Assembly: GCF_002797595.1 (NCBI RefSeq)
Contig: NZ_PGFE01000002.1
Location: 310,001 to 374,000 of the forward strand
Direction of reading: 5' to 3'
DNA: 64,000 nt
Origin: Sediminihabitans luteus
GTDB lineage: Bacteria; Actinomycetota; Actinomycetes; Actinomycetales; Cellulomonadaceae
Shown: positions 1 through 64,000 of the stretch, piece by piece
Numbering within the stretch: the first letter of the stretch is position 1
Layout: every line of letters starts with the position of its first letter
The notes under the pieces: model-generated
Told to the model about the DNA's origin: nothing
Database searches by the model: none
The model's input: the letters and a program-made list of their open reading frames with translations, nothing else
Position numbers and translations under genes: made by a program

Positions 1-817
1 TCACGGCCGAGCCCGCACCCAGGACCGCGTACACGATCCCCGCGCTGCCCGGCGCGCCGGCGTCCTCCATGAACGACGTGACCGCGGTCTGGGTGCCGCC
101 GAAGAACGCGCCGAGCGCGAGCATGCCCGCGGCGGGCACGGCGACCCGCAGCGCGAGGGACGGCAGCGAGCCCCTGGTGCCGGTGGGTGCGGGCACCGCG
201 GACGCCGTCGGGTGCAGCGCGAACGCGAGGCCGAAGGTCAGGCTGAGGGCCGCGGCGGTGAGCATCGCGGCGGCAGGGGAGAGCGCGGTCGCCAGGACCC
301 CGACGAGCGCGGGGCCGAGCACGAACCCGATCTCGTCCGCAGTCGACTCGTAGCCCATGGCCGCGGACGTCGCGTCCGGTCGCCCGCGCGTGAGCCCCAT
401 CCAGCGGGACCGGGCGAGCGGGCCGACCTGCGCCGCGAGACCGCCCACGAGGGCGGCCGCGGCCAGGAGCACCGCGGTCGGGGCGCCGCCGGTCGCCGCG
501 AGCACGAGCGCCACGACCGCGAGGGCCTGGGCGGGCACGATCGTCAGCAGGACGCGCCGCTGGCCGAGGCGGTCGGCGAGGGTGCCCTGCAGGGGGCCGC
601 CCACGGCCGTGCCGAGCGCTGCGGCCCCGGTCGCGAGCCCCGCGGTGCCGAGCGAGCCCGTCGTCCCGGTCACGAGCAGGAGCGTGCCGATGGTCGTCAT
701 CGAGAACGGCAGCCGGGCGACGAAGGCGATCGGGAGGAAGGCCCGACCGGCGAGGTCGGGGAGCTGGGCGTAGGCCTGCAGCCGGGTGCGCGCCGCGGGC
801 GCGTCGGTCGTGGTCAT
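1..817 (-). CDS. MFS transporter, 3' end cut by window edge
   Basis: About 272 codons are visible, read leftwards from an ATG at 817 (MTTTDAPAARTRLQAYAQLP) and running off the left edge without a stop. The product is a chain of hydrophobic helices separated by short Arg- and Gly-rich loops. One loop, GTLADRLGQRRVLL, matches the cytoplasmic loop between helices 2 and 3 of the major facilitator superfamily (D-R-x-G-x-R-R). A second basic loop, ARSRWMGLTRGR, lies further along, as expected for a 12-helix carrier. Such proteins export drugs or small metabolites by proton antiport in the plasma membrane; the substrate cannot be read from the sequence. It is transcribed divergently from nothing obvious: lipB lies upstream on the same strand, 167 bases away. 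Confidence 0.8.
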   Translation of the reverse strand, partial: MTTTDAPAARTRLQAYAQLPDLAGRAFLPIAFVARLPFSMTTIGTLLLVTGTTGSLGTAGLATGAAALGTAVGGPLQGTLADRLGQRRVLLTIVPAQALAVVALVLAATGGAPTAVLLAAAALVGGLAAQVGPLARSRWMGLTRGRPDATSAAMGYESTADEIGFVLGPALVGVLATALSPAAAMLTAAALSLTFGLAFALHPTASAVPAPTGTRGSLPSLALRVAVPAAGMLALGAFFGGTQTAVTSFMEDAGAPGSAGIVYAVLGAGSAV

Positions 818-984
818 GCGGGAAGGTTCCGTCCGGTGGTACGGCGAGGCCCGTGCCGACCCACCCGAGAACTCCGGCACGGACTACTTCCCTTGCCTCC
901 AGGGTACGCGCACGCTCCCGGCGCCGCAGGGTGCCGCCCGGTGCGCTGCGTCACTGTGGGGCGGGCGGTGCCGGGGCCCCGGGG

Positions 985-1653
985 TCAGGCGCCCGGTGCC
1001 GTGCCCGCGTGCTCGCGGACGACCTCCGTGAGCCGCGCGCCGAGCGCGTCCCGCAGGAGCGGCTCGACCTCGGCGATGGTCACCTCGCGCCCGAGCTCGG
1101 TACTGAGCGAGGTGACGTCGGCGTCGGCGATGCCGCACGGGACGATGCGGTCGAACGCGGCGAGGTCGGGGTCGCAGTTGAGCGCGAGCCCGTGCATCGT
1201 GACGCCGCGCGCGACGCGCACGCCGATCGCGCAGACCTTGCGCTCGCGCCGCGACGCGTCGGCAGGCACCCACACGCCGCTGCGCCCCTCGACGCGCACG
1301 GTCGCGAGCCCGAGGCTCGCGCAGACGTCGATCACGGCCTGCTCGAGCGTGCGCACGTACGCGACGACGTCGACGGGCTCGCGCAGCGGGACGACGGGGT
1401 AGGCGACGAGCTGGCCGGGCCCGTGCCAGGTGATCTTGCCGCCGCGGTCGACCTCGACCACGGGGGTGCCGTCGACGGGGCGGTCGGCGCGGTTGGTGCG
1501 GCGTCCGGCGGTGTAGACGCCCTCGTGCTCGACGAGCAGGACCGTCGGGGGTGCGTCGCCCGCGACGACGGCGGCGTGGGTCTCGCGCTGCAGGTCCCAC
1601 GCGCGGTGGTAGTCGACGAGGGCCGTGCCGAGGTCGAGCGGGCGGAACTCCAT
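985..1653 (-). CDS. lipB: Lipoyl(octanoyl) transferase
   Basis: LipB moves octanoate from acyl carrier protein to lipoyl domains, the first step of lipoate assembly on E2 and GcvH proteins. With the ATG at 1653 the protein is 222 residues, normal for the family. The LipB core is clear: RRTNRAD near 51, [16 protein letters not shown] near 71, the catalytic lysine K139 in [10 protein letters not shown], and the catalytic cysteine C173 in IVPCGI. A GTG at 1677 would add eight residues (MAERYPDP) that do not look conserved, so I prefer the ATG. It fits well with the nearby lpd-sucB operon, whose E2 product carries two lipoyl domains, although it is not co-transcribed with it. Confidence 0.95.
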
Positions 1654-1741
1654 GGGGTCAGGGTAGCGCTCGGCCACGAGGACGCGGCCGGGTCAGTCGG
1701 GGCCCACGCGGGGGCCCACGCCGGGGCGGTCGGTGCGCAGG

Positions 1742-2167
1742 TCAGTCCGTGCGCGAGCGGACCATCGCGATGAGCAGCGCGCGCAGCGTGTCGATCTGCT
1801 CGCCGTCGAGCCCCTGGGTCGAGATCTCGTCGGCGCGGCGCGGCTCGGCGGCCGAGAACGCCGCGGCGCGCCCGGCGTCGGTGATGCTCACGGTGCGCCG
1901 GCGCTTGTCGTGCGGGTCGAGCGCGCGCGACACGTGGCCGGTGCGCTCGAGGCGGTCGAGGATGCGGCTCATCGTCTGCTCGGTGACCTTGTTCTCCGCG
2001 GCGAGCTCGCGCTGCGTGCGCGGGCCGCGCAGCAGGTGCATGAGCACCGGGAAGCTCGCGTGGTTGAGCCCCCACCCGGCCAGGTGGGCGTTCCACTCGC
2101 GCTCGACGTGACGGGTCGCCGCGGACAGCAGGCGCCCCGTGGGCCAGCGGGTCAGGTCGTCGCCCAT
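1742..2167 (-). CDS. MarR-family transcriptional regulator
   Basis: With the ATG at 2167 the product is 141 residues, typical for MarR. It has the winged helix pattern: an N-terminal dimer helix, then LRGPRTQRELAAENKVTEQT (recognition helix region), MSRILDRLERTGHVSRALDPHDKRRRTVSITDAG (wing with the D-x-R-(R/K)-R signature). MarR proteins bind palindromic operators as dimers and are usually released by small lipophilic ligands. It is divergent from an MMPL exporter at 2262, a common regulator/exporter pairing, and a 14-bp perfect palindrome sits between them. The start is uncertain: an in-frame ATG at 2263 lies inside the palindrome and would add 32 residues; no strong ribosome site precedes either. 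Confidence 0.88.
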   Translation of the reverse strand: MGDDLTRWPTGRLLSAATRHVEREWNAHLAGWGLNHASFPVLMHLLRGPRTQRELAAENKVTEQTMSRILDRLERTGHVSRALDPHDKRRRTVSITDAGRAAAFSAAEPRRADEISTQGLDGEQIDTLRALLIAMVRSRTD

Positions 2168-2255
2168 GCGTCGTGCCACGGGGTCGGGGAGCTCGTCGCG
2201 GGGGTGCGGCGAGGGGACGGGCGGTTGCGTGGCGTGCCTCCTCTGGGCAAGGATA

Positions 2256-2269
2256 CTCAGCATGCTGAG
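2256..2269. promoter_or_regulatory. Palindromic operator over the MMPL start codon
   Basis: CTCAGCATGCTGAG is a perfect 14-bp palindrome. Its central CATG contains the ATG of the MMPL gene on the plus strand (2262) and, at the same time, an ATG on the minus strand in frame with the MarR gene. Position between a MarR gene and its divergent exporter, and the half-site length, fit a MarR operator. Binding here would block the exporter at transcription start or the very first codons. This is inferred from position and symmetry only. Confidence 0.65.
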
Positions 2270-4505
2270 CAAAAGGTCGACCGGCGTTCTCCGAGGACTA
2301 CTCATTGTCGCAGTGATCGGTGTGTGGCTCGCGCTCGGCTCGCTCGGCGGACAGGCGCAGGGCAAGCTCTCGTCGGTCCAGACCAACGACTCGGCGGCGT
2401 TCCTGCCCGAGTCGGCCGAGTCCACCCGCGCCGCCGAGGCGGGCGCGGAGTTCGTCGACGCGGAGTCCCTGCCGGCGCTCGTCGTGGTCGAGGGTGCCGA
2501 CGGCGGCGCGCTGAGCCAGGAGCAGCTCGCGGCCGTGCAGTCCTGGGCGGACGACGTCCCCGGCCTCGCGCTCGAGGGCGCGGGCGACGGGGAGCCGCAG
2601 ACCGTCGGCGACACGCTCACGGGCGACCCGGTCGTCGTCCCGTCGGAGGACGGCGAGTCCGCGCTCGTCGTCGTCTCCCTCGACGCCGGGACGTCGGCGG
2701 ACACGATCGGCGCCGACGAGGAGAGCGTCAACGACGTCGTCGTCGAGGCCATGCGGGCGGCCGACGGCCCGCTGACCGAGGCCGGGCTCGACGCCTACGT
2801 CACCGGGCCCGCCGGGTTCGTGGCCGACCTCGTGAGCGCGTTCGGGGGCATCGACACCGTGCTGCTGCTCGTCGCGCTCGTCGCGGTCCTCGCGATCCTC
2901 GCGGTGGTCTACCGCTCGCCGATCCTGCCGTTCCTCGTGATCCTCACCGCGGTGTTCGCGCTCAGCCTCGCCGGCCTCGTGGTCTACCACCTCGCCGACT
3001 CGGGCACCCTGACGCTCAACGGGCAGTCCCAGGGGATCCTGTCGATCCTCGTCGTCGGCGCCGCGGTCGACTACTCGCTGCTCGTCGTGGCGCGCTACCG
3101 CGAGGAGCTCGTGCACACGCGCAGCCCGTACCAGGCCGTGCGGCAGGCCGTGCGCGCCTCGCTCGAGCCGATCGCCGCGAGCGCCGGGACCGTGATCGCG
3201 GGCCTGCTGTGCCTGCTGCTGTCCGACCTCGCGTCGAACCGGTCGCTCGGGCCCGTGGCCGCGATCGGCATCGCCGCGGCGTTCCTCGGCGCGCTCACGC
3301 TCCTGCCCGCGCTGCTCGTCGTGGCCGGCACACGCTCGCGGGCGCTGTTCTGGCCTCGCATGCCGAAGTTCGTCGAGCGACCGGACGAGGGCGACGCCGA
3401 CGGCGCCCCGCGCACCGCGTCGGCCGACACCGACGACCACGTCGACGTCGAGGGTCACGGCGTGTGGTCCCGCATCGCGTCGTTCGTCGGACGTCGGGAC
3501 CGCGTCGTGTGGGTCGTCACCGCCCTCGTGCTCGCCGGGTGCGCGGCGTTCGTGCCGACGCTCGACGCGAACGGCACGGGCGACTCCGAGGTGTTCCTCA
3601 CGCAGGTCGACTCGGTCGACGGCGAGGCCGTGCTCGACGACCACTTCTCGGGCGTCTCGGCGCAGCCCGCGATCGTCGTGGCCCCCGAGGGCGACCTCGA
3701 CGCGGTCGTGACCGCCGCCCAGGGCACCCCCGGAGTCTCCGCGGCCGTCCCCGTGGCCGAGGGCGAGCCGTCCGCCCCCGGGGCACCCGCTTCCGGGCCT
3801 CCGGTGGTGATCGACGGGCAGGTGCGCGTCGACGTCACGACGACCGCGACGTCCGACTCGCAGGAGGCCGTCGAGACGGTCGCGGCCCTGCGCGACAGCG
3901 TGCACGCGGCGTCGCCCGAGGCGCTCGTCGGGGGCGCGGCCGCCGAGCGGCTCGACACCCAGCTCGCGGGCGAGCGCGACCTGCGGGTCATCGTCCCGGT
4001 CGTCCTGCTCGTGATCCTGCTGATCCTCATGCTGCTGCTGCGCTCGGTGCTCGCCGCGGTGCTGCTCGTGGCCGCGAACGTGCTCTCGTTCGGTGCCGCG
4101 CTCGGCGTCTCCGCGGTGATGTTCAACCACGTGTTCGACTTCCCGGGCGCCGACCCGTCCGTCCCGCTGTTCGCGTTCTGCTTCCTGGTCGCGCTCGGCG
4201 TCGACTACTCGATCTTCCTCATGACCCGGGTGCGCGAGGAGTCGTTGCAGGTGGGCACGCGTCCGGGCGTGCTGCGGGCGCTCGCGGTGACCGGCTCGGT
4301 CATCACGTCCGCCGGCGTCGTGCTGGCCGCGACGTTCGCGGCGCTCGGCGTGATCCCGCTGCTGTTCCTCGCGCAGATCGCGTTCGTGGTCGCCTTCGGC
4401 GTGCTCGTGGACACGTTCGTGGTGCGGTCGCTGCTCGTGCCCGCGCTCGTGCACGACATCGGGCGTCGCACGTGGTGGCCCAACCGTGCTGGGATGAGGG
4501 CATGA
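2262..4505 (+). CDS. MMPL/RND-type membrane exporter
   Basis: A 747-residue membrane protein of the MMPL family, which moves lipids, siderophores or drugs across the plasma membrane using proton motive force. The layout is right: one N-terminal helix (residues ~8-26), an extracytoplasmic domain, five clustered helices starting with IDTVLLLVALVAVLAILAVV, a cytoplasmic loop with an acidic Asp/Glu-rich stretch, then a second copy of the same plan. The twin helix-4 motifs VDYSLLVVARYREE and VDYSIFLMTRVREE carry the proton-relay D-Y pairs. An upstream in-frame start (2139) would overlap the MarR gene and adds non-conserved sequence. It is divergent from that regulator and overlaps the next gene by ATGA, so the two are probably co-transcribed. 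Confidence 0.92.
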   Translation: MLSKRSTGVLRGLLIVAVIGVWLALGSLGGQAQGKLSSVQTNDSAAFLPESAESTRAAEAGAEFVDAESLPALVVVEGADGGALSQEQLAAVQSWADDVPGLALEGAGDGEPQTVGDTLTGDPVVVPSEDGESALVVVSLDAGTSADTIGADEESVNDVVVEAMRAADGPLTEAGLDAYVTGPAGFVADLVSAFGGIDTVLLLVALVAVLAILAVVYRSPILPFLVILTAVFALSLAGLVVYHLADSGTLTLNGQSQGILSILVVGAAVDYSLLVVARYREELVHTRSPYQAVRQAVRASLEPIAASAGTVIAGLLCLLLSDLASNRSLGPVAAIGIAAAFLGALTLLPALLVVAGTRSRALFWPRMPKFVERPDEGDADGAPRTASADTDDHVDVEGHGVWSRIASFVGRRDRVVWVVTALVLAGCAAFVPTLDANGTGDSEVFLTQVDSVDGEAVLDDHFSGVSAQPAIVVAPEGDLDAVVTAAQGTPGVSAAVPVAEGEPSAPGAPASGPPVVIDGQVRVDVTTTATSDSQEAVETVAALRDSVHAASPEALVGGAAAERLDTQLAGERDLRVIVPVVLLVILLILMLLLRSVLAAVLLVAANVLSFGAALGVSAVMFNHVFDFPGADPSVPLFAFCFLVALGVDYSIFLMTRVREESLQVGTRPGVLRALAVTGSVITSAGVVLAATFAALGVIPLLFLAQIAFVVAFGVLVDTFVVRSLLVPALVHDIGRRTWWPNRAGMRA

Positions 4506-5554
4506 GTTCCGAGAACCCCACGAGGATCGCGGTCGTCGGCTACGGCGGCGCGGGACGCGGCATCCACGCCCGCCTCGCGCGCGAGGCCGGTCTCGTCGTG
4601 ACGGCCGTCGTGGCCCGCGACCCGGGCCGTCGGGCGCAGGCGCTGGACGACTGGCCCGACGTCGCGCTGTGCGACGACCTGCCCGCGCTGCTCGCCCGGC
4701 CGGAGGCCTACGACGTGGTCGTGATCGCGTCGCCCACGCCGTTGCACGTCGAGCACGCGCGGGCCGTCGCCGCGGCCGGGGTGCGGTTCGTGCTCGACAA
4801 GCCCATCGCGCTCGACGCCGCGGGTGCGCGCGCCGTCGTCGACGCCGCGCGCGAGGCGGGCACCCCGTTCACGGTCTTCCAGAACCGCCGTTGGGACCCC
4901 GAGCAGCTCACGCTGCGCGCCGTGCTCGACCGCGGGGAGCTCGGTGAGGTCCATACCTTCGAGCGGCGCTGGGAACGGTACCGGCCCGTGCCGCGGCAGC
5001 GCTGGAAGGAGAACGACCTCGCAGGCGGCGGGCTGCTGCTCGACCTCGGCCCGCACCTCGTCGACTCCGCGACGCAGCTCTTCGGCCCCGTCGAGTCGGT
5101 GTACGCCGAGATGCGCGCCCTGACCACGCCCACCGAGGACGACGTCTTCCTGACCCTGCACCACGCGCCCGGCGAGGGCCGGGGCGTCGTCAGTCGGCTC
5201 TGGGCGGCGTCGGTCGTGGGCGCCCCCGGACCCCGCACGCGCGTGCTGGGCACCGACGGCGCGTTCGTCGTGACGACCTTCGAGGACGACGCGTCCCCGT
5301 TTGAGGTGTTCGACGACGCCGCGCCCGCGGGCACCGAGGGCTGGGTCACCAGGGCGCGCGAGCGCACGCCCGTGCCGCGCGCCCCGGGCGGGCACGCCGA
5401 CTTCTACCGGGCGGTCGACGCGTGGGTCCGTGGTCGTGGCCCCGTGCCCGTGGACCCCGCCGACGCGGTGCGCACCGCGCAGGTGCTCGACGCCGCACGC
5501 GAGTCGGCCCGGACGGGTTCGCGCGTGCGGGTCGCCGCGCCGCGGGAGGGCTGA
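4502..5554 (+). CDS. Gfo/Idh/MocA-family NAD(P)-dependent oxidoreductase
   Basis: A 350-residue protein with an N-terminal Rossmann fold (RIAVVGYGGAGRGIHARLA, residues ~8-26) and the family signature of the cofactor domain, FVLDKPIALDAAGARAVVDAA, where the E/D-K-P lysine binds substrate. The C-terminal half contains GGGLLLDLGPHLVDSATQLFG, the G-G-x-x-x-D-x-G-x-H motif with the catalytic histidine. Enzymes of this family oxidise or reduce sugars, inositols or related polyols with NAD(P); the closest named type is E. coli YdgJ/scyllo-inositol dehydrogenase-like, but the substrate is not determined. It starts inside the stop of the MMPL gene (ATGA overlap), suggesting translational coupling. Confidence 0.9.
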   Translation: MSSENPTRIAVVGYGGAGRGIHARLAREAGLVVTAVVARDPGRRAQALDDWPDVALCDDLPALLARPEAYDVVVIASPTPLHVEHARAVAAAGVRFVLDKPIALDAAGARAVVDAAREAGTPFTVFQNRRWDPEQLTLRAVLDRGELGEVHTFERRWERYRPVPRQRWKENDLAGGGLLLDLGPHLVDSATQLFGPVESVYAEMRALTTPTEDDVFLTLHHAPGEGRGVVSRLWAASVVGAPGPRTRVLGTDGAFVVTTFEDDASPFEVFDDAAPAGTEGWVTRARERTPVPRAPGGHADFYRAVDAWVRGRGPVPVDPADAVRTAQVLDAARESARTGSRVRVAAPREG

Positions 5555-5657
5555 CCCGGGCGGTCACCGCGGCCCTGCGCCATCGTGCGCGCGGTGGCGG
5601 GCACGTCCGGCTGTGGACAACCGCGGACGGGGCCTCGCGGTGCGCTGGGATGGGACG

Positions 5658-7547
5658 GTGGACTTCCTCAGCGACTCCGCCGCCGACCCTGCGGCGCTCC
5701 CGGACCCTCCGACGATCCCTGACGCTCGTGCGGTCCCTGGTCCTGCTGCGAACCCTGGACCTCCTGTGGTCCCTGGTCACCCGGCGGCCCCGGATCTTCC
5801 TGCGGTCCTGAGTCCTGCAGCGCTCGTCGATCCTGCACCGGCCGTCGATCCTGCACCGCCCGTCGATCCTGCACCGCCCGTCGCGTCGGTGGTCACGGAC
5901 CCCGTCGCGGCGCTCGTGCACGCCGGTGCGTGGACCGACGAGGGCCCTGCCGAGCTGCTGGGCGGCCGCCTGCTCGTCGCGCCCGACGGCGAGCGACGGG
6001 TCGCGGTCGCGGTGCCGCCCCAGGTGGACGCCGCCGACCCGCGGCTGCGACGGCTGCTCGGCGTCCGGCACCCGAGCCTCGTCGCGGTGCGGTCCGTCGA
6101 GTGGGCCGGGTCGGGTGCCGTCGTCCTGCTCGACGACGTCCGGGGGACCAGGCTCGACGAGGTCCTCGCGGACCGCGGCACCCTGGCTCCCGGGGAGGTC
6201 GTGACCCTCGGGATCCGGGTCGCGCAGGCGCTCGCCGCGCTGCACGCGGCCGGGGTCGTGCACGGCGGGCTCGACGCCCGCGACGTCCTGGTCGCGCAGG
6301 ACTCGAGCGTCCGGCTCGTGCCCCGGCTGGGCGCGGTCGCCGGGGCGCAGGGAGCGGCGGACGTCGCGCGGCTCGCCGCCCTGCTCGCCGCGTGCCTGGG
6401 GCAGCCCTCGCGCACGGAGGCGGCACGGGAGCCGGACCCTCAGGCGACGCGGGTGCGCGAGGTCGTCGCCGCGGCCCGCAGGGCGCCGGTGCCCGCGCCG
6501 GGCACCTTTGCGGCGCAGGTCGCCGAGTGCGGGCCGGCCGTCGCGGTCGCGACCACCGCGCCGGGCCGTGCGACGCCGCAACGGGGCCGGTCGGCACGGG
6601 TACCGGGTTCACGGCCGTCGGGTTCACGGGCATCAGGTTCACGGGCATCGGGTGCACGGGCATCGGGTGCACGGCCGTCGGGCTCACGGGTATCGGATCC
6701 ACGGGCGTCGGGTGTGCGAGCGCTGTCGGACGCCGGGCGGCGGGGACGCGCGGGGCTGCTCGCGACGCTCAGCGTCGGCGCCGTCGCGGTGGCGGTCCTC
6801 GCGGTCGTCCTCGGGCCCCGGACGGCGGGGCCGTCCGGCACGGTGGACGCCGACGGCGGGACTGTCGCAGGCACGGACACGGGTGGTGCGCACACGGCCG
6901 GAGCGGACACGGCTAGATCGGACACGGCCGGATCGGAGCATGTCGGTGCGGGTGGGGGACCGGGTGCGGCGGGAGACGCGCACGACGGCGATGGCCTGCT
7001 GCACGACCGCACCGACCCTGTCGCGGCGGCGGGCGAGCTCACGCGACGACAGGTCGCCGCGCGGGCCGCAGCGGACGACGACGCGTGGTCGCGTCTCGTC
7101 GTCCCCGGCTCGCCGGCGTCCGCCTCCGGGCCCGGTCGGCCGGAAACCGCGCGCGTGGTGAGTCCGGCCGACGGGGTCGAGGTCGTCGTGGCGGACGCGG
7201 TGGTCGTCGACCCGATCGCCCGGCCCGACGCCGCGACGTCCGCGGTGGGGGAGCCCGACACCACCACGAGGTCCGCGACTGGAAGTTCGGCGCCTGCGAC
7301 GTCCGCCGAGGCGACCTCCGCCGAGAAGACAACTGCCGAGACGACCTCCGCTGTACGGACCGACGCTGTACCGACCGACGCTGTACCGCCCGCCTGGACC
7401 CTGGTGCGCGTGCGCTACGAGATCGGCGCGCACGTGCAGGTCGTCGACGGCGTCGAGGTGCCCGTCGAGGCGTCCGGTCCGCTCGAGGCGACCCTCGCGC
7501 TCGCGTGGGACGACGGCGCGGGGTGGCGGGTCGCGCAGGTCCTGTGA
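5658..7547 (+). CDS. Membrane-anchored pseudokinase-like protein with repeat-rich linkers
   Basis: A 629-residue protein from the GTG at 5658, which has GGA eight bases upstream; translation could start further left. Residues ~1-75 are Pro/Ala-rich with three VDPAPP repeats. Residues ~90-260 follow the plan of a Ser/Thr kinase domain: a hinge-like VVLLDDVRGTRLDEVLADRG, then ALAALHAAGVVHGGLDARDVLV where kinases have HRDLKPENVLV, and SVRLVPRLGAV where kinases have a DFG motif. The ATP lysine, catalytic Asp and DFG Asp all appear lost, so this should be a pseudokinase. A Ser/Arg/Gly repeat (SRASG units) precedes one helix, LLATLSVGAVAVAVLAVVLG, and an extracytoplasmic Thr/Ala/Asp-rich tail with a small C-terminal domain. 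Function unknown; similar degenerate kinase domains act as phospho-dependent scaffolds in cell-wall control. Confidence 0.7.
   Translation: MDFLSDSAADPAALPDPPTIPDARAVPGPAANPGPPVVPGHPAAPDLPAVLSPAALVDPAPAVDPAPPVDPAPPVASVVTDPVAALVHAGAWTDEGPAELLGGRLLVAPDGERRVAVAVPPQVDAADPRLRRLLGVRHPSLVAVRSVEWAGSGAVVLLDDVRGTRLDEVLADRGTLAPGEVVTLGIRVAQALAALHAAGVVHGGLDARDVLVAQDSSVRLVPRLGAVAGAQGAADVARLAALLAACLGQPSRTEAAREPDPQATRVREVVAAARRAPVPAPGTFAAQVAECGPAVAVATTAPGRATPQRGRSARVPGSRPSGSRASGSRASGARASGARPSGSRVSDPRASGVRALSDAGRRGRAGLLATLSVGAVAVAVLAVVLGPRTAGPSGTVDADGGTVAGTDTGGAHTAGADTARSDTAGSEHVGAGGGPGAAGDAHDGDGLLHDRTDPVAAAGELTRRQVAARAAADDDAWSRLVVPGSPASASGPGRPETARVVSPADGVEVVVADAVVVDPIARPDAATSAVGEPDTTTRSATGSSAPATSAEATSAEKTTAETTSAVRTDAVPTDAVPPAWTLVRVRYEIGAHVQVVDGVEVPVEASGPLEATLALAWDDGAGWRVAQVL
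5826..5879 (+). repeat. Three 18-bp tandem repeats inside the pseudokinase gene
   Basis: Three units of GTCGATCCTGCACCGSCC at 5826, 5844 and 5862 encode VDPAPA/VDPAPP/VDPAPP. The near-identity at DNA level, including third bases, points to recent duplication or slippage rather than protein-level selection alone. Confidence 0.85.
6606..6710 (+). repeat. Seven 15-bp tandem repeats inside the pseudokinase gene
   Basis: Seven 15-bp units starting at 6606, 6621, 6636, 6651, 6666, 6681 and 6696, consensus GGTTCACGGGCATCG, encode pentapeptides of the type GSRAS/GARPS just before the membrane segment. Units differ at one to four bases. Frame is kept because 15 is divisible by three, so copy number can change without breaking the gene. 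Confidence 0.85.
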
Positions 7548-7554
7548 GGATCCG

Positions 7555-8445
7555 TCAGCGGGACGCGACCCACCGGGCCGCGGCGTCGACGTCGGCGTGC
7601 TCGAACCGGAACCCGTCCGCCTCGAGCGCGGCGGGCACCATGCGCTGGGAGTCCTGCAGCGTCGTCGCGAACTCGCCGAGCGCGACGCGCAGCGCGACGC
7701 CGGGCACGGGCACGACGGCGGGCCGGTGCAGCGCGGCGGCGAGCGCCCGCGTGAGGTCCTTGTTCGTCGCGGGGGTCGGTGCGGCCAGGTTCACCGGTCC
7801 CGCCAGGTCCGAGGTGAGCAGGTGCACGAGCGCGGAGACCTCGTCCGGCAGGGTGATCCACGGCCACCACTGACGGCCCGAGCCGAGCGGACCCGCCACG
7901 CCGAGCCGGATCAGCGGGAGCAGCCGGCCGAGCGCCCCACCGGCGGGGGAGAGCACGATGCCCGAGCGGGCGTGGACCACGCGCACCCCCGCGGCCTGCG
8001 CGGGGGCCGTGGCCGCCTCCCAGCGCTGGACGACGCCCGCAAGGAAGCCCTGGCCGGGGCCGTCGTCCTCGGTCAGGACGTCGTCGCCGCGATCGCCGTA
8101 GAACCCGACCGCCGAGCCCTGCAGCATGACGCGCGGGGGATCCTCGAGCGCGGTGATCGTGGTCGCGAGCAGGCGGGTCGGGGCGACGCGCGAGTCCAGG
8201 ATCGTGCGCTTGTAGGCGGCGCTCCACCGGTGGTCGCCGACGCCCGCACCCCCGACGTTGACGACGGCGTCCGCGCCCTCGAGGTGCGCAGGGTCGAGCT
8301 GTCCCGCCGCAGGGTCCCATGCGCGCTCGTCGGCGGCCCGGGGCGTGCCGCGCACGAGGCGCCGCACGGTGTGCCCGTCCTCGTGCAGCCTCTCGACCAG
8401 GGCGCTGCCGATGAGTCCGTGCGAGCCCGCCACCACGATGTCCAT
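7555..8445 (-). CDS. TIGR01777-type NAD(P)-dependent epimerase
   Basis: A 296-residue short-chain dehydrogenase-like protein of the YfcH/SulA-type epimerase family. The start MDIVVAGSHGLIGSALVERL gives the Rossmann G-x-x-G-x-x-G at residues ~7-13. Further features are LEGADAVVNVGGAGVGDHRW, typical of this family, and the substrate-side QWWPWITLPDEVSALVHLL. The C-terminal half holds the conserved VNLAAPTPATNKDLTRALA. An upstream in-frame start (8475) adds ten residues of doubtful value. Substrate unknown for the whole family. It faces the pseudokinase gene tail to tail, separated by 7 bases, and lies downstream of lpd-sucB on the same strand but is isolated from it by a strong hairpin. Confidence 0.88.
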   Translation of the reverse strand: MDIVVAGSHGLIGSALVERLHEDGHTVRRLVRGTPRAADERAWDPAAGQLDPAHLEGADAVVNVGGAGVGDHRWSAAYKRTILDSRVAPTRLLATTITALEDPPRVMLQGSAVGFYGDRGDDVLTEDDGPGQGFLAGVVQRWEAATAPAQAAGVRVVHARSGIVLSPAGGALGRLLPLIRLGVAGPLGSGRQWWPWITLPDEVSALVHLLTSDLAGPVNLAAPTPATNKDLTRALAAALHRPAVVPVPGVALRVALGEFATTLQDSQRMVPAALEADGFRFEHADVDAAARWVASR

Positions 8446-8476
8446 CGCCCCACCGTACGGGTTTCGTGGCGACACG

Positions 8477-8515
8477 CAGCGGGGCCCCGCCGACGACGTC
8501 GACGGGGCCCCGCTG
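8477..8515 (-). terminator. Hairpin after lpd-sucB
   Basis: CAGCGGGGCCCCG at 8477-8489 pairs perfectly with CGGGGCCCCGCTG at 8503-8515, leaving a 13-base loop. It lies 19 bases past the sucB stop and before the epimerase start, so it most likely ends the lpd-sucB transcript. There is no clear run of U, as is common in actinobacteria. Confidence 0.7.
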
Positions 8516-8534
8516 GTACCGGTTCAGGCGGAGG

Positions 8535-10316
8535 TCAGAGGCCGACCTCGGACTCGAACGCGCCCTCCTCGATGCGGTTCTTGATCGCGGTGAGGAAGCG
8601 TGCGGCGTCCGCGCCGTCGACCAGGCGGTGGTCGTAGGACAGGAAGATGTAGCACATCGAGCGCACCGCGATGCTCTCGTTGCCGTCCGCGTCCGTGAGC
8701 ACCACGGGGCGCTTGACGATCGTGCCCGTGCCGAGGATCGCGACCTGGCCGCCCGGGACGATCGGGGTGTCGATGAGCGCCCCGCCCGAGCCGGTGTTCG
8801 TGATCGTGAACGTCGCGCCGCCGAGCTCGTCCGGTCCGACCTTGTTGTCGCGCGTGCGCGAGGCGAGGTCGGCGATCTTGCGGGCGATGCCCGCGAGGTT
8901 CAGGTCGCCCGCGTCGCGGATGACGGGGACGAGCAGACCGCGCTCGGTGTCGACCGCGATGCCCACGTTCTCCTGACCGTGGTAGACGATCTGGTCGTCC
9001 TCGATGCTCGCGTTGATCTTCGGGAAGGCCTTGAGGGCCTCCGTCGCGGCGAGCGTGAAGAACGGCAGGAACGTGAGGTTCGCGCCCTCGCGCGCCTTGA
9101 AGTCCGCCTTGGCGCGAGCCCGCAGGCGCGCGACCTTGGTCACGTCGACCTCGACGACCGTGGTCAGCTGGGCCTGCGTCTGCAGGGCCTCGACCATGCG
9201 CGTCGCGACGAGCTTGCGCAGGCGCGTCATCTTCTCGGTGGTCCCGCGCAGCGGCGAGACCTCGGGGATCGACGCAGCCTTGGGGGCGGACGGCGCAGCC
9301 GCGGCGGGAGCCTTGGCGGCCTCGGCCTGGCGGGCCGCCTCGAGGACGTCCTCCTTGCGGATGCGGCCACCTACGCCGGTGCCGGTGATCGACGTGACGT
9401 CGACGCCCTTCTCGGCGGCGAGCTTGCGCACGAGCGGCGTGAGGTACGAGCCGCCGGCAGCCTTCGGTGCCTCGGTCTTCGGTGCTTCGGCCTTGGGGGC
9501 CTCGGCGGGGGCCGGAGCCTCGGCCTTGGGCTCCTCGGCCTTGGGGGCCTCGGCGGGGGCCGGGGCCTCAGCCTTGGGCTCCTCGGCCTTCGGCGCCTCG
9601 GCCTTCGGCGCCTCGGCCTTCGGAGCCTCGGCAGGAGCCGGAGCCTCCGCCTTGGGCTCCTCGGCCTTCGGCGCGGCACCCGACCCGACGATCGCGAGCA
9701 CGGTGCCGACCTCGACGGTCTCGTCCTCCTGGACGAGGATCTGCTGCACGGTCCCGGCGACGGGCGACGGCACCTCGGTGTCGACCTTGTCGGTCGAGAC
9801 CTCGAGCAGCGGCTCGTCGACCGCGACCTCGTCGCCCACGGCCTTGAGCCAGCGGGTCACGGTGCCCTCGGTCACGGACTCGCCGAGCGCGGGGAGGGTG
9901 ATCTCCTCGCCGCCCGACGTCCCGGCCTGCGCGGCGGGCGCGGACTCGGGGGCCGCCTCGGCCGCGGGGGCCTCGGGCTCCGCAGCGGGAGCGGGTGCCT
10001 CCTGCGCGGGCTCGGCCTGCGCCGGCTCGTCCTGCGCCTGCTCGGCGGCGGGGGCGGCAGGGGCGTCGCCCGAGCCGGAGCCGTCACCGATCACGGCGAG
10101 GTCGGTCCCGACGTCGACCGTCTCGTCCTCCTCGACCAGGATCTTCTCGAGCACGCCCGCGACGGGCGACGGGATCTCGGTGTCGACCTTGTCGGTCGAG
10201 ACCTCGAGCAGCGGCTCGTCGATCGCGACCGTGTCTCCGACGGCCTTGAGCCAGCGGGTGACGGTTCCCTCGGTGACGCTCTCGCCGAGCGCCGGCATCT
10301 GCACGTTGTCAGCCAT
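8535..10316 (-). CDS. sucB: 2-oxoacid dehydrogenase E2 (dihydrolipoamide acyltransferase), two lipoyl domains
   Basis: A 593-residue E2 component from ATG 10316, preceded by a GAGAGG ribosome site. Two lipoyl domains lie at ~4-78 and ~138-212 with the lipoylated lysines K43 and K177 in STDKVDTE. Between and after them are Ala/Pro/Glu linkers, the second built of [15 protein letters not shown] repeats. A peripheral subunit-binding domain ([17 protein letters not shown]) follows at ~292-330, then the catalytic domain ending in the D-H-R-x-x-D-G site at 562-568. In actinobacteria this gene usually serves pyruvate and 2-oxoglutarate dehydrogenases; the symbol is by convention and the acyl specificity is not provable here. 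It follows lpd by 29 bases in one operon; E1 genes are not in the window. Confidence 0.92.
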
Positions 10317-10345
10317 GACCTCTCGGGTCTCCTTCGATCGTTGGG

Positions 10346-11728
10346 TCAGTTGTGGGCGTGCAGGGGCTTGCCCGCGAGAGCCAGGAAGGCCTCTCCGAGG
10401 GCTTCGTTCTGCGTGGGGTGGGCGTGGACGAGGCTGGCGACGTCCTCGGGGTACGCCTCCCAGTTCACGATGAGCTGTCCCTCGCCGATGAGCTCGCCGA
10501 CGCGCGCGCCGACCATGTGGACGCCCACGACGGGGCCGTCCTTCTGGCGCACGAGCTTGATGAAGCCCGTCGTGCCCAGGATCTTGGACTTGCCGTTGCC
10601 CGCGAGGTTGTACTCGAGGGTCTCGACGGCGTCGTCGCCGAGCTGCTCCTTGGCCTTGGCCTCGGTCAGGCCGACCGAGGCGACCTCGGGCTCGCAGTAC
10701 GTCACGCGGGGGATGCCCGACTCGACGATGGGTGCGGGCTTGAGGCCGGCGATGTGCTCGGCGAGGTAGATGCCCTGGGCGAACCCGCGGTGCGCGAGCT
10801 GCAGCCCGGGGACGATGTCTCCCGCGGCGTAGACGTTCCCGACGCCCGTGTGCAGGTTCTCGTCGACGATCACGAAGCCGCGGTCGAGCGTGATGCCCTG
10901 CTCCTCGTACCCGAGGCCCGCCGTGCTGGGCCCGCGGCCCACGGCGACGAGCAGGAGCTCGGCGTCGAACGTCTTGCCGTCCTCGAGCGTGACGTGCACG
11001 CCCTGGTCGTCCTGCGTGACGCCCGAGAACCGGGTGCCGACGTTGAACTTGATGCCGCGCTTGCGGAACGCGCGCTCGAGCGCCTTGGACAGTGCGGCGT
11101 CCTCGGCGGGCACGAGGCTCGGGAGGCCCTCGACGATAGTCACGTCGACGCCGAACGACTTCCAGACGCTCGCGAACTCGACGCCGATCACGCCGCCGCC
11201 GAGCACGATCGCGGACTTCGGCACGTAGTCGAGCGTGAGCGCCTGGTCGGACGTGATGACCCGGCCGCCGATCTCGAGGCCGGGCAGCGAGCGGGCGTAC
11301 GAGCCGGTCGCGAGCACGATGTTGCGGCCCGTGTAGCGCACGCCGTCGACCTCGACGGCGTCCTTCGCGACGAGCGTGCCCCAGCCCTCGACGAGCGCGA
11401 CCTTGCGCGACTTCACGAGGCCCTGCAGGCCCTTGTAGAGACCGGCGATGACGCCGTCCTTGTAGCCGTTGACGCCGGCCATGTCGATGCCCTCGAGCGT
11501 CGTGTTGACGCCGTACTTGGCACCCTCGCGGGCGTTGTCGGCGAGCTCCGCGGCGTGCAGCAGCGCCTTGGTGGGGATGCAGCCCTTGTGCAGGCACGTG
11601 CCGCCGACCTTGTCCCCCTCGACGAGAGCGACGCTCATGCCGAGCTCGGCCGCGCGGAGGGCCGTGGCGTAGCCGCCGCTGCCTCCACCCAGGACGACGA
11701 TGTCGAAATCAGTGCCGGTGTCGGCCAC
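10346..11728 (-). CDS. lpd: Dihydrolipoamide dehydrogenase (E3)
   Basis: A 460-residue flavoprotein that reoxidises dihydrolipoyl groups of E2 with FAD and NAD+. The N-terminal FAD fold [20 protein letters not shown] is followed by [17 protein letters not shown] with the redox disulphide C45-C50. The NAD domain has [17 protein letters not shown], and [15 protein letters not shown] is the second FAD site. The C-terminal interface domain holds the active-site pair in [14 protein letters not shown] (H-P-T-x-x-E). The GTG at 11728 has AGGAG six bases upstream, deciding the start. First gene of an operon with sucB. Confidence 0.96.
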
Positions 11729-11918
11729 GTGCAGCTCCTTCGTGCTGTCATTCGGGTGGTGTGTACCACGTGTCATCTTGGCACCATCGGCGGGTGCTCC
11801 CCAATTCCGACCGGCCTGCGGGACTGTGACGATGCAGACACGCCGGGCGCCCGCCGCGTCGCGGACCTGCGGCCGGTCGTCCAGCGCGTGACCAGGATCA
11901 CGCCCTATCCTGCGAGGC

Positions 11919-12257
11919 ATGGTCAGTCTCTCCCGCCTGTTCTCGCGTCGCACGACGGCGCAGGACGACGCGGCCGGCACCGAGCCCGGCACGGGTCGTC
12001 GGGCGACGCTCGCGCACCTGGGCGAGTTCACCCGCACGCGCGTGGGCGTCGAGGCGTACATCGAGCCGCCGACGCACGACACCCCGACCACGCTCATGCT
12101 CGTGGCGACCACGGGGGAGTGGACCCGCCGTCGCGTCCCGGACGCCGCGGCGGCGCGCAAGGTCGCGGCGCAGCTCGGCGTGCCCGTCTACGACGTGCTG
12201 TTCACCGGCTACCCGCAGCGCTACCGCGACTGGACGTCAGCGCAGCGCCACCGCTGA
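11919..12257 (+). CDS. Conserved hypothetical protein (112 aa)
   Basis: A 112-residue soluble protein. The N-terminal 35 residues are basic and low complexity; the rest (GRRATLAHLGEFTRTRVGVEAYIEP onward) reads as one small alpha/beta domain, ending in AAAARKVAAQLGVPVYDVLFTGYPQRYRDW. This C-terminal pattern is familiar from small uncharacterised actinobacterial proteins encoded between lpd and pepA, but I cannot name a function. It is divergent from lpd across a 190-base gap and converges on pepA with 22 bases between stops. Codon use matches its neighbours, supporting a real gene. Confidence 0.75.
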   Translation: MVSLSRLFSRRTTAQDDAAGTEPGTGRRATLAHLGEFTRTRVGVEAYIEPPTHDTPTTLMLVATTGEWTRRRVPDAAAARKVAAQLGVPVYDVLFTGYPQRYRDWTSAQRHR

Positions 12258-12279
12258 GGGGCGCCGCGCCGACGACGCG

Positions 12280-13806
12280 TCAGCGGGTCGCGCGGGCCTC
12301 GACCAGGCCGAGCAGCGTCCGCACGCCCACGCCCGTGCCGCCCACGGGCGTGTACCCGTGCGCGGCCTTCTCGTTGAACGCAGGACCGGCGATGTCGAGG
12401 TGCGCCCAGGGCGTCGACCCGACGAACTCGCGCAGGAACACGCCGGCGATCAGCATGCCGCCCCAGCGCTCGCCAATGTTCGCGAGGTCCGCGACCTTCG
12501 ACGCGAGCGTGGCGCGCAGCTCGCCCGGCAGCGGCATCGGCCAGAACTGCTCGCCCGTGGCGGCGGCCGCCGCGACGACCTCGTCGCGCACGGCGTCGTC
12601 GCCCATGACAGCCGAGACGCGGTTGCCGAGCGCGACCATCTGCGCGCCCGTGAGCGTCGCGATGTCGAGCACGACGTCCGGCTTCTCCTCGGTCGCGGCG
12701 ACCAGGCCGTCGGCCATGACGAGGCGGCCCTCGGCGTCGGTGTTGAGCACCTCGACGGTCTTGCCGCCGCGGATCGTCACGACGTCCGACGGGCGCTGCG
12801 CGCTGCCCGAGGGCATGTTCTCGGCGAGGCACAGCCACCCGGTCACCGCGACGGGCAGGCCGAGGCGGGCCGCCGCGACGACCGTGTGCAGCACGGCCGC
12901 GGCCCCCGACATGTCGGACTTCATGGCGTCCATGCCGGCGGCGGGCTTGATCGAGATGCCGCCCGAGTCGAACGTGATGCCCTTGCCGACGAGCGCGACC
13001 TTCGAGGCGGGCTTCGACGGCGAGTAGCTCACCTTGACCAGACGCGGTCCGCGCACCGAGCCCTGCCCGACGCCCACGAGCCCGCCGTACCCGCCCGCGG
13101 CGAGCTGCTTCTCGTCGAGGACCGTCACCTTGACGCCCGTGCCCTTGGCGGCAGCCTTGGCCGCGTCGGCGAACGCCGCGGGGTAGAGGTCGTTCGGGGC
13201 GGCGTTGACGAGGTCGCGCGTGCCGTGCACGGCCGCGGCGAGCACCGTCGCCCGGTGCAGCGCGGCCTTGGCCTTGGCGGTGCGCGAGATCGGGGTCACG
13301 ACCTCGATGGTCGCGGGCGGCGCGGGGACGGGCGCCTTGGCATCCTTCGAGCCGTCCTTCGCGCCGTCCTTCGGCGCGGAGCCGCGGTAGCGCGCGTAGG
13401 CGTACGCGCCGAGCAGCGCACCCTCGGCGACGGCGGCGACGCTCGCCTCGTCGTCGGCGGGCAGTGCGACCGCGACCGACGAGGTCCCGGCGAGGGCGCG
13501 GACCGCGGCACCCGCGGCGCGGCGCAGGGTCTCGGGCTCGAACGTGCCGTCCTCGGCGCGCGTGCCCAGGCCCGTGAGCACCAGCACGCCGGCAGCGAGG
13601 TCGTCGCCCGCGGGCAGCTTGTGCACCTCGTCGGCGGCGCCGGTCACGCCGAGCAGCTCGGCGAGGGTCTCGATCTGGTCCACGACCGGTGCCGGCAGGT
13701 CGGCGCCCACGAGCGCGACGCCGTCGGACGTCGTGTGGGTGCCGACGACGAGGGCGTCGACTCCGAGGGTGGTCGGGTTCTTTGATGTCAGGGTGAGGTC
13801 AGCCAC
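12280..13806 (-). CDS. pepA: Leucyl (cytosol) aminopeptidase, M17 family
   Basis: A 508-residue M17 metallo-aminopeptidase that removes N-terminal Leu and other residues from peptides using two metal ions. The C-terminal catalytic domain has GKGITFDSGGISIKPAAGM with the catalytic Lys and metal Asp, DMSGAAAVLHTV, and the family signature NTDAEGRLVMADGL with metal ligands Asp and Glu and the catalytic Arg. The N-terminal domain is typical but contains a short Lys/Asp/Ala insert (KDGAKDGSKDAKAP) near residue 155. Start is GTG at 13806. It is divergent from the pyrD operon by 64 bases. Confidence 0.95.
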   Translation of the reverse strand: MADLTLTSKNPTTLGVDALVVGTHTTSDGVALVGADLPAPVVDQIETLAELLGVTGAADEVHKLPAGDDLAAGVLVLTGLGTRAEDGTFEPETLRRAAGAAVRALAGTSSVAVALPADDEASVAAVAEGALLGAYAYARYRGSAPKDGAKDGSKDAKAPVPAPPATIEVVTPISRTAKAKAALHRATVLAAAVHGTRDLVNAAPNDLYPAAFADAAKAAAKGTGVKVTVLDEKQLAAGGYGGLVGVGQGSVRGPRLVKVSYSPSKPASKVALVGKGITFDSGGISIKPAAGMDAMKSDMSGAAAVLHTVVAAARLGLPVAVTGWLCLAENMPSGSAQRPSDVVTIRGGKTVEVLNTDAEGRLVMADGLVAATEEKPDVVLDIATLTGAQMVALGNRVSAVMGDDAVRDEVVAAAAATGEQFWPMPLPGELRATLASKVADLANIGERWGGMLIAGVFLREFVGSTPWAHLDIAGPAFNEKAAHGYTPVGGTGVGVRTLLGLVEARATR

Positions 13807-13870
13807 GTCTCGATGCTAGCGCGCGGTCCTGGACCGCGGCCGGGTGCCGCCGCCCGGTACTCTCGCACCC

Positions 13871-14227
13871 GTGGTGATCCCTCTCCTGCTCCTCGTCGGC
13901 GTGCTGTGCGTCGCGCTCGCCGCCTGGGCCGGCTGGTTCGTCGCGCGCGACCGTGCGGTGATCCTGCGCCAGCTCTGGGGTGCGGCCGTGGTCGAGGGGG
14001 TCCTGCTCGTGCAGGGCCTCGTGGCCGTGGTGCAGGTCCTCCAGCGCGACGCGGCGCTCGACGGCGTGCTGTTCTGGGGGTACTACGTGACCGCGCTCGT
14101 GATCCTGCCGGTCGCCGCGCTGTGGGCGTTCGCCGAGCGCACGCGCTGGAGCTCGGTCGTCCTGCTCGCCGCCGCGCTCGTCGTGGCGTTCCTCGAGCTC
14201 CGCCTGTGGCAGATCTGGGAGGCATGA
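13871..14227 (+). CDS. Small membrane protein, four helices
   Basis: A 118-residue hydrophobic protein beginning at one of two adjacent GTG codons (13871 or 13874). It reads as four membrane segments: VIPLLLLVGVLCVALAAWAG, a second around GVLLVQGLVAVVQVL, a third VLFWGYYVTALVILPVAALW, and a fourth VVLLAAALVVAFLELRLWQ. I see no motif that assigns a function. It opens a tightly packed operon with a second membrane protein (ATGA overlap), pyrD and a 70-residue protein, so a role connected to the membrane-bound PyrD or quinone pool is possible but unproven. Confidence 0.75.
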   Translation: MVIPLLLLVGVLCVALAAWAGWFVARDRAVILRQLWGAAVVEGVLLVQGLVAVVQVLQRDAALDGVLFWGYYVTALVILPVAALWAFAERTRWSSVVLLAAALVVAFLELRLWQIWEA

Positions 14228-14754
14228 CCATGGTCCGACCGCTCGACCCCGCCGACGGGACGGCCCGAGGCCCGGCCCGCGACGAGTCGCGCGCGCAGGG
14301 AGCGTCAGGGCGTGGCTTCGGCCGCCTGCTCGTCGCGGTGTACGGGGTGTTCGCGATCTCGGCGGGCGCGCGCGCCGGCTACGAGCTCGTCACCAAGTTC
14401 TCCGACGCCCCGCTCGCGTACTCGCTCTCGGCGTTCGCGGCCCTCGTGTACGTCGTGGCGACCGTCGCCCTCGCCCGGGGCCGCGGCGTCTGGCGGACGG
14501 TCGCCTGGGTCGCGGTCGCGGTCGAGCTCGCGGGCGTGCTGAGCGTCGGGACGCTCTCCGTGGCGGACGCCGCGGCGTTCCCCGACTCGACCGTGTGGTC
14601 CGCGTTCGGCGCGGGCTACGGCTACGTCCCGCTCGTGCTGCCGTTCGTCGGCCTCTGGTGGCTCTGGCGCACCCGCCCCGCCGTGCCCGCCGGCGACCCC
14701 GTCACCGTCCGGTCCGACCAGGACGCCCCATCGAAGCCCGAGGAGATCGCGTGA
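14224..14754 (+). CDS. Membrane protein upstream of pyrD
   Basis: A 176-residue protein with a ~35-residue polar N-terminus and four predicted helices (LLVAVYGVFAISAGARAGYE; SAFAALVYVVATVALA; TVAWVAVAVELAGVLSVGTL; YVPLVLPFVGLWWLW), ending in a short acidic cytoplasmic tail. The motif ISAGARAGYELVTKFSDAPLAYSLSA is recognisable from uncharacterised actinobacterial membrane proteins encoded directly before pyrD. Start ATG 14224 overlaps the previous stop (ATGA), and its own stop overlaps the GTG of pyrD (GTGA), indicating translational coupling. Confidence 0.78.
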   Translation: MTMVRPLDPADGTARGPARDESRAQGASGRGFGRLLVAVYGVFAISAGARAGYELVTKFSDAPLAYSLSAFAALVYVVATVALARGRGVWRTVAWVAVAVELAGVLSVGTLSVADAAAFPDSTVWSAFGAGYGYVPLVLPFVGLWWLWRTRPAVPAGDPVTVRSDQDAPSKPEEIA

Positions 14755-15815
14755 AGCGCCCCTACGACGTCCTGTTCGACACGGTGTTCCGCCGCATGGA
14801 CCCGGAGCGTGCGCACGAGGTCGCGTTCCGGGCGATCGCCGCGGTCGGGAGCGTGCCGGTGCTGCGCGACGTCGTGCAGGGCGCGGTCGCGCCCTACCTG
14901 GGGCGTGGCGCGGGCGGCCCGGGGAGCGTCCGGGCGCTCGGCCGCACGTTCCCGGCGGCGTTCGGCCTCGCGGGCGGCTTCGACAAGAACGCGCGGGCGA
15001 TCCGCGGCCTGACGATGCTCGGCTTCGGGTTCGTCGAGGTCGGGACGGTCACGGCGCACGCGCAGCCGGGCAACGAGACCCCGCGCCTGTGGCGCGAGCT
15101 CGACGTGCGCGGCGTGCGCAACCGCATGGGCTTCAACAACGAGGGTGCCGCCGCGGCGTCCGTGCGGCTCGAGCGGCTGCGGTCGACGAAGGCCGGGCGC
15201 GCCGTCCTCGTGGGGGCGAACATCGGCAAGACCAAGGTCACCCCGGCCGACCAGGCCGCGGGTGACTACGCGACCTCGGCGACCCTGCTCGCGCCGCTCG
15301 CGGACTACCTCGTGGTCAACGTGTCCTCGCCGAACACGCCCGGCCTGCGTGACCTGCAGTCAACCGAGTCGCTGCGCCCGATCCTCGTCGCGGTGCGTGC
15401 CGCGGCCGACGCCGCGTGCGACTCCGCGGGGGTCGGGCGCACGCCGCTGCTCGTCAAGATCGCCCCGGACCTCGCGGACGAGGACGTCGACGCCGTCGCG
15501 GACCTCGCGGTCGAGCTGGGCCTCGACGGCGTCGTGGCCGTCAACACGACCATCGGTCACGACCGTGGTCCGGGGGGACTGTCCGGCCCGCCCGTGCGTG
15601 AGCGGGGCCTCGAGGTCGTCGAGCGCCTGCGAGGCCGGCTCGGACCGGACGCCACGATCATCGGCGTCGGCGGGATCACGACCGCGGACGACGCGCGTGC
15701 CTACCTCGCAGCAGGTGCGACCCTCGTGCAGGGCTACACCGGGTTCCTGTACGAGGGTCCGTTCTGGGCGAGGCGGATCAACCGTGCGCTCGCGCGCGAC
15801 GCGGTGACGCGATGA
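14751..15815 (+). CDS. pyrD: Dihydroorotate dehydrogenase (quinone), class 2
   Basis: A 354-residue FMN enzyme of pyrimidine synthesis, oxidising dihydroorotate to orotate with membrane quinone as acceptor. The class 2 features are present: an N-terminal helical extension ([24 protein letters not shown]) that docks on the membrane, [24 protein letters not shown], the catalytic serine in [15 protein letters not shown], and the FMN-binding VNTTIGHD and [21 protein letters not shown]. Starts at a GTG overlapping the previous stop and its stop overlaps the next ATG. Confidence 0.96.
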
Positions 15816-16024
15816 TCCGGCCGCAGTGGCAGTGGCGCCTCGAGGACGCCGAGGGCACCCCGGTGCCCGGCACCGCGAGCCCCGTGTTCACGATCCAGTA
15901 CGACGCCGAGCAGTGGCTCGGCGAGCACTGGCGCACGCTCGCCCGCGGCGGAGCGGTCTCCGCCCGGCTCATGCACGACGGCGCGCAGGCGACCGCGACC
16001 ATCCCGTTGCCCGCGCAGGACTGA
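15812..16024 (+). CDS. Hypothetical 70-residue protein in the pyrD operon
   Basis: Seventy residues, [20 protein letters not shown] at the start, predicted soluble and mostly beta. It overlaps the pyrD stop by ATGA and uses the same codons as its neighbours. The pattern QYDAEQWLGEHWRTLARGGAVSARLMHDG is seen in small uncharacterised actinobacterial proteins, which supports it being a gene; no function is known to me. It converges on the MocR gene with 13 bases between stops. Confidence 0.75.
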   Translation: MIRPQWQWRLEDAEGTPVPGTASPVFTIQYDAEQWLGEHWRTLARGGAVSARLMHDGAQATATIPLPAQD

Positions 16025-16037
16025 CGCCCAGGGCCGC

Positions 16038-17540
16038 TCACCGTTCCGGGGCGGTTGCGGCCCACGCCCGGGCCAGGCGCGGCACCGCGCGCGTCAGGGT
16101 CTCGGCGTCCTGCGCGTAGGTCGCGCGCACGAACCCCGTGCCCGACCCGTCCGGGGTGAGCGCAGGGCCGGGATTCACCAGGACGCCCTCGGCGGCGGCG
16201 CGCGCCGCGAACGCGTGGGCCAGGGGCGCGCCGAGGCCGATCCACAGCGCGAGACCGCCGGCCGGGCGCGGCACCGTCCACCCGGGTACCGCGGCGCGCA
16301 GCCCGTCGACGAGCACGTCGCGCTGCTCGCGCACCCGGGGCAGCCGCTCGGCGAGCACCTCGTCGGCGCGGCCCAGGAGGTCGGCGACGACGAGCTGGTC
16401 GAGCACGCTCGTGGTCACGTCCACGGCCTCGCGGTACCGGCTCAGCCGGGCGACCAGGTCGCTCGGGCCTCGCACCCACCCGACCCGGAGGCCGCCCCAC
16501 AGGACCTTCGACGCGGAGCCGACCGTGACGACGGACGACGCGGTGCCGGGCCCGGCGAAGCTCGACGGCGGCGCGCCGTCGAGGGTCAGGTCGGTCACGG
16601 TCTCGTCGCCCACGACCATGCTCTGGTGACGGCGCGCGAGCGCGCGCACCTGCTCGCGCTCGTCGTCCGTGAGCGAGTACCCGGTCGGGTTGTGGTGGTC
16701 CGGGATCAGGTACGTGACCCGTGGCGTCGCGCCGCGCAGGGTCGAGGCCAGGAGGTCGACGTCGAACGGGGGGTGCTCGGGCGCGGGCGCCCCGGGTCGG
16801 CCCACGGGCAGCCCGACCAGGCGCGCGCCCGCCGCACGCGCCGCGTCGAGCGCGTGCACGTACGTGGGGGACTGGACCACGACGCGGTCCCCGGGGCGCA
16901 CGAGCGTGCCCAGGAGCGTCGCGACGGCGTGCTGCGCGCCCGAGGTGACGAGGATCTGGTCCGGGCTCGTGGGCGTGCCGCGCCGCGCGTAGCGCTCGGC
17001 GATCACGGCCCGCAACGGTTCGATGCCCAGCGGGTGGTAGCCCGGGCCCGCGAGGTACGCGGGCAGGCGGTCGACCGCGCGCAGGACGGCGGCGTGCAGG
17101 GTGGGCGGTGCGGAGAGCGCGGCCTGGCGCAGGCTGATCACGTCCGGTCCCGGTCCGGACCGCTCCCAGGGGGTGTCGCCGCCCGTGACCGAGCGACGGG
17201 CCTGCTCGTCCTGCGGCAGCACCGTCACGGTGCCCACGCCCGTGTGCGCCCGGGCGAGGCCGTGCGCGCGCAGCTCCTGGTAGGCCGCGGTCGTCGTCGT
17301 GCGCGAGACGCCCAGCGCGGCGGCGAGGTCGCGCTCGCTCGGCAGGCGGGTGTGCGGGGCGATCGCGCCCGAGAGGACGGCGGACCGCAGCGCGTCCGCG
17401 AGAGCGCGGTACGCCGGGCCACGCGTCGCGAGAGCGCCGAGCCGCCGGACGGTGGCCGGCGCCGACAGGTGGCGGTCGACGGTCAACGGGGTCCGGACGG
17501 GCGTGGCTCCGGTGGTCGGCGCGTGCTCGGTCGGTCTCAC
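16038..17540 (-). CDS. MocR/YczR-type regulator (GntR helix-turn-helix + aminotransferase domain)
   Basis: About 500 residues from the GTG at 17540. The N-terminal GntR winged helix is clear: YRALADALRSAVLSGAIAPH then TRLPSERDLAAALGVSRTTT and ELRAHGLARAHTGVGTVT. After a linker comes a fold-type I aminotransferase domain: SGAQHAVATLLGTLVRPGD, PDHHNPTGYSLTDDER with the PLP Asn, and SASKVLWGGLRVGW with the Schiff-base lysine. MocR proteins use the PLP domain as a sensor. It is divergent from a YczE-type membrane protein, a pairing known as YczR-YczE in actinobacteria and firmicutes, with a shared candidate operator between. Translation could begin a little upstream; no clear ribosome site is seen. 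Confidence 0.9.
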   Translation of the reverse strand: MRPTEHAPTTGATPVRTPLTVDRHLSAPATVRRLGALATRGPAYRALADALRSAVLSGAIAPHTRLPSERDLAAALGVSRTTTTAAYQELRAHGLARAHTGVGTVTVLPQDEQARRSVTGGDTPWERSGPGPDVISLRQAALSAPPTLHAAVLRAVDRLPAYLAGPGYHPLGIEPLRAVIAERYARRGTPTSPDQILVTSGAQHAVATLLGTLVRPGDRVVVQSPTYVHALDAARAAGARLVGLPVGRPGAPAPEHPPFDVDLLASTLRGATPRVTYLIPDHHNPTGYSLTDDEREQVRALARRHQSMVVGDETVTDLTLDGAPPSSFAGPGTASSVVTVGSASKVLWGGLRVGWVRGPSDLVARLSRYREAVDVTTSVLDQLVVADLLGRADEVLAERLPRVREQRDVLVDGLRAAVPGWTVPRPAGGLALWIGLGAPLAHAFAARAAAEGVLVNPGPALTPDGSGTGFVRATYAQDAETLTRAVPRLARAWAATAPER

Positions 17541-17556
17541 CGGGCCACGATGGCGC

Positions 17557-17583
17557 GATTGGCCATGGAAGTCCAGTCCAATC
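17557..17583. promoter_or_regulatory. Candidate MocR operator between regulator and YczE-type gene
   Basis: GATTGG at 17557-17562 and CCAATC at 17578-17583 form an inverted repeat with a 15-base spacer. The inner bases (CCATGG on one side, CCAGT on the other) extend the symmetry imperfectly. It lies 16 bases from the regulator start and 18 bases before the start of the membrane protein, so a dimer bound here could control both promoters. Confidence 0.55.
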
Positions 17584-17601
17584 TTCCGCCACGATGGGTC
17601 C

Positions 17602-18255
17602 ATGGATCGAGGAATGCGGTCGGGCGCGTGGCGTGGCGTGCAGCTCGTGGGCGGACTGTTCGCCTTCGCGCTGTCGATGGCCCTGCTCATGGCGTCGGGC
17701 CAGGGCGCGATGCCGTGGGACGTGCTGCACCAGGGGGTCGCGCGCACGAGCGGGGTGCCGGTCGGCGTCGTGGTCGCACTCACGAGCGTCGTGGTCATGC
17801 TGCTGTGGATCCCGCTGCGCCAGCGCCCCGGGGTCGGGACGCTCGCGAACCTCGTGATCGTGGCGGTCGCGATCGACCCGATGCTCGCGCTCGTGCACGC
17901 GGTGGCACCCGCCCCCGGGATCGTCGCGGGGATCACGCTCGCGCTCGCCGGCATCGTGCTCAACGGCGTCGCGACGGCCGCGTACGTCGGGGTGCACCTC
18001 GGGCCGGGGCCGCGGGACGGCCTGATGACGGGTCTGTGTGCGCGCACCGGGTGGCGGGTCGGTCCGGTCAAGACCGCGATCGAGGTCGTCGTGGTCCTGG
18101 CGGGATGGGCGCTCGGCGGCACGCTCGGATGGGCGACGCTCGCGTACGCGCTCGGCGTCGGCGCCGTGGTGCAGGTCGCACTCCCGTGGTGCGACGGCTC
18201 GCGCCGCCGCACCACGGGGTCCGGTCACCTCGCCCGTCCTGCCGACGTCAGGTAG
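17602..18255 (+). CDS. YczE/YyaS/YitT-like integral membrane protein
   Basis: A 217-residue membrane protein with five or six helices. WRGVQLVGGLFAFALSMALLM, then GQGAMPWDVLHQGVARTSG, is the hallmark of the YczE family, as are GTLANLVIVAVAIDPMLALV and GPGPRDGLMTGLCARTGW with the repeated GpgPrdgLM motif, and PVKTAIEVVVVLAGWALGG. Transport function is suspected but no substrate is established. The last residues (PADVR) are encoded by the first unit of a 17-bp tandem repeat that continues past the stop. Start ATG 17602; an ATG at 17614 is an alternative. Divergent from the MocR regulator. Confidence 0.87.
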   Translation: MDRGMRSGAWRGVQLVGGLFAFALSMALLMASGQGAMPWDVLHQGVARTSGVPVGVVVALTSVVVMLLWIPLRQRPGVGTLANLVIVAVAIDPMLALVHAVAPAPGIVAGITLALAGIVLNGVATAAYVGVHLGPGPRDGLMTGLCARTGWRVGPVKTAIEVVVVLAGWALGGTLGWATLAYALGVGAVVQVALPWCDGSRRRTTGSGHLARPADVR

Positions 18256-18323
18256 GTCCCGACGTCAGGTAGGTCCCGACGTCAGGTGGGACCCGCCGTC
18301 AGGTGGGACCCGCCGTCAGGTCG
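18242..18323 (+). repeat. Five 17-bp tandem repeats across the end of the YczE-type gene
   Basis: Units begin at 18242, 18259, 18276, 18293 and 18310. The first two are CCGACGTCAGGTAGGTC; later units change to CCGMCGTCAGGTGGGAC. The stop codon TAG of the membrane protein is inside the first unit, so the repeat grew outward from the gene end into the gap before the convergent aldo/keto reductase gene. Confidence 0.9.
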
Positions 18324-18363
18324 GGCCAGCCGCCGGCGAGGACGGTGCGTCGGGACGGGTCCG

Positions 18364-19377
18364 TCAGCTGGGCCGCTGCTGCGGCGCGCCCTCGGCCGTC
18401 CGTGCCGGGTCGCGCTCGACGACGTCGCCCAGCACCTCGTCGATGCGGGCCATGAGCTCGGCCGGGATCGTCACGCCCGACGCCTTGACGTTCTCGGCGA
18501 CCTGCTCGGGACGCGACGCGCCGATGAGCGCGGCGGCCACGTTCGGGTTCTGCAGCACCCAGGCGACCGCGAGCTGCGCGAGCGACAGCCCGAGCTCGTC
18601 GGCCACGGGCCGCAGGCCCTGGACCCGGGTCAGCACGTCGTCCGACATGAAGCGCTGGATGAAGCGCGAGCCGCCCTTCTCGTCGGTCGCGCGCGAGCCC
18701 GCGGGCAGGGGCTGGCCGGGCACGTACTTGCCCGTGAGCACGCCCTGGGCGACGGGCGACCACACGATCTGGGAGACGCCGAGCTCGGCCGAGGCGGGGA
18801 CGACCTCGTCCTCGATGACGCGCCACAGCATCGAGTACTGCGGCTGGCTCGAGATCAGCTGGACGCCGAGGTCCTTGGCGAGCGCGTGCCCGGCGCGCAG
18901 CTGGTCGGCGGTCCACTCGCTCACACCGATGTACAGGGCCTTGCCCTGGCGCACGACGTCGGCGAACGCCTGCATCGTCTCCTCGAGCGGCGTCTCGGTG
19001 TCGTACCGGTGCGCCTGGTAGAGGTCGACGTAGTCGGTGCCGAGGCGGCGCAGCGAGCCGTTGATCGACTCCATGACGTGCTTGCGCGACAGGCCCGAGT
19101 CGTTGGGCCCGCCGGGGCCGGTGGGCCAGTAGACCTTGGTGAAGATCTCGAGCGACTCGCGACGCTGACCCGCGAGCGCGTCGCCGAGGACCTGCTCGGC
19201 GACGGTGTTCGCGTAGACGTCCGCGGTGTCGAACGTGGTGATGCCGGCGTCGAGGGCCGCGTGGACGCACTGCGTCGCGACGTCGTTCTCGACCTGGGAG
19301 CCGTGGGTGAGCCAGTTGCCGTAGGTGATCTCGGAGATCTTGAGACCGCTGTTGCCGAGGTATCGGTAGTTGACCAT
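18364..19377 (-). CDS. Aldo/keto reductase (Kv-beta/YghZ-like)
   Basis: A 337-residue NADPH-dependent reductase of the aldo/keto reductase superfamily with a (beta/alpha)8 barrel. The catalytic tetrad can be read: Asp and Tyr in FDTADVYANTVAEQVLG, Lys in EIFTKVYWP, and His in YQAHRYD. The C-terminal NADPH site is ALIGASRPEQVAEN. The opening MVNYRYLGNSGLKISEITYG and EWTADQL place it with the potassium-channel-beta-like branch. Physiological substrate unknown; these proteins often detoxify carbonyls. It stands alone, converging on the YczE-type gene. Confidence 0.92.
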   Translation of the reverse strand: MVNYRYLGNSGLKISEITYGNWLTHGSQVENDVATQCVHAALDAGITTFDTADVYANTVAEQVLGDALAGQRRESLEIFTKVYWPTGPGGPNDSGLSRKHVMESINGSLRRLGTDYVDLYQAHRYDTETPLEETMQAFADVVRQGKALYIGVSEWTADQLRAGHALAKDLGVQLISSQPQYSMLWRVIEDEVVPASAELGVSQIVWSPVAQGVLTGKYVPGQPLPAGSRATDEKGGSRFIQRFMSDDVLTRVQGLRPVADELGLSLAQLAVAWVLQNPNVAAALIGASRPEQVAENVKASGVTIPAELMARIDEVLGDVVERDPARTAEGAPQQRPS

Positions 19378-19448
19378 GCGAACAGCCTACGGTCGCCGGC
19401 TCGGCGCACGCTGGGAGAGGGCCGTGGCGCGCCCGGGGCGACCCTGAG

Positions 19449-19480
19449 CAGGTCGACCGGACTACAGGTCGACCGGACTA
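19449..19480 (+). repeat. Two 16-bp tandem repeats at the end of the DUF3043 gene
   Basis: CAGGTCGACCGGACTA occurs twice in a row (19449 and 19465). The last three bases are the reverse complement of the TAG stop of the DUF3043 gene, so again a duplication has arisen at a stop codon. Confidence 0.9.
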
Positions 19481-20131
19481 CTCGGGGTAGACACCGTGCT
19501 TCTTGTGGCGGGGCTTGGGCAGGCGTGCGCGGCGGATCTGGAACGCGCGCATGACCGCGTACATCGTGGTCCCGCTCGGCACCTCGCCGAACTTCGCCTT
19601 GATCTTGCGCTTGAGGCGCTGCCACATGATGATCGCGTCGATCACGGTCGCGAACACGATGAGGTAGAGCCCGAGCGTCACGTAGACCGAGATGACTGGT
19701 GCGTTGACGGTCGCGATCATGAGTCCGAGCGAGACGAGCGCGACGATCAGGAAGAACTCGCCGAGGTTCCAGCGCGCGTCGACGTAGTCGCGCACGTAGC
19801 GCTTGACCGGACCCTTGTCGCGCGGCGGGAGGTGCTTCTCGTCGCCCGACTGGAGCGCGAGCTGCTGCTTGTGCCGCTCCTCGCGCATCTGCGCACGGGC
19901 GGCCTTCGCGGCGGCCCGGCGGTCCGTGGGGACCAGGGGGCGCTTGTTCGCGGCCTCGGCCTCGCGCCGGCGCGGGGTCGGGCGGCCCTTGGTGGTGACG
20001 CCGACCGGGTCGCCCGCGGCCGAGGCGTCGACGACGGGAGCGTCCGTCACACCCTGGGTGGTCGGCGCGTCGGTGACCGGCGCGTCGGAGGTCGCGGCGT
20101 CCGTGGTCGAGGTCTTGTCACGTGAGAACAC
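19478..20131 (-). CDS. DUF3043 membrane protein
   Basis: A 217-residue protein. Residues ~1-100 are polar, rich in Ala, Asp, Thr then Arg and Lys (RREAEAANKRPLVPTDRRAA, the hallmark of DUF3043). Two helices follow, WNLGEFFLIVALVSLGLMIA and VISVYVTLGLYLIVFATVID, then a basic tail with KAKFGE and KPRHKKHGVYPE. Only actinobacteria are known to carry this family and its role is unknown. The GTG at 20131 follows GGAGG closely; the low-complexity N-terminus makes the exact start uncertain. Divergent from the M20 peptidase. Confidence 0.85.
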   Translation of the reverse strand: MFSRDKTSTTDAATSDAPVTDAPTTQGVTDAPVVDASAAGDPVGVTTKGRPTPRRREAEAANKRPLVPTDRRAAAKAARAQMREERHKQQLALQSGDEKHLPPRDKGPVKRYVRDYVDARWNLGEFFLIVALVSLGLMIATVNAPVISVYVTLGLYLIVFATVIDAIIMWQRLKRKIKAKFGEVPSGTTMYAVMRAFQIRRARLPKPRHKKHGVYPE

Positions 20132-20249
20132 CCCTCCAGGGTAGTCCAGCCGCGGACGACGCCGGGCCGGGCGGCGTCCGCCCTGGGCGAAGCGTCGCGC
20201 CCGGGGAGGGCGGGACGCGCGCGCGGGGTGGCGCTTGTAGCCTGGCGAG

Positions 20250-21641
20250 GTGACGACTACCCCAGACCCCACCAGTCCCTCCGCCGACACCGTCGCCCAC
20301 CTGCGCGACCGCGTCGCGGACCTCTTCCCTGCGCTGCGCGCCGACCTCGAGGCGCTCGTGCGCATCCCGAGCGTCTCGAGCCCCGCGTTCGACCAGGCGC
20401 GCATGGACGACAGCGCGGCCGCGGTCGCCGAGCTCCTGCGCGGTGCCGGGATGCCCGACGTGCAGGTGCTGCACGCGACCGGTCCCGACGGCGCGCGCAG
20501 CCGGCCCGCGGTGGTCGCGCGGCGCCCCGCGCCCGAGGGCGCGCCGACCGTGCTGCTCTACGCGCACCACGACGTGCAGCCCCCGGGCGACGCCGCGCAC
20601 TGGGACTCGCCGCCGTTCGAGCCGACCGAGCGCGACGGGCGGCTGTACGGGCGCGGCGCGGCGGACGACAAGGCCGGGATCGTGGCGCACGTGGGTGCGC
20701 TGCGCGCGCTGGGTGACGAGCTCGGGGTCGGGGTCACCTTCTTCTCCGAGGGCGAGGAGGAGATCGGCTCGCCGCAGTTCCTGCCGTTCCTCGAGCAGCA
20801 CCAGGAGCTGCTCGCGGCCGACGTGATCGTCGTGGCCGATTCGGGCAACTGGAAGGTCGGCGTGCCCGGCCTCACGACGTCGCTGCGCGGGCTCGTGGAC
20901 TGCGAGGTCGAGGTCCAGGCCCTGACGCACGCGGTGCACTCGGGCATGTTCGGCGGCCCCGTGCTCGACGCGTATACGCTGCTCGCACGCCTGGTCGCCA
21001 CGCTCCACGACGACGCGGGCGAGGTCGCGGTCGAGGGCCTGCACCGCGGTGCCGAGCCCACGGTCGACTACGACGAGGCGTCGTTCCGGGCCGACTCGGG
21101 CCTGCTCGACGGCACCGTGCTCGCCGGCTCCGGGACGATCGCCGGTCGGCTGTGGACCAAGCCCGCGATCGCGGTCATCGGCATCGACGCCACGAGCGTC
21201 GCGGAGTCGTCCAACACGATCGCCCCGCGCGCGACCGCGAAGATCTCGATGCGGCTGGCGCCCGGGCAGGACCCTGCCGCGGCGGCCGACGCGCTGCGTG
21301 CGCACCTCGAGGCGCACGCCCCGTTCGGCGCGAAGGTCACCGTGCGCGACGGCGAGCGTGGTCGGCCCTTCCAGGCGCCCGAGGACTCCGAGGCCATGCG
21401 GGCCGCGCGCTGGGCGTTCGCGACCTCGTGGGGCACCGAGCCCGTCGACATCGGCATCGGCGGGTCGATCCCGTTCATCGCCGATCTGCTCGAGGTGTTC
21501 CCGGACGCGGCGATCCTCGTCACGGGCGTCGAGGACCCGGACTCGCGCGCGCACGGCGCGAACGAGTCGGTGCACCTCGGCGAGCTCGAGAAGGTCGTGC
21601 TCGCCGAGGCGCTGCTCCTGGCCCGGCTCGCGCAGCGCTGA
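20250..21641 (+). CDS. M20-family dipeptidase
   Basis: A 463-residue zinc peptidase of the M20/M25/M40 group (carnosinase-like). The metal motifs are VLLYAHHDVQPPGD with the first His and bridging Asp, and FFSEGEEEIGSPQF with the catalytic Glu-Glu pair. A dimerisation (lid) domain spans ~190-320. The late His (ANESVHLGELEKV) completes the second metal site. Length and order match bacterial dipeptidases that hydrolyse Xaa-His or other dipeptides in the cytoplasm; specificity is not given by the sequence. GTG start at 20250. It faces the thioesterase gene, with an imperfect 15-bp direct repeat after its stop. Confidence 0.92.
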   Translation: MTTTPDPTSPSADTVAHLRDRVADLFPALRADLEALVRIPSVSSPAFDQARMDDSAAAVAELLRGAGMPDVQVLHATGPDGARSRPAVVARRPAPEGAPTVLLYAHHDVQPPGDAAHWDSPPFEPTERDGRLYGRGAADDKAGIVAHVGALRALGDELGVGVTFFSEGEEEIGSPQFLPFLEQHQELLAADVIVVADSGNWKVGVPGLTTSLRGLVDCEVEVQALTHAVHSGMFGGPVLDAYTLLARLVATLHDDAGEVAVEGLHRGAEPTVDYDEASFRADSGLLDGTVLAGSGTIAGRLWTKPAIAVIGIDATSVAESSNTIAPRATAKISMRLAPGQDPAAAADALRAHLEAHAPFGAKVTVRDGERGRPFQAPEDSEAMRAARWAFATSWGTEPVDIGIGGSIPFIADLLEVFPDAAILVTGVEDPDSRAHGANESVHLGELEKVVLAEALLLARLAQR

Positions 21642-21685
21642 CCCGGAGCTGCTGACCCGGAGCCGCTGACCGGGAGCCGACCCGG

Positions 21686-22213
21686 CTACGCGCGGTGGGC
21701 CACGCCGACGGCGTCGGCCCACCGCGCGACGTCCTCGGGGAGCTCGGGCGCGGTGGCCGTGGGGTCGAGGACGGCGACGACGTCCGACCCCGGGATCCGC
21801 TCGCCCGCCCGGGACAGGAACCGGCCCGCGATGACGCCGCGCGCGCTGAGCTCGCCCGCGCGCGTGAAGACCTGCTCGAGGTAGACCACGCGGTCGTCCC
21901 AGCCGAGCACGCGCGTCGTGATCTCGAAGCGGTCCCAGAGCTTGAGCGAGCGCCGGTACTTCATGGTCGACGCCGCGACGACGGGATACCAGCCGCGTTC
22001 CTTGAGCAGGGCGAACGCGCCGAGGTCGGCGAGGAAGTTGCTGCGCGCGACGTCCATCATCTGCAGGTAGGTGCCGTTGTTGACGTGCATGTAGAAGTCG
22101 AGGTCGCCCGGGTGCACGCGCATGCGCGTGACGGACGGGTCGAGCACGTGGCGCCCGAGGACGGCCTTGCGGGGGCGGGTGCTGGCGAGCGTGAGCTGGA
22201 TCTGCCGGGTCAT
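21686..22213 (-). CDS. Acyl-CoA thioesterase, hotdog fold
   Basis: A 175-residue protein with the 4-hydroxybenzoyl-CoA thioesterase-like hotdog fold. The signature LDFYMHVNNGTYLQMMDVAR contains the catalytic Asp/Asn region followed by the long hot-dog helix. AASTMKYRRSLKLWDRFEI and DRVVYLEQVFTRAGELSARG are the following strands. This variant (D-F-Y-M-H-V-N-N) is the THEM6-like type of thioesterase. Substrate unknown. Start ATG 22213 lies 82 bases from the divergent DUF3817 gene. Confidence 0.88.
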   Translation of the reverse strand: MTRQIQLTLASTRPRKAVLGRHVLDPSVTRMRVHPGDLDFYMHVNNGTYLQMMDVARSNFLADLGAFALLKERGWYPVVAASTMKYRRSLKLWDRFEITTRVLGWDDRVVYLEQVFTRAGELSARGVIAGRFLSRAGERIPGSDVVAVLDPTATAPELPEDVARWADAVGVAHRA

Positions 22214-22295
22214 GGGGGCACGCTACTACCGGTGACCGGCGGTATCAGGTATCGGGATCGGCACGATTTCGGTACGCGCGTACCGCTGTGCGAGC

Positions 22296-22730
22296 ATGGC
22301 GCGCGTGACGACCGAACCCCACGCCCCGACCCCCGCTCTCGACGCCACGACCGCCAACGGCGCCGTTCCCACGGACGGCGTTGCGAGCCTCGACAATGCG
22401 CAGGCCCCCGCGCGCGACCGCTCGCTGCTCGTGCGCACCTTCCACGTCGTCGCGATCGCGGAGGCCGTCTCGTGGGCCGGCCTGCTCGTCGGGATGTTCT
22501 TCAAGTGGATCCTGGAGACCACCGAGGTCGGCGTCTCGGTCATGGGTCCCGTGCACGGGGCGATGTTCATGTTCTACGCCCTGCTCGCGGTGCTCGTCGC
22601 GGTGCGCCTGCGCTGGAGCGTCGGCACCACGCTGCTCGCGCTCGTCGCCGCCGTGCCGCCGTTCTGCACGCTCGTGTTCGACGTCTGGGCGCGTCGCACC
22701 GGACGGTTCGCACGGCGCGAACGCCGCTGA
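22296..22730 (+). CDS. DUF3817 membrane protein
   Basis: A 144-residue protein: ~45 polar residues, then three helices of the DUF3817 type. The core LVRTFHVVAIAEAVSWAGLLVGMFFKWI and MGPVHGAMFMFYALLAVLVA are characteristic (E-A-x-S-W and P-V-H-G). In this family the Glu and His sit in the membrane, hinting at a small transporter or enzyme, but no function is known. A GTG at 22305 is an alternative start. A tandem repeat begins just past the stop. Confidence 0.85.
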   Translation: MARVTTEPHAPTPALDATTANGAVPTDGVASLDNAQAPARDRSLLVRTFHVVAIAEAVSWAGLLVGMFFKWILETTEVGVSVMGPVHGAMFMFYALLAVLVAVRLRWSVGTTLLALVAAVPPFCTLVFDVWARRTGRFARRERR

Positions 22731-22754
22731 GAACGGCCTGACGGCGGCGGGATC

Positions 22755-22826
22755 GCAGTTGACGGTGACGACGCAGTTGACGGCGGCAGCGCAGTTGACG
22801 GCCGCAGCGCAGCCGACGCCGTCACC
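22755..22826 (+). repeat. Four 18-bp tandem repeats after the DUF3817 gene
   Basis: Units at 22755, 22773, 22791 and 22809, consensus GCAGTTGACGGCGGCAGC; the last unit is diverged. The repeats fill most of the 133-base gap between the DUF3817 stop and the convergent DJ-1/PfpI gene. Nothing else is visible in the gap. Confidence 0.85.
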
Positions 22827-22863
22827 GCCCCCGGACGGTCCGTCGCGCTGGGAGCAGAGGCCG

Positions 22864-23463
22864 TCAGACCGGGGGAGCCGGGTCGTACTGGATCGCGTGT
22901 CGCACCGCGCGCGCGACGTCGACCGAGTCGAGCCGGGCCACGAGGTGCAGCGCCATGTCGATCCCCGCCGACACGCCCGCCGACGTCACGAGGTCGCCGT
23001 CGTCGACGAACCGCGCCTCGGTGTCCACGAGCGCGCTCGGGTCGAGCGCCGCGAGCTCGTCGACGTGTGCGTGATGCGTCGTGACGGGCCGCCCGGCGAG
23101 CAGACCCGCCGCCGCGAACGACAGCGCGCCCGTGCACACGCTCGCGAGCAGAGGCGTGTCGGCGCGCAGCCCGCGCAACCACGCGAGGTGCTCGGGGTCC
23201 GCGAGCAGGGGTCGCGTGCCGGCGCCGCCCGGGTAGACCAGCACGTGCAGAGGCCCGACGTCGGGCGCCGCGCGGTCCGGGACCACGCACAGCCCCTTGG
23301 CGAGCCGCACCCCGGAGCCGTCGAGCGAGAAGGTCGTCACGCGCGGGCGCAGCGGCGAGAGCTCGGCCCACGCGGCGAGCACTTCGAACGGTCCCACGAC
23401 GTCGAGCTCCTCGGCGCCGTCGAACACGAAGATCCCTACGTGCGGCCCCGAGCTGCCCGTCAT
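22864..23463 (-). CDS. DJ-1/PfpI-family protein
   Basis: A 199-residue protein of the class I glutamine amidotransferase-like fold. IFVFDGAEELDVVGPFEVLA near the start holds the conserved acidic residue, and LLASVCTGALSFAAAGLLAG carries the nucleophile-elbow cysteine (A-S-V-C-T-G-A). THHAHVDELAAL and DLVTSAGVSAGIDMALHLV complete the pattern shared with the amidase half of GlxA/AraC-type regulators and with isonitrile hydratase. There is no DNA-binding domain, so it is probably an enzyme; substrate unknown. It lies 35 bases downstream of nadA on the same strand and may share its transcript. Confidence 0.88.
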   Translation of the reverse strand: MTGSSGPHVGIFVFDGAEELDVVGPFEVLAAWAELSPLRPRVTTFSLDGSGVRLAKGLCVVPDRAAPDVGPLHVLVYPGGAGTRPLLADPEHLAWLRGLRADTPLLASVCTGALSFAAAGLLAGRPVTTHHAHVDELAALDPSALVDTEARFVDDGDLVTSAGVSAGIDMALHLVARLDSVDVARAVRHAIQYDPAPPV

Positions 23464-23498
23464 GTCCGCCTCCTGTCAGTGCTGCGTCGCGCGCCCGC

Positions 23499-24698
23499 TC
23501 ACGCCCCGGGGAGCGCGAGCATCTGGTCGAGCGCGACGCGGGCCCAGTGGGCGTCGTCCGCGTCGACGACGATGCGGTTCGGCACCCGACCCGCGACGAG
23601 CGACTCCATCGCCCACACGAGGTGCGGCAGGTCGATCCGGTTCATGGTCGAGCAGAAGCACACCGTCGAGTCGAGGTAGTGCACCTGCTTGTCCGGGTGC
23701 GCCTTCGCGAGCCGGCGCACGAGGTTGAGCTCGGTCCCGATCGCCCACGACGACCCCGCGGGGGCCGCGTCGAGCGCCTTGATGATGAACTCGGTCGACC
23801 CGACCATGTCCGCCGCCGTGACGACCTCGTTCTTGCACTCCGGGTGCACCAGGACGGTCACGTCCGGGACCGCGGCGCGCACGTCCGCGACGTTGCGCTC
23901 CGAGAACCGCCCGTGCACCGAGCAGTGCCCGCGCCACAGGATCATGCGCGCGTCGCGCAGCTGCTCGACCGTGAGGCCGCCGCCCGGCTTGCGCGGGTCG
24001 AACACCACGCAGTCCTCGGCCGACATGCCGAGCCGCAGCAGCGCGGTGTTGCGACCCAGGTGCTGGTCGGGCATGAACAGCACCTTGCCGGTGCCGTCGA
24101 CCCCGCCGACCTGGTCGAACGCCCAGCGCAGCGCGACCTCCGCGTTCGACGACGTGCAGACCGTGCCGCCGTGGCGGCCCGTGAACGCCTTGATCGCGGC
24201 CGTCGAGTTCATGTACGTGACGGGCACGGTCGCCTCGGCGACGCCCGCGTCGACAAGCACGTCCCAGGCGTCCTCGACCTGGTTGATGGCCGCCATGTCG
24301 GCCATCGAGCAGCCCGCCGCCATGTCGGGCAGCACGACCTGCTGGTCGTCCGAGGTCAGGATGTCGGCGCTCTCGGCCATGAAGTGCACGCCGCAGAAGA
24401 TCACGTACTCGGCGTCGGGCCGTGCGGCCGCCTCGCGCGCGAGCTTGAACGAGTCACCCGTGACGTCGGCGAAGTCGATCACCTCGTCGCGCTGGTAGTG
24501 GTGCCCCAGCACGAACGCACGGTCGCCGAGGGCGGCCCGGGCAGCCCGTGCCCGCGCCACGAGGTCGGGGTCGCTCGCGGCGGGCAGCGCGCCCGCGCAC
24601 TCGACGCCGCGCTCCGAGGCGAGGTCGCGGTTCTGCCCGAGCAGCAGCAGGGCTGAGGGCTCGGGCTCGGTGAAGGTCGACTCCAGCAGCGTGCTCAC
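23499..24698 (-). CDS. nadA: Quinolinate synthase
   Basis: A 399-residue 4Fe-4S enzyme that condenses iminoaspartate with dihydroxyacetone phosphate to quinolinate in NAD synthesis. Typical blocks are LGHHYQRDEVIDFADVTGDS, FCGVHFMAESADILTS with the first cluster cysteine, DMAAGCSMADMA, WRGHCSVHGRF, LVHPECKNEVV with the second and TVCFCSTMNRI with the third cluster cysteine. The GTG at 24698 has no strong ribosome site but further upstream sequence is not NadA-like. nadB and nadC are not next to it, unlike many genomes. Divergent from the glycerate-kinase-like gene, 64 bases apart. Confidence 0.95.
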   Translation of the reverse strand: MSTLLESTFTEPEPSALLLLGQNRDLASERGVECAGALPAASDPDLVARARAARAALGDRAFVLGHHYQRDEVIDFADVTGDSFKLAREAAARPDAEYVIFCGVHFMAESADILTSDDQQVVLPDMAAGCSMADMAAINQVEDAWDVLVDAGVAEATVPVTYMNSTAAIKAFTGRHGGTVCTSSNAEVALRWAFDQVGGVDGTGKVLFMPDQHLGRNTALLRLGMSAEDCVVFDPRKPGGGLTVEQLRDARMILWRGHCSVHGRFSERNVADVRAAVPDVTVLVHPECKNEVVTAADMVGSTEFIIKALDAAPAGSSWAIGTELNLVRRLAKAHPDKQVHYLDSTVCFCSTMNRIDLPHLVWAMESLVAGRVPNRIVVDADDAHWARVALDQMLALPGA

Positions 24699-24762
24699 GG
24701 CTTCATGATCGCACAGCGGGGCGCGCCCGGTCCGGGCGTGCTGGCCTGCGAGAATGCCGCGC

Positions 24763-25824
24763 ATGGCCACCGCGCGCGTGCTCGTCCTGTCCTCGACCGA
24801 CGCCGGGACGACCCGTTCGCGGGAAGGCGCGACCGGTCCCGCGACCGGTCCGGCGCACGACGCCGGCGGGGCCGCGCAGGACTTCGGCACGGCCGCGGAC
24901 GCCGTCGCACGGGCCTGGTCCGCCGCCGAGCCGCACGCCGTGGTGACCCGCCGCACGCTCGACGTGCACGACCCCGTGCTGCGCGCCGCGCTGCGTGCCG
25001 CTGAGCCGCCCACCGAGGTCGTCGCCGCGACGAGCTCGGGCGCCGCGGGCCGGGCCGTGCTGGACGCCGTGCGCGACGGCGCACGACGCGTCGTCGTCCC
25101 TCTCGCGGACGTGACGACCCACGACGGCGGGCACGGGTTCCTCACGGCGCTCCTCGGTGACGCACCGGCCGACGAGCGCGCACCGGCCGACGAGCCCGTC
25201 CCGGCCGACGCGCTCGTGCGCGCCGCACGCGCCGCGCTGCGCGGCGTCGACCTCGTCGCTCTCGTGCACGACGACCTCCCGCTGCTCGGCCTCCACGGCG
25301 CCACCGCGACCCGCGCCGACCGCGGGCAGGACGTCGGCGGCGACCCGCAGCAGGTCGAGCGCTCGCTCTCGGCGCTCGCGGACGACCTCGCGCGCGGCGT
25401 CCACGACGTCGCGGGCGACCTCCTCGCAGGCTCCGACGCCCGCTCGACCTTCCGCCGACTCACGAGCACGCCGGGAGCGGGCGACGGCGGCGGGCTCGGG
25501 TTCGGCATGCTCGTCGCGGGCGGGCGCCTCGTCGACGCCGCACGGTGGGCCGGTGCCGCGACCGACCTCGACGCCGCGATCAGCGGGGTAGACCTCGTGG
25601 TCGTGGTGCGCGAGGTCCTCGACGGGACCGCGCTGCACGGGGGCGAGGTGCCGGACGCCGTCCGCCGGGCCGGGCCTCTGGGCGTGCCCGTGGTCGTCCT
25701 GGCCGCCGACGTGCGGGTCGGTCGGCGGGAGACCGGCGCCGCAGGGCTCGCGGGGGCCTACGCGCTCGAGGACTCCGACGCGCACGTGCGGCGGATCGCC
25801 AGGACCTGGACCCCGGCCCGGTAG
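24763..25824 (+). CDS. Diverged glycerate-kinase-like protein
   Basis: A 353-residue protein from ATG 24763 (GAGA nine bases upstream; ATG 24754 is an alternative). Parts align by eye with glycerate 2-kinase of the GlxK/GarK family: DDLPLLGLHGATATRADRGQ resembles the family's D-x-x-x-x-L-x-G-x-x-G-A block before F-G-P-Q-K-G, QVERSLSALADDLARG follows as expected, and TSTPGAGDGGGLGFGMLVAG matches the late glycine-rich block. However the early G-G-S-A-T-N-D-G-G motif has become VTTHDGGHG, so catalysis is doubtful. An insert with ADERAPADEPVPAD repeats lies near the middle. A non-enzymatic or altered role is likely; the family call is moderately secure. Confidence 0.6.
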   Translation: MATARVLVLSSTDAGTTRSREGATGPATGPAHDAGGAAQDFGTAADAVARAWSAAEPHAVVTRRTLDVHDPVLRAALRAAEPPTEVVAATSSGAAGRAVLDAVRDGARRVVVPLADVTTHDGGHGFLTALLGDAPADERAPADEPVPADALVRAARAALRGVDLVALVHDDLPLLGLHGATATRADRGQDVGGDPQQVERSLSALADDLARGVHDVAGDLLAGSDARSTFRRLTSTPGAGDGGGLGFGMLVAGGRLVDAARWAGAATDLDAAISGVDLVVVVREVLDGTALHGGEVPDAVRRAGPLGVPVVVLAADVRVGRRETGAAGLAGAYALEDSDAHVRRIARTWTPAR

Positions 25825-26016
25825 CCCCGGGACGGTGGGCACGCGGACAGCAGCGACCGGGACAGCAGACCCCGGGACGGTGGACCCCTGGACCTGCCGC
25901 GGCACTCGGGGCGTAGACTCGGGAACAGACGCGACCCCGGCGCTGTTCGCACGGGAGACGCGCCGGGACGACGGCGTCGTCGCACGCGACAGGGACCTAC
26001 GACCGCGGAGATGCAC

Positions 26017-26370
26017 ATGAGCGAGACCACCGAGACCACGACCACGCACGGCGTGCTGCTGACCGACGTCGCCGCGGGCAAGGTCCGCAGCCTCCTCGAG
26101 CAGGAGGGCCGCGACGACCTGCGTCTGCGCGTCGCCGTCCAGCCCGGCGGCTGCTCGGGCCTGATCTACCAGCTCTACTTCGACGAGCGCGTGCTCGACG
26201 GCGACGCGCTTAAGGACTACGACGGCGTCGAGGTCGTCGTCGACAAGATGAGCGTCCCCTACCTCGAGGGCGCGACGATCGACTTCGCGGACACCATCGA
26301 GAAGCAGGGCTTCACGATCGACAACCCCAACGCGGGCAGCGCCTGCGCGTGCGGCGGCTCGTTCAGCTGA
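26017..26370 (+). CDS. erpA: ErpA/HesB-type iron-sulfur cluster insertion protein
   Basis: A 117-residue A-type Fe-S carrier that delivers clusters to apoproteins. The three conserved cysteines are present: one in VQPGGCSGLIYQLYF and two in the C-terminal SACACGG. GVLLTDVAAGKVRSLLEQEG is the usual N-terminal strand-helix. ATG 26017 has GGAG six bases upstream and is preferred to ATG 26011. The symbol is by homology; actinobacterial A-type proteins are single copies that could equally be called IscA-like. The 192-base gap before it holds a direct repeat of CCCCGGGACGGTGG (25826 and 25869). A perfect hairpin follows the stop. Confidence 0.92.
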   Translation: MSETTETTTTHGVLLTDVAAGKVRSLLEQEGRDDLRLRVAVQPGGCSGLIYQLYFDERVLDGDALKDYDGVEVVVDKMSVPYLEGATIDFADTIEKQGFTIDNPNAGSACACGGSFS

Positions 26371-26391
26371 CGGCTCTCCAGCATCGCCTCG

Positions 26392-26421
26392 AAGGCCCCG
26401 GTCCCCACGGACCGGGGCCTT
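26392..26421 (+). terminator. Terminator after erpA
   Basis: AAGGCCCCGGTCC (26392-26404) and GGACCGGGGCCTT (26409-26421) form a perfect 13-bp stem with a 4-base loop, 22 bases past the erpA stop, followed by TCGTCGTC. This is a typical intrinsic-terminator shape for a high-GC genome. Confidence 0.85.
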
Positions 26422-26442
26422 CGTCGTCACCGGGCCGTCGTC

Positions 26443-26515
26443 GTCACCAGTGCCTTCCTCGTCACCAGTGCCTTCCTCGTCACCAGAGATGTCCTCGTCA
26501 CCGGTGCCTTCCTTC
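26443..26515 (+). repeat. 18-bp tandem repeats between erpA and the TusA-like gene
   Basis: GTCACCAGTGCCTTCCTC is perfectly repeated at 26443 and 26461, followed by diverged units at 26479 and 26497 (the latter 19 bp); partial units flank both sides (from 26426 and to about 26533). The array lies between the convergent 3' ends of erpA and the TusA-like gene. Confidence 0.85.
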
Positions 26516-26544
26516 GTCACCGAGCCCGACGACGGTGCGTCATC

Positions 26545-26856
26545 TCACTGAGCACCGCCCAGCCGCACGGTCACGGACCAGACCCGCGTCCCGTCGTCCG
26601 CGGCCGACTCGTCCGTGGCAACGAACGCGTGGCCGCGCATGCGGGCCCAGGCGGGCACGTCGTGGCGGGCGGCGGGGTCGGTCGACAGGACGCTGAGCAT
26701 CGTGCCCGGCGCGGCGTCGCGTGCTGCGGCCGCGAGCCGGATGACGGGTATCGGGCAGCGCAGGCCTCGCGCGTCGACCACGACGTCGGCCGCGATCTCG
26801 GCGTGGACGTCGGCCGTGTCGGCGGGGGAGTGGCCGCCGGCGTCGGGCGTGCTCAC
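26545..26856 (-). CDS. TusA/SirA-like sulfur carrier
   Basis: A 103-residue protein whose core is VVVDARGLRCPIPVIRLAAA, the TusA-family C-P-x-P motif with the persulfide-carrying cysteine at C34. The remainder (MLSVLSTDPAARHDVPAWAR, then HAFVATDE) matches the two-layer TusA fold. The N-terminal ~22 residues are an extra polar tail. TusA proteins accept sulfur from a cysteine desulfurase and pass it to tRNA thiolation, molybdopterin or other pathways. Its GTG overlaps the stop of the NifS-like gene (GTGA), so the two are translationally coupled, supporting a donor/acceptor pair. The odd active site of that partner makes the sulfur source uncertain. Confidence 0.88.
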   Translation of the reverse strand: MSTPDAGGHSPADTADVHAEIAADVVVDARGLRCPIPVIRLAAAARDAAPGTMLSVLSTDPAARHDVPAWARMRGHAFVATDESAADDGTRVWSVTVRLGGAQ

Positions 26857-28109
26857 AGGCCCTCGACCCCCAGAGCGCTGCGCACGCGCGCGACCGCGCC
26901 CGGCAGCACGGCACAGAACCGCTCGACGTCCTGCGACGTGGTCGAGCGGTCGAGCGCGATCCGCACGTTGCCGTGCGTGAGCACGCCCATCGCCGCGAGC
27001 ACGTGGCTCGGCTCGAGCGTGCTCGCGGTGCAGGCCGACCCCGAGCCGACGGCAAACCCGGCGCGGTCGAGCTCGCCCACGAGCGCCTCGCCGTCGACGT
27101 ACAGGCACGAGAACGTCACGACGTGGGGGAGCCGGGCGTCCGGGTCTCCCACGACCTCGGTGTCAGGGACCGACGCGGCCGCGCCGCGGATCCGGTCGAC
27201 CAGCTCCCGGCGGCGTGCGTCCTGGGCCGCGCGGTCGGCGAGCGTCGCCTCGAGCGTCACCGCGGCGGCGAACGCCGCGGGCACGCTCACCCCGCCGGGG
27301 AACCAGGGGTCGGCGTCCTCGGGCCAGGTCGCGCGCCACCGCACGCGCGGGCGCACGGCGAGCACGCCGACCCCGGGGACCGAGCCCCAGTCGGCGGGGT
27401 CCGCCGCGAGGACGTCCCACGCGCCGTCGACCGGCGAGTGCCCGAGGCTCGCGCCGGCGTCGACCAGGAGGGGGACGCCGGCGGCACGGGCCGCCTCAGC
27501 GGCCTCGGCGACCGGCTGGAGGGTGCCCACCTCGCCGTTGGCATGCTGGAGCGCGGCGAGCGCGACGCCCGGGGACGTGAGGGCCGCGACGAACGCCGGC
27601 AGGTCGACGCGGCCGGTCGCGTCGACGCGGACCTTCTCGACCGCGCCCGCCTCCACGGTGCCCGCCTCGACGCAGCCCGCACCGGCGGAGCGCCCGTCGG
27701 CAGCCCGCGCCTCGGTCGCGGGGGAGACCCCGGGCAGGGGTGCGGCCGCGGCGTTCAGGACCGCCGCGCGCTCGACCGCGGACGCCACGACCCGGTCGCC
27801 TGCGCGTCGGCGACCCGACCGCACCGCGGAGACCGCGGCGTGCAGCACGGCGGTGTGCGACGGCGCGAGATGCACGTCCTCGGTGCGCGCCCCGAGCCCT
27901 GCGGCGATCGACTCGCGGGCGGCGTCGAGCAGTCGGCGCGCACGTCGTCCTTCGCTGTGCAGACGACGCGGGTCCGCCCACCCGTCGTCGAGCGCCTGGA
28001 GGTAGGCCTGCCGCGCCAGCGGGTGCAGGACGGCGGCACCAGCGTTGTCGAGGTGGACGCGCCGCCCGCCGTCCTCGGGCGACGCAGGGCCCGGCGTGGT
28101 CTCGGTCAC
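26853..28109 (-). CDS. NifS-like class V aminotransferase-fold protein lacking the PLP lysine
   Basis: A 418-residue protein from GTG 28109 with GGAGG upstream. The class V (cysteine desulfurase) scaffold is clear: HLDNAGAAVLHPLA at ~19, LQHANGEVGTLQPV at ~188, LLVDAGASLGHSPVDGAWDV at ~214, and GSGSACTASTLEPSHVLAAMG with the active-site cysteine C360. But where desulfurases have S-x-H-K with the PLP lysine, this protein reads AADPADWGS, with D240 at the lysine position and A239 at the histidine. The PLP-contacting Gln is also replaced (A220). The whole protein has a single lysine, K159. It therefore cannot form the normal internal aldimine. It may be a non-catalytic sulfur-handling partner of the coupled TusA-like protein, or an enzyme with new chemistry. 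Divergent from ctaC. Confidence 0.8.
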   Translation of the reverse strand: MTETTPGPASPEDGGRRVHLDNAGAAVLHPLARQAYLQALDDGWADPRRLHSEGRRARRLLDAARESIAAGLGARTEDVHLAPSHTAVLHAAVSAVRSGRRRAGDRVVASAVERAAVLNAAAAPLPGVSPATEARAADGRSAGAGCVEAGTVEAGAVEKVRVDATGRVDLPAFVAALTSPGVALAALQHANGEVGTLQPVAEAAEAARAAGVPLLVDAGASLGHSPVDGAWDVLAADPADWGSVPGVGVLAVRPRVRWRATWPEDADPWFPGGVSVPAAFAAAVTLEATLADRAAQDARRRELVDRIRGAAASVPDTEVVGDPDARLPHVVTFSCLYVDGEALVGELDRAGFAVGSGSACTASTLEPSHVLAAMGVLTHGNVRIALDRSTTSQDVERFCAVLPGAVARVRSALGVEGL

Positions 28110-28495
28110 AGGTCCTCCGAAAGGTCGCAGGTCGGGCGGGGCGCGGCCCCGTGCGGGCGGTCGGGACGGGTCGGTGCTCGGGCGGCGGTCCGACGAGCCG
28201 CGCGCTGGTGCGCCCCGCGGGGCGTCGTCGGTCGGGTGCGCCCGACGGCGTCGCGCCGCCCCCACGCTATCGGTTTGCGGCAGGCTGGGCTGTTATCTGA
28301 CACTCGTGCGGAGCGTGTGGCGAAGATGCGCCACGGGTGCGGCGAATGTGACCTGGACCTGGCGCTCGGACGGCGCTTCCGGCGTCGCGGACCCGAATCC
28401 CGCGCTAGGCTTCGTGTGTCGAGGACGAAGGTTCTGCGTGGAACTCGTGGAGACGAGTCGCTCCCCACGTCAGGACGTGACGTGAAAGGCGCCCC
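28110..28495. other. Divergent intergenic region, NifS-like gene / ctaC
   Basis: 386 bases between divergent starts. The left half is GC-rich and holds the ribosome site of the NifS-like gene. The right half is less GC-rich and probably carries the ctaC promoter; TAGGCT at 28406-28411 is a possible -10 box but I see no convincing -35 partner. AAAGG at 28485-28489 is the likely ctaC ribosome site. No ORF here looks coding. Confidence 0.5.
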
Positions 28496-29428
28496 TTGCG
28501 TTCGCATCCCCCTAGCCGCACCCGGCTCGCACTCCTGTCGACGGCAGTCGCCGTCGGTGGTGCAGTGCTGCTCTCCGGTTGTGCCAACGAGTCCGTCCAG
28601 CGTGGCTTCCTGCCCGGGTACGACACGGAGGTGACCAACCAGACCGCCCGCATCACCGACCTGTGGGTCGGTGCCTGGGAGGCGGCTCTCGTGGTCGGCC
28701 TCATCACGTGGGGCCTGATGCTGTGGTGCATCACCGTGTACCGCAAGCGCAAGGACGACCACCAGCTGCCCGTCCAGACGCGGTACCACATGCCGCTCGA
28801 GATCATGTACACGGCCGTGCCGACCATCATGATCCTCGTGCTGTTCCAGTTCACCCACCGGGACATGACCGAGATCCAGGACACGTCGGCCGAGCCGGAC
28901 GTGAACATCCAGGTCATCGGCAAGCAGTGGAGCTGGGACTTCAACTACGAGGACGACGACGTCTACGACGTCGGCCGCCAGGAGTCCGACCCGGGCTCGC
29001 TCGGCACGGCCGACCAGATCGACGCCGCGCCCGGGACGTCGGACACGCTCCCGACGCTCTACCTGCCCGTGAACAAGCGCGTCGAGTTCACGCTCAACTC
29101 GCGCGACGTCATCCACTCGTTCTGGATCCCCGCGTTCCTCTACAAGCAGGACATGGTGCCGGGACGCACGAACACGTTCCAGGTCGTCCCCACGCGTGAG
29201 GGCGTCTACGCCGGCAAGTGCGCCGAGCTCTGCGGCGAGTTCCACTCGGGCATGCTCTTCAACGTCGCCGTCGTCTCCGAGGAGGAGTACGAGCAGCACA
29301 TGCAGGAGCTGCGCGACGCCGGCCAGGACGGGCAGATCCCGGTCGAAGGATTCAGCCGACTGCAGCACGAGCCCGAGACGCCCGCCGTCGAGGACTCCGC
29401 CGCGGACAGCACGGAAGGTGAGCACTGA
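28496..29428 (+). CDS. ctaC: Cytochrome c oxidase subunit II (lipoprotein)
   Basis: A 310-residue subunit of the aa3 oxidase that receives electrons through its CuA centre. The N-terminus is a lipoprotein signal peptide ending in the lipobox LLSGC. Two helices follow ([20 protein letters not shown] and the segment [19 protein letters not shown]), then the extracytoplasmic cupredoxin domain with [12 protein letters not shown] and the CuA ligands in the late [12 protein letters not shown]. The start is a rare TTG at 28496 with AAAGG seven bases upstream; it gives the best signal peptide. The C-terminal tail is acidic. First gene of ctaC-ctaD-ctaF, with a TGATG junction to ctaD. Confidence 0.96.
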
Positions 29429-31251
29429 TGGTCGCGCAGGCCGAAGTCGTCCCCGGTCTGGCCCCCAAGCGCCAGACCCTCGGTCGCACCGTGATCAAGT
29501 GGGTCACGTCGACCGACCACAAGACGATCGGGTACATGTACCTGATCACGTCGTTCATCTTCTTCTGCATCGGCGGCCTCATGGCCCTGGTGATCCGGGC
29601 CGAGCTCTTCGAGCCCGGGATCCAGCTCGTGCAGAACAAGGACCAGTACAACCAGCTGTTCACGATGCACGGCACGATCATGCTGCTGCTCTTCGCGACG
29701 CCGCTGTTCGCCGGCTTCGCCAACGTGATCATGCCGCTGCAGATCGGCGCGCCCGACGTCGCGTTCCCGCGACTGAACATGTTCGCGTACTGGCTCTACC
29801 TCTTCGGCGGGCTCATCGCCTCGGCCGGGTTCTTCACCCCGCAGGGTGCCGCGTCGTTCGGATGGTTCGCGTACGCGCCGCTGTCGAACACCACGTTCTC
29901 CCCAGGCCTCGGCGGTGACCTCTGGGTCTTCGGCCTCGCGCTCGGTGGCTTCGGCACGATCCTCGGTGCGGTCAACTTCATCACGACCATCATCACGATG
30001 CGCGCCCCCGGCATGACGATGTTCCGCATGCCGATCTTCACCTGGAACGTCCTCGTCACGAGCCTCCTCGTGCTCATGGCGTTCCCCCCGCTCGCCGCCG
30101 CGCTGTTCGCGCTCGGCGCGGACCGCCAGCTCGGCGCGCAGGTGTTCAACCCCGAGAACGGTGGGGCCATCCTCTGGCAGCACCTGTTCTGGTTCTTCGG
30201 GCACCCCGAGGTGTACATCATCGCGCTGCCGTTCTTCGGCATCGTGTCCGAGATCTTCCCGGTCTTCAGCCGCAAGCCGATCTTCGGGTACAAGACGCTC
30301 ATCTACGCGACGATCGCGATCGCGGCCCTCTCGGTGACCGTGTGGGCGCACCACATGTACGTCACGGGCGCGGTGCTGCTGCCGTTCTTCGCCTTCATGA
30401 CCATGCTCATCGCCATCCCGACCGGTGTGAAGTTCTTCAACTGGATCGGCACGATGTGGCGCGGCAAGCTCACGTTCGAGACCCCCATGCTCTGGAGCAT
30501 CGGGTTCCTCGTGACCTTCCTCTTCGGTGGTCTGACCGGCATCATCCTGTCGAGCCCCGCGCTCGACTTCCACCTGTCGGACTCGTACTTCGTCGTCGCG
30601 CACTTCCACTACGTGGTGTTCGGCACGGTCGTGTTCGCGATGTTCGCGGGCTTCTACTTCTGGTGGCCCAAGATGACCGGGCGCATGCTCAACGAGCGCC
30701 TCGGCAAGATCCACTTCTGGATGCTCTTCGTCGGGTTCCACACGACGTTCCTCATCCAGCACTGGCTCGGTGTCGAGGGCATGCCGCGTCGCTACGCCGA
30801 CTACGCGAACGAGGGCTTCACCTGGGAGAACCAGCTGTCGACCATCGGTGCGTTCCTGCTCGCCGCCTCGACGCTGCCGTTCTTCTGGAACGTGTACACC
30901 ACGTGGCGCAACGCGCCCAAGGTCACGGTCGACGACCCGTGGGGCTACAGCCGCTCGCTCGAGTGGGCCACGTCCTGCCCGCCGCCGCGCCACAACTTCG
31001 TGTCGCTGCCGCGGATCCGTTCCGAGTCGCCGGCGTTCGACCTGCATCACCCCGAGGTCGCGGCCATGGACCACGCGCAGACCGACCCGGGCATCCTCGA
31101 GCAGATCTACGGTGAGGCAGACCGCCGCGGCGAGAAGGCCGTCGCGATCGACCGGGTCACGTCGACCGATGACGAGCCTCGCGCCGACTCGAGCAGCGCC
31201 ACGATCATCGACGACCAGACCGACGCGTCGGGCCAGGAGGGCACCAAGTGA
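29428..31251 (+). CDS. ctaD: Cytochrome c oxidase subunit I
   Basis: A 607-residue catalytic subunit of the aa3-type oxidase that reduces O2 to water and pumps protons. Twelve helices are visible. Heme and copper ligands can be placed: [14 protein letters not shown] (heme a), [20 protein letters not shown] with the CuB His cross-linked to Tyr and the proton-channel Glu, VWAHHMY (CuB His pair) and [15 protein letters not shown] (heme a3 and heme a His). The cytoplasmic C-terminus carries the extra ~60 polar residues common in actinobacteria. Starts one base into the ctaC stop and ends in a GTGA overlap with ctaF. Confidence 0.98.
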
Positions 31252-31649
31252 AGACCGAGATCAAGTTCTTCCTGTTCCTCGCCCCCTTCTTCGTCCTCAT
31301 GGGCCTGATCTACGGGTTCTGGACGGACTGGCAGGAGCCCGTAGGCCCCTTCGGGATCCTCCTCTCGGGTGCGCTCGTCGCGATGGTCGGCGCCTACCTG
31401 TCGCTCACCGCGCGTCGCATCGACGACCGTCCCGAGGACGACCCCGAGGGCCTGATCGAGCAAGGTGCCGGCGACCAGGGCGTCTACGCCCCGTGGAGCT
31501 GGTGGCCGCTGGCGATCGGTGCGACCGCCGCGATCGTGTTCGCCTCGCTGGCGATCGGCTGGTGGCTCTTCTACATCGGTGCGGCGCTCGGCGTCGTCGC
31601 CCTCGTGGGCTGGGTCATGGAGTTCTCCCGCGGGCAGCACGCTCACTGA
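31248..31649 (+). CDS. ctaF: Cytochrome c oxidase subunit IV, actinobacterial type
   Basis: A 133-residue membrane subunit with four helices: [41 protein letters not shown], and a tight pair [20 protein letters not shown] / [20 protein letters not shown]. The acidic loop [19 protein letters not shown] and the order after ctaD identify it as CtaF, a subunit of the bcc-aa3 supercomplex specific to actinobacteria. GTG start overlaps the ctaD stop. A long hairpin follows the stop. Confidence 0.94.
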
Positions 31650-31664
31650 TCGTGTAGCTCGTCC

Positions 31665-31717
31665 GACGACGGTCCCCGTCGCCCCCGGAACACCGGGTGG
31701 CGGCGGGGACCGTCGTC
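31665..31717 (+). terminator. Terminator after ctaCDF
   Basis: GACGACGGTCCCCG (31665-31678) pairs with CGGGGACCGTCGTC (31704-31717), a 14-bp perfect stem; a smaller CCCGG-AACA-CCGGG hairpin sits in the loop. It begins 15 bases after the ctaF stop and should end the oxidase transcript. Confidence 0.8.
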
Positions 31718-31740
31718 GTCGTGGACCGGACACCGCGATC

Positions 31741-31785
31741 CTCGGGTGCCTCGGGTGCCTCGGGTGCCTCGGGTGCCTCGGGTGC
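31741..31785 (+). repeat. Five perfect 9-bp tandem repeats
   Basis: CTCGGGTGC is repeated five times without a mismatch from 31741. It lies just beyond the ctaCDF terminator in a gap with no convincing gene. Confidence 0.95.
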
Positions 31786-32116
31786 CTGCGCGCCTACGGG
31801 CCGCCCACGAGAGGCACACAAGCCTGCATCACCGACTGCATCACAGGTCGTCCTGACCGCCTGCATGACCGCCTGCCGACCGCGAGTGCCATCATGCCTG
31901 TGTGCCTACTGCTGCGCATGCCCACGAGCCCGTCCGGCCGCCCGATCGCACACGCTCTCCGCCTGGGTGCATGCTGCGCTCCGCGTGGACGTGCCGTCGC
32001 CGCACGAGGTGGCGGCCGGATCGCTGGGGCGGCGATGGCGCCTGCGTACACCGGGAGGCAGAACGATGCCCTCAGGGTCAGGGCTGCCCTTCGAGTGCCC
32101 GGGGAAGGACGCGGAA
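31786..32116. other. Non-coding stretch between ctaF and sodA
   Basis: The full gap between ctaF and sodA is 538 bases. Apart from two hairpins and the 9-bp repeat, it holds several overlapping open frames (for example 31697-32287 plus strand) rich in Cys, Arg, Pro and Ser, with codon choice unlike neighbouring genes and no family likeness. Short degenerate repeats of GCCTGCATSACC occur around 31824-31880. I regard it as non-coding or the remains of a decayed gene; a small RNA cannot be excluded. Confidence 0.5.
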
Positions 32117-32155
32117 GAGCCCGCCAGCAAGCCTGGAAGGCGTGCTGACGGGCTC
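32117..32155 (-). terminator. Terminator after sodA
   Basis: GAGCCCGCCAGCA (32117-32129) and TGCTGACGGGCTC (32143-32155) form a 13-bp stem with one mismatch and a 13-base loop. It lies 32 bases past the sodA stop on the minus strand and is the likely end of that transcript. Confidence 0.7.
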
Positions 32156-32187
32156 GTCAGGTGGCCGCCGAGGCAGCCACAGGGAAA

Positions 32188-32811
32188 TCAGGCGGGGACG
32201 ATGAGCCCGGCCGTCTGCGTGCGCGCACGGGCGAAGCGCTCGCCCGCGTCGTTCCAGTTGACGACGTTCCACCAGGCGGAGACGTAGTCGGCGCGGACGT
32301 TCTTGTAGTCCAGGTAGTACGCGTGCTCCCAGCAGTCGAGCAGGACGATCGGCACGAGGCCGAGCGCGATGTTGCCCTGCTGGTCGTAGAGCTGGACGAT
32401 GATGAGCTTCTGGCCGATCGAGTCCCAGGCGAGGATCGCCCAGCCGGAGCCCTGCACGCCGGCGGCGACCGCCGCGAAGTGCTTCTTGAACGCCTCGAAC
32501 GAGCCGAAGTCCTCGTCGATGGCCGCAGCGAGGTCACCCGCGGGCTCGCCACCCTCGGGGGAGAGGTTGGCCCAGAAGACGGAGTGGTTGACGTGACCGC
32601 CGAGGTTGAACGCGAGGTTCTTCTCGTGCAGGTTCACGGCCGCGAGGTCACCGGACTCACGGGCCTCGGCGAGCTTCTCGAGCGCCGTGTTGGCACCCGT
32701 CACGTAGGCCTGGTGGTGCTTGGAGTGGTGCAGCTCCATGATCTGGCCGGAGATGTGGGGCTCGAGCGCGCCGTAGTCGAAGGTCAGGTCGGGGAGCGTG
32801 TAGACAGCCAT
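32188..32811 (-). CDS. sodA: Superoxide dismutase, Mn/Fe family
   Basis: A 207-residue cytoplasmic enzyme that converts superoxide to hydrogen peroxide and oxygen. The four metal ligands are H28 ([10 protein letters not shown]), H76 ([10 protein letters not shown]), D159 and H163 ([11 protein letters not shown]). The Gly-Gly before the second His and a Gln in LYDQQGN favour the Mn-type or cambialistic class. ATG 32811 has GGAGG eight bases upstream. It sits alone between the two converging halves of the respiratory locus with its own hairpins on both sides, so it is probably a single-gene transcript. Confidence 0.96.
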
Positions 32812-32832
32812 GCGGTGTTCCTCCTGGGTCGG

Positions 32833-32851
32833 GCCGGCAGCGGCTGCCGGC
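32833..32851 (-). promoter_or_regulatory. Inverted repeat in the sodA leader
   Basis: GCCGGCAG and CTGCCGGC flank a 3-base centre (CGG), 21 bases upstream of the sodA ATG and just before its ribosome site. It could be a regulator operator or an RNA hairpin controlling translation. No regulator can be named. Confidence 0.4.
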
Positions 32852-32909
32852 GTTGTGCTCTACGGGCTCGGGCTCGAAGGCCCGGGTGCGCCGTGAGGTA
32901 TGACGCAGA

Positions 32910-32953
32910 TGGCCCGCGAGGGCGGCCCCGGACGGGACTGCTCTCGCGGGCCA
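32910..32953 (-). terminator. Terminator after the ctaE-qcrCAB operon
   Basis: TGGCCCGCGAG (32910-32920) and CTCGCGGGCCA (32943-32953) form a perfect 11-bp stem around a 22-base loop, 43 bases past the qcrB stop on the minus strand and upstream of sodA. Confidence 0.7.
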
Positions 32954-32996
32954 CCTGACTACTGTGCAGGACCAGCTGCGAACTCGCGCGACGGGC

Positions 32997-34661
32997 TCAG
33001 TGCTGGGTCCCGGACGTGATCTCCCCGTGCGACTCGCTCGACCCGAGCTCGTCGTGGTCGCCGTGCGCGTGCGCGGCGGCCAGCTCGGCGGGCGTGACGG
33101 GCTCGACGCGGTCCTCGTAGAAGAAGCGCGACAGGCGGGCGAGGCGACGCTCGTTCTTGTACCCCTTGCGGCGGACGCCGCGGGAGTCCGTCGCGGGCTC
33201 GATCTCGAGAGGACGGTGCGCGGTGTAGTTGACGCGCAGCCAGCGCTCCTGCTCGTCGAGCGGGCGGTGCACCTCGATGTACTCACCGTTGGCGAACCGC
33301 ACGATGCGACCGGTCTCGTGACCGTGCAGGACGAGCTCGCGGTCCTTGCGCTGCAGGCCGAGGCAGATGCGCTTGGTCACCCAGAAGGCGAACCACGGAC
33401 CGACGAAGAACAGGATCCGGAACGCCCAGGTGATCGAGTTGATCGAGAGCGAGAAGTGCGTCGCGATGAGGTCGTTCGACCCGGCGAGCGCCAGGATGAT
33501 GAACGCCGTCAGGAACGCGACCCCGAGGCCGGTGCGCACGGGCACGTTGCGCGGGCGGTCGAGCACGTGGTGCTCGTTCTTGTCCTTCGTGACTGCGGCC
33601 TCGATGAACGGGTAGACGAACAGGAACGTGAACAGCAGGCCCGGGATGATGACCGCGGGGATCAGGATGTTCAGGCTGAGCGTGAACCCGCCGATCACGT
33701 ACTCGGTCTGGCCGGGCATGAGCCGCAGGGACCCCTCGAGGAACAGCATGTACCAGTCGGGCTGGGCGCCGGCCGAAACGGGGGAGGGGTCGAACGGGCC
33801 GTAGTTCCAGACGTTGTTGATCGCCATCGTCGCTCCCATGAGAGCGATGACGCCGAACACGACGAAGAAGAAGCCGCCGGCCTTGGCGACGTACACCGGG
33901 AAGAGCGGGAAGCCGACGACGTTCTTGTCGGTGCGGCCACCGCCCGGGTACTGGGTGTGCTTGTGCAGCACGACCATGAGCAGGTGGACGCCCACGAGCG
34001 CGAGGATGATGCCCGGCACCACGAGGATGTGGAGCGTGAACAGGCGCGGGATGATGTCGTCGCCGGGGAACTCGCCGCCGAAGATGAAGTACGACATGTA
34101 CGAGCCGATGATCGGGATCGACTTGACGACGCCGTCGGTGATGCGCAGGCCGTTGCCGGACAGGACGTCGTCGGGCAGCGAGTAGCCCGTGAAGCCGGCA
34201 CCGAGGCCGAGGATCAGCAGGAGCGTGCCGACGAGCCAGTTGAGCTCACGCGGCTTGCGGAACGCGCCCGTGAAGAACACGCGCATCATGTGCGTCACGA
34301 TGGCCGCCATGAACAGCAGTGCCGCCCAGTGGTGGATCTGGCGCATGAGCAGGCCGCCGCGCACCTCGAACGAGGTGTGCAGCGTCGAGCTGAACGCCTC
34401 GGACATGAGCACGCCGTCCATGGTGTTCGGCGCACCGTGGTGCGTCACGAGCGCCATGCTCGGCACGAAGAACATCGTCAGGAAGAACCCCGAGAGGATC
34501 AGCACGACGAACGAGTAGAGGGCGATCTCGCCCAGCAGGAACGACCAGTGGTCGGGGAAGGTCTTGCGAGCGAACTCCTTGACCGCGTGACCGATGCCGG
34601 TGCGCTGGTCCAGGTAGTCCGCGGCGCCGGCTGCGGCGCGCTCGGTCGTCGTGGTGGTCAC
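32997..34661 (-). CDS. qcrB: Cytochrome bc complex cytochrome b subunit
   Basis: A 554-residue membrane subunit of the menaquinol:cytochrome c oxidoreductase. Long b-type helices hold the four heme histidines, for instance in GGLLMRQIHHWAALLFMAAI, the segment THMMRVFFTGAFRKPRE, and FTLHILVVPGIILALVGVHL. The quinol-site PDW appears as AQPDWYMLF, close to the family's P-x-W-Y motif, and GGRTDKNVVGFPLFPVY is usual in actinobacteria. The C-terminal ~140 residues are the actinobacterial cytoplasmic extension, ending in a His/Glu-rich tail. GTG 34661 overlaps the qcrA stop. Last gene of ctaE-qcrC-qcrA-qcrB. Confidence 0.97.
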   Translation of the reverse strand: MTTTTTERAAAGAADYLDQRTGIGHAVKEFARKTFPDHWSFLLGEIALYSFVVLILSGFFLTMFFVPSMALVTHHGAPNTMDGVLMSEAFSSTLHTSFEVRGGLLMRQIHHWAALLFMAAIVTHMMRVFFTGAFRKPRELNWLVGTLLLILGLGAGFTGYSLPDDVLSGNGLRITDGVVKSIPIIGSYMSYFIFGGEFPGDDIIPRLFTLHILVVPGIILALVGVHLLMVVLHKHTQYPGGGRTDKNVVGFPLFPVYVAKAGGFFFVVFGVIALMGATMAINNVWNYGPFDPSPVSAGAQPDWYMLFLEGSLRLMPGQTEYVIGGFTLSLNILIPAVIIPGLLFTFLFVYPFIEAAVTKDKNEHHVLDRPRNVPVRTGLGVAFLTAFIILALAGSNDLIATHFSLSINSITWAFRILFFVGPWFAFWVTKRICLGLQRKDRELVLHGHETGRIVRFANGEYIEVHRPLDEQERWLRVNYTAHRPLEIEPATDSRGVRRKGYKNERRLARLSRFFYEDRVEPVTPAELAAAHAHGDHDELGSSESHGEITSGTQH

Positions 34662-35692
34662 TTGAGACGCTCCCAGTAGCTCGGGCCGACGGGCTGGTCG
34701 AAGTCGTCCTGCGCGACGAGGTAGCCCTCGTCGTCGACGGTGATCGGCAGCTGCGGAAGCGGGCGGTGCGCGGGGCCGAACACGACCTTGGCACCGTTCG
34801 CGACGTCGAACGTGGACTGGTGGCACGGGCACAGCAGGTGGTGCGTCTGCTGCTCGTACAGGGCCACCGGGCACCCCACGTGGGTGCAGATCTTCGAGAA
34901 CGCGACGATGCCCTCGTGCGACCAGGTCTGGCCCTTCGGCGACTGGTCGGACTCGATGTCGCGCGGGTCCAGACGGATCAGCAGGACGACGGCCTTGGCC
35001 TTCTCCGTGATCCACTCGTGGGAGGTGCGCTCCTCCTCCGAGACGTCGGGGATGACGTGGAAGACCGAGCCGATGGTGACGTCCGCGGCCTTGATGGGCC
35101 GACCCGTGGGATCGGTCGCCAGGCGCATGCCCTTCTCCCACCGGGTGTGCCGGAACTTGCCGACGTTCCAGTCGTTGCCGACGCTCGAGACGAGCGGGAC
35201 GGCGATCGTCAGCGGGAAGAGGGCGAGGGCGGAGAGCGCCGCGCCCTTGAGCACGCCGCGACGGCCGATGCCCGAGTCCTTGACGCCGTCCTGGAGCTTC
35301 TGGACGGCGACCTCGCGGACCTCGTCGGGGCTGCGCTGCGCGTGCCGCTCCTCCGAGACCTCGGTGTCCGACATCAGGGTCTTGGCCCAGTGCACGGCCG
35401 CCAGGCCGATGCCCAGCAGGGCGAAGGCCATGCCGAGGCCGAGCGTGAGGGTCGAGAACCGCGTGCCGTCAGTCGTGCCGTCGGGACGGAACGCGAAGTA
35501 TGCGATCAACGAGCCGATGGTGCCGAGGATCGAGATCACGAACAGGACGACGACCTGGAGCTCGGCGCGCTTGTCGGCTGCGGGCTCGTGGTCCGCGCGG
35601 CGGTGCTTGTGCTCGGGCATGCCCGGGTCGGCGAAGACCTCCTGCGACGCTCCCGGCGTCGTCAGGTCGGTCGAGTGCTGGTTGTCGCTCAT
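34658..35692 (-). CDS. qcrA: Rieske iron-sulfur subunit of the cytochrome bc complex
   Basis: A 344-residue Rieske protein. The two 2Fe-2S binding loops are CTHVGCPVALYE and CPCHQSTFDVANGA. Three helices precede the soluble domain, as in actinobacteria: VVVLFVISILGTIGSLIAYF, STLTLGLGMAFALLGIGLAA and LKGAALSALALFPLTIAVPL, the last preceded by a twin-arginine-like GIGRRGVLKG. ATG 35692 overlaps the qcrC stop (ATGA) and its own stop overlaps the qcrB start. Confidence 0.97.
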   Translation of the reverse strand: MSDNQHSTDLTTPGASQEVFADPGMPEHKHRRADHEPAADKRAELQVVVLFVISILGTIGSLIAYFAFRPDGTTDGTRFSTLTLGLGMAFALLGIGLAAVHWAKTLMSDTEVSEERHAQRSPDEVREVAVQKLQDGVKDSGIGRRGVLKGAALSALALFPLTIAVPLVSSVGNDWNVGKFRHTRWEKGMRLATDPTGRPIKAADVTIGSVFHVIPDVSEEERTSHEWITEKAKAVVLLIRLDPRDIESDQSPKGQTWSHEGIVAFSKICTHVGCPVALYEQQTHHLLCPCHQSTFDVANGAKVVFGPAHRPLPQLPITVDDEGYLVAQDDFDQPVGPSYWERLK

Positions 35693-36468
35693 GAGGACTT
35701 TGCTCCGATCCAGACCGCGGCACCGACGAGCAGGCCGAGTCCGACGACCCACACCCACAGGCCCTCGCTCACGGGGCCGAGGCCGCCGAGCGTCAGACCG
35801 CCGGCAGAGCCCTCGCGCTGCTCCATGAGGTACGCGATGACGTCCCGCTTCTCCTCGGGGGTCACGTTGGCGTCGTTGAAGACCGGCATCGACTGCGGGC
35901 CGGTCAGCATCGCCTGGTAGATGTTCGTCGCCGAGGTGTGCATGAGCGACGGCGCGAACTTGCCCTCGGAGAGCGCCCCACCCGCTCCGACGGCGTTGTG
36001 GCACATCGCGCAGTTGGTGCGGAAGATCGCGGCTCCGGACGCCGGGTCGCCCTGGCTCGGGTCGACCTGGTCGGCGGTCGGGACGGCCGGACCGTCACCG
36101 AGCGACGCGACGTAGGCGGCGAGCTGTGCCGTCTGCTCGGCGTCGAACTGCGCCGGCTTCTCGATGGCCTGGGGACCGTTCATCTGCATCGGCATGCGAC
36201 CGGTCGAGACCTGGAAGTCGACTGCCGCGGCACCGACGCCGACGAGGGACGGGACGCCGTCCGAGCCCTCCGCGTTGATGCCGTGGCACGTCGCGCAGTT
36301 GGCCTGGAAGAGCTTCTTCCCGGTCTCGATGTCCTGGACGTTCGCGCTGTCGGCGCTTGCCGGGGATGGGGCCAGGAGCGCGTACACGCCTCCGGTGGCC
36401 AACAGCGCCAGCAGCAGCAGCACGACCGGCGCGAGCCGGTGGTGCCTGCGGGCGGCGAGTGCCTTCAC
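35689..36468 (-). CDS. qcrC: Diheme cytochrome c subunit of the bc complex
   Basis: A 259-residue membrane-anchored diheme cytochrome c that replaces a soluble cytochrome c in the bcc-aa3 supercomplex. Two C-x-x-C-H heme sites are visible, FQANCATCHGINAEGSDG and FRTNCAMCHNAVGAGG, each with a later Met ligand (MPMQMNGPQAI and SMPVFNDAN). An N-terminal signal/anchor (LAPVVLLLLALLATGGVYAL) and a C-terminal helix (LWVWVVGLGLLVGAAVWIG) bracket the domains. Starts at GTG 36468. Confidence 0.97.
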   Translation of the reverse strand: MKALAARRHHRLAPVVLLLLALLATGGVYALLAPSPASADSANVQDIETGKKLFQANCATCHGINAEGSDGVPSLVGVGAAAVDFQVSTGRMPMQMNGPQAIEKPAQFDAEQTAQLAAYVASLGDGPAVPTADQVDPSQGDPASGAAIFRTNCAMCHNAVGAGGALSEGKFAPSLMHTSATNIYQAMLTGPQSMPVFNDANVTPEEKRDVIAYLMEQREGSAGGLTLGGLGPVSEGLWVWVVGLGLLVGAAVWIGAKSS

Positions 36469-36517
36469 GAATCGATCCTCGTCTCGCAGATGGGGGAGCA
36501 GGGGCGGTGGGTCGGGC

Positions 36518-37171
36518 TCATCGCAGGATGTAGATCACGGCGAAGAGCGCGATCCACACGACGTCGACGAAGTGCCAGTAGTAGGACGTGACGATGCCGG
36601 TGGTGGCCTCGTGGTGCCCGAAGTTCTTGGCCGAGAACGAGCGGCCGAGGAGGAACAGGAACGCGATGAGCCCGCCGACGACGTGCAGACCGTGGAACCC
36701 GGTCGTCAGGTAGAACACCGAGCCGTACGCGGACGACGAGATCGTCAGGCCGTGCTCGACGAGCTCGGCGTACTCGAAGACCTGGCCGCCGATGAAGAAC
36801 GCGCCCATGAGGAAGGTGAGCGTGGTCCACTCGTTCATCCCCCACTTGGGGAGGTTCCAGATCGATCCGGTGCGGACCGGCTGGAACCGCTCGGCGGCGG
36901 TGACGCCGGCCTGGCACGTGAACGACGACGCGACGAGGACGAGCGTGTTGATCGTCGCGAACGTGAGGTTCAGGTGGTCGCTCTGCGCCGTCCACTCGTC
37001 CGTCGGCGTGACCGAGCGGACGGTGAAGTACATGGCGAAGAGCCCGGCGAAGAACATGAGCTCGCTGGCAAGCCAGACGATCGTCCCGACCGAGACAGGG
37101 TTCGGTCGGTTGACGCTCACGTGCTGATGGGCGTGGGGGGCAGCAGCCGTTGCGGTCGTCACGACAGCCAT
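36518..37171 (-). CDS. ctaE: Cytochrome c oxidase subunit III
   Basis: A 217-residue membrane subunit of the aa3 oxidase. [20 protein letters not shown] contains the conserved Glu of helix [26 protein letters not shown] the next pair, and [19 protein letters not shown], then [20 protein letters not shown] the closing H-F-V-D-V-V-W signature. ATG 37171 is taken as start; a GTG three codons later is possible and an in-frame start at 37201 would add ten residues. First gene of the qcr operon, 49 bases ahead of qcrC. Confidence 0.96.
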
Positions 37172-37473
37172 TATGGCCGAAGGAGGGGCGGTTTGTGGCA
37201 CGGAGTGTGGAGGCGGGGCGCGGTGAATCTCACAAACTCTCCTTATTCCCCCTCGAATCCTCTCACCTCGTGACGGATCGAAATGAACTGTCAGGAAACC
37301 TCGGCGCGTCCCTCCAGGTGACGTCCGGACACGTCTCAGGGTGCGTCGGCACGGTGACCCGCGGCCCCGTCCGTGCCAAGATGCCGTGAGGCACCGGCGG
37401 CGTTCGTGCGCGGGTGCGCTCGACGTTCTTCCCCCCGTCGTGACCGCGGCGGGGCGACGGTGCGAAGGCGAAG
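37172..37473. other. Divergent regulatory region, ctaE / receiver protein
   Basis: 302 bases that must hold the promoter of the ctaE-qcrCAB operon (minus) and of the receiver/trpD genes (plus). This is the most AT-rich stretch near here (around 37230-37310). GTTTGTG at 37191 and CACAAAC at 37231 form an inverted repeat with a 33-base spacer, perhaps a regulator site or leader hairpin of ctaE. I cannot assign boxes with confidence and see no gene. Confidence 0.45.
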
Positions 37474-37932
37474 GTGACGACGGCGATGACGGCGACAGAA
37501 CCGATGACGACCACGACGGGCGCGACGGGAGCCGCCACGGCCCGCGCGGACGGTGCCCCCGCGCCCCGCGTCCTGCTCTACAGCGACGACGCGACGGTGC
37601 GCGCCGCGGTGCGCGCGGCCGTCGGCCCGCGCCTGCGGGCGCACGCGCCCGAGATCGTGTGGCACGAGGTCGCGACCGCGACCGAGGTGGTCGCCCGGGC
37701 GGACGCCGGCGGCTGGGACCTGCTCGTGCTCGACGGCGAGGCCGACAAGGTCGGCGGCATGGGTCTGTGCCGTCAGCTCAAGAACGAGATCTACCGCTGC
37801 CCGCCCGTGCTCGTGCTCACGGGTCGGGCCCAGGACGGCTGGCTCGCGTCGTGGTCGCTCGCCGACGACGCCGTCCCCCGTCCGCTCGACCCCCTGATCC
37901 TGCAGAAGTCCGTCGCAGCCCTGCTGGGCTGA
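37474..37932 (+). CDS. Stand-alone response-regulator receiver-like protein
   Basis: A 152-residue protein from GTG 37474, with GAAGG upstream. After ~30 low-complexity Thr/Ala residues comes a single receiver-like domain: [19 protein letters not shown] with the acidic pair D38-D39, [20 protein letters not shown] with the possible phospho-acceptor D87, [13 protein letters not shown] with T116, and [11 protein letters not shown] where the nearly invariant lysine is Arg (R136). No output domain follows. Such atypical receivers often work without phosphorylation. It lies 28 bases before trpD and is divergent from the respiratory operon, a position I have seen kept in relatives, so a link to either is possible. 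Confidence 0.78.
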
Positions 37933-37960
37933 GGCGTCCCACCCACGAGAGGTCCTCACC

Positions 37961-39088
37961 GTGTCATCCCCGTCCCCGCAGACCCAGGTCACGACGACGC
38001 CCACCACGAGCGACCACGACGCGGGCGCGCGTGCGGACTCGTGGCCCGACGTCCTGACGGACCTCGTCGCGGGTCACGACCTGACGGCGGCGCGGGCGGC
38101 GTGGGCCATGGACCAGGTCATGGCGGGGGAGGTCGCACCGACGCTCCTCGCCGGGTTCCTCGTCGCGCTCCGGTCCAAGGGCGAGACGGTCGAGGAGCTC
38201 ACCGGTCTCGCCGACACGATGCTCGCGCACGCGCGTCGTTTCACGGTCGAGGGCCCGAGCGTCGACATCGTCGGTACGGGCGGTGACCGTCACCGGACCG
38301 TCAACGTGTCGTCCATGGCCGCGTTCGTCGTGGCCGGTGCCGGCCTCCAGGTGGTCAAGCACGGCAACCGCGCCGCGTCGTCGGCGTCGGGATCGGCCGA
38401 CGTGCTCGAGCAGCTCGGGATCCGGCTCGACCAGACGCCGGAGCGCGTGCAGGCGATCGCCGGCGAGGCCGGGATCACCTTCTGCTTCGCGCAGGTGTTC
38501 CATCCCTCGTTCCGGCACACCGCCGCCGCGCGCAAGGACCTCGGGATCGCGACCGCGTTCAACTTCCTCGGCCCGCTCACGAACCCCGCGCAGCCGCGCG
38601 CGACGGCCGTGGGATGCGCCGACGCGCGCATGGCCCCGCTCATGGCGGGCGTCCTGGCCTCGCGCGGGGGCTCGGCGCTCCTGTTCCGCGGCGCCGACGG
38701 CCTCGACGAGCTCGCCGCGACGAGCGTGTCGTCGGTGTGGGAGGTCCGCGACGGCCGGGTCGTCGCGGGCGAGCTCGACGCGGCGGCCGACCTCGGCCTG
38801 GACCGCATCACGATCGACGACCTGCGCGGCGGGTCCGCGAGCGAGAACGCCCAGGTCGCGCGCGACGTGCTCGCGGGCGCGACCGGCCCCGTGCGTCAGA
38901 CGGTGGTGCTCAACGCCGCGGCGGCCATCGTGGCGGACGGTCGTCTCCCGGGCACCGTCGAGGGGCCGCTCGTGGCGCGCCTCGAGGCGGCGATGCGGAT
39001 CGCCGAGCGCAGCATCGACGAGGGCGCGGCCGCAGCGACGCTCGAGCGGTGGGCGCGGGCGTCGTCCGCGGACTCGGCGTCGTCCTGA
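37961..39088 (+). CDS. trpD: Anthranilate phosphoribosyltransferase
   Basis: A 375-residue enzyme of tryptophan synthesis that joins anthranilate to PRPP. The N-terminal helical domain (AWAMDQVMAGEVAPTLLAGFL) is followed by the PRPP loop VDIVGTGGDRHRTVNVSS, then KHGNRAASSASGSADVLEQL (anthranilate site), FCFAQVFHPSFRHTAAARKD and FNFLGPLTNPAQPRATAVG, all standard for TrpD. The first ~28 residues are an extra polar tail. GTG start at 37961. Other trp genes are not nearby. Confidence 0.95.
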   Translation: MSSPSPQTQVTTTPTTSDHDAGARADSWPDVLTDLVAGHDLTAARAAWAMDQVMAGEVAPTLLAGFLVALRSKGETVEELTGLADTMLAHARRFTVEGPSVDIVGTGGDRHRTVNVSSMAAFVVAGAGLQVVKHGNRAASSASGSADVLEQLGIRLDQTPERVQAIAGEAGITFCFAQVFHPSFRHTAAARKDLGIATAFNFLGPLTNPAQPRATAVGCADARMAPLMAGVLASRGGSALLFRGADGLDELAATSVSSVWEVRDGRVVAGELDAAADLGLDRITIDDLRGGSASENAQVARDVLAGATGPVRQTVVLNAAAAIVADGRLPGTVEGPLVARLEAAMRIAERSIDEGAAAATLERWARASSADSASS

Positions 39089-39091
39089 GCG

Positions 39092-39373
39092 TCAGTCGTC
39101 GAGGCCGAGCGCGAACGCCTGCTCGAGGTCGACGTCGGAGTAGGCGCGGAACGCGATGAACGTCTCGGTGCGGACCACGCCCCGGACCTTGCTCAGCCGG
39201 TCGGCGATCACGTCCGCGAACTCGTGGTGCTCGCGCACGCGGATCATCGCGACGAGGTCGGCCTTGCCCGTGACGGAGTAGACCTCGCTGACGCCGTCGA
39301 TCGCGGCGACCTCGGAGGCGACCTCCGGGATGCGGTCGGGGTCGGTGTCGATCAGGACGATGGCGGTCAGCAC
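39092..39373 (-). CDS. Stand-alone Lrp/AsnC ligand-binding (RAM) domain
   Basis: A 93-residue alpha/beta protein, MLTAIVLIDTDPDRIPEVAS onward, matching the amino-acid-sensing domain of Lrp/AsnC regulators with no helix-turn-helix. V-x-x-V-x-x-V-T-G-x-x-D (VSEVYSVTGKADLVAMIRV) and KVRGVVRTETFIAF are typical. Such proteins form octamers and can sense amino acids or join full-length Lrp proteins. The GTG overlaps the end of the exonuclease gene by seven bases, so they are co-transcribed. It faces trpD, with 3 bases between the stops. Confidence 0.9.
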   Translation of the reverse strand: MLTAIVLIDTDPDRIPEVASEVAAIDGVSEVYSVTGKADLVAMIRVREHHEFADVIADRLSKVRGVVRTETFIAFRAYSDVDLEQAFALGLDD

Positions 39374-41160
39374 GGTGCCTCCTGGGTCTCGGTGTCGGGC
39401 GACGTCGCCCTGGCTGCCAGGGTAGCCGTGGCGGGGCGTGCCGCGGCGACCGCCGCGGCGACGTCACGGAACCCCTGGGCCGAGCGCACGGGCGACGTCC
39501 ACGGGTCGCTCACGGCGACGAGCCGGACGCCGGGCTGCTCGAGCCAGTCCTGCACGAGCGCGGCCTCGTGCGGGTGGCACGCCGGGGCGGGCGGCACGGG
39601 CGCGGGGACGTCGTCCGCGGTCAGGCGCAACGCGTCGACCAGGGGCAGGGGGTCCGTGCCCCGCGGTGCGACGGCGGTCGCCGCGAGCCGCGCGTGCCGG
39701 ACCACGACGAGCTCCCACCCGCCGTCGTCGGTCGCCCGGGCGGCGACGAGCTCGCGGCACGCCGCGAGCGGGCGCAGGCCCTGGGCACGCGCCGCGCCCG
39801 TGAGGAAGGCGCCGAGGCGGCGGGTCACGTCCCCGGCCTCCTCGAAGCGCTCGCCGTCGGCGAGGGCGTGGATGTGGCGGGCCAGGGTGCGGACGACGAG
39901 CGACGGGTCGCCCGTCATGACCTCGCGCGCGGTCGCCGCGACGTCGCCGTAGGCGGTGTCGGCCTCGCGCGTCGTGCAGGGCGCGCTGCACCGTCCCATC
40001 TCGGCGAGCACGCACGCGCGCGCCGACGGCGAGGCGGTGCGCGGCAGCCGCGCGGTGCAGCGCCGCAGGTCGACCGCGTCGTGCACCGCGTCGATCGCGT
40101 CCTGGGCGGTCCGGCGCGAGGCGAACGGCCCGAGGTAGGCGGCGCCGGGGGAGTCGCGCACGGTCCGCACGACCGAGAGGCGGGGGTACGCCTCGTCGGT
40201 CAGCCCGACCCAGGACATCCGTTCGGGGAACTTCGACCGACGGTTGTAGCGCGGCGCGTGCTCGGTGATGAGCCGGAGCTCGCGCACCGCGGCCTCGAGC
40301 GGCGTCGCGCACTCGACGGGGCGCACGGAGGTCGCGATCTGGACCATCTCGGTGATCCGCCCGCGCTTCTCGGCCGCCGTGAAGTAGCTGCGCACGCGGC
40401 GTCGGATCGAGACCGAGGTGCCGACGTACAGCACCTCGTCGTCCGGCCCGAGGAACTGGTAGACGCCGGGGCCGTCGGGGAGCCCGTCCGCGAGGTGTCG
40501 CTTGCGCCGCACCGCGGCGGGCACCGGGTCGGCGGCCGTGGCGAGGTCCTCCAGGTGCGTGACGCCGAGGGGGGCGAGGCGGGCGAGGAGGGCGTGCAGG
40601 ACGTCGACCGTGGCACGCGCGTCCGACAGGGCGCGGTGGTCGGGGGAGACCTGCGCCCGGAAGAGCGCGGCGAGGGTCGCGAGCTTGTGGTTGGGAGCCT
40701 CGTCGCGCGTGACGACGCGACGCGCGAGCCGCACGGTGTCGACCACGGTCGGTGCGGGCCACGCGTACCCGGCGGCCGCGGTCGCGGCCTTGAGGAACCC
40801 GACGTCGAACGGGGCGTTGTGGGCCACGAGCACAGCCCCGCGGGCGAACTCGAGGAAGCTCGGGAGCACCGCCTCGACGCGCGGGGCGCCGACGAGCATC
40901 GCAGTGCTGATGCCCGTGAGCCGGGCGACGAAGGCGGGCACGGGCATGCCCGGGTCGACGAGCGTCTGGAACTCGCCGAGCACCTCGCCACCGCGCACCT
41001 TGACGGCGCCGATCTCGGTGATCCCCGCGTCCGCGGGCGAGCCGCCCGTGGTCTCGAGGTCGACCACCACGAACGTCACGTCCTGCAGGGGCGTGCCGAG
41101 GTCGTCGAGGGTCGGCTGGACGTGCGTCGGTCGGACGCCGGTCGGGGACTGCGCGGGCAT
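39367..41160 (-). CDS. DEDD exonuclease fused to a GIY-YIG endonuclease domain
   Basis: A 597-residue protein. Residues ~25-190 form a DnaQ-like 3'-5' exonuclease: VVVDLETTGGSPADAGITEI (Asp, Glu), LVAHNAPFDVGFLKAA (Asp) and PDHRALSDARATVDVLHALL (His, Asp). Residues ~220-310 form a UvrC/Cho-type GIY-YIG nuclease: LPDGPGVYQFLGPDDEVLYVG then SIRRRVRSYF, and an ELRLITEHAPRYNRRSK block with the catalytic Glu. The rest resembles the middle of UvrC, including a Cys-rich ACVLAEMGRCSAPCT. The combination suggests excision repair with end trimming. ATG 41160 chosen; it sits downstream of the acyl-CoA synthetase gene on the same strand. Confidence 0.92.
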   Translation of the reverse strand: MPAQSPTGVRPTHVQPTLDDLGTPLQDVTFVVVDLETTGGSPADAGITEIGAVKVRGGEVLGEFQTLVDPGMPVPAFVARLTGISTAMLVGAPRVEAVLPSFLEFARGAVLVAHNAPFDVGFLKAATAAAGYAWPAPTVVDTVRLARRVVTRDEAPNHKLATLAALFRAQVSPDHRALSDARATVDVLHALLARLAPLGVTHLEDLATAADPVPAAVRRKRHLADGLPDGPGVYQFLGPDDEVLYVGTSVSIRRRVRSYFTAAEKRGRITEMVQIATSVRPVECATPLEAAVRELRLITEHAPRYNRRSKFPERMSWVGLTDEAYPRLSVVRTVRDSPGAAYLGPFASRRTAQDAIDAVHDAVDLRRCTARLPRTASPSARACVLAEMGRCSAPCTTREADTAYGDVAATAREVMTGDPSLVVRTLARHIHALADGERFEEAGDVTRRLGAFLTGAARAQGLRPLAACRELVAARATDDGGWELVVVRHARLAATAVAPRGTDPLPLVDALRLTADDVPAPVPPAPACHPHEAALVQDWLEQPGVRLVAVSDPWTSPVRSAQGFRDVAAAVAAARPATATLAARATSPDTETQEAPC

Positions 41161-41235
41161 GCGCGCGAGACTACGGGCGACCACTGACGGTCGGTCGCCG
41201 ACGGACGACGCCGGGGGCGCCGTCCGTCGGTGCGG

Positions 41236-43041
41236 TCAGTGGTCGACCGGGGCGTAGATCTCCTCGATCTGCGCCGAGAAGTCCTTCGTGACGAGGTTGC
41301 GCTTGACCTTGAGAGACGGCGTCAGGTAGTCGTTCTCGATCGTGAAGTCGGTCGTCAGGATCGAGTACTTGCGGATCGACTCGGCCCGCGAGACCGCCTG
41401 GTTCGCGCGCGCGACCGCCTCGTCGAGCGCGGCACGCACGTCCGGGTCCTGCGCGGCCTGCTCGACCGTGAGCAGGCCCTTGCCGTGCATCGAGCACCAG
41501 CCGGGCAGGCCCTCGGGGTCGATCGTGATCAGGGCACCGATGAAGGGCTTCTGGTCGCCGACGACCACGCACTGGCTCACGAGCGCGTGCGCACGGATGC
41601 GGTCCTCGAGCACCGCGGGGGCGACGTTCTTGCCGCCCGCGGTCACGATGATCTCCTTCTTGCGGCCCGTGATGCGCAGGAACCCGTCCTCGTCGAACGA
41701 CCCGAGGTCGCCCGTGCGGAACCAGCCGTCCGTGAACGCGGCCTCGGTCGCCTCGGGGTTGTTCCGGTAGCCGCGGAACACGTGGTGCCCCTTGAGCAGG
41801 ATCTCGCCGTCGCTGTCGAGGCGCGCCGCGCAGCCCGGCAGCTGCTGGCCCACGCTGCCGACCCGCAGCGCGGCGGGTCGGTTGACCGAGGTGGGTGCGG
41901 TCGTCTCCGTCAGGCCGTAGCCCTCGAGGATGGTCACGCCGTTGCCGCGGTAGAAGTGGCCGAGCCGCTCGCCGAGCGGCCCGCCGCCGGACACGGCCCA
42001 ACGGGTCTGGCCACCCAGCGCCGCGCGCAGCTTGGAGTAGACCAGGACGTCGGCGAGCTTGTGCTGGGCGTTGAGCCAGAGGCTCGGGCCGCGGTCCGTG
42101 TCGAGCGCGCGCGACCAGGCGATCGCGATCTTCGCGGCCCAGTGGAAGATCTTGAGCTTGCCGCCCGCGGCAGCCTTCTGCTCCGAGGAGTTGTAGACCT
42201 TCTCGAACACGCGCGGCACCGACAGGATGTACGTCGGGCGGAACGACGCGAGGTCGTCCAGGAGCGTCCTGGTGTCGGGCGTGTGGCCCAGGACGGTGCC
42301 GCCGGCGACGACAAGCACGCCGATGAACCGCGCGAACACGTGCGCGAGCGGCATGAACAGCAGCGTGCGGCTGCCCGGGCCGAAGACCTCGGGGATCTCC
42401 TCGACCGCGTTGACCGCGAGCGAGTAGAAGTTCTCGTGCGTGAGCTCGGCGCCCTTGGGGGTCCCGGTCGTGCCCGAGGTGTAGATGATCGTCGCGACGT
42501 CCGCGAGGTCCGCGAGGCCGCGACGTCGCTCGATCTCCGCGTCGGGGACGTCGACGCCGGCAGCGACGATCGCGTCGATCGCGCCGTCGTCGATGGTCAT
42601 GACCGTCTCGAGCGTCGGGACGTCGTCGCGCACCTGCGCGACGGTCCCGGCGTGCTCGGTCGTCTCCGTGACGAGCAGACGCACGCCGGCGTCCGACAGG
42701 ATCCACAGGACCTGCTCGGCGCTCGACGTCTCGTAGAGCGGCACGGGGATCGCGCCCGCGGACCACGCGGCCCAGTCGAGCAGCGTCCACTCGTAGCGCG
42801 TGTGCGACATGATGCCGACCCGGTCGCCGGGCTCGATGCCGAGCGCGACCAGGCCCTTGGCGACGGCACGCACGTGCTCCTCGAACTCGCCCGCGGTCAC
42901 GGGGGTCCACGCCCCGCCGTCCGCGCTGAGGGTCTCGATCATGGTCGCCGAGGGGTCGGCGGCCACCCGCTCTGCGAGGAGGGTGCAGAGGTTGCTCGAG
43001 GGGTCCACGTCGACACGACGTGGTGTGCTGAACTCGTCCAT
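41236..43041 (-). CDS. Long-chain acyl-CoA synthetase (AMP-forming)
   Basis: A 601-residue adenylate-forming enzyme that activates fatty acids to acyl-CoA. Motifs in order: the P-loop TIIYTSGTTGTPKGAELTHENF, LEGYGLTETTAPTSV, WFRTGDLGSFDEDGFLRITG (Asp and Arg) and RKKEIIVTAGGKNVAPAVLE with the hinge and C-terminal lysine. Length and the ITGRKKEIIVTAGGKNV pattern place it with FadD15-type actinobacterial synthetases, which make acyl-CoA for lipid use. ATG at 43041. The 201-base gap upstream, to the divergent glucokinase gene, has nothing I recognise. Confidence 0.93.
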   Translation of the reverse strand: MDEFSTPRRVDVDPSSNLCTLLAERVAADPSATMIETLSADGGAWTPVTAGEFEEHVRAVAKGLVALGIEPGDRVGIMSHTRYEWTLLDWAAWSAGAIPVPLYETSSAEQVLWILSDAGVRLLVTETTEHAGTVAQVRDDVPTLETVMTIDDGAIDAIVAAGVDVPDAEIERRRGLADLADVATIIYTSGTTGTPKGAELTHENFYSLAVNAVEEIPEVFGPGSRTLLFMPLAHVFARFIGVLVVAGGTVLGHTPDTRTLLDDLASFRPTYILSVPRVFEKVYNSSEQKAAAGGKLKIFHWAAKIAIAWSRALDTDRGPSLWLNAQHKLADVLVYSKLRAALGGQTRWAVSGGGPLGERLGHFYRGNGVTILEGYGLTETTAPTSVNRPAALRVGSVGQQLPGCAARLDSDGEILLKGHHVFRGYRNNPEATEAAFTDGWFRTGDLGSFDEDGFLRITGRKKEIIVTAGGKNVAPAVLEDRIRAHALVSQCVVVGDQKPFIGALITIDPEGLPGWCSMHGKGLLTVEQAAQDPDVRAALDEAVARANQAVSRAESIRKYSILTTDFTIENDYLTPSLKVKRNLVTKDFSAQIEEIYAPVDH

Positions 43042-43242
43042 GCTGGCTCCAGTGGCAGTGGTCGACGGCTGCCGCGAATCCTACTCGGTGACCCTGCATG
43101 CTCCGTCACCGCTCGAGTCGGTAGGCTCTCGGTGCGGGCGCGCGGACGTCACCCTGCCGGGCGACGCACCGTCCGCGACTTCTGAGCACCAGCAGCGCCG
43201 GCCCGTCCGTGACGGGTCCGGGCCACGACAGTGAGGACGCAC

Positions 43243-44187
43243 ATGCACGCCATCGGGGTCGACATCGGCGGGACCAAGATCGCGGCCGGTGTCGTCGACG
43301 ACGAGGGGCGGATCCTCGCGTCGGTCCGTCGGGAGACCGACGCGGACGACGTCGCGGGCATCGACGCGGCCGTCGCCGACGCCGTCAACGAGCTCGCCGC
43401 CGACCACGAGGTCGGTGCGGTGGGCCTCGCGGCCGCCGGGTTCGTGAGCCCCGACCGCACCGCGGTCAACTTCGCCCCGAACATCGCGTGGCGCGAGTAC
43501 CCGTTGGCCGAGAAGGTCGGCGCGCTCGTGCGCGCGGACGTGCCGATCGTCGTCGAGAACGACGCGAACGCCGCCGGCTGGGCCGAGTTCCGCTACGGCG
43601 CGGGGCGCGAGGCGACCGACATGCTCATGCTCACGGTCGGCACGGGCCTGGGCGGGGCGGTCGTCGTCGGCGGCAACCTCGTGCGGGGCAAGTGGGGCGC
43701 GGCGGCCGAGGTCGGCCACATGCGCGTCGTGCCCGGCGGGCACTACTGCGGCTGCGGCCACGAGGGGTGCTGGGAGCAGTACGCCTCCGGCAGCGCGCTC
43801 GTGCGCGACGGCCAGGCGAGCGTCGTCGCGCAGCCCGCGCGCGCCGCGCGGCTGCTCGAGCTCGCGGGCGGGGTGCCCGGCGACCTGCAGGGTCCGCAGA
43901 TCACGGAGGCCGCGCAGGGCGGTGACGCGCTCGCGATCGAGCTGCTCGCGAACCTCGGCCGGTGGATCGGCGAGGGCTCGGCGTCGGTCGCCGCGCTGCT
44001 CGACCCCGAGGTCATCGTGATCGGTGGTGGCGTCGGGGCGGCCGGGGACCTGCTGCTGCGCCCCGCCCGGGCCGCGTTCGCCGAGCAGCTCTCGGCGCTC
44101 GGGCACCGGCCCGAGGCGCGCATCGAGCTCGCGGAGCACGGCAACGAGGCCGGCATCGTCGGCGCCGCGGACCTCGCCCGGCAGTAG
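43243..44187 (+). CDS. ROK-family glucokinase
   Basis: A 314-residue sugar kinase. The phosphate loop is AIGVDIGGTKIAAGVVDDEG (residues ~3-22); VVENDANAAGWAEFRYGAGR has the catalytic Asp; LTVGTGLGGAVVVGGNLVRG is the second phosphate loop; and the ROK zinc site is HYCGCGHEGCWEQYASG. No DNA-binding domain is present, so it is an enzyme rather than a NagC/XylR regulator. Glucose is the likely substrate, as in other actinobacterial ROK glucokinases. ATG 43243 follows AGGA at the right distance; a GTG at 43231 is less likely. Some actinobacterial ROK glucokinases use polyphosphate as well as ATP, which the sequence alone does not settle. Confidence 0.93.
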   Translation: MHAIGVDIGGTKIAAGVVDDEGRILASVRRETDADDVAGIDAAVADAVNELAADHEVGAVGLAAAGFVSPDRTAVNFAPNIAWREYPLAEKVGALVRADVPIVVENDANAAGWAEFRYGAGREATDMLMLTVGTGLGGAVVVGGNLVRGKWGAAAEVGHMRVVPGGHYCGCGHEGCWEQYASGSALVRDGQASVVAQPARAARLLELAGGVPGDLQGPQITEAAQGGDALAIELLANLGRWIGEGSASVAALLDPEVIVIGGGVGAAGDLLLRPARAAFAEQLSALGHRPEARIELAEHGNEAGIVGAADLARQ

Positions 44188-44225
44188 TCGCAGCACGGAA
44201 CGGACACCGCACGGAACGGACACCG

Positions 44226-44256
44226 CACGGCCCGGACGCCGCGCGTCCGGGCCGTG
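44226..44256 (+). terminator. Bidirectional terminator after the glucokinase gene
   Basis: CACGGCCCGGACG (44226-44238) and CGTCCGGGCCGTG (44244-44256) form a perfect 13-bp stem with a 5-base loop between converging genes. A direct repeat of GCACGGAACGGACACC sits just before it (44194 and 44210), another duplication next to a gene end. Confidence 0.85.
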
Positions 44257-44276
44257 ACCGGGCGACCCGGGTGCGC

Positions 44277-44918
44277 TCAGACGACCGCGCCCGGGTCGTG
44301 GTCCTCGGGGTCGCGCCGGTGCGGCATGCGCCACACGAGCACGCCCACCCCCGCGACGAACCCCGCACCGCAGAGCTGGGCGACGATCCGCGGGAACGGG
44401 TCCGCGAGCACTGCGGTCACGAGCAGCACGAGCGGCGTCACCGCGACCAGGCCCCACGCGAGCGTGAGCAGCGGGTCGCGGCCCGTGAGCGCGGGCGGCT
44501 CGGGCGGTCGGAAGTGGCTCTCCTCGTCCTCGAGGTCCTCGACCTCCGGGGTCGTGGGGTAGTCGCGCGGACCGCTCGCCTGCACCCAGGGCGCGACCGG
44601 GAACCCGCCCGGCCCGGTGCGGCCCGACGGCGGCGGGACCGCGGGGGCGACGTCCGCCCCGGGAAGGTCTGCCCCGGGAAGGTCCGCCCCGCGGACGTCG
44701 CCGAGCTCGGCGACGATGTCGGCCCACCGGGACTCGACGTCGAGGTCGTCGTCGGCCGCGCGGCCCTGATCACTCGGACCCGCGCTCGGGCTCGTGCTCG
44801 GGCCCGTGGGCGCGGCCGGGGGCGCGTCGGTGGTGTCGGACGCCGCAGCAGGGGTCTCGTCGGGCTCGCCGGGCGAGTCCGCGCCGGGCTCGGGCTGTCC
44901 AGCATTCGGTGGTGCCAT
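44277..44918 (-). CDS. Hypothetical membrane protein with long acidic Pro-rich N-terminus
   Basis: A 213-residue protein from ATG 44918. Residues ~1-135 are Pro/Ala/Asp/Glu-rich and probably disordered, with a GADLPGADLPGAD repeat that also shows at DNA level (15-bp units near 44655-44690). Two helices follow, LLTLAWGLVAVTPLVLLVTA and IVAQLCGAGFVAGVGVLVWR, ending in a His/Asp-rich tail. I do not recognise the family. It is divergent from the acyltransferase gene 62 bases away and converges on glucokinase. Confidence 0.72.
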   Translation of the reverse strand: MAPPNAGQPEPGADSPGEPDETPAAASDTTDAPPAAPTGPSTSPSAGPSDQGRAADDDLDVESRWADIVAELGDVRGADLPGADLPGADVAPAVPPPSGRTGPGGFPVAPWVQASGPRDYPTTPEVEDLEDEESHFRPPEPPALTGRDPLLTLAWGLVAVTPLVLLVTAVLADPFPRIVAQLCGAGFVAGVGVLVWRMPHRRDPEDHDPGAVV

Positions 44919-44980
44919 GGGTTCCACTCTAGAGTCGGAGGGCACGTCCCGTACGCCGCGGGTCGATCCGAGGAGGCACG

Positions 44981-45772
44981 GTGTTCTACTGGTGGATGAA
45001 GCAGGTGCTCGTCGGGCCCCTGCTGCGGTTGATGTTCCGCCCGTGGAACCGGGGTGTCGAGAACGTCCCCGCCGAGGGCGGCGTGATCCTCGCGAGCAAC
45101 CACCTCGCGGTGATCGACTCGTTCGTGCTGCCGCTCGTGCTCGACCGCAAGGTGCAGTTCCTGGGCAAGTCGGACTACTTCACGGGCAAGGGCGTCAAGG
45201 GACGCCTCACGGCGGGGTTCATGCGCGGCATCGGGACGATCCCGGTGGACCGCTCGGGCGGCAAGGCGAGCGAGGCCGCGCTCAACACGGGCCTGCGGGT
45301 GCTCGACGAGGGCGGCCTGTTCGGGATCTACCCCGAGGGCACGCGCAGCCCCGACGGGCGGCTGCACCGGGGCAAGACCGGGGTCGCGCGGCTCGCGCTC
45401 GAGTCCGGTGCCCCCGTCGTGCCCGTCGCGATGATCGGCACGGGGGAGTCGCAGCCCATCGGCAAGCGGATCCCCAAGCCCATGCGCATCGGCGTGGTGC
45501 TGGGCGAGCCCCTGGACTTCAGCCGGTACAAGGGCATGGAGGACGACCGCTTCATCCTGCGCGCGGTGACCGACGAGATCATGTACGCCGTGATGCGGCT
45601 CTCCGGCCAGGAGTACGTCGACATCTATGCCGCGACGGCCAAGGCGCGCATGGCCGCCGGCCACCCCACCGCGCAGCCCCCGGCCGGTGCGGTCGCCCCC
45701 GGTGGTCGGCCCGCTCCTGACGTCCAGGTTCCGGAACCGCCCGAGGAACCCGAGCGACCGTCGGTAGACTGA
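44981..45772 (+). CDS. 1-acyl-sn-glycerol-3-phosphate acyltransferase (PlsC-like)
   Basis: A 263-residue membrane-associated acyltransferase of phospholipid synthesis. The catalytic N-H-x4-D motif is VILASNHLAVIDSFVLPL, followed by GTIPVDRSGG, the glycerol-phosphate-binding LFGIYPEGTRSPDGRLHRGK, and VVPVAMIGTG. The last ~45 residues are a Pro/Ala-rich tail outside the family domain. The GTG at 44981 follows GAGG (GAGGCACG before the start). It is followed 87 bases later by the phosphofructokinase gene. Confidence 0.92.
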   Translation: MFYWWMKQVLVGPLLRLMFRPWNRGVENVPAEGGVILASNHLAVIDSFVLPLVLDRKVQFLGKSDYFTGKGVKGRLTAGFMRGIGTIPVDRSGGKASEAALNTGLRVLDEGGLFGIYPEGTRSPDGRLHRGKTGVARLALESGAPVVPVAMIGTGESQPIGKRIPKPMRIGVVLGEPLDFSRYKGMEDDRFILRAVTDEIMYAVMRLSGQEYVDIYAATAKARMAAGHPTAQPPAGAVAPGGRPAPDVQVPEPPEEPERPSVD

Positions 45773-45859
45773 GGATCCGCAGATCACCCCCTGCGCGCCC
45801 GCGCGCCGGCTCCGCCGGACCAGCGCGGTGCACCCCTTCGACGAGAGGTTCCCCTCACC

Positions 45860-47089
45860 ATGTCTGCACCTCGGCCCGTGCGTCGCGTCGCCCTCCTGAC
45901 CGCGGGAGGCTTCGCCCCCTGCCTCTCGTCCGCCGTCGGCGGCCTCATCGAGCGCTACACCGAGATCGCGCCCGAGGTCGAGATCATCGCCTACCAGCAC
46001 GGCTACCACGGCCTGCTCACGGGGAACTCGCTCACGATCGACGCCGAGACGCGCAAGAACGCCGGCGTGCTGCACCGGTTCGGCGGCTCGCCGATCGGCA
46101 ACTCGCGCGTCAAGCTCACCAACGCGGCCGACTGCGTCAAGCGCGGCCTCGTGGCCGAGGGCCAGGACCCGCTCGAGGTCGCCGCCGAGCGCCTCAAGGC
46201 CGACGGCGTCGATGTGCTGCACACCATCGGCGGCGACGACACCAACACGACCGCGGCCGACCTCGCGGCGTACCTCGCGGAGAACGACTACGACCTCACG
46301 GTCGTGGGCCTGCCCAAGACGATCGACAACGACGTGGTGCCCATCCGTCAGTCGCTCGGCGCGTGGACCGCGGCCGAGGAGGCCGCGCACTTCGCGGCCA
46401 ACGTGATCGGCGAGCACCGCTCGGGCCCGCGCATGCTCATCGTGCACGAGGTCATGGGCCGCCACTGCGGCTGGCTCACCGCGGCGTCGGCCGCCAAGTA
46501 CCGCGAGTGGCTCGACCAGCAGCAGTGGGTCCCGGGCATCGGCCTGACCAAGGAGCGGTGGGACGTGCACGCGGTGTTCGTGCCCGAGCTCGCGCTCGAC
46601 ATCGACGCCGAGGCCGCACGCCTGAAGACGATCATGGACACCCAGGGCAACGTCAACATCTTCCTCTCCGAGGGTGCCGGCATGCACGAGATCGTCGCGC
46701 AGCTCGAGGCCGCCGGCGAGACCGTCGAGCGCGACCCGTTCGGGCACGTCAAGCTCGACACGATCAACCCGGGCCAGTGGTTCGCCAAGCAGTTCGCCGA
46801 GAAGCTCGGCGCCGAGAAGGTCATGGTCCAGAAGTCCGGCTACTACTCGCGCGCCGCGGCCGCGAACGCCGAGGACCTGCGCCTCATCAAGTCCATGACG
46901 GACCTCGCGGTCGAGTGCGCGTTCAAGCGCGAGCCCGGCGTGATCGGCCACGACGAGGAGAACGACGACCGCCTGCGCGCGATCGAGTTCCCGCGCATCG
47001 CCGGCGGCAAGGCCTTCGACGTGACGCAGCCGTGGTTCGGCGCGCTGCTCGAGGACCTCGGCCAGCCGCTCGTCGCCGCGCAGCACTGA
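45860..47089 (+). CDS. pfp: Pyrophosphate-dependent 6-phosphofructokinase
   Basis: A 409-residue phosphofructokinase. Two residues decide the phosphate donor: G-G-D-D at 124-127 (ATP enzymes have G-G-D-G) and P-K-T-I-D-N-D at 152-158 (ATP enzymes have P-G-T-I-D-N-D). Both are the pyrophosphate type, so the enzyme should use PPi and work reversibly between fructose 6-phosphate and the 1,6-bisphosphate. The N-terminal LTAGGFAPCLSSAVGGLIER and VMGRHCGWLTAASA match the group of PPi enzymes found in Micrococcales. DAHP synthase follows 31 bases later and may be co-transcribed. Confidence 0.92.
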   Translation: MSAPRPVRRVALLTAGGFAPCLSSAVGGLIERYTEIAPEVEIIAYQHGYHGLLTGNSLTIDAETRKNAGVLHRFGGSPIGNSRVKLTNAADCVKRGLVAEGQDPLEVAAERLKADGVDVLHTIGGDDTNTTAADLAAYLAENDYDLTVVGLPKTIDNDVVPIRQSLGAWTAAEEAAHFAANVIGEHRSGPRMLIVHEVMGRHCGWLTAASAAKYREWLDQQQWVPGIGLTKERWDVHAVFVPELALDIDAEAARLKTIMDTQGNVNIFLSEGAGMHEIVAQLEAAGETVERDPFGHVKLDTINPGQWFAKQFAEKLGAEKVMVQKSGYYSRAAAANAEDLRLIKSMTDLAVECAFKREPGVIGHDEENDDRLRAIEFPRIAGGKAFDVTQPWFGALLEDLGQPLVAAQH

Positions 47090-47120
47090 CGCCCTCCGCC
47101 TGACGACAGGACCTCACCCC

Positions 47121-48473
47121 ATGCCCACCACCGCCGCACCGGACGTGCTCGAAGGCCTCGAGCACTTCCGGCGCCTGGTCGCCCTGCAGCAGCCCACCTG
47201 GCCCGACGCCGCCGCGCTCGCGGACGCCACGACGCACCTCGCGTCGTCGTCCCCGCTCGTGGTCCCGGCCGAGGCCGACCTGCTGCGGGACCGCCTGGCG
47301 GCGGCGGGCAGGGGTGAGGCGTTCCTGCTCCAGGGCGGCGACTGCGCCGAGACGTTCGCCGAGGCGAACGCCGACCGGATCCGCAACAAGGTCCGCACGA
47401 TCCTGCAGATGGCCGTGATCCTCACGCACGGCGCGAGCACGCCCGTGGTCAAGATGGGCCGCATGGCCGGGCAGTACGCCAAGCCGCGCAGCTCGGACAC
47501 CGAGACGCGCGACGGCGTGACGCTGCCCGCGTACCGCGGCGACATGGTCAACGGGCACGAGTTCACGCCCGCGCACCGCGTGCCCGACCCGCAGCGCCTC
47601 GTGCAGGCGTACGACATCTCCGCGGCGACGCTCAACGTGGTGCGCGCGTTCACGCGCGGCGGGTACGCCGACCTGCGCCGCGTGCACGAGTGGAACCAGG
47701 GGTTCATGCAGAACCCCGCGTACGCGCGCTACGAGCGCACCGCGACGGAGATCGACCGGGCGATCCGGTTCATGGACGCCTGCGGCGCCGACTTCGACGC
47801 GCTGCGGACGGTCGAGTTCTTCGTGAGCCACGAGGCGCTCGTGCTCGAGTACGAGCGCGCCCTGACCCGGGTCGACTCGCGCACGGGAGCGGCGTACGAC
47901 ACCTCGGGCCACTTCGTCTGGATCGGTGAGCGCACGCGGCAGATCGACGGCGCGCACGTCGACTTCCTCTCGCGCGTGGCGAACCCGATCGGCGTCAAGC
48001 TCGGTCCGACGACGGCGCCCGCCGACGCGGTCGCGCTCGTCGAGAAGCTCAACCCGGACGCCGTCCCCGGGCGCCTGACCTTCATCACGCGCATGGGTGC
48101 GGGCAGGATCCGCGAGGCGCTGCCCCCGCTCGTGGAGGCCGTGACGGCCACGGGCGTGCCCGTCACCTGGATCACCGACGCGATGCACGGCAACACGATC
48201 ACGTCCACGAGCGGGTACAAGACGCGCCGCTTCGAGGACGTGCTCGACGAGGTGCGCGGGTTCTTCGAGGTGCACCGCGCGCTGGGCACCGTCCCGGGCG
48301 GCCTGCACTGCGAGCTCACGGGCGACGACGTGACCGAGGTGCTCGGCGGCAGCGAGGAGATCGACGACGCGGGCCTGGCCCTGCGCTACGAGACCCTCGT
48401 CGACCCGCGGCTCAACCACCAGCAGTCGCTCGAGATGGCGTTCCAGGTCGCGGAGATGCTGCGGCGCTCCTGA
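47121..48473 (+). CDS. aroG: 3-deoxy-7-phosphoheptulonate synthase, class II
   Basis: A 450-residue class II (plant/AroA_II type) DAHP synthase that joins phosphoenolpyruvate and erythrose 4-phosphate, the first step of the shikimate pathway. Recognisable blocks are LLQGGDCAETFAEANADRI with the metal Cys, ILTHGASTPVVKMGRMAGQY, KPRSSDTETRDGVTLPAYRG, RVHEWNQGFM, ITDAMHGNTITSTSGYKTRR with the metal His, and LHCELTGDDVTEVLGG with the Glu ligand. Actinobacterial members are feedback-regulated by aromatic acids. It sits in front of the convergent Ser/Thr kinase gene. Confidence 0.95.
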   Translation: MPTTAAPDVLEGLEHFRRLVALQQPTWPDAAALADATTHLASSSPLVVPAEADLLRDRLAAAGRGEAFLLQGGDCAETFAEANADRIRNKVRTILQMAVILTHGASTPVVKMGRMAGQYAKPRSSDTETRDGVTLPAYRGDMVNGHEFTPAHRVPDPQRLVQAYDISAATLNVVRAFTRGGYADLRRVHEWNQGFMQNPAYARYERTATEIDRAIRFMDACGADFDALRTVEFFVSHEALVLEYERALTRVDSRTGAAYDTSGHFVWIGERTRQIDGAHVDFLSRVANPIGVKLGPTTAPADAVALVEKLNPDAVPGRLTFITRMGAGRIREALPPLVEAVTATGVPVTWITDAMHGNTITSTSGYKTRRFEDVLDEVRGFFEVHRALGTVPGGLHCELTGDDVTEVLGGSEEIDDAGLALRYETLVDPRLNHQQSLEMAFQVAEMLRRS

Positions 48474-48516
48474 GCGCTCGCGGCATCCAGCGGGTGCTGG
48501 ACGGCGCGCGCCGCGG

Positions 48517-50478
48517 TCAGGTGACCGTGAGCTTGACGGTGCTGCCCTTGGGGATCTCGGCGCCGGGGTCCTGGTCCTGGAACAGGACCCGGTCGAGCGG
48601 TCGCGTCCCGAACAGCTCGCTGATCTCGACCGTGAAGCCCGCCTTCTCGAGGGTCGCGGTCGCGTCCTCGACCTTCATGTCGACGACCTTGGGCACCTCG
48701 ACGAGCGGCGGGCCCTTCGAGACGACGACCGAGACCTCGTCGCCACGGTGCGCCTGCGAGTCGGCCTCGAGGCTCTGGCTCACCACCTCGCCGCTCGGGA
48801 CCTTCTCGTCGTAGGCCTCGGTCGTGCTCACGTCGAGGCCCGCCCCGGTGAGCTGGTCGACCGCCGCCGACTTCTCGAGTCCGGTGACGGCGGGGACGGT
48901 CACGGGGGCGGGCCCGTCGGAGACGGTCAGGACGACGACGGTGTCGTGCCGCTGCTGCGTCCCCTCGGGCACCGAGACGTCGACGACGCTGCCCGTCGGG
49001 GCGTCGTCGTCGAACGTGTGCTCGGCCTCGCCGAGCTCGAAGCCGGCGGTCGTGAGCGCGTCGGCGGCGTCCGCCTCGGACTCCCCGACGAGGTCGTCCG
49101 GCACGGTGAGCATCTCGACGCCCAGCGAGAGCACGAGGCCGACGCTGCCGTCCTTGCGCACGCGCTCGCCCTCGCCGGGGTCGGTCGCGACGACCGCCCC
49201 CGCGGGCACGTCGTCGTCGTGCGCCTCGGAGGTCGTGACGTCGAGACCTGCCGCGCCCACGCGCTCGCTCGCCTCGGCGCGCGTGGCGCCGACGAGGTCG
49301 TCGGGGACGCTGGTGTACGCGCCGGGGCCGCGGGTGAACCACCAGACACCACCGCCGCCCGCACCCGCGACGACGAGCAGCACGACGAGCAGCCACACGA
49401 GGACCTTGGACGCCCTGCGGCGGCGGGGGCGCGGGACCGACTCGGTCTCGGCCCCGGTGCCGATGAGCTCGAGCGCACGCGTGCCGCCCGCGCGCGCGAT
49501 CGCCACGGCCCGCGTCTCGTCGTCGAGCGCGCCGAAGACGGTCGTCGGGATCGCGTCGAGGCTCGCGTCGCCCTCGGACGTCGGCCGCGGCGCGGACTCG
49601 CGGCGCACGTCGAGGTCCGCGGGGTCGAGGGCCGCGCGGGTCGAACGGACCAGGTGCAGCGCGGCGCCCGCGTCGACGGGGCGGTCCTGCGGGTCGCGCG
49701 CCGCGAGGGCGCACACGAGCTCGTCGATCTCGACGGGCAGCGCGGGGACCGCCCCCGAGGGGGTGGGGACGTCGTGGTTGACGTGCTGGAACGCGACCTG
49801 GATCGGGGTGTCGCCACCGTGCGGGGGGACCCCGACGAGCATCTCGTACGCCAGGATCCCGACCGAGTAGACGTCGGAGCGGGCGTCGCAGCCCACGGCC
49901 CGGATCACCTCGGGCGCCATGTAGGCGACGGTCCCGAGCACGGTGCCCGTGGTCGTCGTGGTCGCCTCCGTCACGGCGCGCGCGAGCCCGAAGTCCGTGA
50001 CCTTGACACGCCCTGCGGTGTCGACGAGGACGTTCTCGGGCTTGATGTCGCGGTGCACGAGGCCGGCGCGGTGCGCGGCGGCGAGCGCGTCGAGGATCGC
50101 CTCGAGCGTGTCGAGCGTCTGCGCGACCGTGAACGTGCCGGTGTGGTGCAGCGTGCGGCGCAGGTTCGCGCCGTCGACGTACTCCATGGTCAGGTAGCTG
50201 GTCTCGCCGTCGACGCCCTGGTCGAACACCGCGACGAGGCCGGGGTGCGCGAGCCGTGCCGCGGCGCGCGCCTCGCGCCTGAACCGGGAGGTGAAGTCGA
50301 CCCCCTCGGTCCCGTCGGCGAGGTGCGCGTGCATGATCTTGAGCGCGACCTCGCGGTCCAGGCGCTGGTCGACGGCCAGGTACACGGTCGCCATGCCGCC
50401 CCGCGCGATCCGGGACACGACGCGGTACCGGCCGTCGACGACGCGGCCGACGAGGGGATCCGACGTCACAGTGCTCAC
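48517..50478 (-). CDS. Ser/Thr protein kinase with C-terminal PASTA domains (PknL-locus kinase)
   Basis: A 653-residue transmembrane kinase from GTG 50478. The kinase domain spans ~18-290: ATP lysine K47 (EVALKIM), catalytic D144 (HRDIKPENVLV), metal D162 (DFGLA) and a Thr-rich activation loop (TEATTTTTGTVLGT) suited to autophosphorylation. A basic juxtamembrane RRRRASK leads to one helix, VLVWLLVVLLVVAGAGG, then four PASTA repeats that bind muropeptides or peptidoglycan outside the cell (each beginning V-P-x-x-x-x). It likely couples cell-wall state to regulation. Divergent neighbour is an Rv2175c-like DNA-binding protein, which in Mycobacterium is a substrate of PknL. Mycobacterial PknL lacks PASTA repeats, so this is a different domain design at a similar locus. 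Confidence 0.95.
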   Translation of the reverse strand: MSTVTSDPLVGRVVDGRYRVVSRIARGGMATVYLAVDQRLDREVALKIMHAHLADGTEGVDFTSRFRREARAAARLAHPGLVAVFDQGVDGETSYLTMEYVDGANLRRTLHHTGTFTVAQTLDTLEAILDALAAAHRAGLVHRDIKPENVLVDTAGRVKVTDFGLARAVTEATTTTTGTVLGTVAYMAPEVIRAVGCDARSDVYSVGILAYEMLVGVPPHGGDTPIQVAFQHVNHDVPTPSGAVPALPVEIDELVCALAARDPQDRPVDAGAALHLVRSTRAALDPADLDVRRESAPRPTSEGDASLDAIPTTVFGALDDETRAVAIARAGGTRALELIGTGAETESVPRPRRRRASKVLVWLLVVLLVVAGAGGGGVWWFTRGPGAYTSVPDDLVGATRAEASERVGAAGLDVTTSEAHDDDVPAGAVVATDPGEGERVRKDGSVGLVLSLGVEMLTVPDDLVGESEADAADALTTAGFELGEAEHTFDDDAPTGSVVDVSVPEGTQQRHDTVVVLTVSDGPAPVTVPAVTGLEKSAAVDQLTGAGLDVSTTEAYDEKVPSGEVVSQSLEADSQAHRGDEVSVVVSKGPPLVEVPKVVDMKVEDATATLEKAGFTVEISELFGTRPLDRVLFQDQDPGAEIPKGSTVKLTVT

Positions 50479-50547
50479 GCGTGCATCGTAGAGCGCGAAC
50501 GGTGTGCCACGGCGAAGCCCCGCCGCGCGGGGCCGTAGGCTGGGGCG

Positions 50548-50955
50548 GTGAACCTCGACGACCTCGTGACCGACTGGATGACCCTTCCCGAGCTCGCCGA
50601 GGCGCTCGGCACCAAGCCCGGCAACGCCCGGAGCGTGGCCGGCGACCGGCGCGTCGTGGGTGCCCGCCGCGGCGAGCGCAACACGTTCCAGGTGCCCGCC
50701 CGGTTCGTGGTGACGCGCCACGAGGACTCGGTCGCGCGCGGGCAGGCCCGGGCCGGTGCCGACGAGGACACGCGCAAGGTCGTGCTCTCCACGCTGCCCG
50801 GCACGATCGCCGTCCTGAGCGACCTCGGCCTGGACGACGAGGAGATCATCGTCTGGCTCTTCACCGTCGACGACGCCCTCGGCACCACGCCGCTGGACGC
50901 GCTGCTCGAGGGGCGCAAGTCCGAGGTGCGGCGGGTCGCGCAGACCCTGGGCTGA
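50548..50955 (+). CDS. Rv2175c-like winged-helix DNA-binding protein
   Basis: A 135-residue protein. The N-terminal half, LVTDWMTLPELAEALGTKPG then NARSVAGDRRVVGARRGERN, is the winged helix; the C-terminal half, TIAVLSDLGLDDEEIIVWLF then DDALGTTPLDALLEGRKSEV, is the helical part of the Rv2175c family. In M. tuberculosis the orthologue is phosphorylated by PknL and loses DNA binding. Here the gene is divergent from the PASTA kinase by 69 bases, in line with the same control. Its DNA targets are unknown. Confidence 0.9.
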   Translation: MNLDDLVTDWMTLPELAEALGTKPGNARSVAGDRRVVGARRGERNTFQVPARFVVTRHEDSVARGQARAGADEDTRKVVLSTLPGTIAVLSDLGLDDEEIIVWLFTVDDALGTTPLDALLEGRKSEVRRVAQTLG

Positions 50956-50988
50956 CGGCCCGGTCGATGCCGGACGGCGCGAGCGGCC

Positions 50989-52143
50989 TCAGGCCGTGCG
51001 GCGCGTCGCCGCGACGGCGAGGTCGTGCAGCGTGCGGGCGGCCGTGGCGTCGAGCCCGGTCACCCCGAGCCCGGCCTCCTCGAGCGCAGCGAGCCCCGTG
51101 GCCGTGAGCTCGTCGATGAGCCCCTCGACGGCCGCCGTGGCCCCCGTCGCGTCGACGACGGTGCGCAGGTCGTCGACGTCCGCCTGCGTGAGGTCCGGGT
51201 CGCCGACCCGGCCGAGGATCAGTGCGCGGCCGGCACGGTCGGCGTGCTGCAGCGCACGGCACAGCAGCACGGTGCGCTTGCCCTCGCGCAGGTCGTCGCC
51301 CGCGGGCTTGCCCGTCACGGCGGGGTCGCCGAACACCCCGAGCAGGTCGTCGCGCAGCTGGAACGCCTCGCCCACGGGCAGGCCGAACGCCGCGGCGCGC
51401 GCGATCGCGTCGGGTGCCGCGCCGGCGAGGGCCGCGCCGATCGTCGTCGGGTGCTCGACCGAGTAGCGGGCCGACTTCGCGCGGATCACCGCGCGGGCGC
51501 GCTGCTCGGCGGCGGCCGGGTCCTCGCCCCAGGGCACCGACTGCGCGCGCACGTCGAGGAACTGCCCGACGGTGACCTCGGTCTGCATGTGGTCGAACAG
51601 CTCGCGCGCGCGAAGGCCGGACGCCGGGTCGACGTCGCGCGCGACGTCCGCGAACTGGCTGTTGCAGGCGATGAGCAGGACGTCGCCGAGCAGGATCGCG
51701 GCGCTCGTGCCGAAGTCGTCGGCGTCCCCGAGCCAGCCCTCGGCGCGGTGCGCCGCGGCGAACGCCCGGTGCGCGGACGGTCGACCGCGACGCGTGTCGG
51801 AGCGGTCCATGACGTCGTCGTGCACGAGCGCGGCGGCCTGGAACAGCTCGAGCGCGGCGCTGGCACCGATCACCGCCGGCCGGTCCGCGGGGTCGCCCGC
51901 GTGCGCGCGCCACGACCAGTAGCAGAAGGCTGCGCGGAGCCGCTTGCCGCCGCGCAGCAGGTGCCCGGCCTCCTCGAGAAGCGGCCCGGTCGCGTCACCC
52001 ACGTGCGCGAGCTCGTCGGCGAGCCGCCGCACGCGCGACTCGACGCTCGCGTCGACGTCCGCGCGGACGTCCTCGAGGTCGACGAGCGTGCCGGCGCTCG
52101 GGGGAGCGGGACGGGTGGACGGGCTGGGCGTGGGCACGCCCAC
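50989..52143 (-). CDS. Polyprenyl (geranylgeranyl-type) diphosphate synthase
   Basis: A 384-residue trans-isoprenyl diphosphate synthase. The first Asp-rich motif is LVHDDVMDRSDTRRGRP, in the D-D-x-x-D form, and the second is FQLRDDLLGVFGD. KRLRAAFCYWSWRA carries the K-x-R substrate residues and GKPAGDDLREGKRTVLL the late lysines. It makes C15-C20 or longer chains for menaquinone or polyprenyl-phosphate synthesis; the length cannot be stated from sequence. GTG start at 52143, with a second in-frame GTG two codons later. Its place next to the Rv2175c-like gene matches idsA2 in Mycobacterium. Confidence 0.93.
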   Translation of the reverse strand: MGVPTPSPSTRPAPPSAGTLVDLEDVRADVDASVESRVRRLADELAHVGDATGPLLEEAGHLLRGGKRLRAAFCYWSWRAHAGDPADRPAVIGASAALELFQAAALVHDDVMDRSDTRRGRPSAHRAFAAAHRAEGWLGDADDFGTSAAILLGDVLLIACNSQFADVARDVDPASGLRARELFDHMQTEVTVGQFLDVRAQSVPWGEDPAAAEQRARAVIRAKSARYSVEHPTTIGAALAGAAPDAIARAAAFGLPVGEAFQLRDDLLGVFGDPAVTGKPAGDDLREGKRTVLLCRALQHADRAGRALILGRVGDPDLTQADVDDLRTVVDATGATAAVEGLIDELTATGLAALEEAGLGVTGLDATAARTLHDLAVAATRRTA

Positions 52144-52173
52144 AGCCTAGGCGACCGCGCGCCGCGGCCGCGG

Positions 52174-52740
52174 TCAGGGCACGACGTCGCCCGAGAGGGA
52201 CACCAGGCAGCTCCCGTCGGTCTCGATCACGACGAGTGTGACGGCCTCGTCGGTGCGGTCGGCCGAGGAGGGGTTCGTCGTGCGCGTGTACAGGCGCTGC
52301 CCGGCCGTCCCCTGTGCGGGTTCGGGGCTCGCCGTGTCGAAGCCCGCACCGTCGAAGGTGTCGTCGTAGAACGCCAGGACGTCGGCCGCCGCCCCGGGGA
52401 CGGACAGGCTCAGCGAGAACGCGGTGGTCGTGCCGCCGGGCGTCGCGGCGCTCGCGAGCACCGTCGCGTCCGGCGGGGCGGGCACGGTCTCGCCCGGGAA
52501 GTCCGGCGCCAGCCCGCCGACCGACGAGGTCGGCCCGAAGGTCGGCAGGTCGACGACGCCGGGCGCCGGGCTCGTGCTCGCGCCCGCACGGTCCTCGGTC
52601 GGGGCGTCCTGCGAGCACCCACCGAGCGCGAGCGCGACGAGCGCGGCGACCGTGAGGGCACCGGTGCGAGCGCGGGCGGCCCGTCGCGGCGCGCGGACGT
52701 CGCTCGTGGCGCCGCGGGAGGGGGGAGCGGGGGAGATCAC
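52174..52740 (-). CDS. Putative lipoprotein, unknown function
   Basis: A 188-residue secreted protein from GTG 52740. Basic N-terminal residues and a hydrophobic stretch (TGALTVAALVALALGGC) end in a lipobox, so the mature protein begins at the Cys and is lipid-anchored outside the membrane. A Pro/Thr-rich linker precedes a single domain of ~110 residues (TVLASAATPGGTTTAFSLSL, then DVLAFYDDTFDGAGFDTA and the end SCLVSLSGDVV), resembling small actinobacterial lipoproteins with a ferredoxin-like fold. TACCGT on the minus strand, about six bases before the GTG, could be a -10 box of a leaderless transcript. Same strand as the polyprenyl synthase, 30 bases upstream of it. Confidence 0.8.
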   Translation of the reverse strand: MISPAPPSRGATSDVRAPRRAARARTGALTVAALVALALGGCSQDAPTEDRAGASTSPAPGVVDLPTFGPTSSVGGLAPDFPGETVPAPPDATVLASAATPGGTTTAFSLSLSVPGAAADVLAFYDDTFDGAGFDTASPEPAQGTAGQRLYTRTTNPSSADRTDEAVTLVVIETDGSCLVSLSGDVVP

Positions 52741-52873
52741 CCGGATACGGTAGCGACGTCGCGGGGCTGCGCGGTCGCAGGGCCACCGCCGAGCGGTCGT
52801 CCACAGGTCGGCGATGTCCACATCGGGCGCCCGGAGCGGCCCCGAGGGGCGCGTCGCGCCGTTCGATGGGTGC

Positions 52874-54061
52874 ATGACCACGATCCTGCGGGCCGACAGC
52901 CCGGCCGAGCTCCTCGCCTACGTCCCCTTCCGGCTCGGGTTCCGCCCGGCCGCGTCCGTCGTCCTGGTCTCGGTGCGCGGCCGGACGGTCGGGCTCGTCG
53001 CGCGCGCCGACACCGCCGACGTCCTCGGCCGCACGCCCGCGGTGCGCACGCTCGTCGACGGCCTGCACCGCGACGGTGCGGCCTCCGCGCTCCTGGTCGT
53101 CTACGCCGACGCTCCGCTCGGCCACGCCCGAGCTCTCGCGGCCCGCGTGCTGGCGCGCGTGCGCGCCGGCTCCCGCGGGCTCGAGGTCGCCGACGCGTGG
53201 GTCGTGACCCCGTCGGTGTACGCGTGCGTCGAGTGTCCCGGGTGCTGCCCCGACGGCGGCAGGCCCGTGCGCGACCTCGAGGCGACCCGGGTCGCGGCCC
53301 GGCTGGTCCTCGCGGGCGAGGCGCCGGCGCCCACGCGCGAGGCCGCCTACCGCGTCCCGGCCGCGCGGCCCGAGTCCGTCACGTCGGCGCGCCGCGCCTG
53401 CGAACGGTTCCGCGCGCGCGGGGAGCGGGCCGGCGACGTCACGGGTGCTCAGCACCTGGCGTGGCGCGTCGAGGGGTTCGCCGCGTGGCAGCGGGCGCTC
53501 GCGGCCGTGGGCGGCGAGGTCGCAGCGCCGGGCGTCGGGTCCGCGCAGGACGCCGCGGCGCGGTCGGCCCCGGCCGTGCCCGCGGTCGTGCTGGGCCGCG
53601 TCGCGGGGGCGCTGACGTGCGTCGCCGTCCGCGACGCGGTGCTGCTGACCCTCGTCCCGGGAGGCGGGAGGACGGCGCAGTCGACGGTCCGTGCGGACGA
53701 CGCGCCGGCGGTCACGCGCGGCACCGCGGACGCGATCGCGGCGATCGTCGACGCGGAGCGCGGGGTGCACCCGGACGCCTCGATCACCGGCCCCGCGCGC
53801 GAGGTGCTCGAGGCCGTCCTGGCGCACTCGCGCGGACCGGTGCGGGCGGCACCCGCGACCCTGCTCGGGCTCCTGGCCTGGTGGCACGGGGACGGGGGGC
53901 TCGCGCGCGAGCGCCTCGGCACTGCGCTCGACGCCGACCCGTCGTACCGGCTCGCGCGACTGCTCGAGAGCGCGCTCGCAGCGGGGCTCCCGCCCGGCTG
54001 GGTCCGGGCGGAGCACCCGGGCGACGGCAGGACCCCCTGGTCGGGTACGGTCGTGGACTGA
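52874..54061 (+). CDS. DUF4192 protein
   Basis: A 395-residue soluble protein. The opening LRADSPAELLAYVPFRLGFR is the DUF4192 signature, followed by PAASVVLVSVRGRTVGLVAR. A central cysteine cluster (VYACVECPGCCPDGGRP) varies between members and might bind metal. The tail has the conserved LLGLLAWWHGDGGLARERLG and ALDADPSYRLARLLESAL. The family is confined to actinobacteria and its function is unknown. ATG 52874 starts exactly at the conserved region; longer frames add unrelated sequence. Confidence 0.88.
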   Translation: MTTILRADSPAELLAYVPFRLGFRPAASVVLVSVRGRTVGLVARADTADVLGRTPAVRTLVDGLHRDGAASALLVVYADAPLGHARALAARVLARVRAGSRGLEVADAWVVTPSVYACVECPGCCPDGGRPVRDLEATRVAARLVLAGEAPAPTREAAYRVPAARPESVTSARRACERFRARGERAGDVTGAQHLAWRVEGFAAWQRALAAVGGEVAAPGVGSAQDAAARSAPAVPAVVLGRVAGALTCVAVRDAVLLTLVPGGGRTAQSTVRADDAPAVTRGTADAIAAIVDAERGVHPDASITGPAREVLEAVLAHSRGPVRAAPATLLGLLAWWHGDGGLARERLGTALDADPSYRLARLLESALAAGLPPGWVRAEHPGDGRTPWSGTVVD

Positions 54062-54125
54062 GGGCTCGCGAGTCGGCGAGCACCGCCCGCGTCGGCAGGA
54101 CGCACGAGCGCACGACGGAGGACGC

Positions 54126-54527
54126 ATGACGATCGTCGTCGGCCACCTGGCCACCCCCGAGGGGCAGGAGGCGCTCGACGCCTCGATCGCCGAGGCGCGT
54201 CGCACCGGCGCACGGCTCGTGGTGGTCGTCAGCCGGCGCAAGGGCACCCTTGAGGGCGCCTCGGCGGGCGACCACGAGGCCGACCTCGCGGCGCTGGGCG
54301 CGCGGCTCTCCGACGAGGGGGTCGAGCACGAGGTGCGGGTGATCTCCGACAGCACCGACGTCGCGGAGGACCTCGTCCTGACCGCCGAGGAGTCCGGGGC
54401 CGACCTCCTCGTGATCGGTCTGCGCCGCCGCAGCCCCGTCGGCAAGCTCATCCTCGGCTCGAACGCGCAGCGGATCCTGCTCGAGGCGCCGTGCCCGGTG
54501 CTCGCGGTCAAGCCCGACCGGCGCTGA
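54126..54527 (+). CDS. Universal stress protein, UspA family
   Basis: A 133-residue single-domain protein. [20 protein letters not shown] is the first strand-loop-helix, and the nucleotide site is [20 protein letters not shown] (residues ~95-114), matching the G-x-x-G-x(9)-G-S ATP-binding type. [11 protein letters not shown] is the last strand. Such proteins help during starvation or oxidative stress, often by binding ATP. It lies 64 bases after the DUF4192 gene and 277 bases before sigA. Confidence 0.93.
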
Positions 54528-54677
54528 CGTCCGGGAGGCGGCCGACGCCCCGGGCGCGGGAATTGTCACGGCCCGTGCCGTGTTGTGCCCTGCGAGCACC
54601 GTGCCCGATGCCGCCGTCGACGTGACGACGGCCACGCCGGACGCCCCGTGCAGCGTGGTCTGCGCCTGGTTGCCCGG

Positions 54678-54683
54678 TACAAT
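54678..54683 (+). promoter_or_regulatory. Putative -10 box of the sigA promoter
   Basis: TACAAT at 54678 stands out in GC-rich surroundings, 121 bases upstream of the sigA start. The bases 17-18 positions upstream (around 54654-54660) do not match a TTGACA -35 box well, so this could be an activator-dependent or alternative-sigma promoter. Confidence 0.45.
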
Positions 54684-54804
54684 AGAGGGAGAACACCGGC
54701 CCGAAGCGCCTCGCCGACGACGACGGCCCACCCACCGCGTCGTGGTCGTGCGCCCCGGTCCCGGTCGTCCCCGCCCCCTCCGACTGATTGCCGAAAGGTC
54801 ATTC

Positions 54805-56454
54805 GTGGCGTCCACCTCGCAGATCCCCGCGCTGCCGCGCGAGTTCGAGAACCCTGCCCTCCAAGACCTCCTGCGTCGAGGCTCAGCGACCGGACGCGTC
54901 GACGCGGAGTCGTTCCGCTCGGCGTGCGAGGCGGCCGGCGTCGGTGACGCCAAGCGGCTGAAGGCGGTGTTCCGCGCGCTCGCCGGTGCGGGTGTCGAGG
55001 TCGACTTGCCCACGGCCGCGGTCGCGGCGAACACGACCCCGACGGCGCGCACGCGCACGACCGCCAAGGCGCGCACCGCCGAGGCGTCGGGCACCGAGGC
55101 AGAGAAGGCCGCGCCCGCCGCACGGTCGACCGCGAAGGCCGGCACGTCGACCAAGACGGCCGCCGCGAAGGCTGCTCCGAAGACCGCGGCGAAGGCCGCG
55201 ACGACCAAGGCGGCCGCGACCAAGGCGGCGAAGGCCGCACCCGCGGACGCGCCCGACGAGCCGGACGTCGAGCTCGACGACGCGTTCGAGGACGACCTCG
55301 GCGACGCGTCGTCCGACGCCCCCGCGAAGAAGACGACGCGCAAGGCGCCCGTGAAGAAGGCCGCCGCACCGCGCAAGGCCGCCGCGAAGGCCCCCCGCGT
55401 GCCCGAGCCCGACGGGGTCGTGGAGGAGGACGTCCCGGAGCCGACCGTCAAGGTCGAGGCCTCCGAGGGCGACGAGAACCGCGGTTTCGTGGTCTCCGAC
55501 GCCGACGAGGACGACGCTCCGGTCCAGCAGGTCGTCACGGCGGGCGCCACGGCCGATCCGGTCAAGGACTACCTCAAGCAGATCGGCAAGGTCGCGCTGC
55601 TGAACGCCGAGCAGGAGGTGGACCTCGCCAAGCGCATCGAGGCGGGTCTGTTCGCGGAGGAGCGTCTGGCGTCGGGCGACGAGTTCGACCGTCGCACCGA
55701 GCGTGACCTCAAGTGGATCGCGCACGACGGTCGCCGCGCCAAGAACCACCTGCTCGAGGCCAACCTGCGGCTCGTCGTCTCGCTCGCCAAGCGCTACACG
55801 GGGCGCGGCATGCTGTTCCTGGACTTGATCCAGGAGGGCAATCTCGGCCTGATCCGTGCGGTCGAGAAGTTCGACTACACCAAGGGCTACAAGTTCTCGA
55901 CATACGCGACGTGGTGGATCCGCCAGGCCATCACCCGCGCGATGGCCGACCAGGCGCGCACGATCCGCATCCCGGTGCACATGGTCGAGGTCATCAACAA
56001 GCTCGCCCGCGTCCAGCGGCAGATGCTCCAGGACCTGGGCCGCGAGCCCACGCCCGAGGAACTCGCCAAGGAGCTCGACATGACGCCCGAGAAGGTCGTC
56101 GAGGTCCAGAAGTACGGCCGCGAGCCCATCTCGCTGCACACGCCGCTCGGCGAGGACGGCGACAGCGAGTTCGGCGACCTCATCGAGGACTCCGAGGCCG
56201 TCGTCCCGGCGGACGCCGTGAGCTTCACGCTCCTGCAGGAGCAGCTGCACCAGGTGCTCGACACGCTCTCCGAGCGTGAGGCGGGCGTCGTGTCCATGCG
56301 GTTCGGCCTGCAGGACGGTCAGCCCAAGACGCTCGACGAGATCGGCAAGGTCTACGGCGTCACGCGCGAGCGGATCCGTCAGATCGAGTCCAAGACGATG
56401 TCGAAGCTGCGTCACCCGAGCCGCTCGCAGGTGCTGCGCGACTACCTCGACTGA
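54805..56454 (+). CDS. sigA: Primary RNA polymerase sigma factor
   Basis: A 549-residue sigma-70 protein from GTG 54805 (AAAGG upstream). Residues ~1-245 are a low-complexity region rich in Ala, Lys, Thr and Asp, with KAA/KTA repeats, replacing a conventional region 1.1. Region 1.2 begins at [20 protein letters not shown]; region 2 has [20 protein letters not shown] (core binding) and [20 protein letters not shown] (-10 recognition); region 3 is [20 protein letters not shown]; region 4 ends with the helix-turn-helix [20 protein letters not shown]. This is the essential housekeeping sigma of actinobacteria (HrdB/RpoD type). A perfect terminator follows. Confidence 0.97.
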
Positions 56455-56514
56455 TCCTGGTCGTCTGTTTGGTCCCGACCGGTCGCGCCGCGCGCGCGAC
56501 CGGCCGGGACGCGA

Positions 56515-56549
56515 AGAACCCCGCCCGATCGACGATCGGGCGGGGTTCT
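56515..56549 (+). terminator. Terminator after sigA
   Basis: AGAACCCCGCCCGATC (56515-56530) and GATCGGGCGGGGTTCT (56534-56549) make a perfect 16-bp stem with a 3-base loop, followed by GTCGTT, 60 bases past the sigA stop. It probably serves both directions, because the DUF7455 gene converges on it. Confidence 0.9.
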
Positions 56550-56603
56550 GTCGTTGGTGCGTGCTGTCGTTCGTGCGGCGTCGTCCTGCGACGCGCGCGG
56601 GTC

Positions 56604-56816
56604 TCAGCGGGCCGAGGCGCTCCCGTGCTCGGCGAGGAGCTTGTCGGTCTCGTCCTGGACGAGGGTCGCGAGCTCGGTGTAGGCGCCGGCGTGGGCGCGG
56701 CCGTGGTGCCCGCAGAAGAGCAGCTCTCCGTGCTCGAGCACGACGCGGACGTACGCCTGGGCACCGCACCGGTCACAGCGGTCGGCGGCGGTCAGCGGTT
56801 CCGGTTCAGTCGTCAT
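56604..56816 (-). CDS. DUF7455 zinc-ribbon-like small protein
   Basis: About 70 residues. CDRCGAQAYVRVVLEHGELLFC then GHHGRAH gives a C-x-x-C...C-x-x-H pattern of a treble-clef or zinc ribbon. The C-terminal helix LATLVQDETDKLLAEHGS is acidic. It is commonly kept between sigA and parE in Micrococcales; no function is known. ATG 56816 is used; a GTG at 56825 is an alternative. No clear ribosome site. The 224-base gap to parE has little recognisable besides a GC-rich leader. Confidence 0.82.
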   Translation of the reverse strand: MTTEPEPLTAADRCDRCGAQAYVRVVLEHGELLFCGHHGRAHAGAYTELATLVQDETDKLLAEHGSASAR

Positions 56817-57049
56817 AGCAGTCACAGGACCATGTAACCACCTCGCGGGGCCCGTGGGACCCCGGTTCGCTCCGCGCGTAGCCGTGCGGAGGTTCGGTGC
56901 GCGGCACGTCCCGCGGCCGTGGTCCGTGCGCGGTCCCGGCGCAGGTGTCGGACGTCGCCCCCACGCCCGGTCGTCGCCGTGCGGCGGGTCCGGGGCCGGC
57001 CGGAGGGGCGGGTTCGAGTTGTCGCACGCCTCGTCTACGCTGGGGCACC

Positions 57050-59179
<2,130 letters not shown>

Positions 59180-59261
59180 GCCCGCGCGGGGCGGTCGAGC
59201 GTGACGAACGTCCCTGAGACGATCGCGTCCACCATGCGGTCGCCCTCGTAGGATGGCCCGC

Positions 59262-60293
59262 GTGACCCACACTGCATCGAAGACCTTCGTCGCGCGCGCC
59301 CTCGCGGGCGCCACCACCCTCGCCCTCGTCGGCACGCTCGCCGCGTGCTCCGACGACGACGGCGGCGCGAGCACCGCGACCGCGTCGACCACCGCGACCG
59401 CCACGAGCGGCTCCGCGTTCACCGAGCAGGCCGCCGCGGCCGCGACGTGGGCCGCCGGAAAGCTCGGCGACTCGGGGCTGCTCGAGACCGAGTTCGACGG
59501 GGTCGCGTACCCGGACCAGGGTCTGACGGCCGACCTCGTCCTCGCGCTCGTCGCCGTCGGTGACCCGCAGGCCGCCGACGTCGCGGCGACGCTCGCCGAC
59601 CCGGCGACCGTCGCGGCCTACGTGGGCGACGGCACCACGCAGTACGCCGGCTCGACGGCCAAGCTCGCCGCGACGCTCGCCGCGGCCGACGTCGACCCGA
59701 CCGACCTCGGTGGCCGTGACCTGCTCGCCGAGCTCGCCGCCACGCAGCAGGACTCGGGCCGGTTCTCCGACCAGGGCGGTGACGACTACTCGCAGACCAT
59801 CTCGCAGTCGTGGGGCGTGCTCGCGCAGGCCGTCGCGGGCGACGGCGCGGACGCGGGCGCGGTGGACTACCTGATCGCGCAGCAGTGCGACGACGGCGGG
59901 TTCTCCGCGACCCTCGAGGCGGCCGAGTGCGTCTCCGACGTCGACGCGACGGGCTTCGCGGTCTCCGCGCTGGTCGCGGCCGACGCCGACGCGGACGCCG
60001 TGAGCGCCGCGACCGACTGGCTCGGGACTGTCGCCGAGACCGACGCGGACGGCGCGTTCTGGCAGACCGGTGACCCGGCGGCCGCGAGCGTCAACAGCAC
60101 CGGGGTCGTCGCGGCCGCGCTGCAGGACGCGGGCGTCGACGCGGCCGACGCCCAGGGCTGGGTCGCGGCGCAGGCCGTGACCGAGGGCGCCGACGCCGGA
60201 GCCCTGACGCTCGCCGGCACCGCCGACGTGCGCAGCACGACGCAGGGCGCCCTCGCTCTGGCAGGTACGGGGCTCGCCGGTCTGTTTGACTGA
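59262..60293 (+). CDS. Lipoprotein with prenyltransferase-like alpha/alpha-barrel repeats
   Basis: A 343-residue protein from GTG 59262 (AGGA eight bases upstream; ATG 59253 also possible). A lipoprotein signal ends in the lipobox TLAAC, so it is anchored outside the membrane. The mature part is helical with repeated barrel motifs: LAATQQDSGRFSDQG, LIAQQCDDGGFSATLE and GTVAETDADGAFWQTG, each with the G-x-F turn of the prenyltransferase/squalene-cyclase superfamily. This fold also forms the first domain of animal intrinsic factor and transcobalamin. Catalytic Asp motifs of terpene cyclases are absent. It begins an operon with a DUF4430-like protein and an ECF transporter, suggesting ligand capture for uptake. 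Confidence 0.8.
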   Translation: MTHTASKTFVARALAGATTLALVGTLAACSDDDGGASTATASTTATATSGSAFTEQAAAAATWAAGKLGDSGLLETEFDGVAYPDQGLTADLVLALVAVGDPQAADVAATLADPATVAAYVGDGTTQYAGSTAKLAATLAAADVDPTDLGGRDLLAELAATQQDSGRFSDQGGDDYSQTISQSWGVLAQAVAGDGADAGAVDYLIAQQCDDGGFSATLEAAECVSDVDATGFAVSALVAADADADAVSAATDWLGTVAETDADGAFWQTGDPAAASVNSTGVVAAALQDAGVDAADAQGWVAAQAVTEGADAGALTLAGTADVRSTTQGALALAGTGLAGLFD

Positions 60294-60332
60294 CCAGCGA
60301 CGCCGCACCGCGGCCGGGACGAGGGGATGAGC

Positions 60333-61085
60333 ATGCGCGCACGCGGAGGCCCCGCACGCGGCATCGCGTGCGCTGCGGCCCTGGGCGCCACGGCGGTGTC
60401 GCTCGTCGCTGCCCCGGCGCACGCGACGGGGAGCGACGTCGCGGACGACGCGTGCCGCGGCGTCGCCGTCGTCGTCGACCTGGGGGTGCTCCCGGGCGCG
60501 GACGGCGCGGACGGCGCGGACGACGCCACCGTCGCGTGCGACCCCGGCGACGGTCACCGCTCGGGGCTCGACGTGCTGGACGGTGCCGGGATCGACGTCG
60601 AGGGAACGGCGCGCTGGGGCCCGTCGTTCGTGTGCCGGGTCGACGGTCGCCCCACCGCGGACGAGGTGATCGACCTGCCCGACGGTGACACGCTGGTCGA
60701 GGCGTGCGCCGACACCCCGAGCACGCAGGCCTACTGGACGCTCTGGGTCGCGCGTGCGGGCGAGGACTGGACCTACGCCACGACCGGCGTCGCCGACCTC
60801 ACCCTGTACCCGGGGGACGCCCTCGGGCTGAGGTTCGGCACGTCGTCCGCGGACGGCAGCGCCCCCGCGTCGGACGTCGCGCCCCGGGTGGCCCCGGAGG
60901 CGGCCTTCGCCTCGGCGGCGTCGGGCGCGGGCACCGACAACGGCGCTGACGACACCGGGTCCGGTGACGTCGACGGCGTCGACCAGGGTGCCCTCGTGGT
61001 CCCGGTGCCCGTGGTCGTGGGGGTCGTGCTCGTCCTCGGGCTGGTCGCCGCGAGCGTCGTCGTGGCCCGACGCAGGCGCCCGTGA
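60333..61085 (+). CDS. Membrane-anchored protein with DUF4430-like region
   Basis: About 250 residues from ATG 60333, with GAGGGG six bases upstream (ATG 60327 is an alternative). An N-terminal signal peptide (CAAALGATAVSLVAAPAHA) is followed by an extracellular domain: GLDVLDGAGIDVEGTARWGP and FVCRVDGRP resemble the L-x-x-a-G-f and f-v-c-x-I-d-g blocks seen with DUF4430, and AYWTLWVARAGEDWTY is the typical Y-W-s-y-w strand. After an Ala/Asp-rich linker comes one C-terminal helix (VVGVVLVLGLVAASVVVARR) and a basic tail. DUF4430 is related to the second domain of intrinsic factor/transcobalamin. Its stop overlaps the EcfT start (GTGA). Confidence 0.72.
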   Translation: MRARGGPARGIACAAALGATAVSLVAAPAHATGSDVADDACRGVAVVVDLGVLPGADGADGADDATVACDPGDGHRSGLDVLDGAGIDVEGTARWGPSFVCRVDGRPTADEVIDLPDGDTLVEACADTPSTQAYWTLWVARAGEDWTYATTGVADLTLYPGDALGLRFGTSSADGSAPASDVAPRVAPEAAFASAASGAGTDNGADDTGSGDVDGVDQGALVVPVPVVVGVVLVLGLVAASVVVARRRRP

Positions 61086-62221
61086 CGGCGGTGGGCTCGG
61101 CGGCGCCCGTGCTCCCCGCACGCCCGCGGCGCCGTGCGGGCGGGGGTCCGCGCGTGCACCCGGTCGCGTGGTGGGTGTGGGCGCTGCTCGTGTGCGTCAC
61201 CGCGACCCTCGTGCTCGACGTGACGGTGCTGCTCGTGCTGGGCGCGGCCGTCGTGCTCGTGTCCGTCGCGTGCCGCGCGCCGGGAGCGCGCACCATCGTG
61301 CCGTACCTGCTGCTCGCGGCGTCGATCCTGCTCGTGCGCACGCTCGTGCGCGTGATCCTGCCCTCCGCGCCGAGCGGCACCGTGCTGGTCGACCTGCCCG
61401 AGTGGACGATCGGCTCGGTCACGCTCTTCGGCCCCGTGACCACGGGTGCCCTCGCGAGCGGGCTCGCCGTCGGGATCCAGCTCGCGGTCCTCGTCGTGAC
61501 GGTCGGCGCGGCGACGACGCTCGCCGACCCCGTCGAGCTGCTCCGGTACGCGCCGCGCGCGTTCACGGGGGTCGCGACCGCGCTCGTCGTCGCGGTCGGG
61601 GTCTTCGGGCGCCTCGCCGGCGTCGCCGCCGCGGTCCGGGACGCACGGCGTCTGCGCGGCGGGGGAGGGCTGCGCGCCGTGGTCGTACCGGTGCTCGCAC
61701 GCACCCTCGAGGACTCCCTCGCGCTCGGCGACGCGCTCGAGGTGCGCGGGTACGGCTCCGTGCGTCCGGGCCCGACGGCCGCGACGCCCGCCCGCCGGCT
61801 CGCTCAAGGAGCGCTGACCCTCGGTGCGGTCGCGTGCGTGGGCCTCGCCGCCTTCGCGCTGTTCGACGCGAGCGCCCCCGGCTGGGCGGTCGCGGCGTTC
61901 CTCGGCGCGGCGGTCGTGTCCGGGGCGGTCGCTGCCCGTGTGCTGCCCGTCGCCGCGCGCACCGTCCACCGCCCGGCACCGTGGACGCTGCGCTCGAGCG
62001 TCGTCGTCGGCACGGGCGTGCTCGCGGCCGGCGTCGTGCTCGCGAGCGCCCCCGTGACGCAACCGACCTGGCTCGCGCTCGGCGCGGCGCTCGTGCCGCT
62101 CGGCGCACTGAGCGTCGGGATGCCGCCCGCACCGCGCACGTCCGGCACGGCGGACCCACGAACGGTGCGCGCACGAGCGGCGCGCGGGGAACCATCGGCA
62201 CGGACGGAGGGCGCGGCATGA
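61082..62221 (+). CDS. ECF transporter transmembrane subunit (EcfT-like)
   Basis: A 379-residue membrane protein with seven or more helices, including AWWVWALLVCVTATLVLDVT and YLLLAASILLVRTLVRVIL. The cytoplasmic coupling region ends with RTLEDSLALGDALEVRGYG, the A-R-G-type motif by which EcfT holds the ATPases; a first copy is less clear. Extra helices after it (VAAFLGAAVVSGAVAARVL and beyond) make it longer than usual EcfT (~260 residues), and the Arg-rich tail ends at the ATGA overlap with the next gene. In energy-coupling-factor importers this subunit links the ATPase pair to the substrate-binding S component. Confidence 0.85.
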   Translation: MTAVGSAAPVLPARPRRRAGGGPRVHPVAWWVWALLVCVTATLVLDVTVLLVLGAAVVLVSVACRAPGARTIVPYLLLAASILLVRTLVRVILPSAPSGTVLVDLPEWTIGSVTLFGPVTTGALASGLAVGIQLAVLVVTVGAATTLADPVELLRYAPRAFTGVATALVVAVGVFGRLAGVAAAVRDARRLRGGGGLRAVVVPVLARTLEDSLALGDALEVRGYGSVRPGPTAATPARRLAQGALTLGAVACVGLAAFALFDASAPGWAVAAFLGAAVVSGAVAARVLPVAARTVHRPAPWTLRSSVVVGTGVLAAGVVLASAPVTQPTWLALGAALVPLGALSVGMPPAPRTSGTADPRTVRARAARGEPSARTEGAA

Positions 62222-63882
62222 ACGGACCGGACCGAGGGCTCGGCGCGGTGTCGCTCGAGGGCGTGAGCGTCGAGTACGTCGAGGGCGTCCCGGTGCTGCG
62301 CGACGTCGACCTCGACCTCGCCGACGGCACGTTCGCGCTCGTCGTCGGGCGCACGGGAGCCGGCAAGTCGACACTGCTGCGCACGCTCGACGGACTCGTC
62401 CCGCGCGCCTCGGGCGGGGTGCTGCGCGGCGCGGTGCGCGTCGGCGGCGTCGACGTCGCCACGACCCCGACGCGGGACCTCGCGCCCGTGGTCGGGTACG
62501 TCGCGCAGAACCCCGCCCGGACGTTCGTCACGCGCACCGTCGAGGCCGAGCTCGCGTTCGGGCTCGAGCACCAGGGCATGGACGCGCCGACCATGCGCCG
62601 CCGGGTCGAGGAGACCCTCGACCTGCTCGGGCTCGACGCGGTGCGCGACCGTGCGCTTGAGACGCTCTCGAGCGGCCAGCAGCAGCGCGTCGCCATCGGG
62701 ACGGTCGTCGCGTCCGGGCCCCGCGTGCTCGTGCTCGACGAGCCGACGTCGGCCCTCGACCCCGTCGGCGCCGAGGAGGTGCTCGGCACGCTGCACCGCC
62801 TGGTCCACGACCTCGGCCTCACGGTCGTCGTGGCCGAGCACCGCGTCGAGCGCATCGCCTCGCTCGTCGACGTCGTGGTGCACGTGCGCGACGACGGACG
62901 GGTACGGGCCCTGCCGCCCGCGGGCCTGCGCGGGACGCCGTTCGCGCCACCCGTCGTCCGGCTCGCGGACCGGCTCGGCTGGGACGACGCACCGCTGTCG
63001 GTCCGCGACGCACGGCGGGCGCTCGCCGCGGCGGAGGCCGACGCCGTGCCGGTGCCCGTGACGCCCGCGCCAGCGACACCGACGCCCGTGACGCCCACGC
63101 CAGCGACACCGACGCCCGCGACGGCCGGGTCGCCGGCCGTGCTGCGCGCCCGGCGCCTTACCGTGCGCTACGGCGCGTTCGTCGCGCTCGACGCCGTCGA
63201 CCTCGACCTGCACGCGGGCGAGGTGACCGTGCTCATGGGACGCAACGGCTCGGGCAAGTCGACCCTCCTGTGGTCGTTGCAGGGCGCACGACGCCGCGAG
63301 CGCGGGACGGTCGACGTCGCCGGGCAGGACCCGGCCGCGCTCAAGCCCCGCGCGGCTCGCGGCGTCGTCGGCCTCGTCCCGCAGGACGTCGACCTGCTCC
63401 TGCCGCGCGAGAGCGTCGGGGCCGAGCTCGCGGCGTCCGACCGTGACGTCGGTGCGCCCGACGGGAGCGCACCGACCGGGGAGATCCTCGACCGGCTCGC
63501 CCCCGGCGTCGACCGCGACACGCACCCGCGCGACCTGTCCGAGGGGCAGCGACTCGCGCTCGGTCTCGCCGTGCAGCTCGCCCCGGCGCCCCCCGTGCTG
63601 CTGCTCGACGAGCCGACCCGCGGCCTCGACGCGCCCGCCAAGGCCGAGCTCGTCGACCTGCTGCGTGACCTCGCTCGCGACGGCCGCGCGGTCGCGGTCG
63701 CGACGCACGACGTCGAGCTCGCCGCGACCCTCGCAGACCGGGTCGTGGTGCTCGCGCACGGCGAGGTCGTCGTCGACGGGCCCGCGCGCGACGTCCTGAC
63801 GTCGAACCCTGCGTTCGCGCCGCAGGTCAGCCGTGTGCGACCCGACTGGCTGCGGCTCGACGACGTCCCGGGCGCGCCGTGA
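62218..63882 (+). CDS. ECF transporter ATPase, two ABC domains fused
   Basis: A 554-residue protein with two complete ABC cassettes, corresponding to EcfA and EcfA' in one chain. Cassette 1: Walker A VGRTGAGKSTLL, Q-loop VAQNPARTF, signature LSSGQQQRVAIG, Walker B VLVLDEPTSALD, H-loop VAEHRVER. Cassette 2: Walker A MGRNGSGKSTLL, Q-loop LVPQDVD, signature LSEGQRLALGL, Walker B VLLLDEPTRGLD, H-loop ATHDVEL. The linker holds a TPxPATPTP repeat. VAQNPARTF in cassette 1 is typical of ECF ATPases. It overlaps the EcfT stop and the start of the next gene, giving a T-AA-S gene order. Confidence 0.95.
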   Translation: MNGPDRGLGAVSLEGVSVEYVEGVPVLRDVDLDLADGTFALVVGRTGAGKSTLLRTLDGLVPRASGGVLRGAVRVGGVDVATTPTRDLAPVVGYVAQNPARTFVTRTVEAELAFGLEHQGMDAPTMRRRVEETLDLLGLDAVRDRALETLSSGQQQRVAIGTVVASGPRVLVLDEPTSALDPVGAEEVLGTLHRLVHDLGLTVVVAEHRVERIASLVDVVVHVRDDGRVRALPPAGLRGTPFAPPVVRLADRLGWDDAPLSVRDARRALAAAEADAVPVPVTPAPATPTPVTPTPATPTPATAGSPAVLRARRLTVRYGAFVALDAVDLDLHAGEVTVLMGRNGSGKSTLLWSLQGARRRERGTVDVAGQDPAALKPRAARGVVGLVPQDVDLLLPRESVGAELAASDRDVGAPDGSAPTGEILDRLAPGVDRDTHPRDLSEGQRLALGLAVQLAPAPPVLLLDEPTRGLDAPAKAELVDLLRDLARDGRAVAVATHDVELAATLADRVVVLAHGEVVVDGPARDVLTSNPAFAPQVSRVRPDWLRLDDVPGAP

Positions 63883-64000
63883 CCTCGGCCCGCACCGCGG
63901 TGCTCGTGCGCCGCGTCGTGCTTCTCCTGACCAGCGTCGTCGGCCTGGGCGTGCTCGCGTGGCCGCTCGCCGCCGAGGTCGCTCCCCGCCCCACGGGACA
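63879..64000 (+). CDS. Probable ECF S component, N-terminus only
   Basis: Only 40 codons lie in the window, from a GTG overlapping the previous stop (GTGA). They read VTSARTAVLVRRVVLLLTSV then VGLGVLAWPLAAEVAPRP, a basic start and one membrane helix. In the same place after fused EcfA genes with an adjacent prenyltransferase-like lipoprotein, actinobacteria usually encode an ECF S component with just such a start. The call rests on position and this helix; the substrate-binding part is outside the window. Confidence 0.6.
   Translation, partial: MTSARTAVLVRRVVLLLTSVVGLGVLAWPLAAEVAPRPTG

Follow-up and report, generated by a model that had tools for sequence, protein, structure and literature searches.

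A TusA-linked NifS-like protein family without the PLP-binding lysine in an actinobacterial order

The IscS of A. fulgidus (4eb5, 4eb7, and 4hvk; 4r5f is the D199K mutant) shares the NifS fold, an Asp in place of the Lys, an Ala in place of the Gln, and the loop Cys with a NifS-like protein encoded in the window, that is, the whole stretch of 64,000 nucleotides of Sediminihabitans luteus DNA analysed here. Alignment revealed that A. fulgidus IscS differs from the window protein in keeping the stacking His and in having a Leu at the position of Arg383; its partner is IscU. In the cited passage of PMC7585200, A. fulgidus IscS is reported to be without desulfurase activity, and Methanosarcina acetivorans IscS1, which likewise lacks the catalytic lysine, is described as pairing with IscU1 and as forming inclusion bodies when expressed. 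Compared by this description, IscS1 is a lysine-less IscS homologue like the window protein, but it is archaeal and has IscU1 as its partner. An actinobacterial lysine-less relative of the desulfurases, M. tuberculosis Rv3778c, was also compared by description; the cited passage presents it as likely noncatalytic and only distantly related to cysteine desulfurases, and notes no link to TusA (PMC12910592).

In the E. coli IscS–TusA complex (3lvj), the loop Cys of the desulfurase fold hands sulfur to TusA, and IscS Cys328 lies about 4 Å from TusA Cys19, as far as the cited part of PMC2854127 describes it. E. coli IscS has PLP and Lys206, and the positions of its Trp45 and Glu49 differ in the window protein. 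Our literature search, which was limited in coverage and terms and is no proof, recognised no publication describing this actinobacterial family. What seems to be new, in our view, is a TusA-linked bacterial family that spans an order and has orthologues with the lysine at the same locus. The A. fulgidus IscS is taken as an independent origin of the same state, because lysine-bearing actinobacterial orthologues share the locus of the window.

The NifS-like gene, tusA, and their neighbours

The NifS-like gene (positions 26853–28109, reverse strand) is an uninterrupted reading frame from a GTG at 28109 to a TGA at 26853, encodes 418 residues, and is preceded by GGAGG at 28114–28118 on the same strand, 4 nt upstream of the GTG. 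Its TGA is overlapped by the GTG start of a gene for a TusA-like sulfur carrier of 103 residues (26545–26856, reverse strand). The NifS-like protein belongs to class V by its Aminotran_5 match (96.1 bits; Pfam cut-off 21.5), and the TusA-like protein, the single TusA match in a search of the whole genome, scored 68.8 bits against PF01206 (cut-off 28.6) and has the Cys-Pro in the sequence RGLRCPIP, which includes the RGLRCP motif. The best NCBIfam match of the NifS-like protein was NifS TIGR03402 (176.1 bits; cut-off 530.75), and it reached none of the curated NCBIfam cut-offs for NifS, IscS, and SufS; this is weak evidence, as the lysine-bearing IscS-type protein of the same genome falls short as well (367.9 bits).

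The AlphaFold2 model (alignment n = 47) had a mean pLDDT of 89, with the Cys loop (residues 359–363) below 50. Foldseek placed Mtb IscS 4isy first (TMt 0.89) and A. fulgidus 4eb5, 4hvk, and 4r5f at ranks 9, 19, and 22; in the phmmer search, the first two rows were A. fulgidus IscS and its D199K mutant. The window protein has the A. fulgidus-type combination of a replaced Lys and a kept Cys loop, and the neighbours in the window are TusA, ErpA, and CtaC. The convergent neighbour ErpA (26011–26370, forward strand) matched NF010147 with 118.8 bits (cut-off 117), and the divergent neighbour CtaC, the aa3 cytochrome oxidase subunit II (28496–29428, forward strand), matched NF050117 with 345.5 bits (cut-off 250). 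Between NadA and ErpA lies a glycerate-kinase-like gene (24754–25824, forward strand; TIGR00045, 50.2 bits, below the cut-off of 168.45). The interval between erpA and tusA (26400–26520) contains, by eye, short imperfect direct repeats and a G+C-rich inverted repeat, and is possibly the terminator region of erpA.

Orthologues with and without the lysine

Searches of the window's family gave matches in 197 of 200 genomes at E 1e-3; in 29 of the 200, no match reached E 1e-47 (weaker matches in 26 and none at all in 3), and 6 of the 26 had a short high-identity match, which indicates a partial gene. At the level of the class, 127 of 296 genomes matched at 1e-60, and 60 loci were taken; 57 of these came from the 122 matches outside the order. 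At the level of the order, 103 of 396 sampled genomes matched at 1e-50, and 41 genomes outside the family were taken of 69 matches. A contig search confirmed 530 candidates, of which the best 80 were obtained, and other searches supplied further members of the family. One row was kept per locus, and rows below 150 bits, identical rows, and the fragments L163 and L214 were removed; the resulting 217 orthologue rows comprise 151 lysine-less and 66 lysine-bearing ones, and all counts below are of rows, not of independent events.

None of the 93 rows of coded kinship within the window's order (own, genus, family, and order), which we take to be the GTDB Actinomycetales, retains the lysine. Same-class rows outside the order have it in 52 of 56 cases, the 4 lysine-less ones being L167, L172, L178, and L183. 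The 68 rows without a kinship code divide into 54 lysine-less rows, among them Cellulomonas, Oerskovia, Isoptericola, Promicromonospora, Kineosporia, Pedococcus, and Demequina, and 14 lysine-bearing rows from Kribbella, Micromonosporaceae, and Streptomyces. The 66 rows that retain the lysine include none known to lie inside the order. As many as 151 of the 217 rows, spread over many genera, lack it and all 217 keep C360, which is more than chance would give. Within the order, where 0 of 93 rows have the lysine, a strain-specific loss, which a majority of lysine-retaining orthologues would have indicated, is rejected.

Rows of both kinds mostly occur at one locus. Within the flanks shown, CtaC is found beside 62 of the 66 lysine-bearing and 148 of the 151 lysine-less rows, ErpA beside 48 and 136, and NadA beside 19 and 84, and the two kinds are therefore positional orthologues. 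The TusA-linked, lysine-bearing orthologues of Streptomyces, Kribbella, and Micromonosporaceae, which have TusA adjacent or fused, belong to the same family and locus, differ in keeping the Lys, the stacking His, and the phosphate Ser, and presumably are active desulfurases. Co-loss with the cytochrome oxidase was considered and set aside: a CtaC match (E 1e-10) was absent from 5 of 10 family genomes queried (G177, G194, G197, G119, which is 79% complete, and G079) and present in the other 5. Genomes G177, G194, and G197 have neither CtaC at 1e-10 nor a NifS-like orthologue (G197 only at E 5.5e-5), a possible loss of the whole block.

A tree of 101 rows, built without an outgroup and with the trait columns removed, has 4 changes of lysine state, which we read as the order versus the rest (branch support 90/100, not starred) and L172, L167, and L178 individually; L183 was excluded as a long branch. 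When IscS-type paralogues of the window genome and of genus mates served as the outgroup (119 rows), the number of changes was 5, and the outgroup attached among the lysine-less rows on very long branches, which counts against reading the change as a loss. We regard this root as probable long-branch attraction and distrust it because the lysine-bearing rows hold the canonical His114 and Ser237 (66/66) along with the Lys. For the same reason, a regain of the Lys from a lysine-less ancestor was set aside, although the rooted tree alone would not distinguish loss from gain. TusA, ErpA, and CtaC mark a locus common to most lysine-bearing and most lysine-less rows, so the lysine was probably lost in place, in a single event for the order and in three or four others outside it.

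The lysine-less genes evolve under purifying selection similar to that on their lysine-bearing relatives. By the Nei–Gojobori method, applied to non-overlapping pairs with 78–97% protein identity and dS below 1.2, the 35 lysine-less pairs had a median dN/dS of 0.174 (maximum 0.237) and the 12 lysine-bearing pairs one of 0.171; the 7 lysine-less pairs whose first member is without TusA ranged from 0.114 to 0.227.

Substitutions in the PLP pocket and conservation of the loop cysteine

The window protein reads D237-P-A-D240 where NifS/IscS proteins read S-x-H-K. Comparison of the 217 rows revealed that (i) D240 (GAC codon, 27392–27390, reverse strand) occupies the position of the Schiff-base lysine; (ii) D237 (27399–27401, reverse strand) replaces a Ser, presumably the phosphate-binding residue, which is Ser in 66/66 rows with the Lys and Asp in 125/151 without it; (iii) R114 (27768–27770, reverse strand) stands at the position of the PLP-stacking His (IscS His104), which is His in all 66 lysine-bearing rows, Arg in 126 of the 151 lysine-less rows, and lost in 129 of them; (iv) A220 (27450–27452, reverse strand) corresponds to the PLP-contacting Gln183 of IscS, and Gln is found in 43/66 lysine-bearing and 0/151 lysine-less rows; and (v) Gly85, with a frequency of 1.00 in the 66 lysine-bearing rows, is His in 65% of the lysine-less ones. 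The Lys, the stacking His, the phosphate Ser, and the Gln are substituted together in most lysine-less rows. By contrast, three residues are kept in 217/217 rows: D217 (27459–27461, reverse strand; IscS Asp180, PLP N1), C360 (27030–27032, reverse strand; IscS Cys328, the persulfide-loop cysteine), and R383 (26961–26963, reverse strand; IscS Arg354, substrate carboxylate). Asn191 is conserved in 151/151 lysine-less rows. The IscS numbering (His104, Asp180, Gln183, Lys206, Cys328, and Arg354) follows the cited part of PMC9978102.

The translation bears out what the initial annotation had read from it, namely the Lys-to-Asp change at 240, A239, A220, C360, K159 as the sole lysine of the 418 residues, and the absence of a frameshift, which agrees with the intact reading frame and the GAC codon; the changes at positions 114 (His to Arg), 237 (Ser to Asp), and 85 (Gly to His) go beyond its list. 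No conserved Lys column exists in the lysine-less rows, the commonest having Lys in 7/151, which rules out another lysine as the Schiff base.

Position 240 is itself variable in the 151 lysine-less rows (D in 112, S in 19, A in 9, E in 4, T in 4, G in 2, and M in 1), which suggests that the Asp as such has no fixed role. An Arg at position 114 accompanies D or E at 240 in 115 rows and a His in none, a pairing for which the well-supported independent pairs that differ number only 3; our guess is a salt bridge between Arg114 and Asp240 that would fill the pocket.

In E. coli IscS, K206A, H104Q, and Q183E each abolish desulfurase activity, and the K206A protein still binds some PLP, according to the cited part of PMC9978102. 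Normal PLP desulfuration by the NifS-like protein is, judged by its residues, unlikely. A loss of activity seems better supported than a loss of PLP, and the protein may still bind PLP, because IscS K206A retains some PLP and a figure legend in the cited part of PMC9769115 has PLP in the lysine-less A. fulgidus 4EB5.

Linkage to TusA

A TusA domain is adjacent to or fused with the NifS-like protein in 64 of 66 lysine-bearing rows and in 115 of 151 lysine-less rows (114 adjacent and 1 fused). Lysine-bearing fusions are those of L127 (a Streptomyces) and of L158 and L185 (both f25). The sole lysine-less fusion (L241, positions 3647–5113, forward strand) is one reading frame with a T/P/V-rich linker and belongs to f55, the group that also contains a Kineosporia row on the tree. 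The Cys-Pro is kept in 114 of the 115 TusA domains of lysine-less rows; the TusA domains found without it are those of L260, where the Cys is lost, and L168, a partial match. The lysine-less copy at L260 (G619:C6) is the second one of that genome, the other being L261; its loop reads GCGCTCG, and the adjoining TusA-like protein has GLGNPTT, without the Cys, at its CP motif.

No TusA was found at the locus of 36 of the 151 lysine-less rows. A search of 22 whole genomes without TusA at the locus (including G619, where one of two loci has it) revealed (i) 6 with no TusA match anywhere (G031, G047, G264, G537, G583, and G730); (ii) 8 with a TusA domain within a frame of 833–911 codons (G007, G497, G548, G619, G747, G764, G772, and G788); and (iii) 8 with only a weak match of 28.3–34.8 bits (cut-off 28.6). 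Because 6 genomes with the NifS-like protein have no TusA, transfer to TusA cannot be its only retained function, and another acceptor or a cluster-ligand role like that of A. fulgidus IscS must be allowed for such lineages. In the 36 lysine-less rows without TusA, C360 and the GSAC loop are nevertheless among the most conserved residues, with frequencies of 1.00.

The presence of TusA is tracked most closely by H379 (26973–26975, reverse strand), which is His in 114/115 lysine-less rows with TusA and in 9/36 without. On a tree covering 112 of the 151 lysine-less rows, the presence of TusA switches 11 times; among roughly 10 independent pairs, H379 varies in the same sense as TusA in 7.2 and in the opposite sense in 0.0 (sign test p ~0.016, range 0.008–0.031, a value that would fail correction for the 341 positions scanned). 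In that scan H379 ranked first, followed by 418 and 417, and position 364 was nearly as strong in the opposite direction. The signal at residues 417–418 is probably a DNA-level effect, because their codons overlap the TusA start codon. Positions 365 and 379 had been picked by eye before testing; L365, at the position of IscS Leu333, follows TusA in 3.6 versus 0.2 pairs, which is not significant. Leu333 is drawn at the interface in the IscS–TusA figure. When aligned by hand to IscS, R55 and R59 are unlike IscS Trp45 and Glu49, which means that the contacts of the IscS docking mode are not preserved position by position. The partnership with TusA claimed in the initial annotation is thus partly supported, by the 115 linked rows and the covarying H379, but fails as a general rule, given the 36/151 loci without TusA and the 6/22 genomes without any.

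Possible roles of the lysine-less protein

Handling of sulfur by C360, mostly for TusA, appears to be the best-supported role. On this view, a cysteine desulfurase once coupled to TusA would have given up PLP desulfuration in the ancestor of the order and been kept as a pseudoenzyme, presumably with the NifS fold and dimer retained. C360 on the mobile loop would take persulfide sulfur from elsewhere, either from the SufS or IscS-type proteins of the genome or from small persulfides, and would present it to a TusA docked beside the loop. In lineages without TusA, the same Cys loop may serve another acceptor, or may provide a ligand or a docking site, the part that Cys321 plays for IscU in A. 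fulgidus IscS. We put this reading, of a former TusA-coupled desulfurase whose C360 now accepts sulfur and presents it to TusA or takes another acceptor or ligand role where TusA is missing, at just under an even chance. Its stricter form, in which the order turned a TusA-dedicated desulfurase into a PLP-free, persulfide-carrying, TusA-docking NifS dimer that receives its sulfur from another desulfurase or from free persulfides and is selected for its Cys-loop function instead of desulfuration, is more tentative. Possible sulfur sources in the genome are a SufS (524.3 bits; TIGR01979 cut-off 475.1), a second SufS-like protein, and one IscS-type protein, all three with S-G-H-K. Two observations run counter to a PLP-free relay to TusA: D217 and R383 are invariant in the 151 lysine-less rows, which is odd for an empty pocket, and the Cys is kept where TusA is missing (36/151 loci and 6/22 whole genomes).

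Alternatively, C360 might ligate a metal or a nascent Fe–S cluster on a partner, for instance ErpA or SufU, with the TusA relay secondary or absent. A. fulgidus IscS offers a precedent, in that this protein with the same Lys-to-Asp change is reported inactive and its Cys321 goes to the IscU cluster (4eb5, 4hvk, and 4r5f; cited parts of PMC7585200 and PMC9769115). Cluster ligation would also account for the rows without TusA, and ErpA lies in the locus of 136/151 lysine-less rows. However, 10 of 12 loci taken from genomes that have no NifS-like gene also show ErpA beside CtaC; this adjacency therefore does not name a partner, and the case for ErpA from gene order is weakened; furthermore, the only NifU_N match of the genome adjoins SufS and not the NifS-like gene. 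We consider this role unlikely, if worth keeping in view.

The invariant D217, N191, and R383 (151/151 each), together with the PLP retained by IscS K206A and drawn in 4EB5, would fit non-covalent binding of PLP and a slow or different reaction that uses Asp217, Asn191, and Arg383. Against it stand the change of Ser to Asp in 125/151 rows, the loss of the stacking His in 129/151, the absence of the Gln in all 151, and the replacement of Gly85 by His in 65%, and we hold such a reaction to be rather improbable.

Regulation or chaperoning, by mixed dimers with a real desulfurase or by holding TusA, would require no sulfur on C360; the fold is kept (Foldseek), and three lysine-bearing desulfurase relatives are encoded in the genome, but the frequencies of 1.00 for C360 and the GSAC loop even without both Lys and TusA (36 rows) make this reading quite improbable. 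A decaying relic, pseudogene, or sequencing artefact, for which the patchy occurrence of the gene (293/396 order genomes without a match at E 1e-50) and one stop in a few matches (G277, G345, and G007) might speak, is refuted as far as sequence can show by the dN/dS of 0.174 and the 151 lysine-less rows across many genera, and is very improbable.

The proposal of the initial annotation that the protein has a selected function without normal PLP chemistry gains support from the 0/93 rows with Lys in the order, the dN/dS of 0.174 versus 0.171, and the lack of a substitute Lys. That annotation gave no precedent, whereas A. fulgidus IscS is a protein of this kind. The label "cysteine desulfurase" is probably wrong for the NifS-like gene across the order. 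The order-wide loss of PLP residues combined with strong selection on the Cys, usually beside a sulfur-carrier gene, points to a role in sulfur handling or docking that dispenses with the original chemistry. The family amounts to a natural experiment, in which evolution has separated PLP chemistry from loop-Cys transfer within one orthologous family that has active-looking relatives at the same locus, and it offers a testable case of sulfur relay or docking by a NifS fold without normal PLP chemistry.
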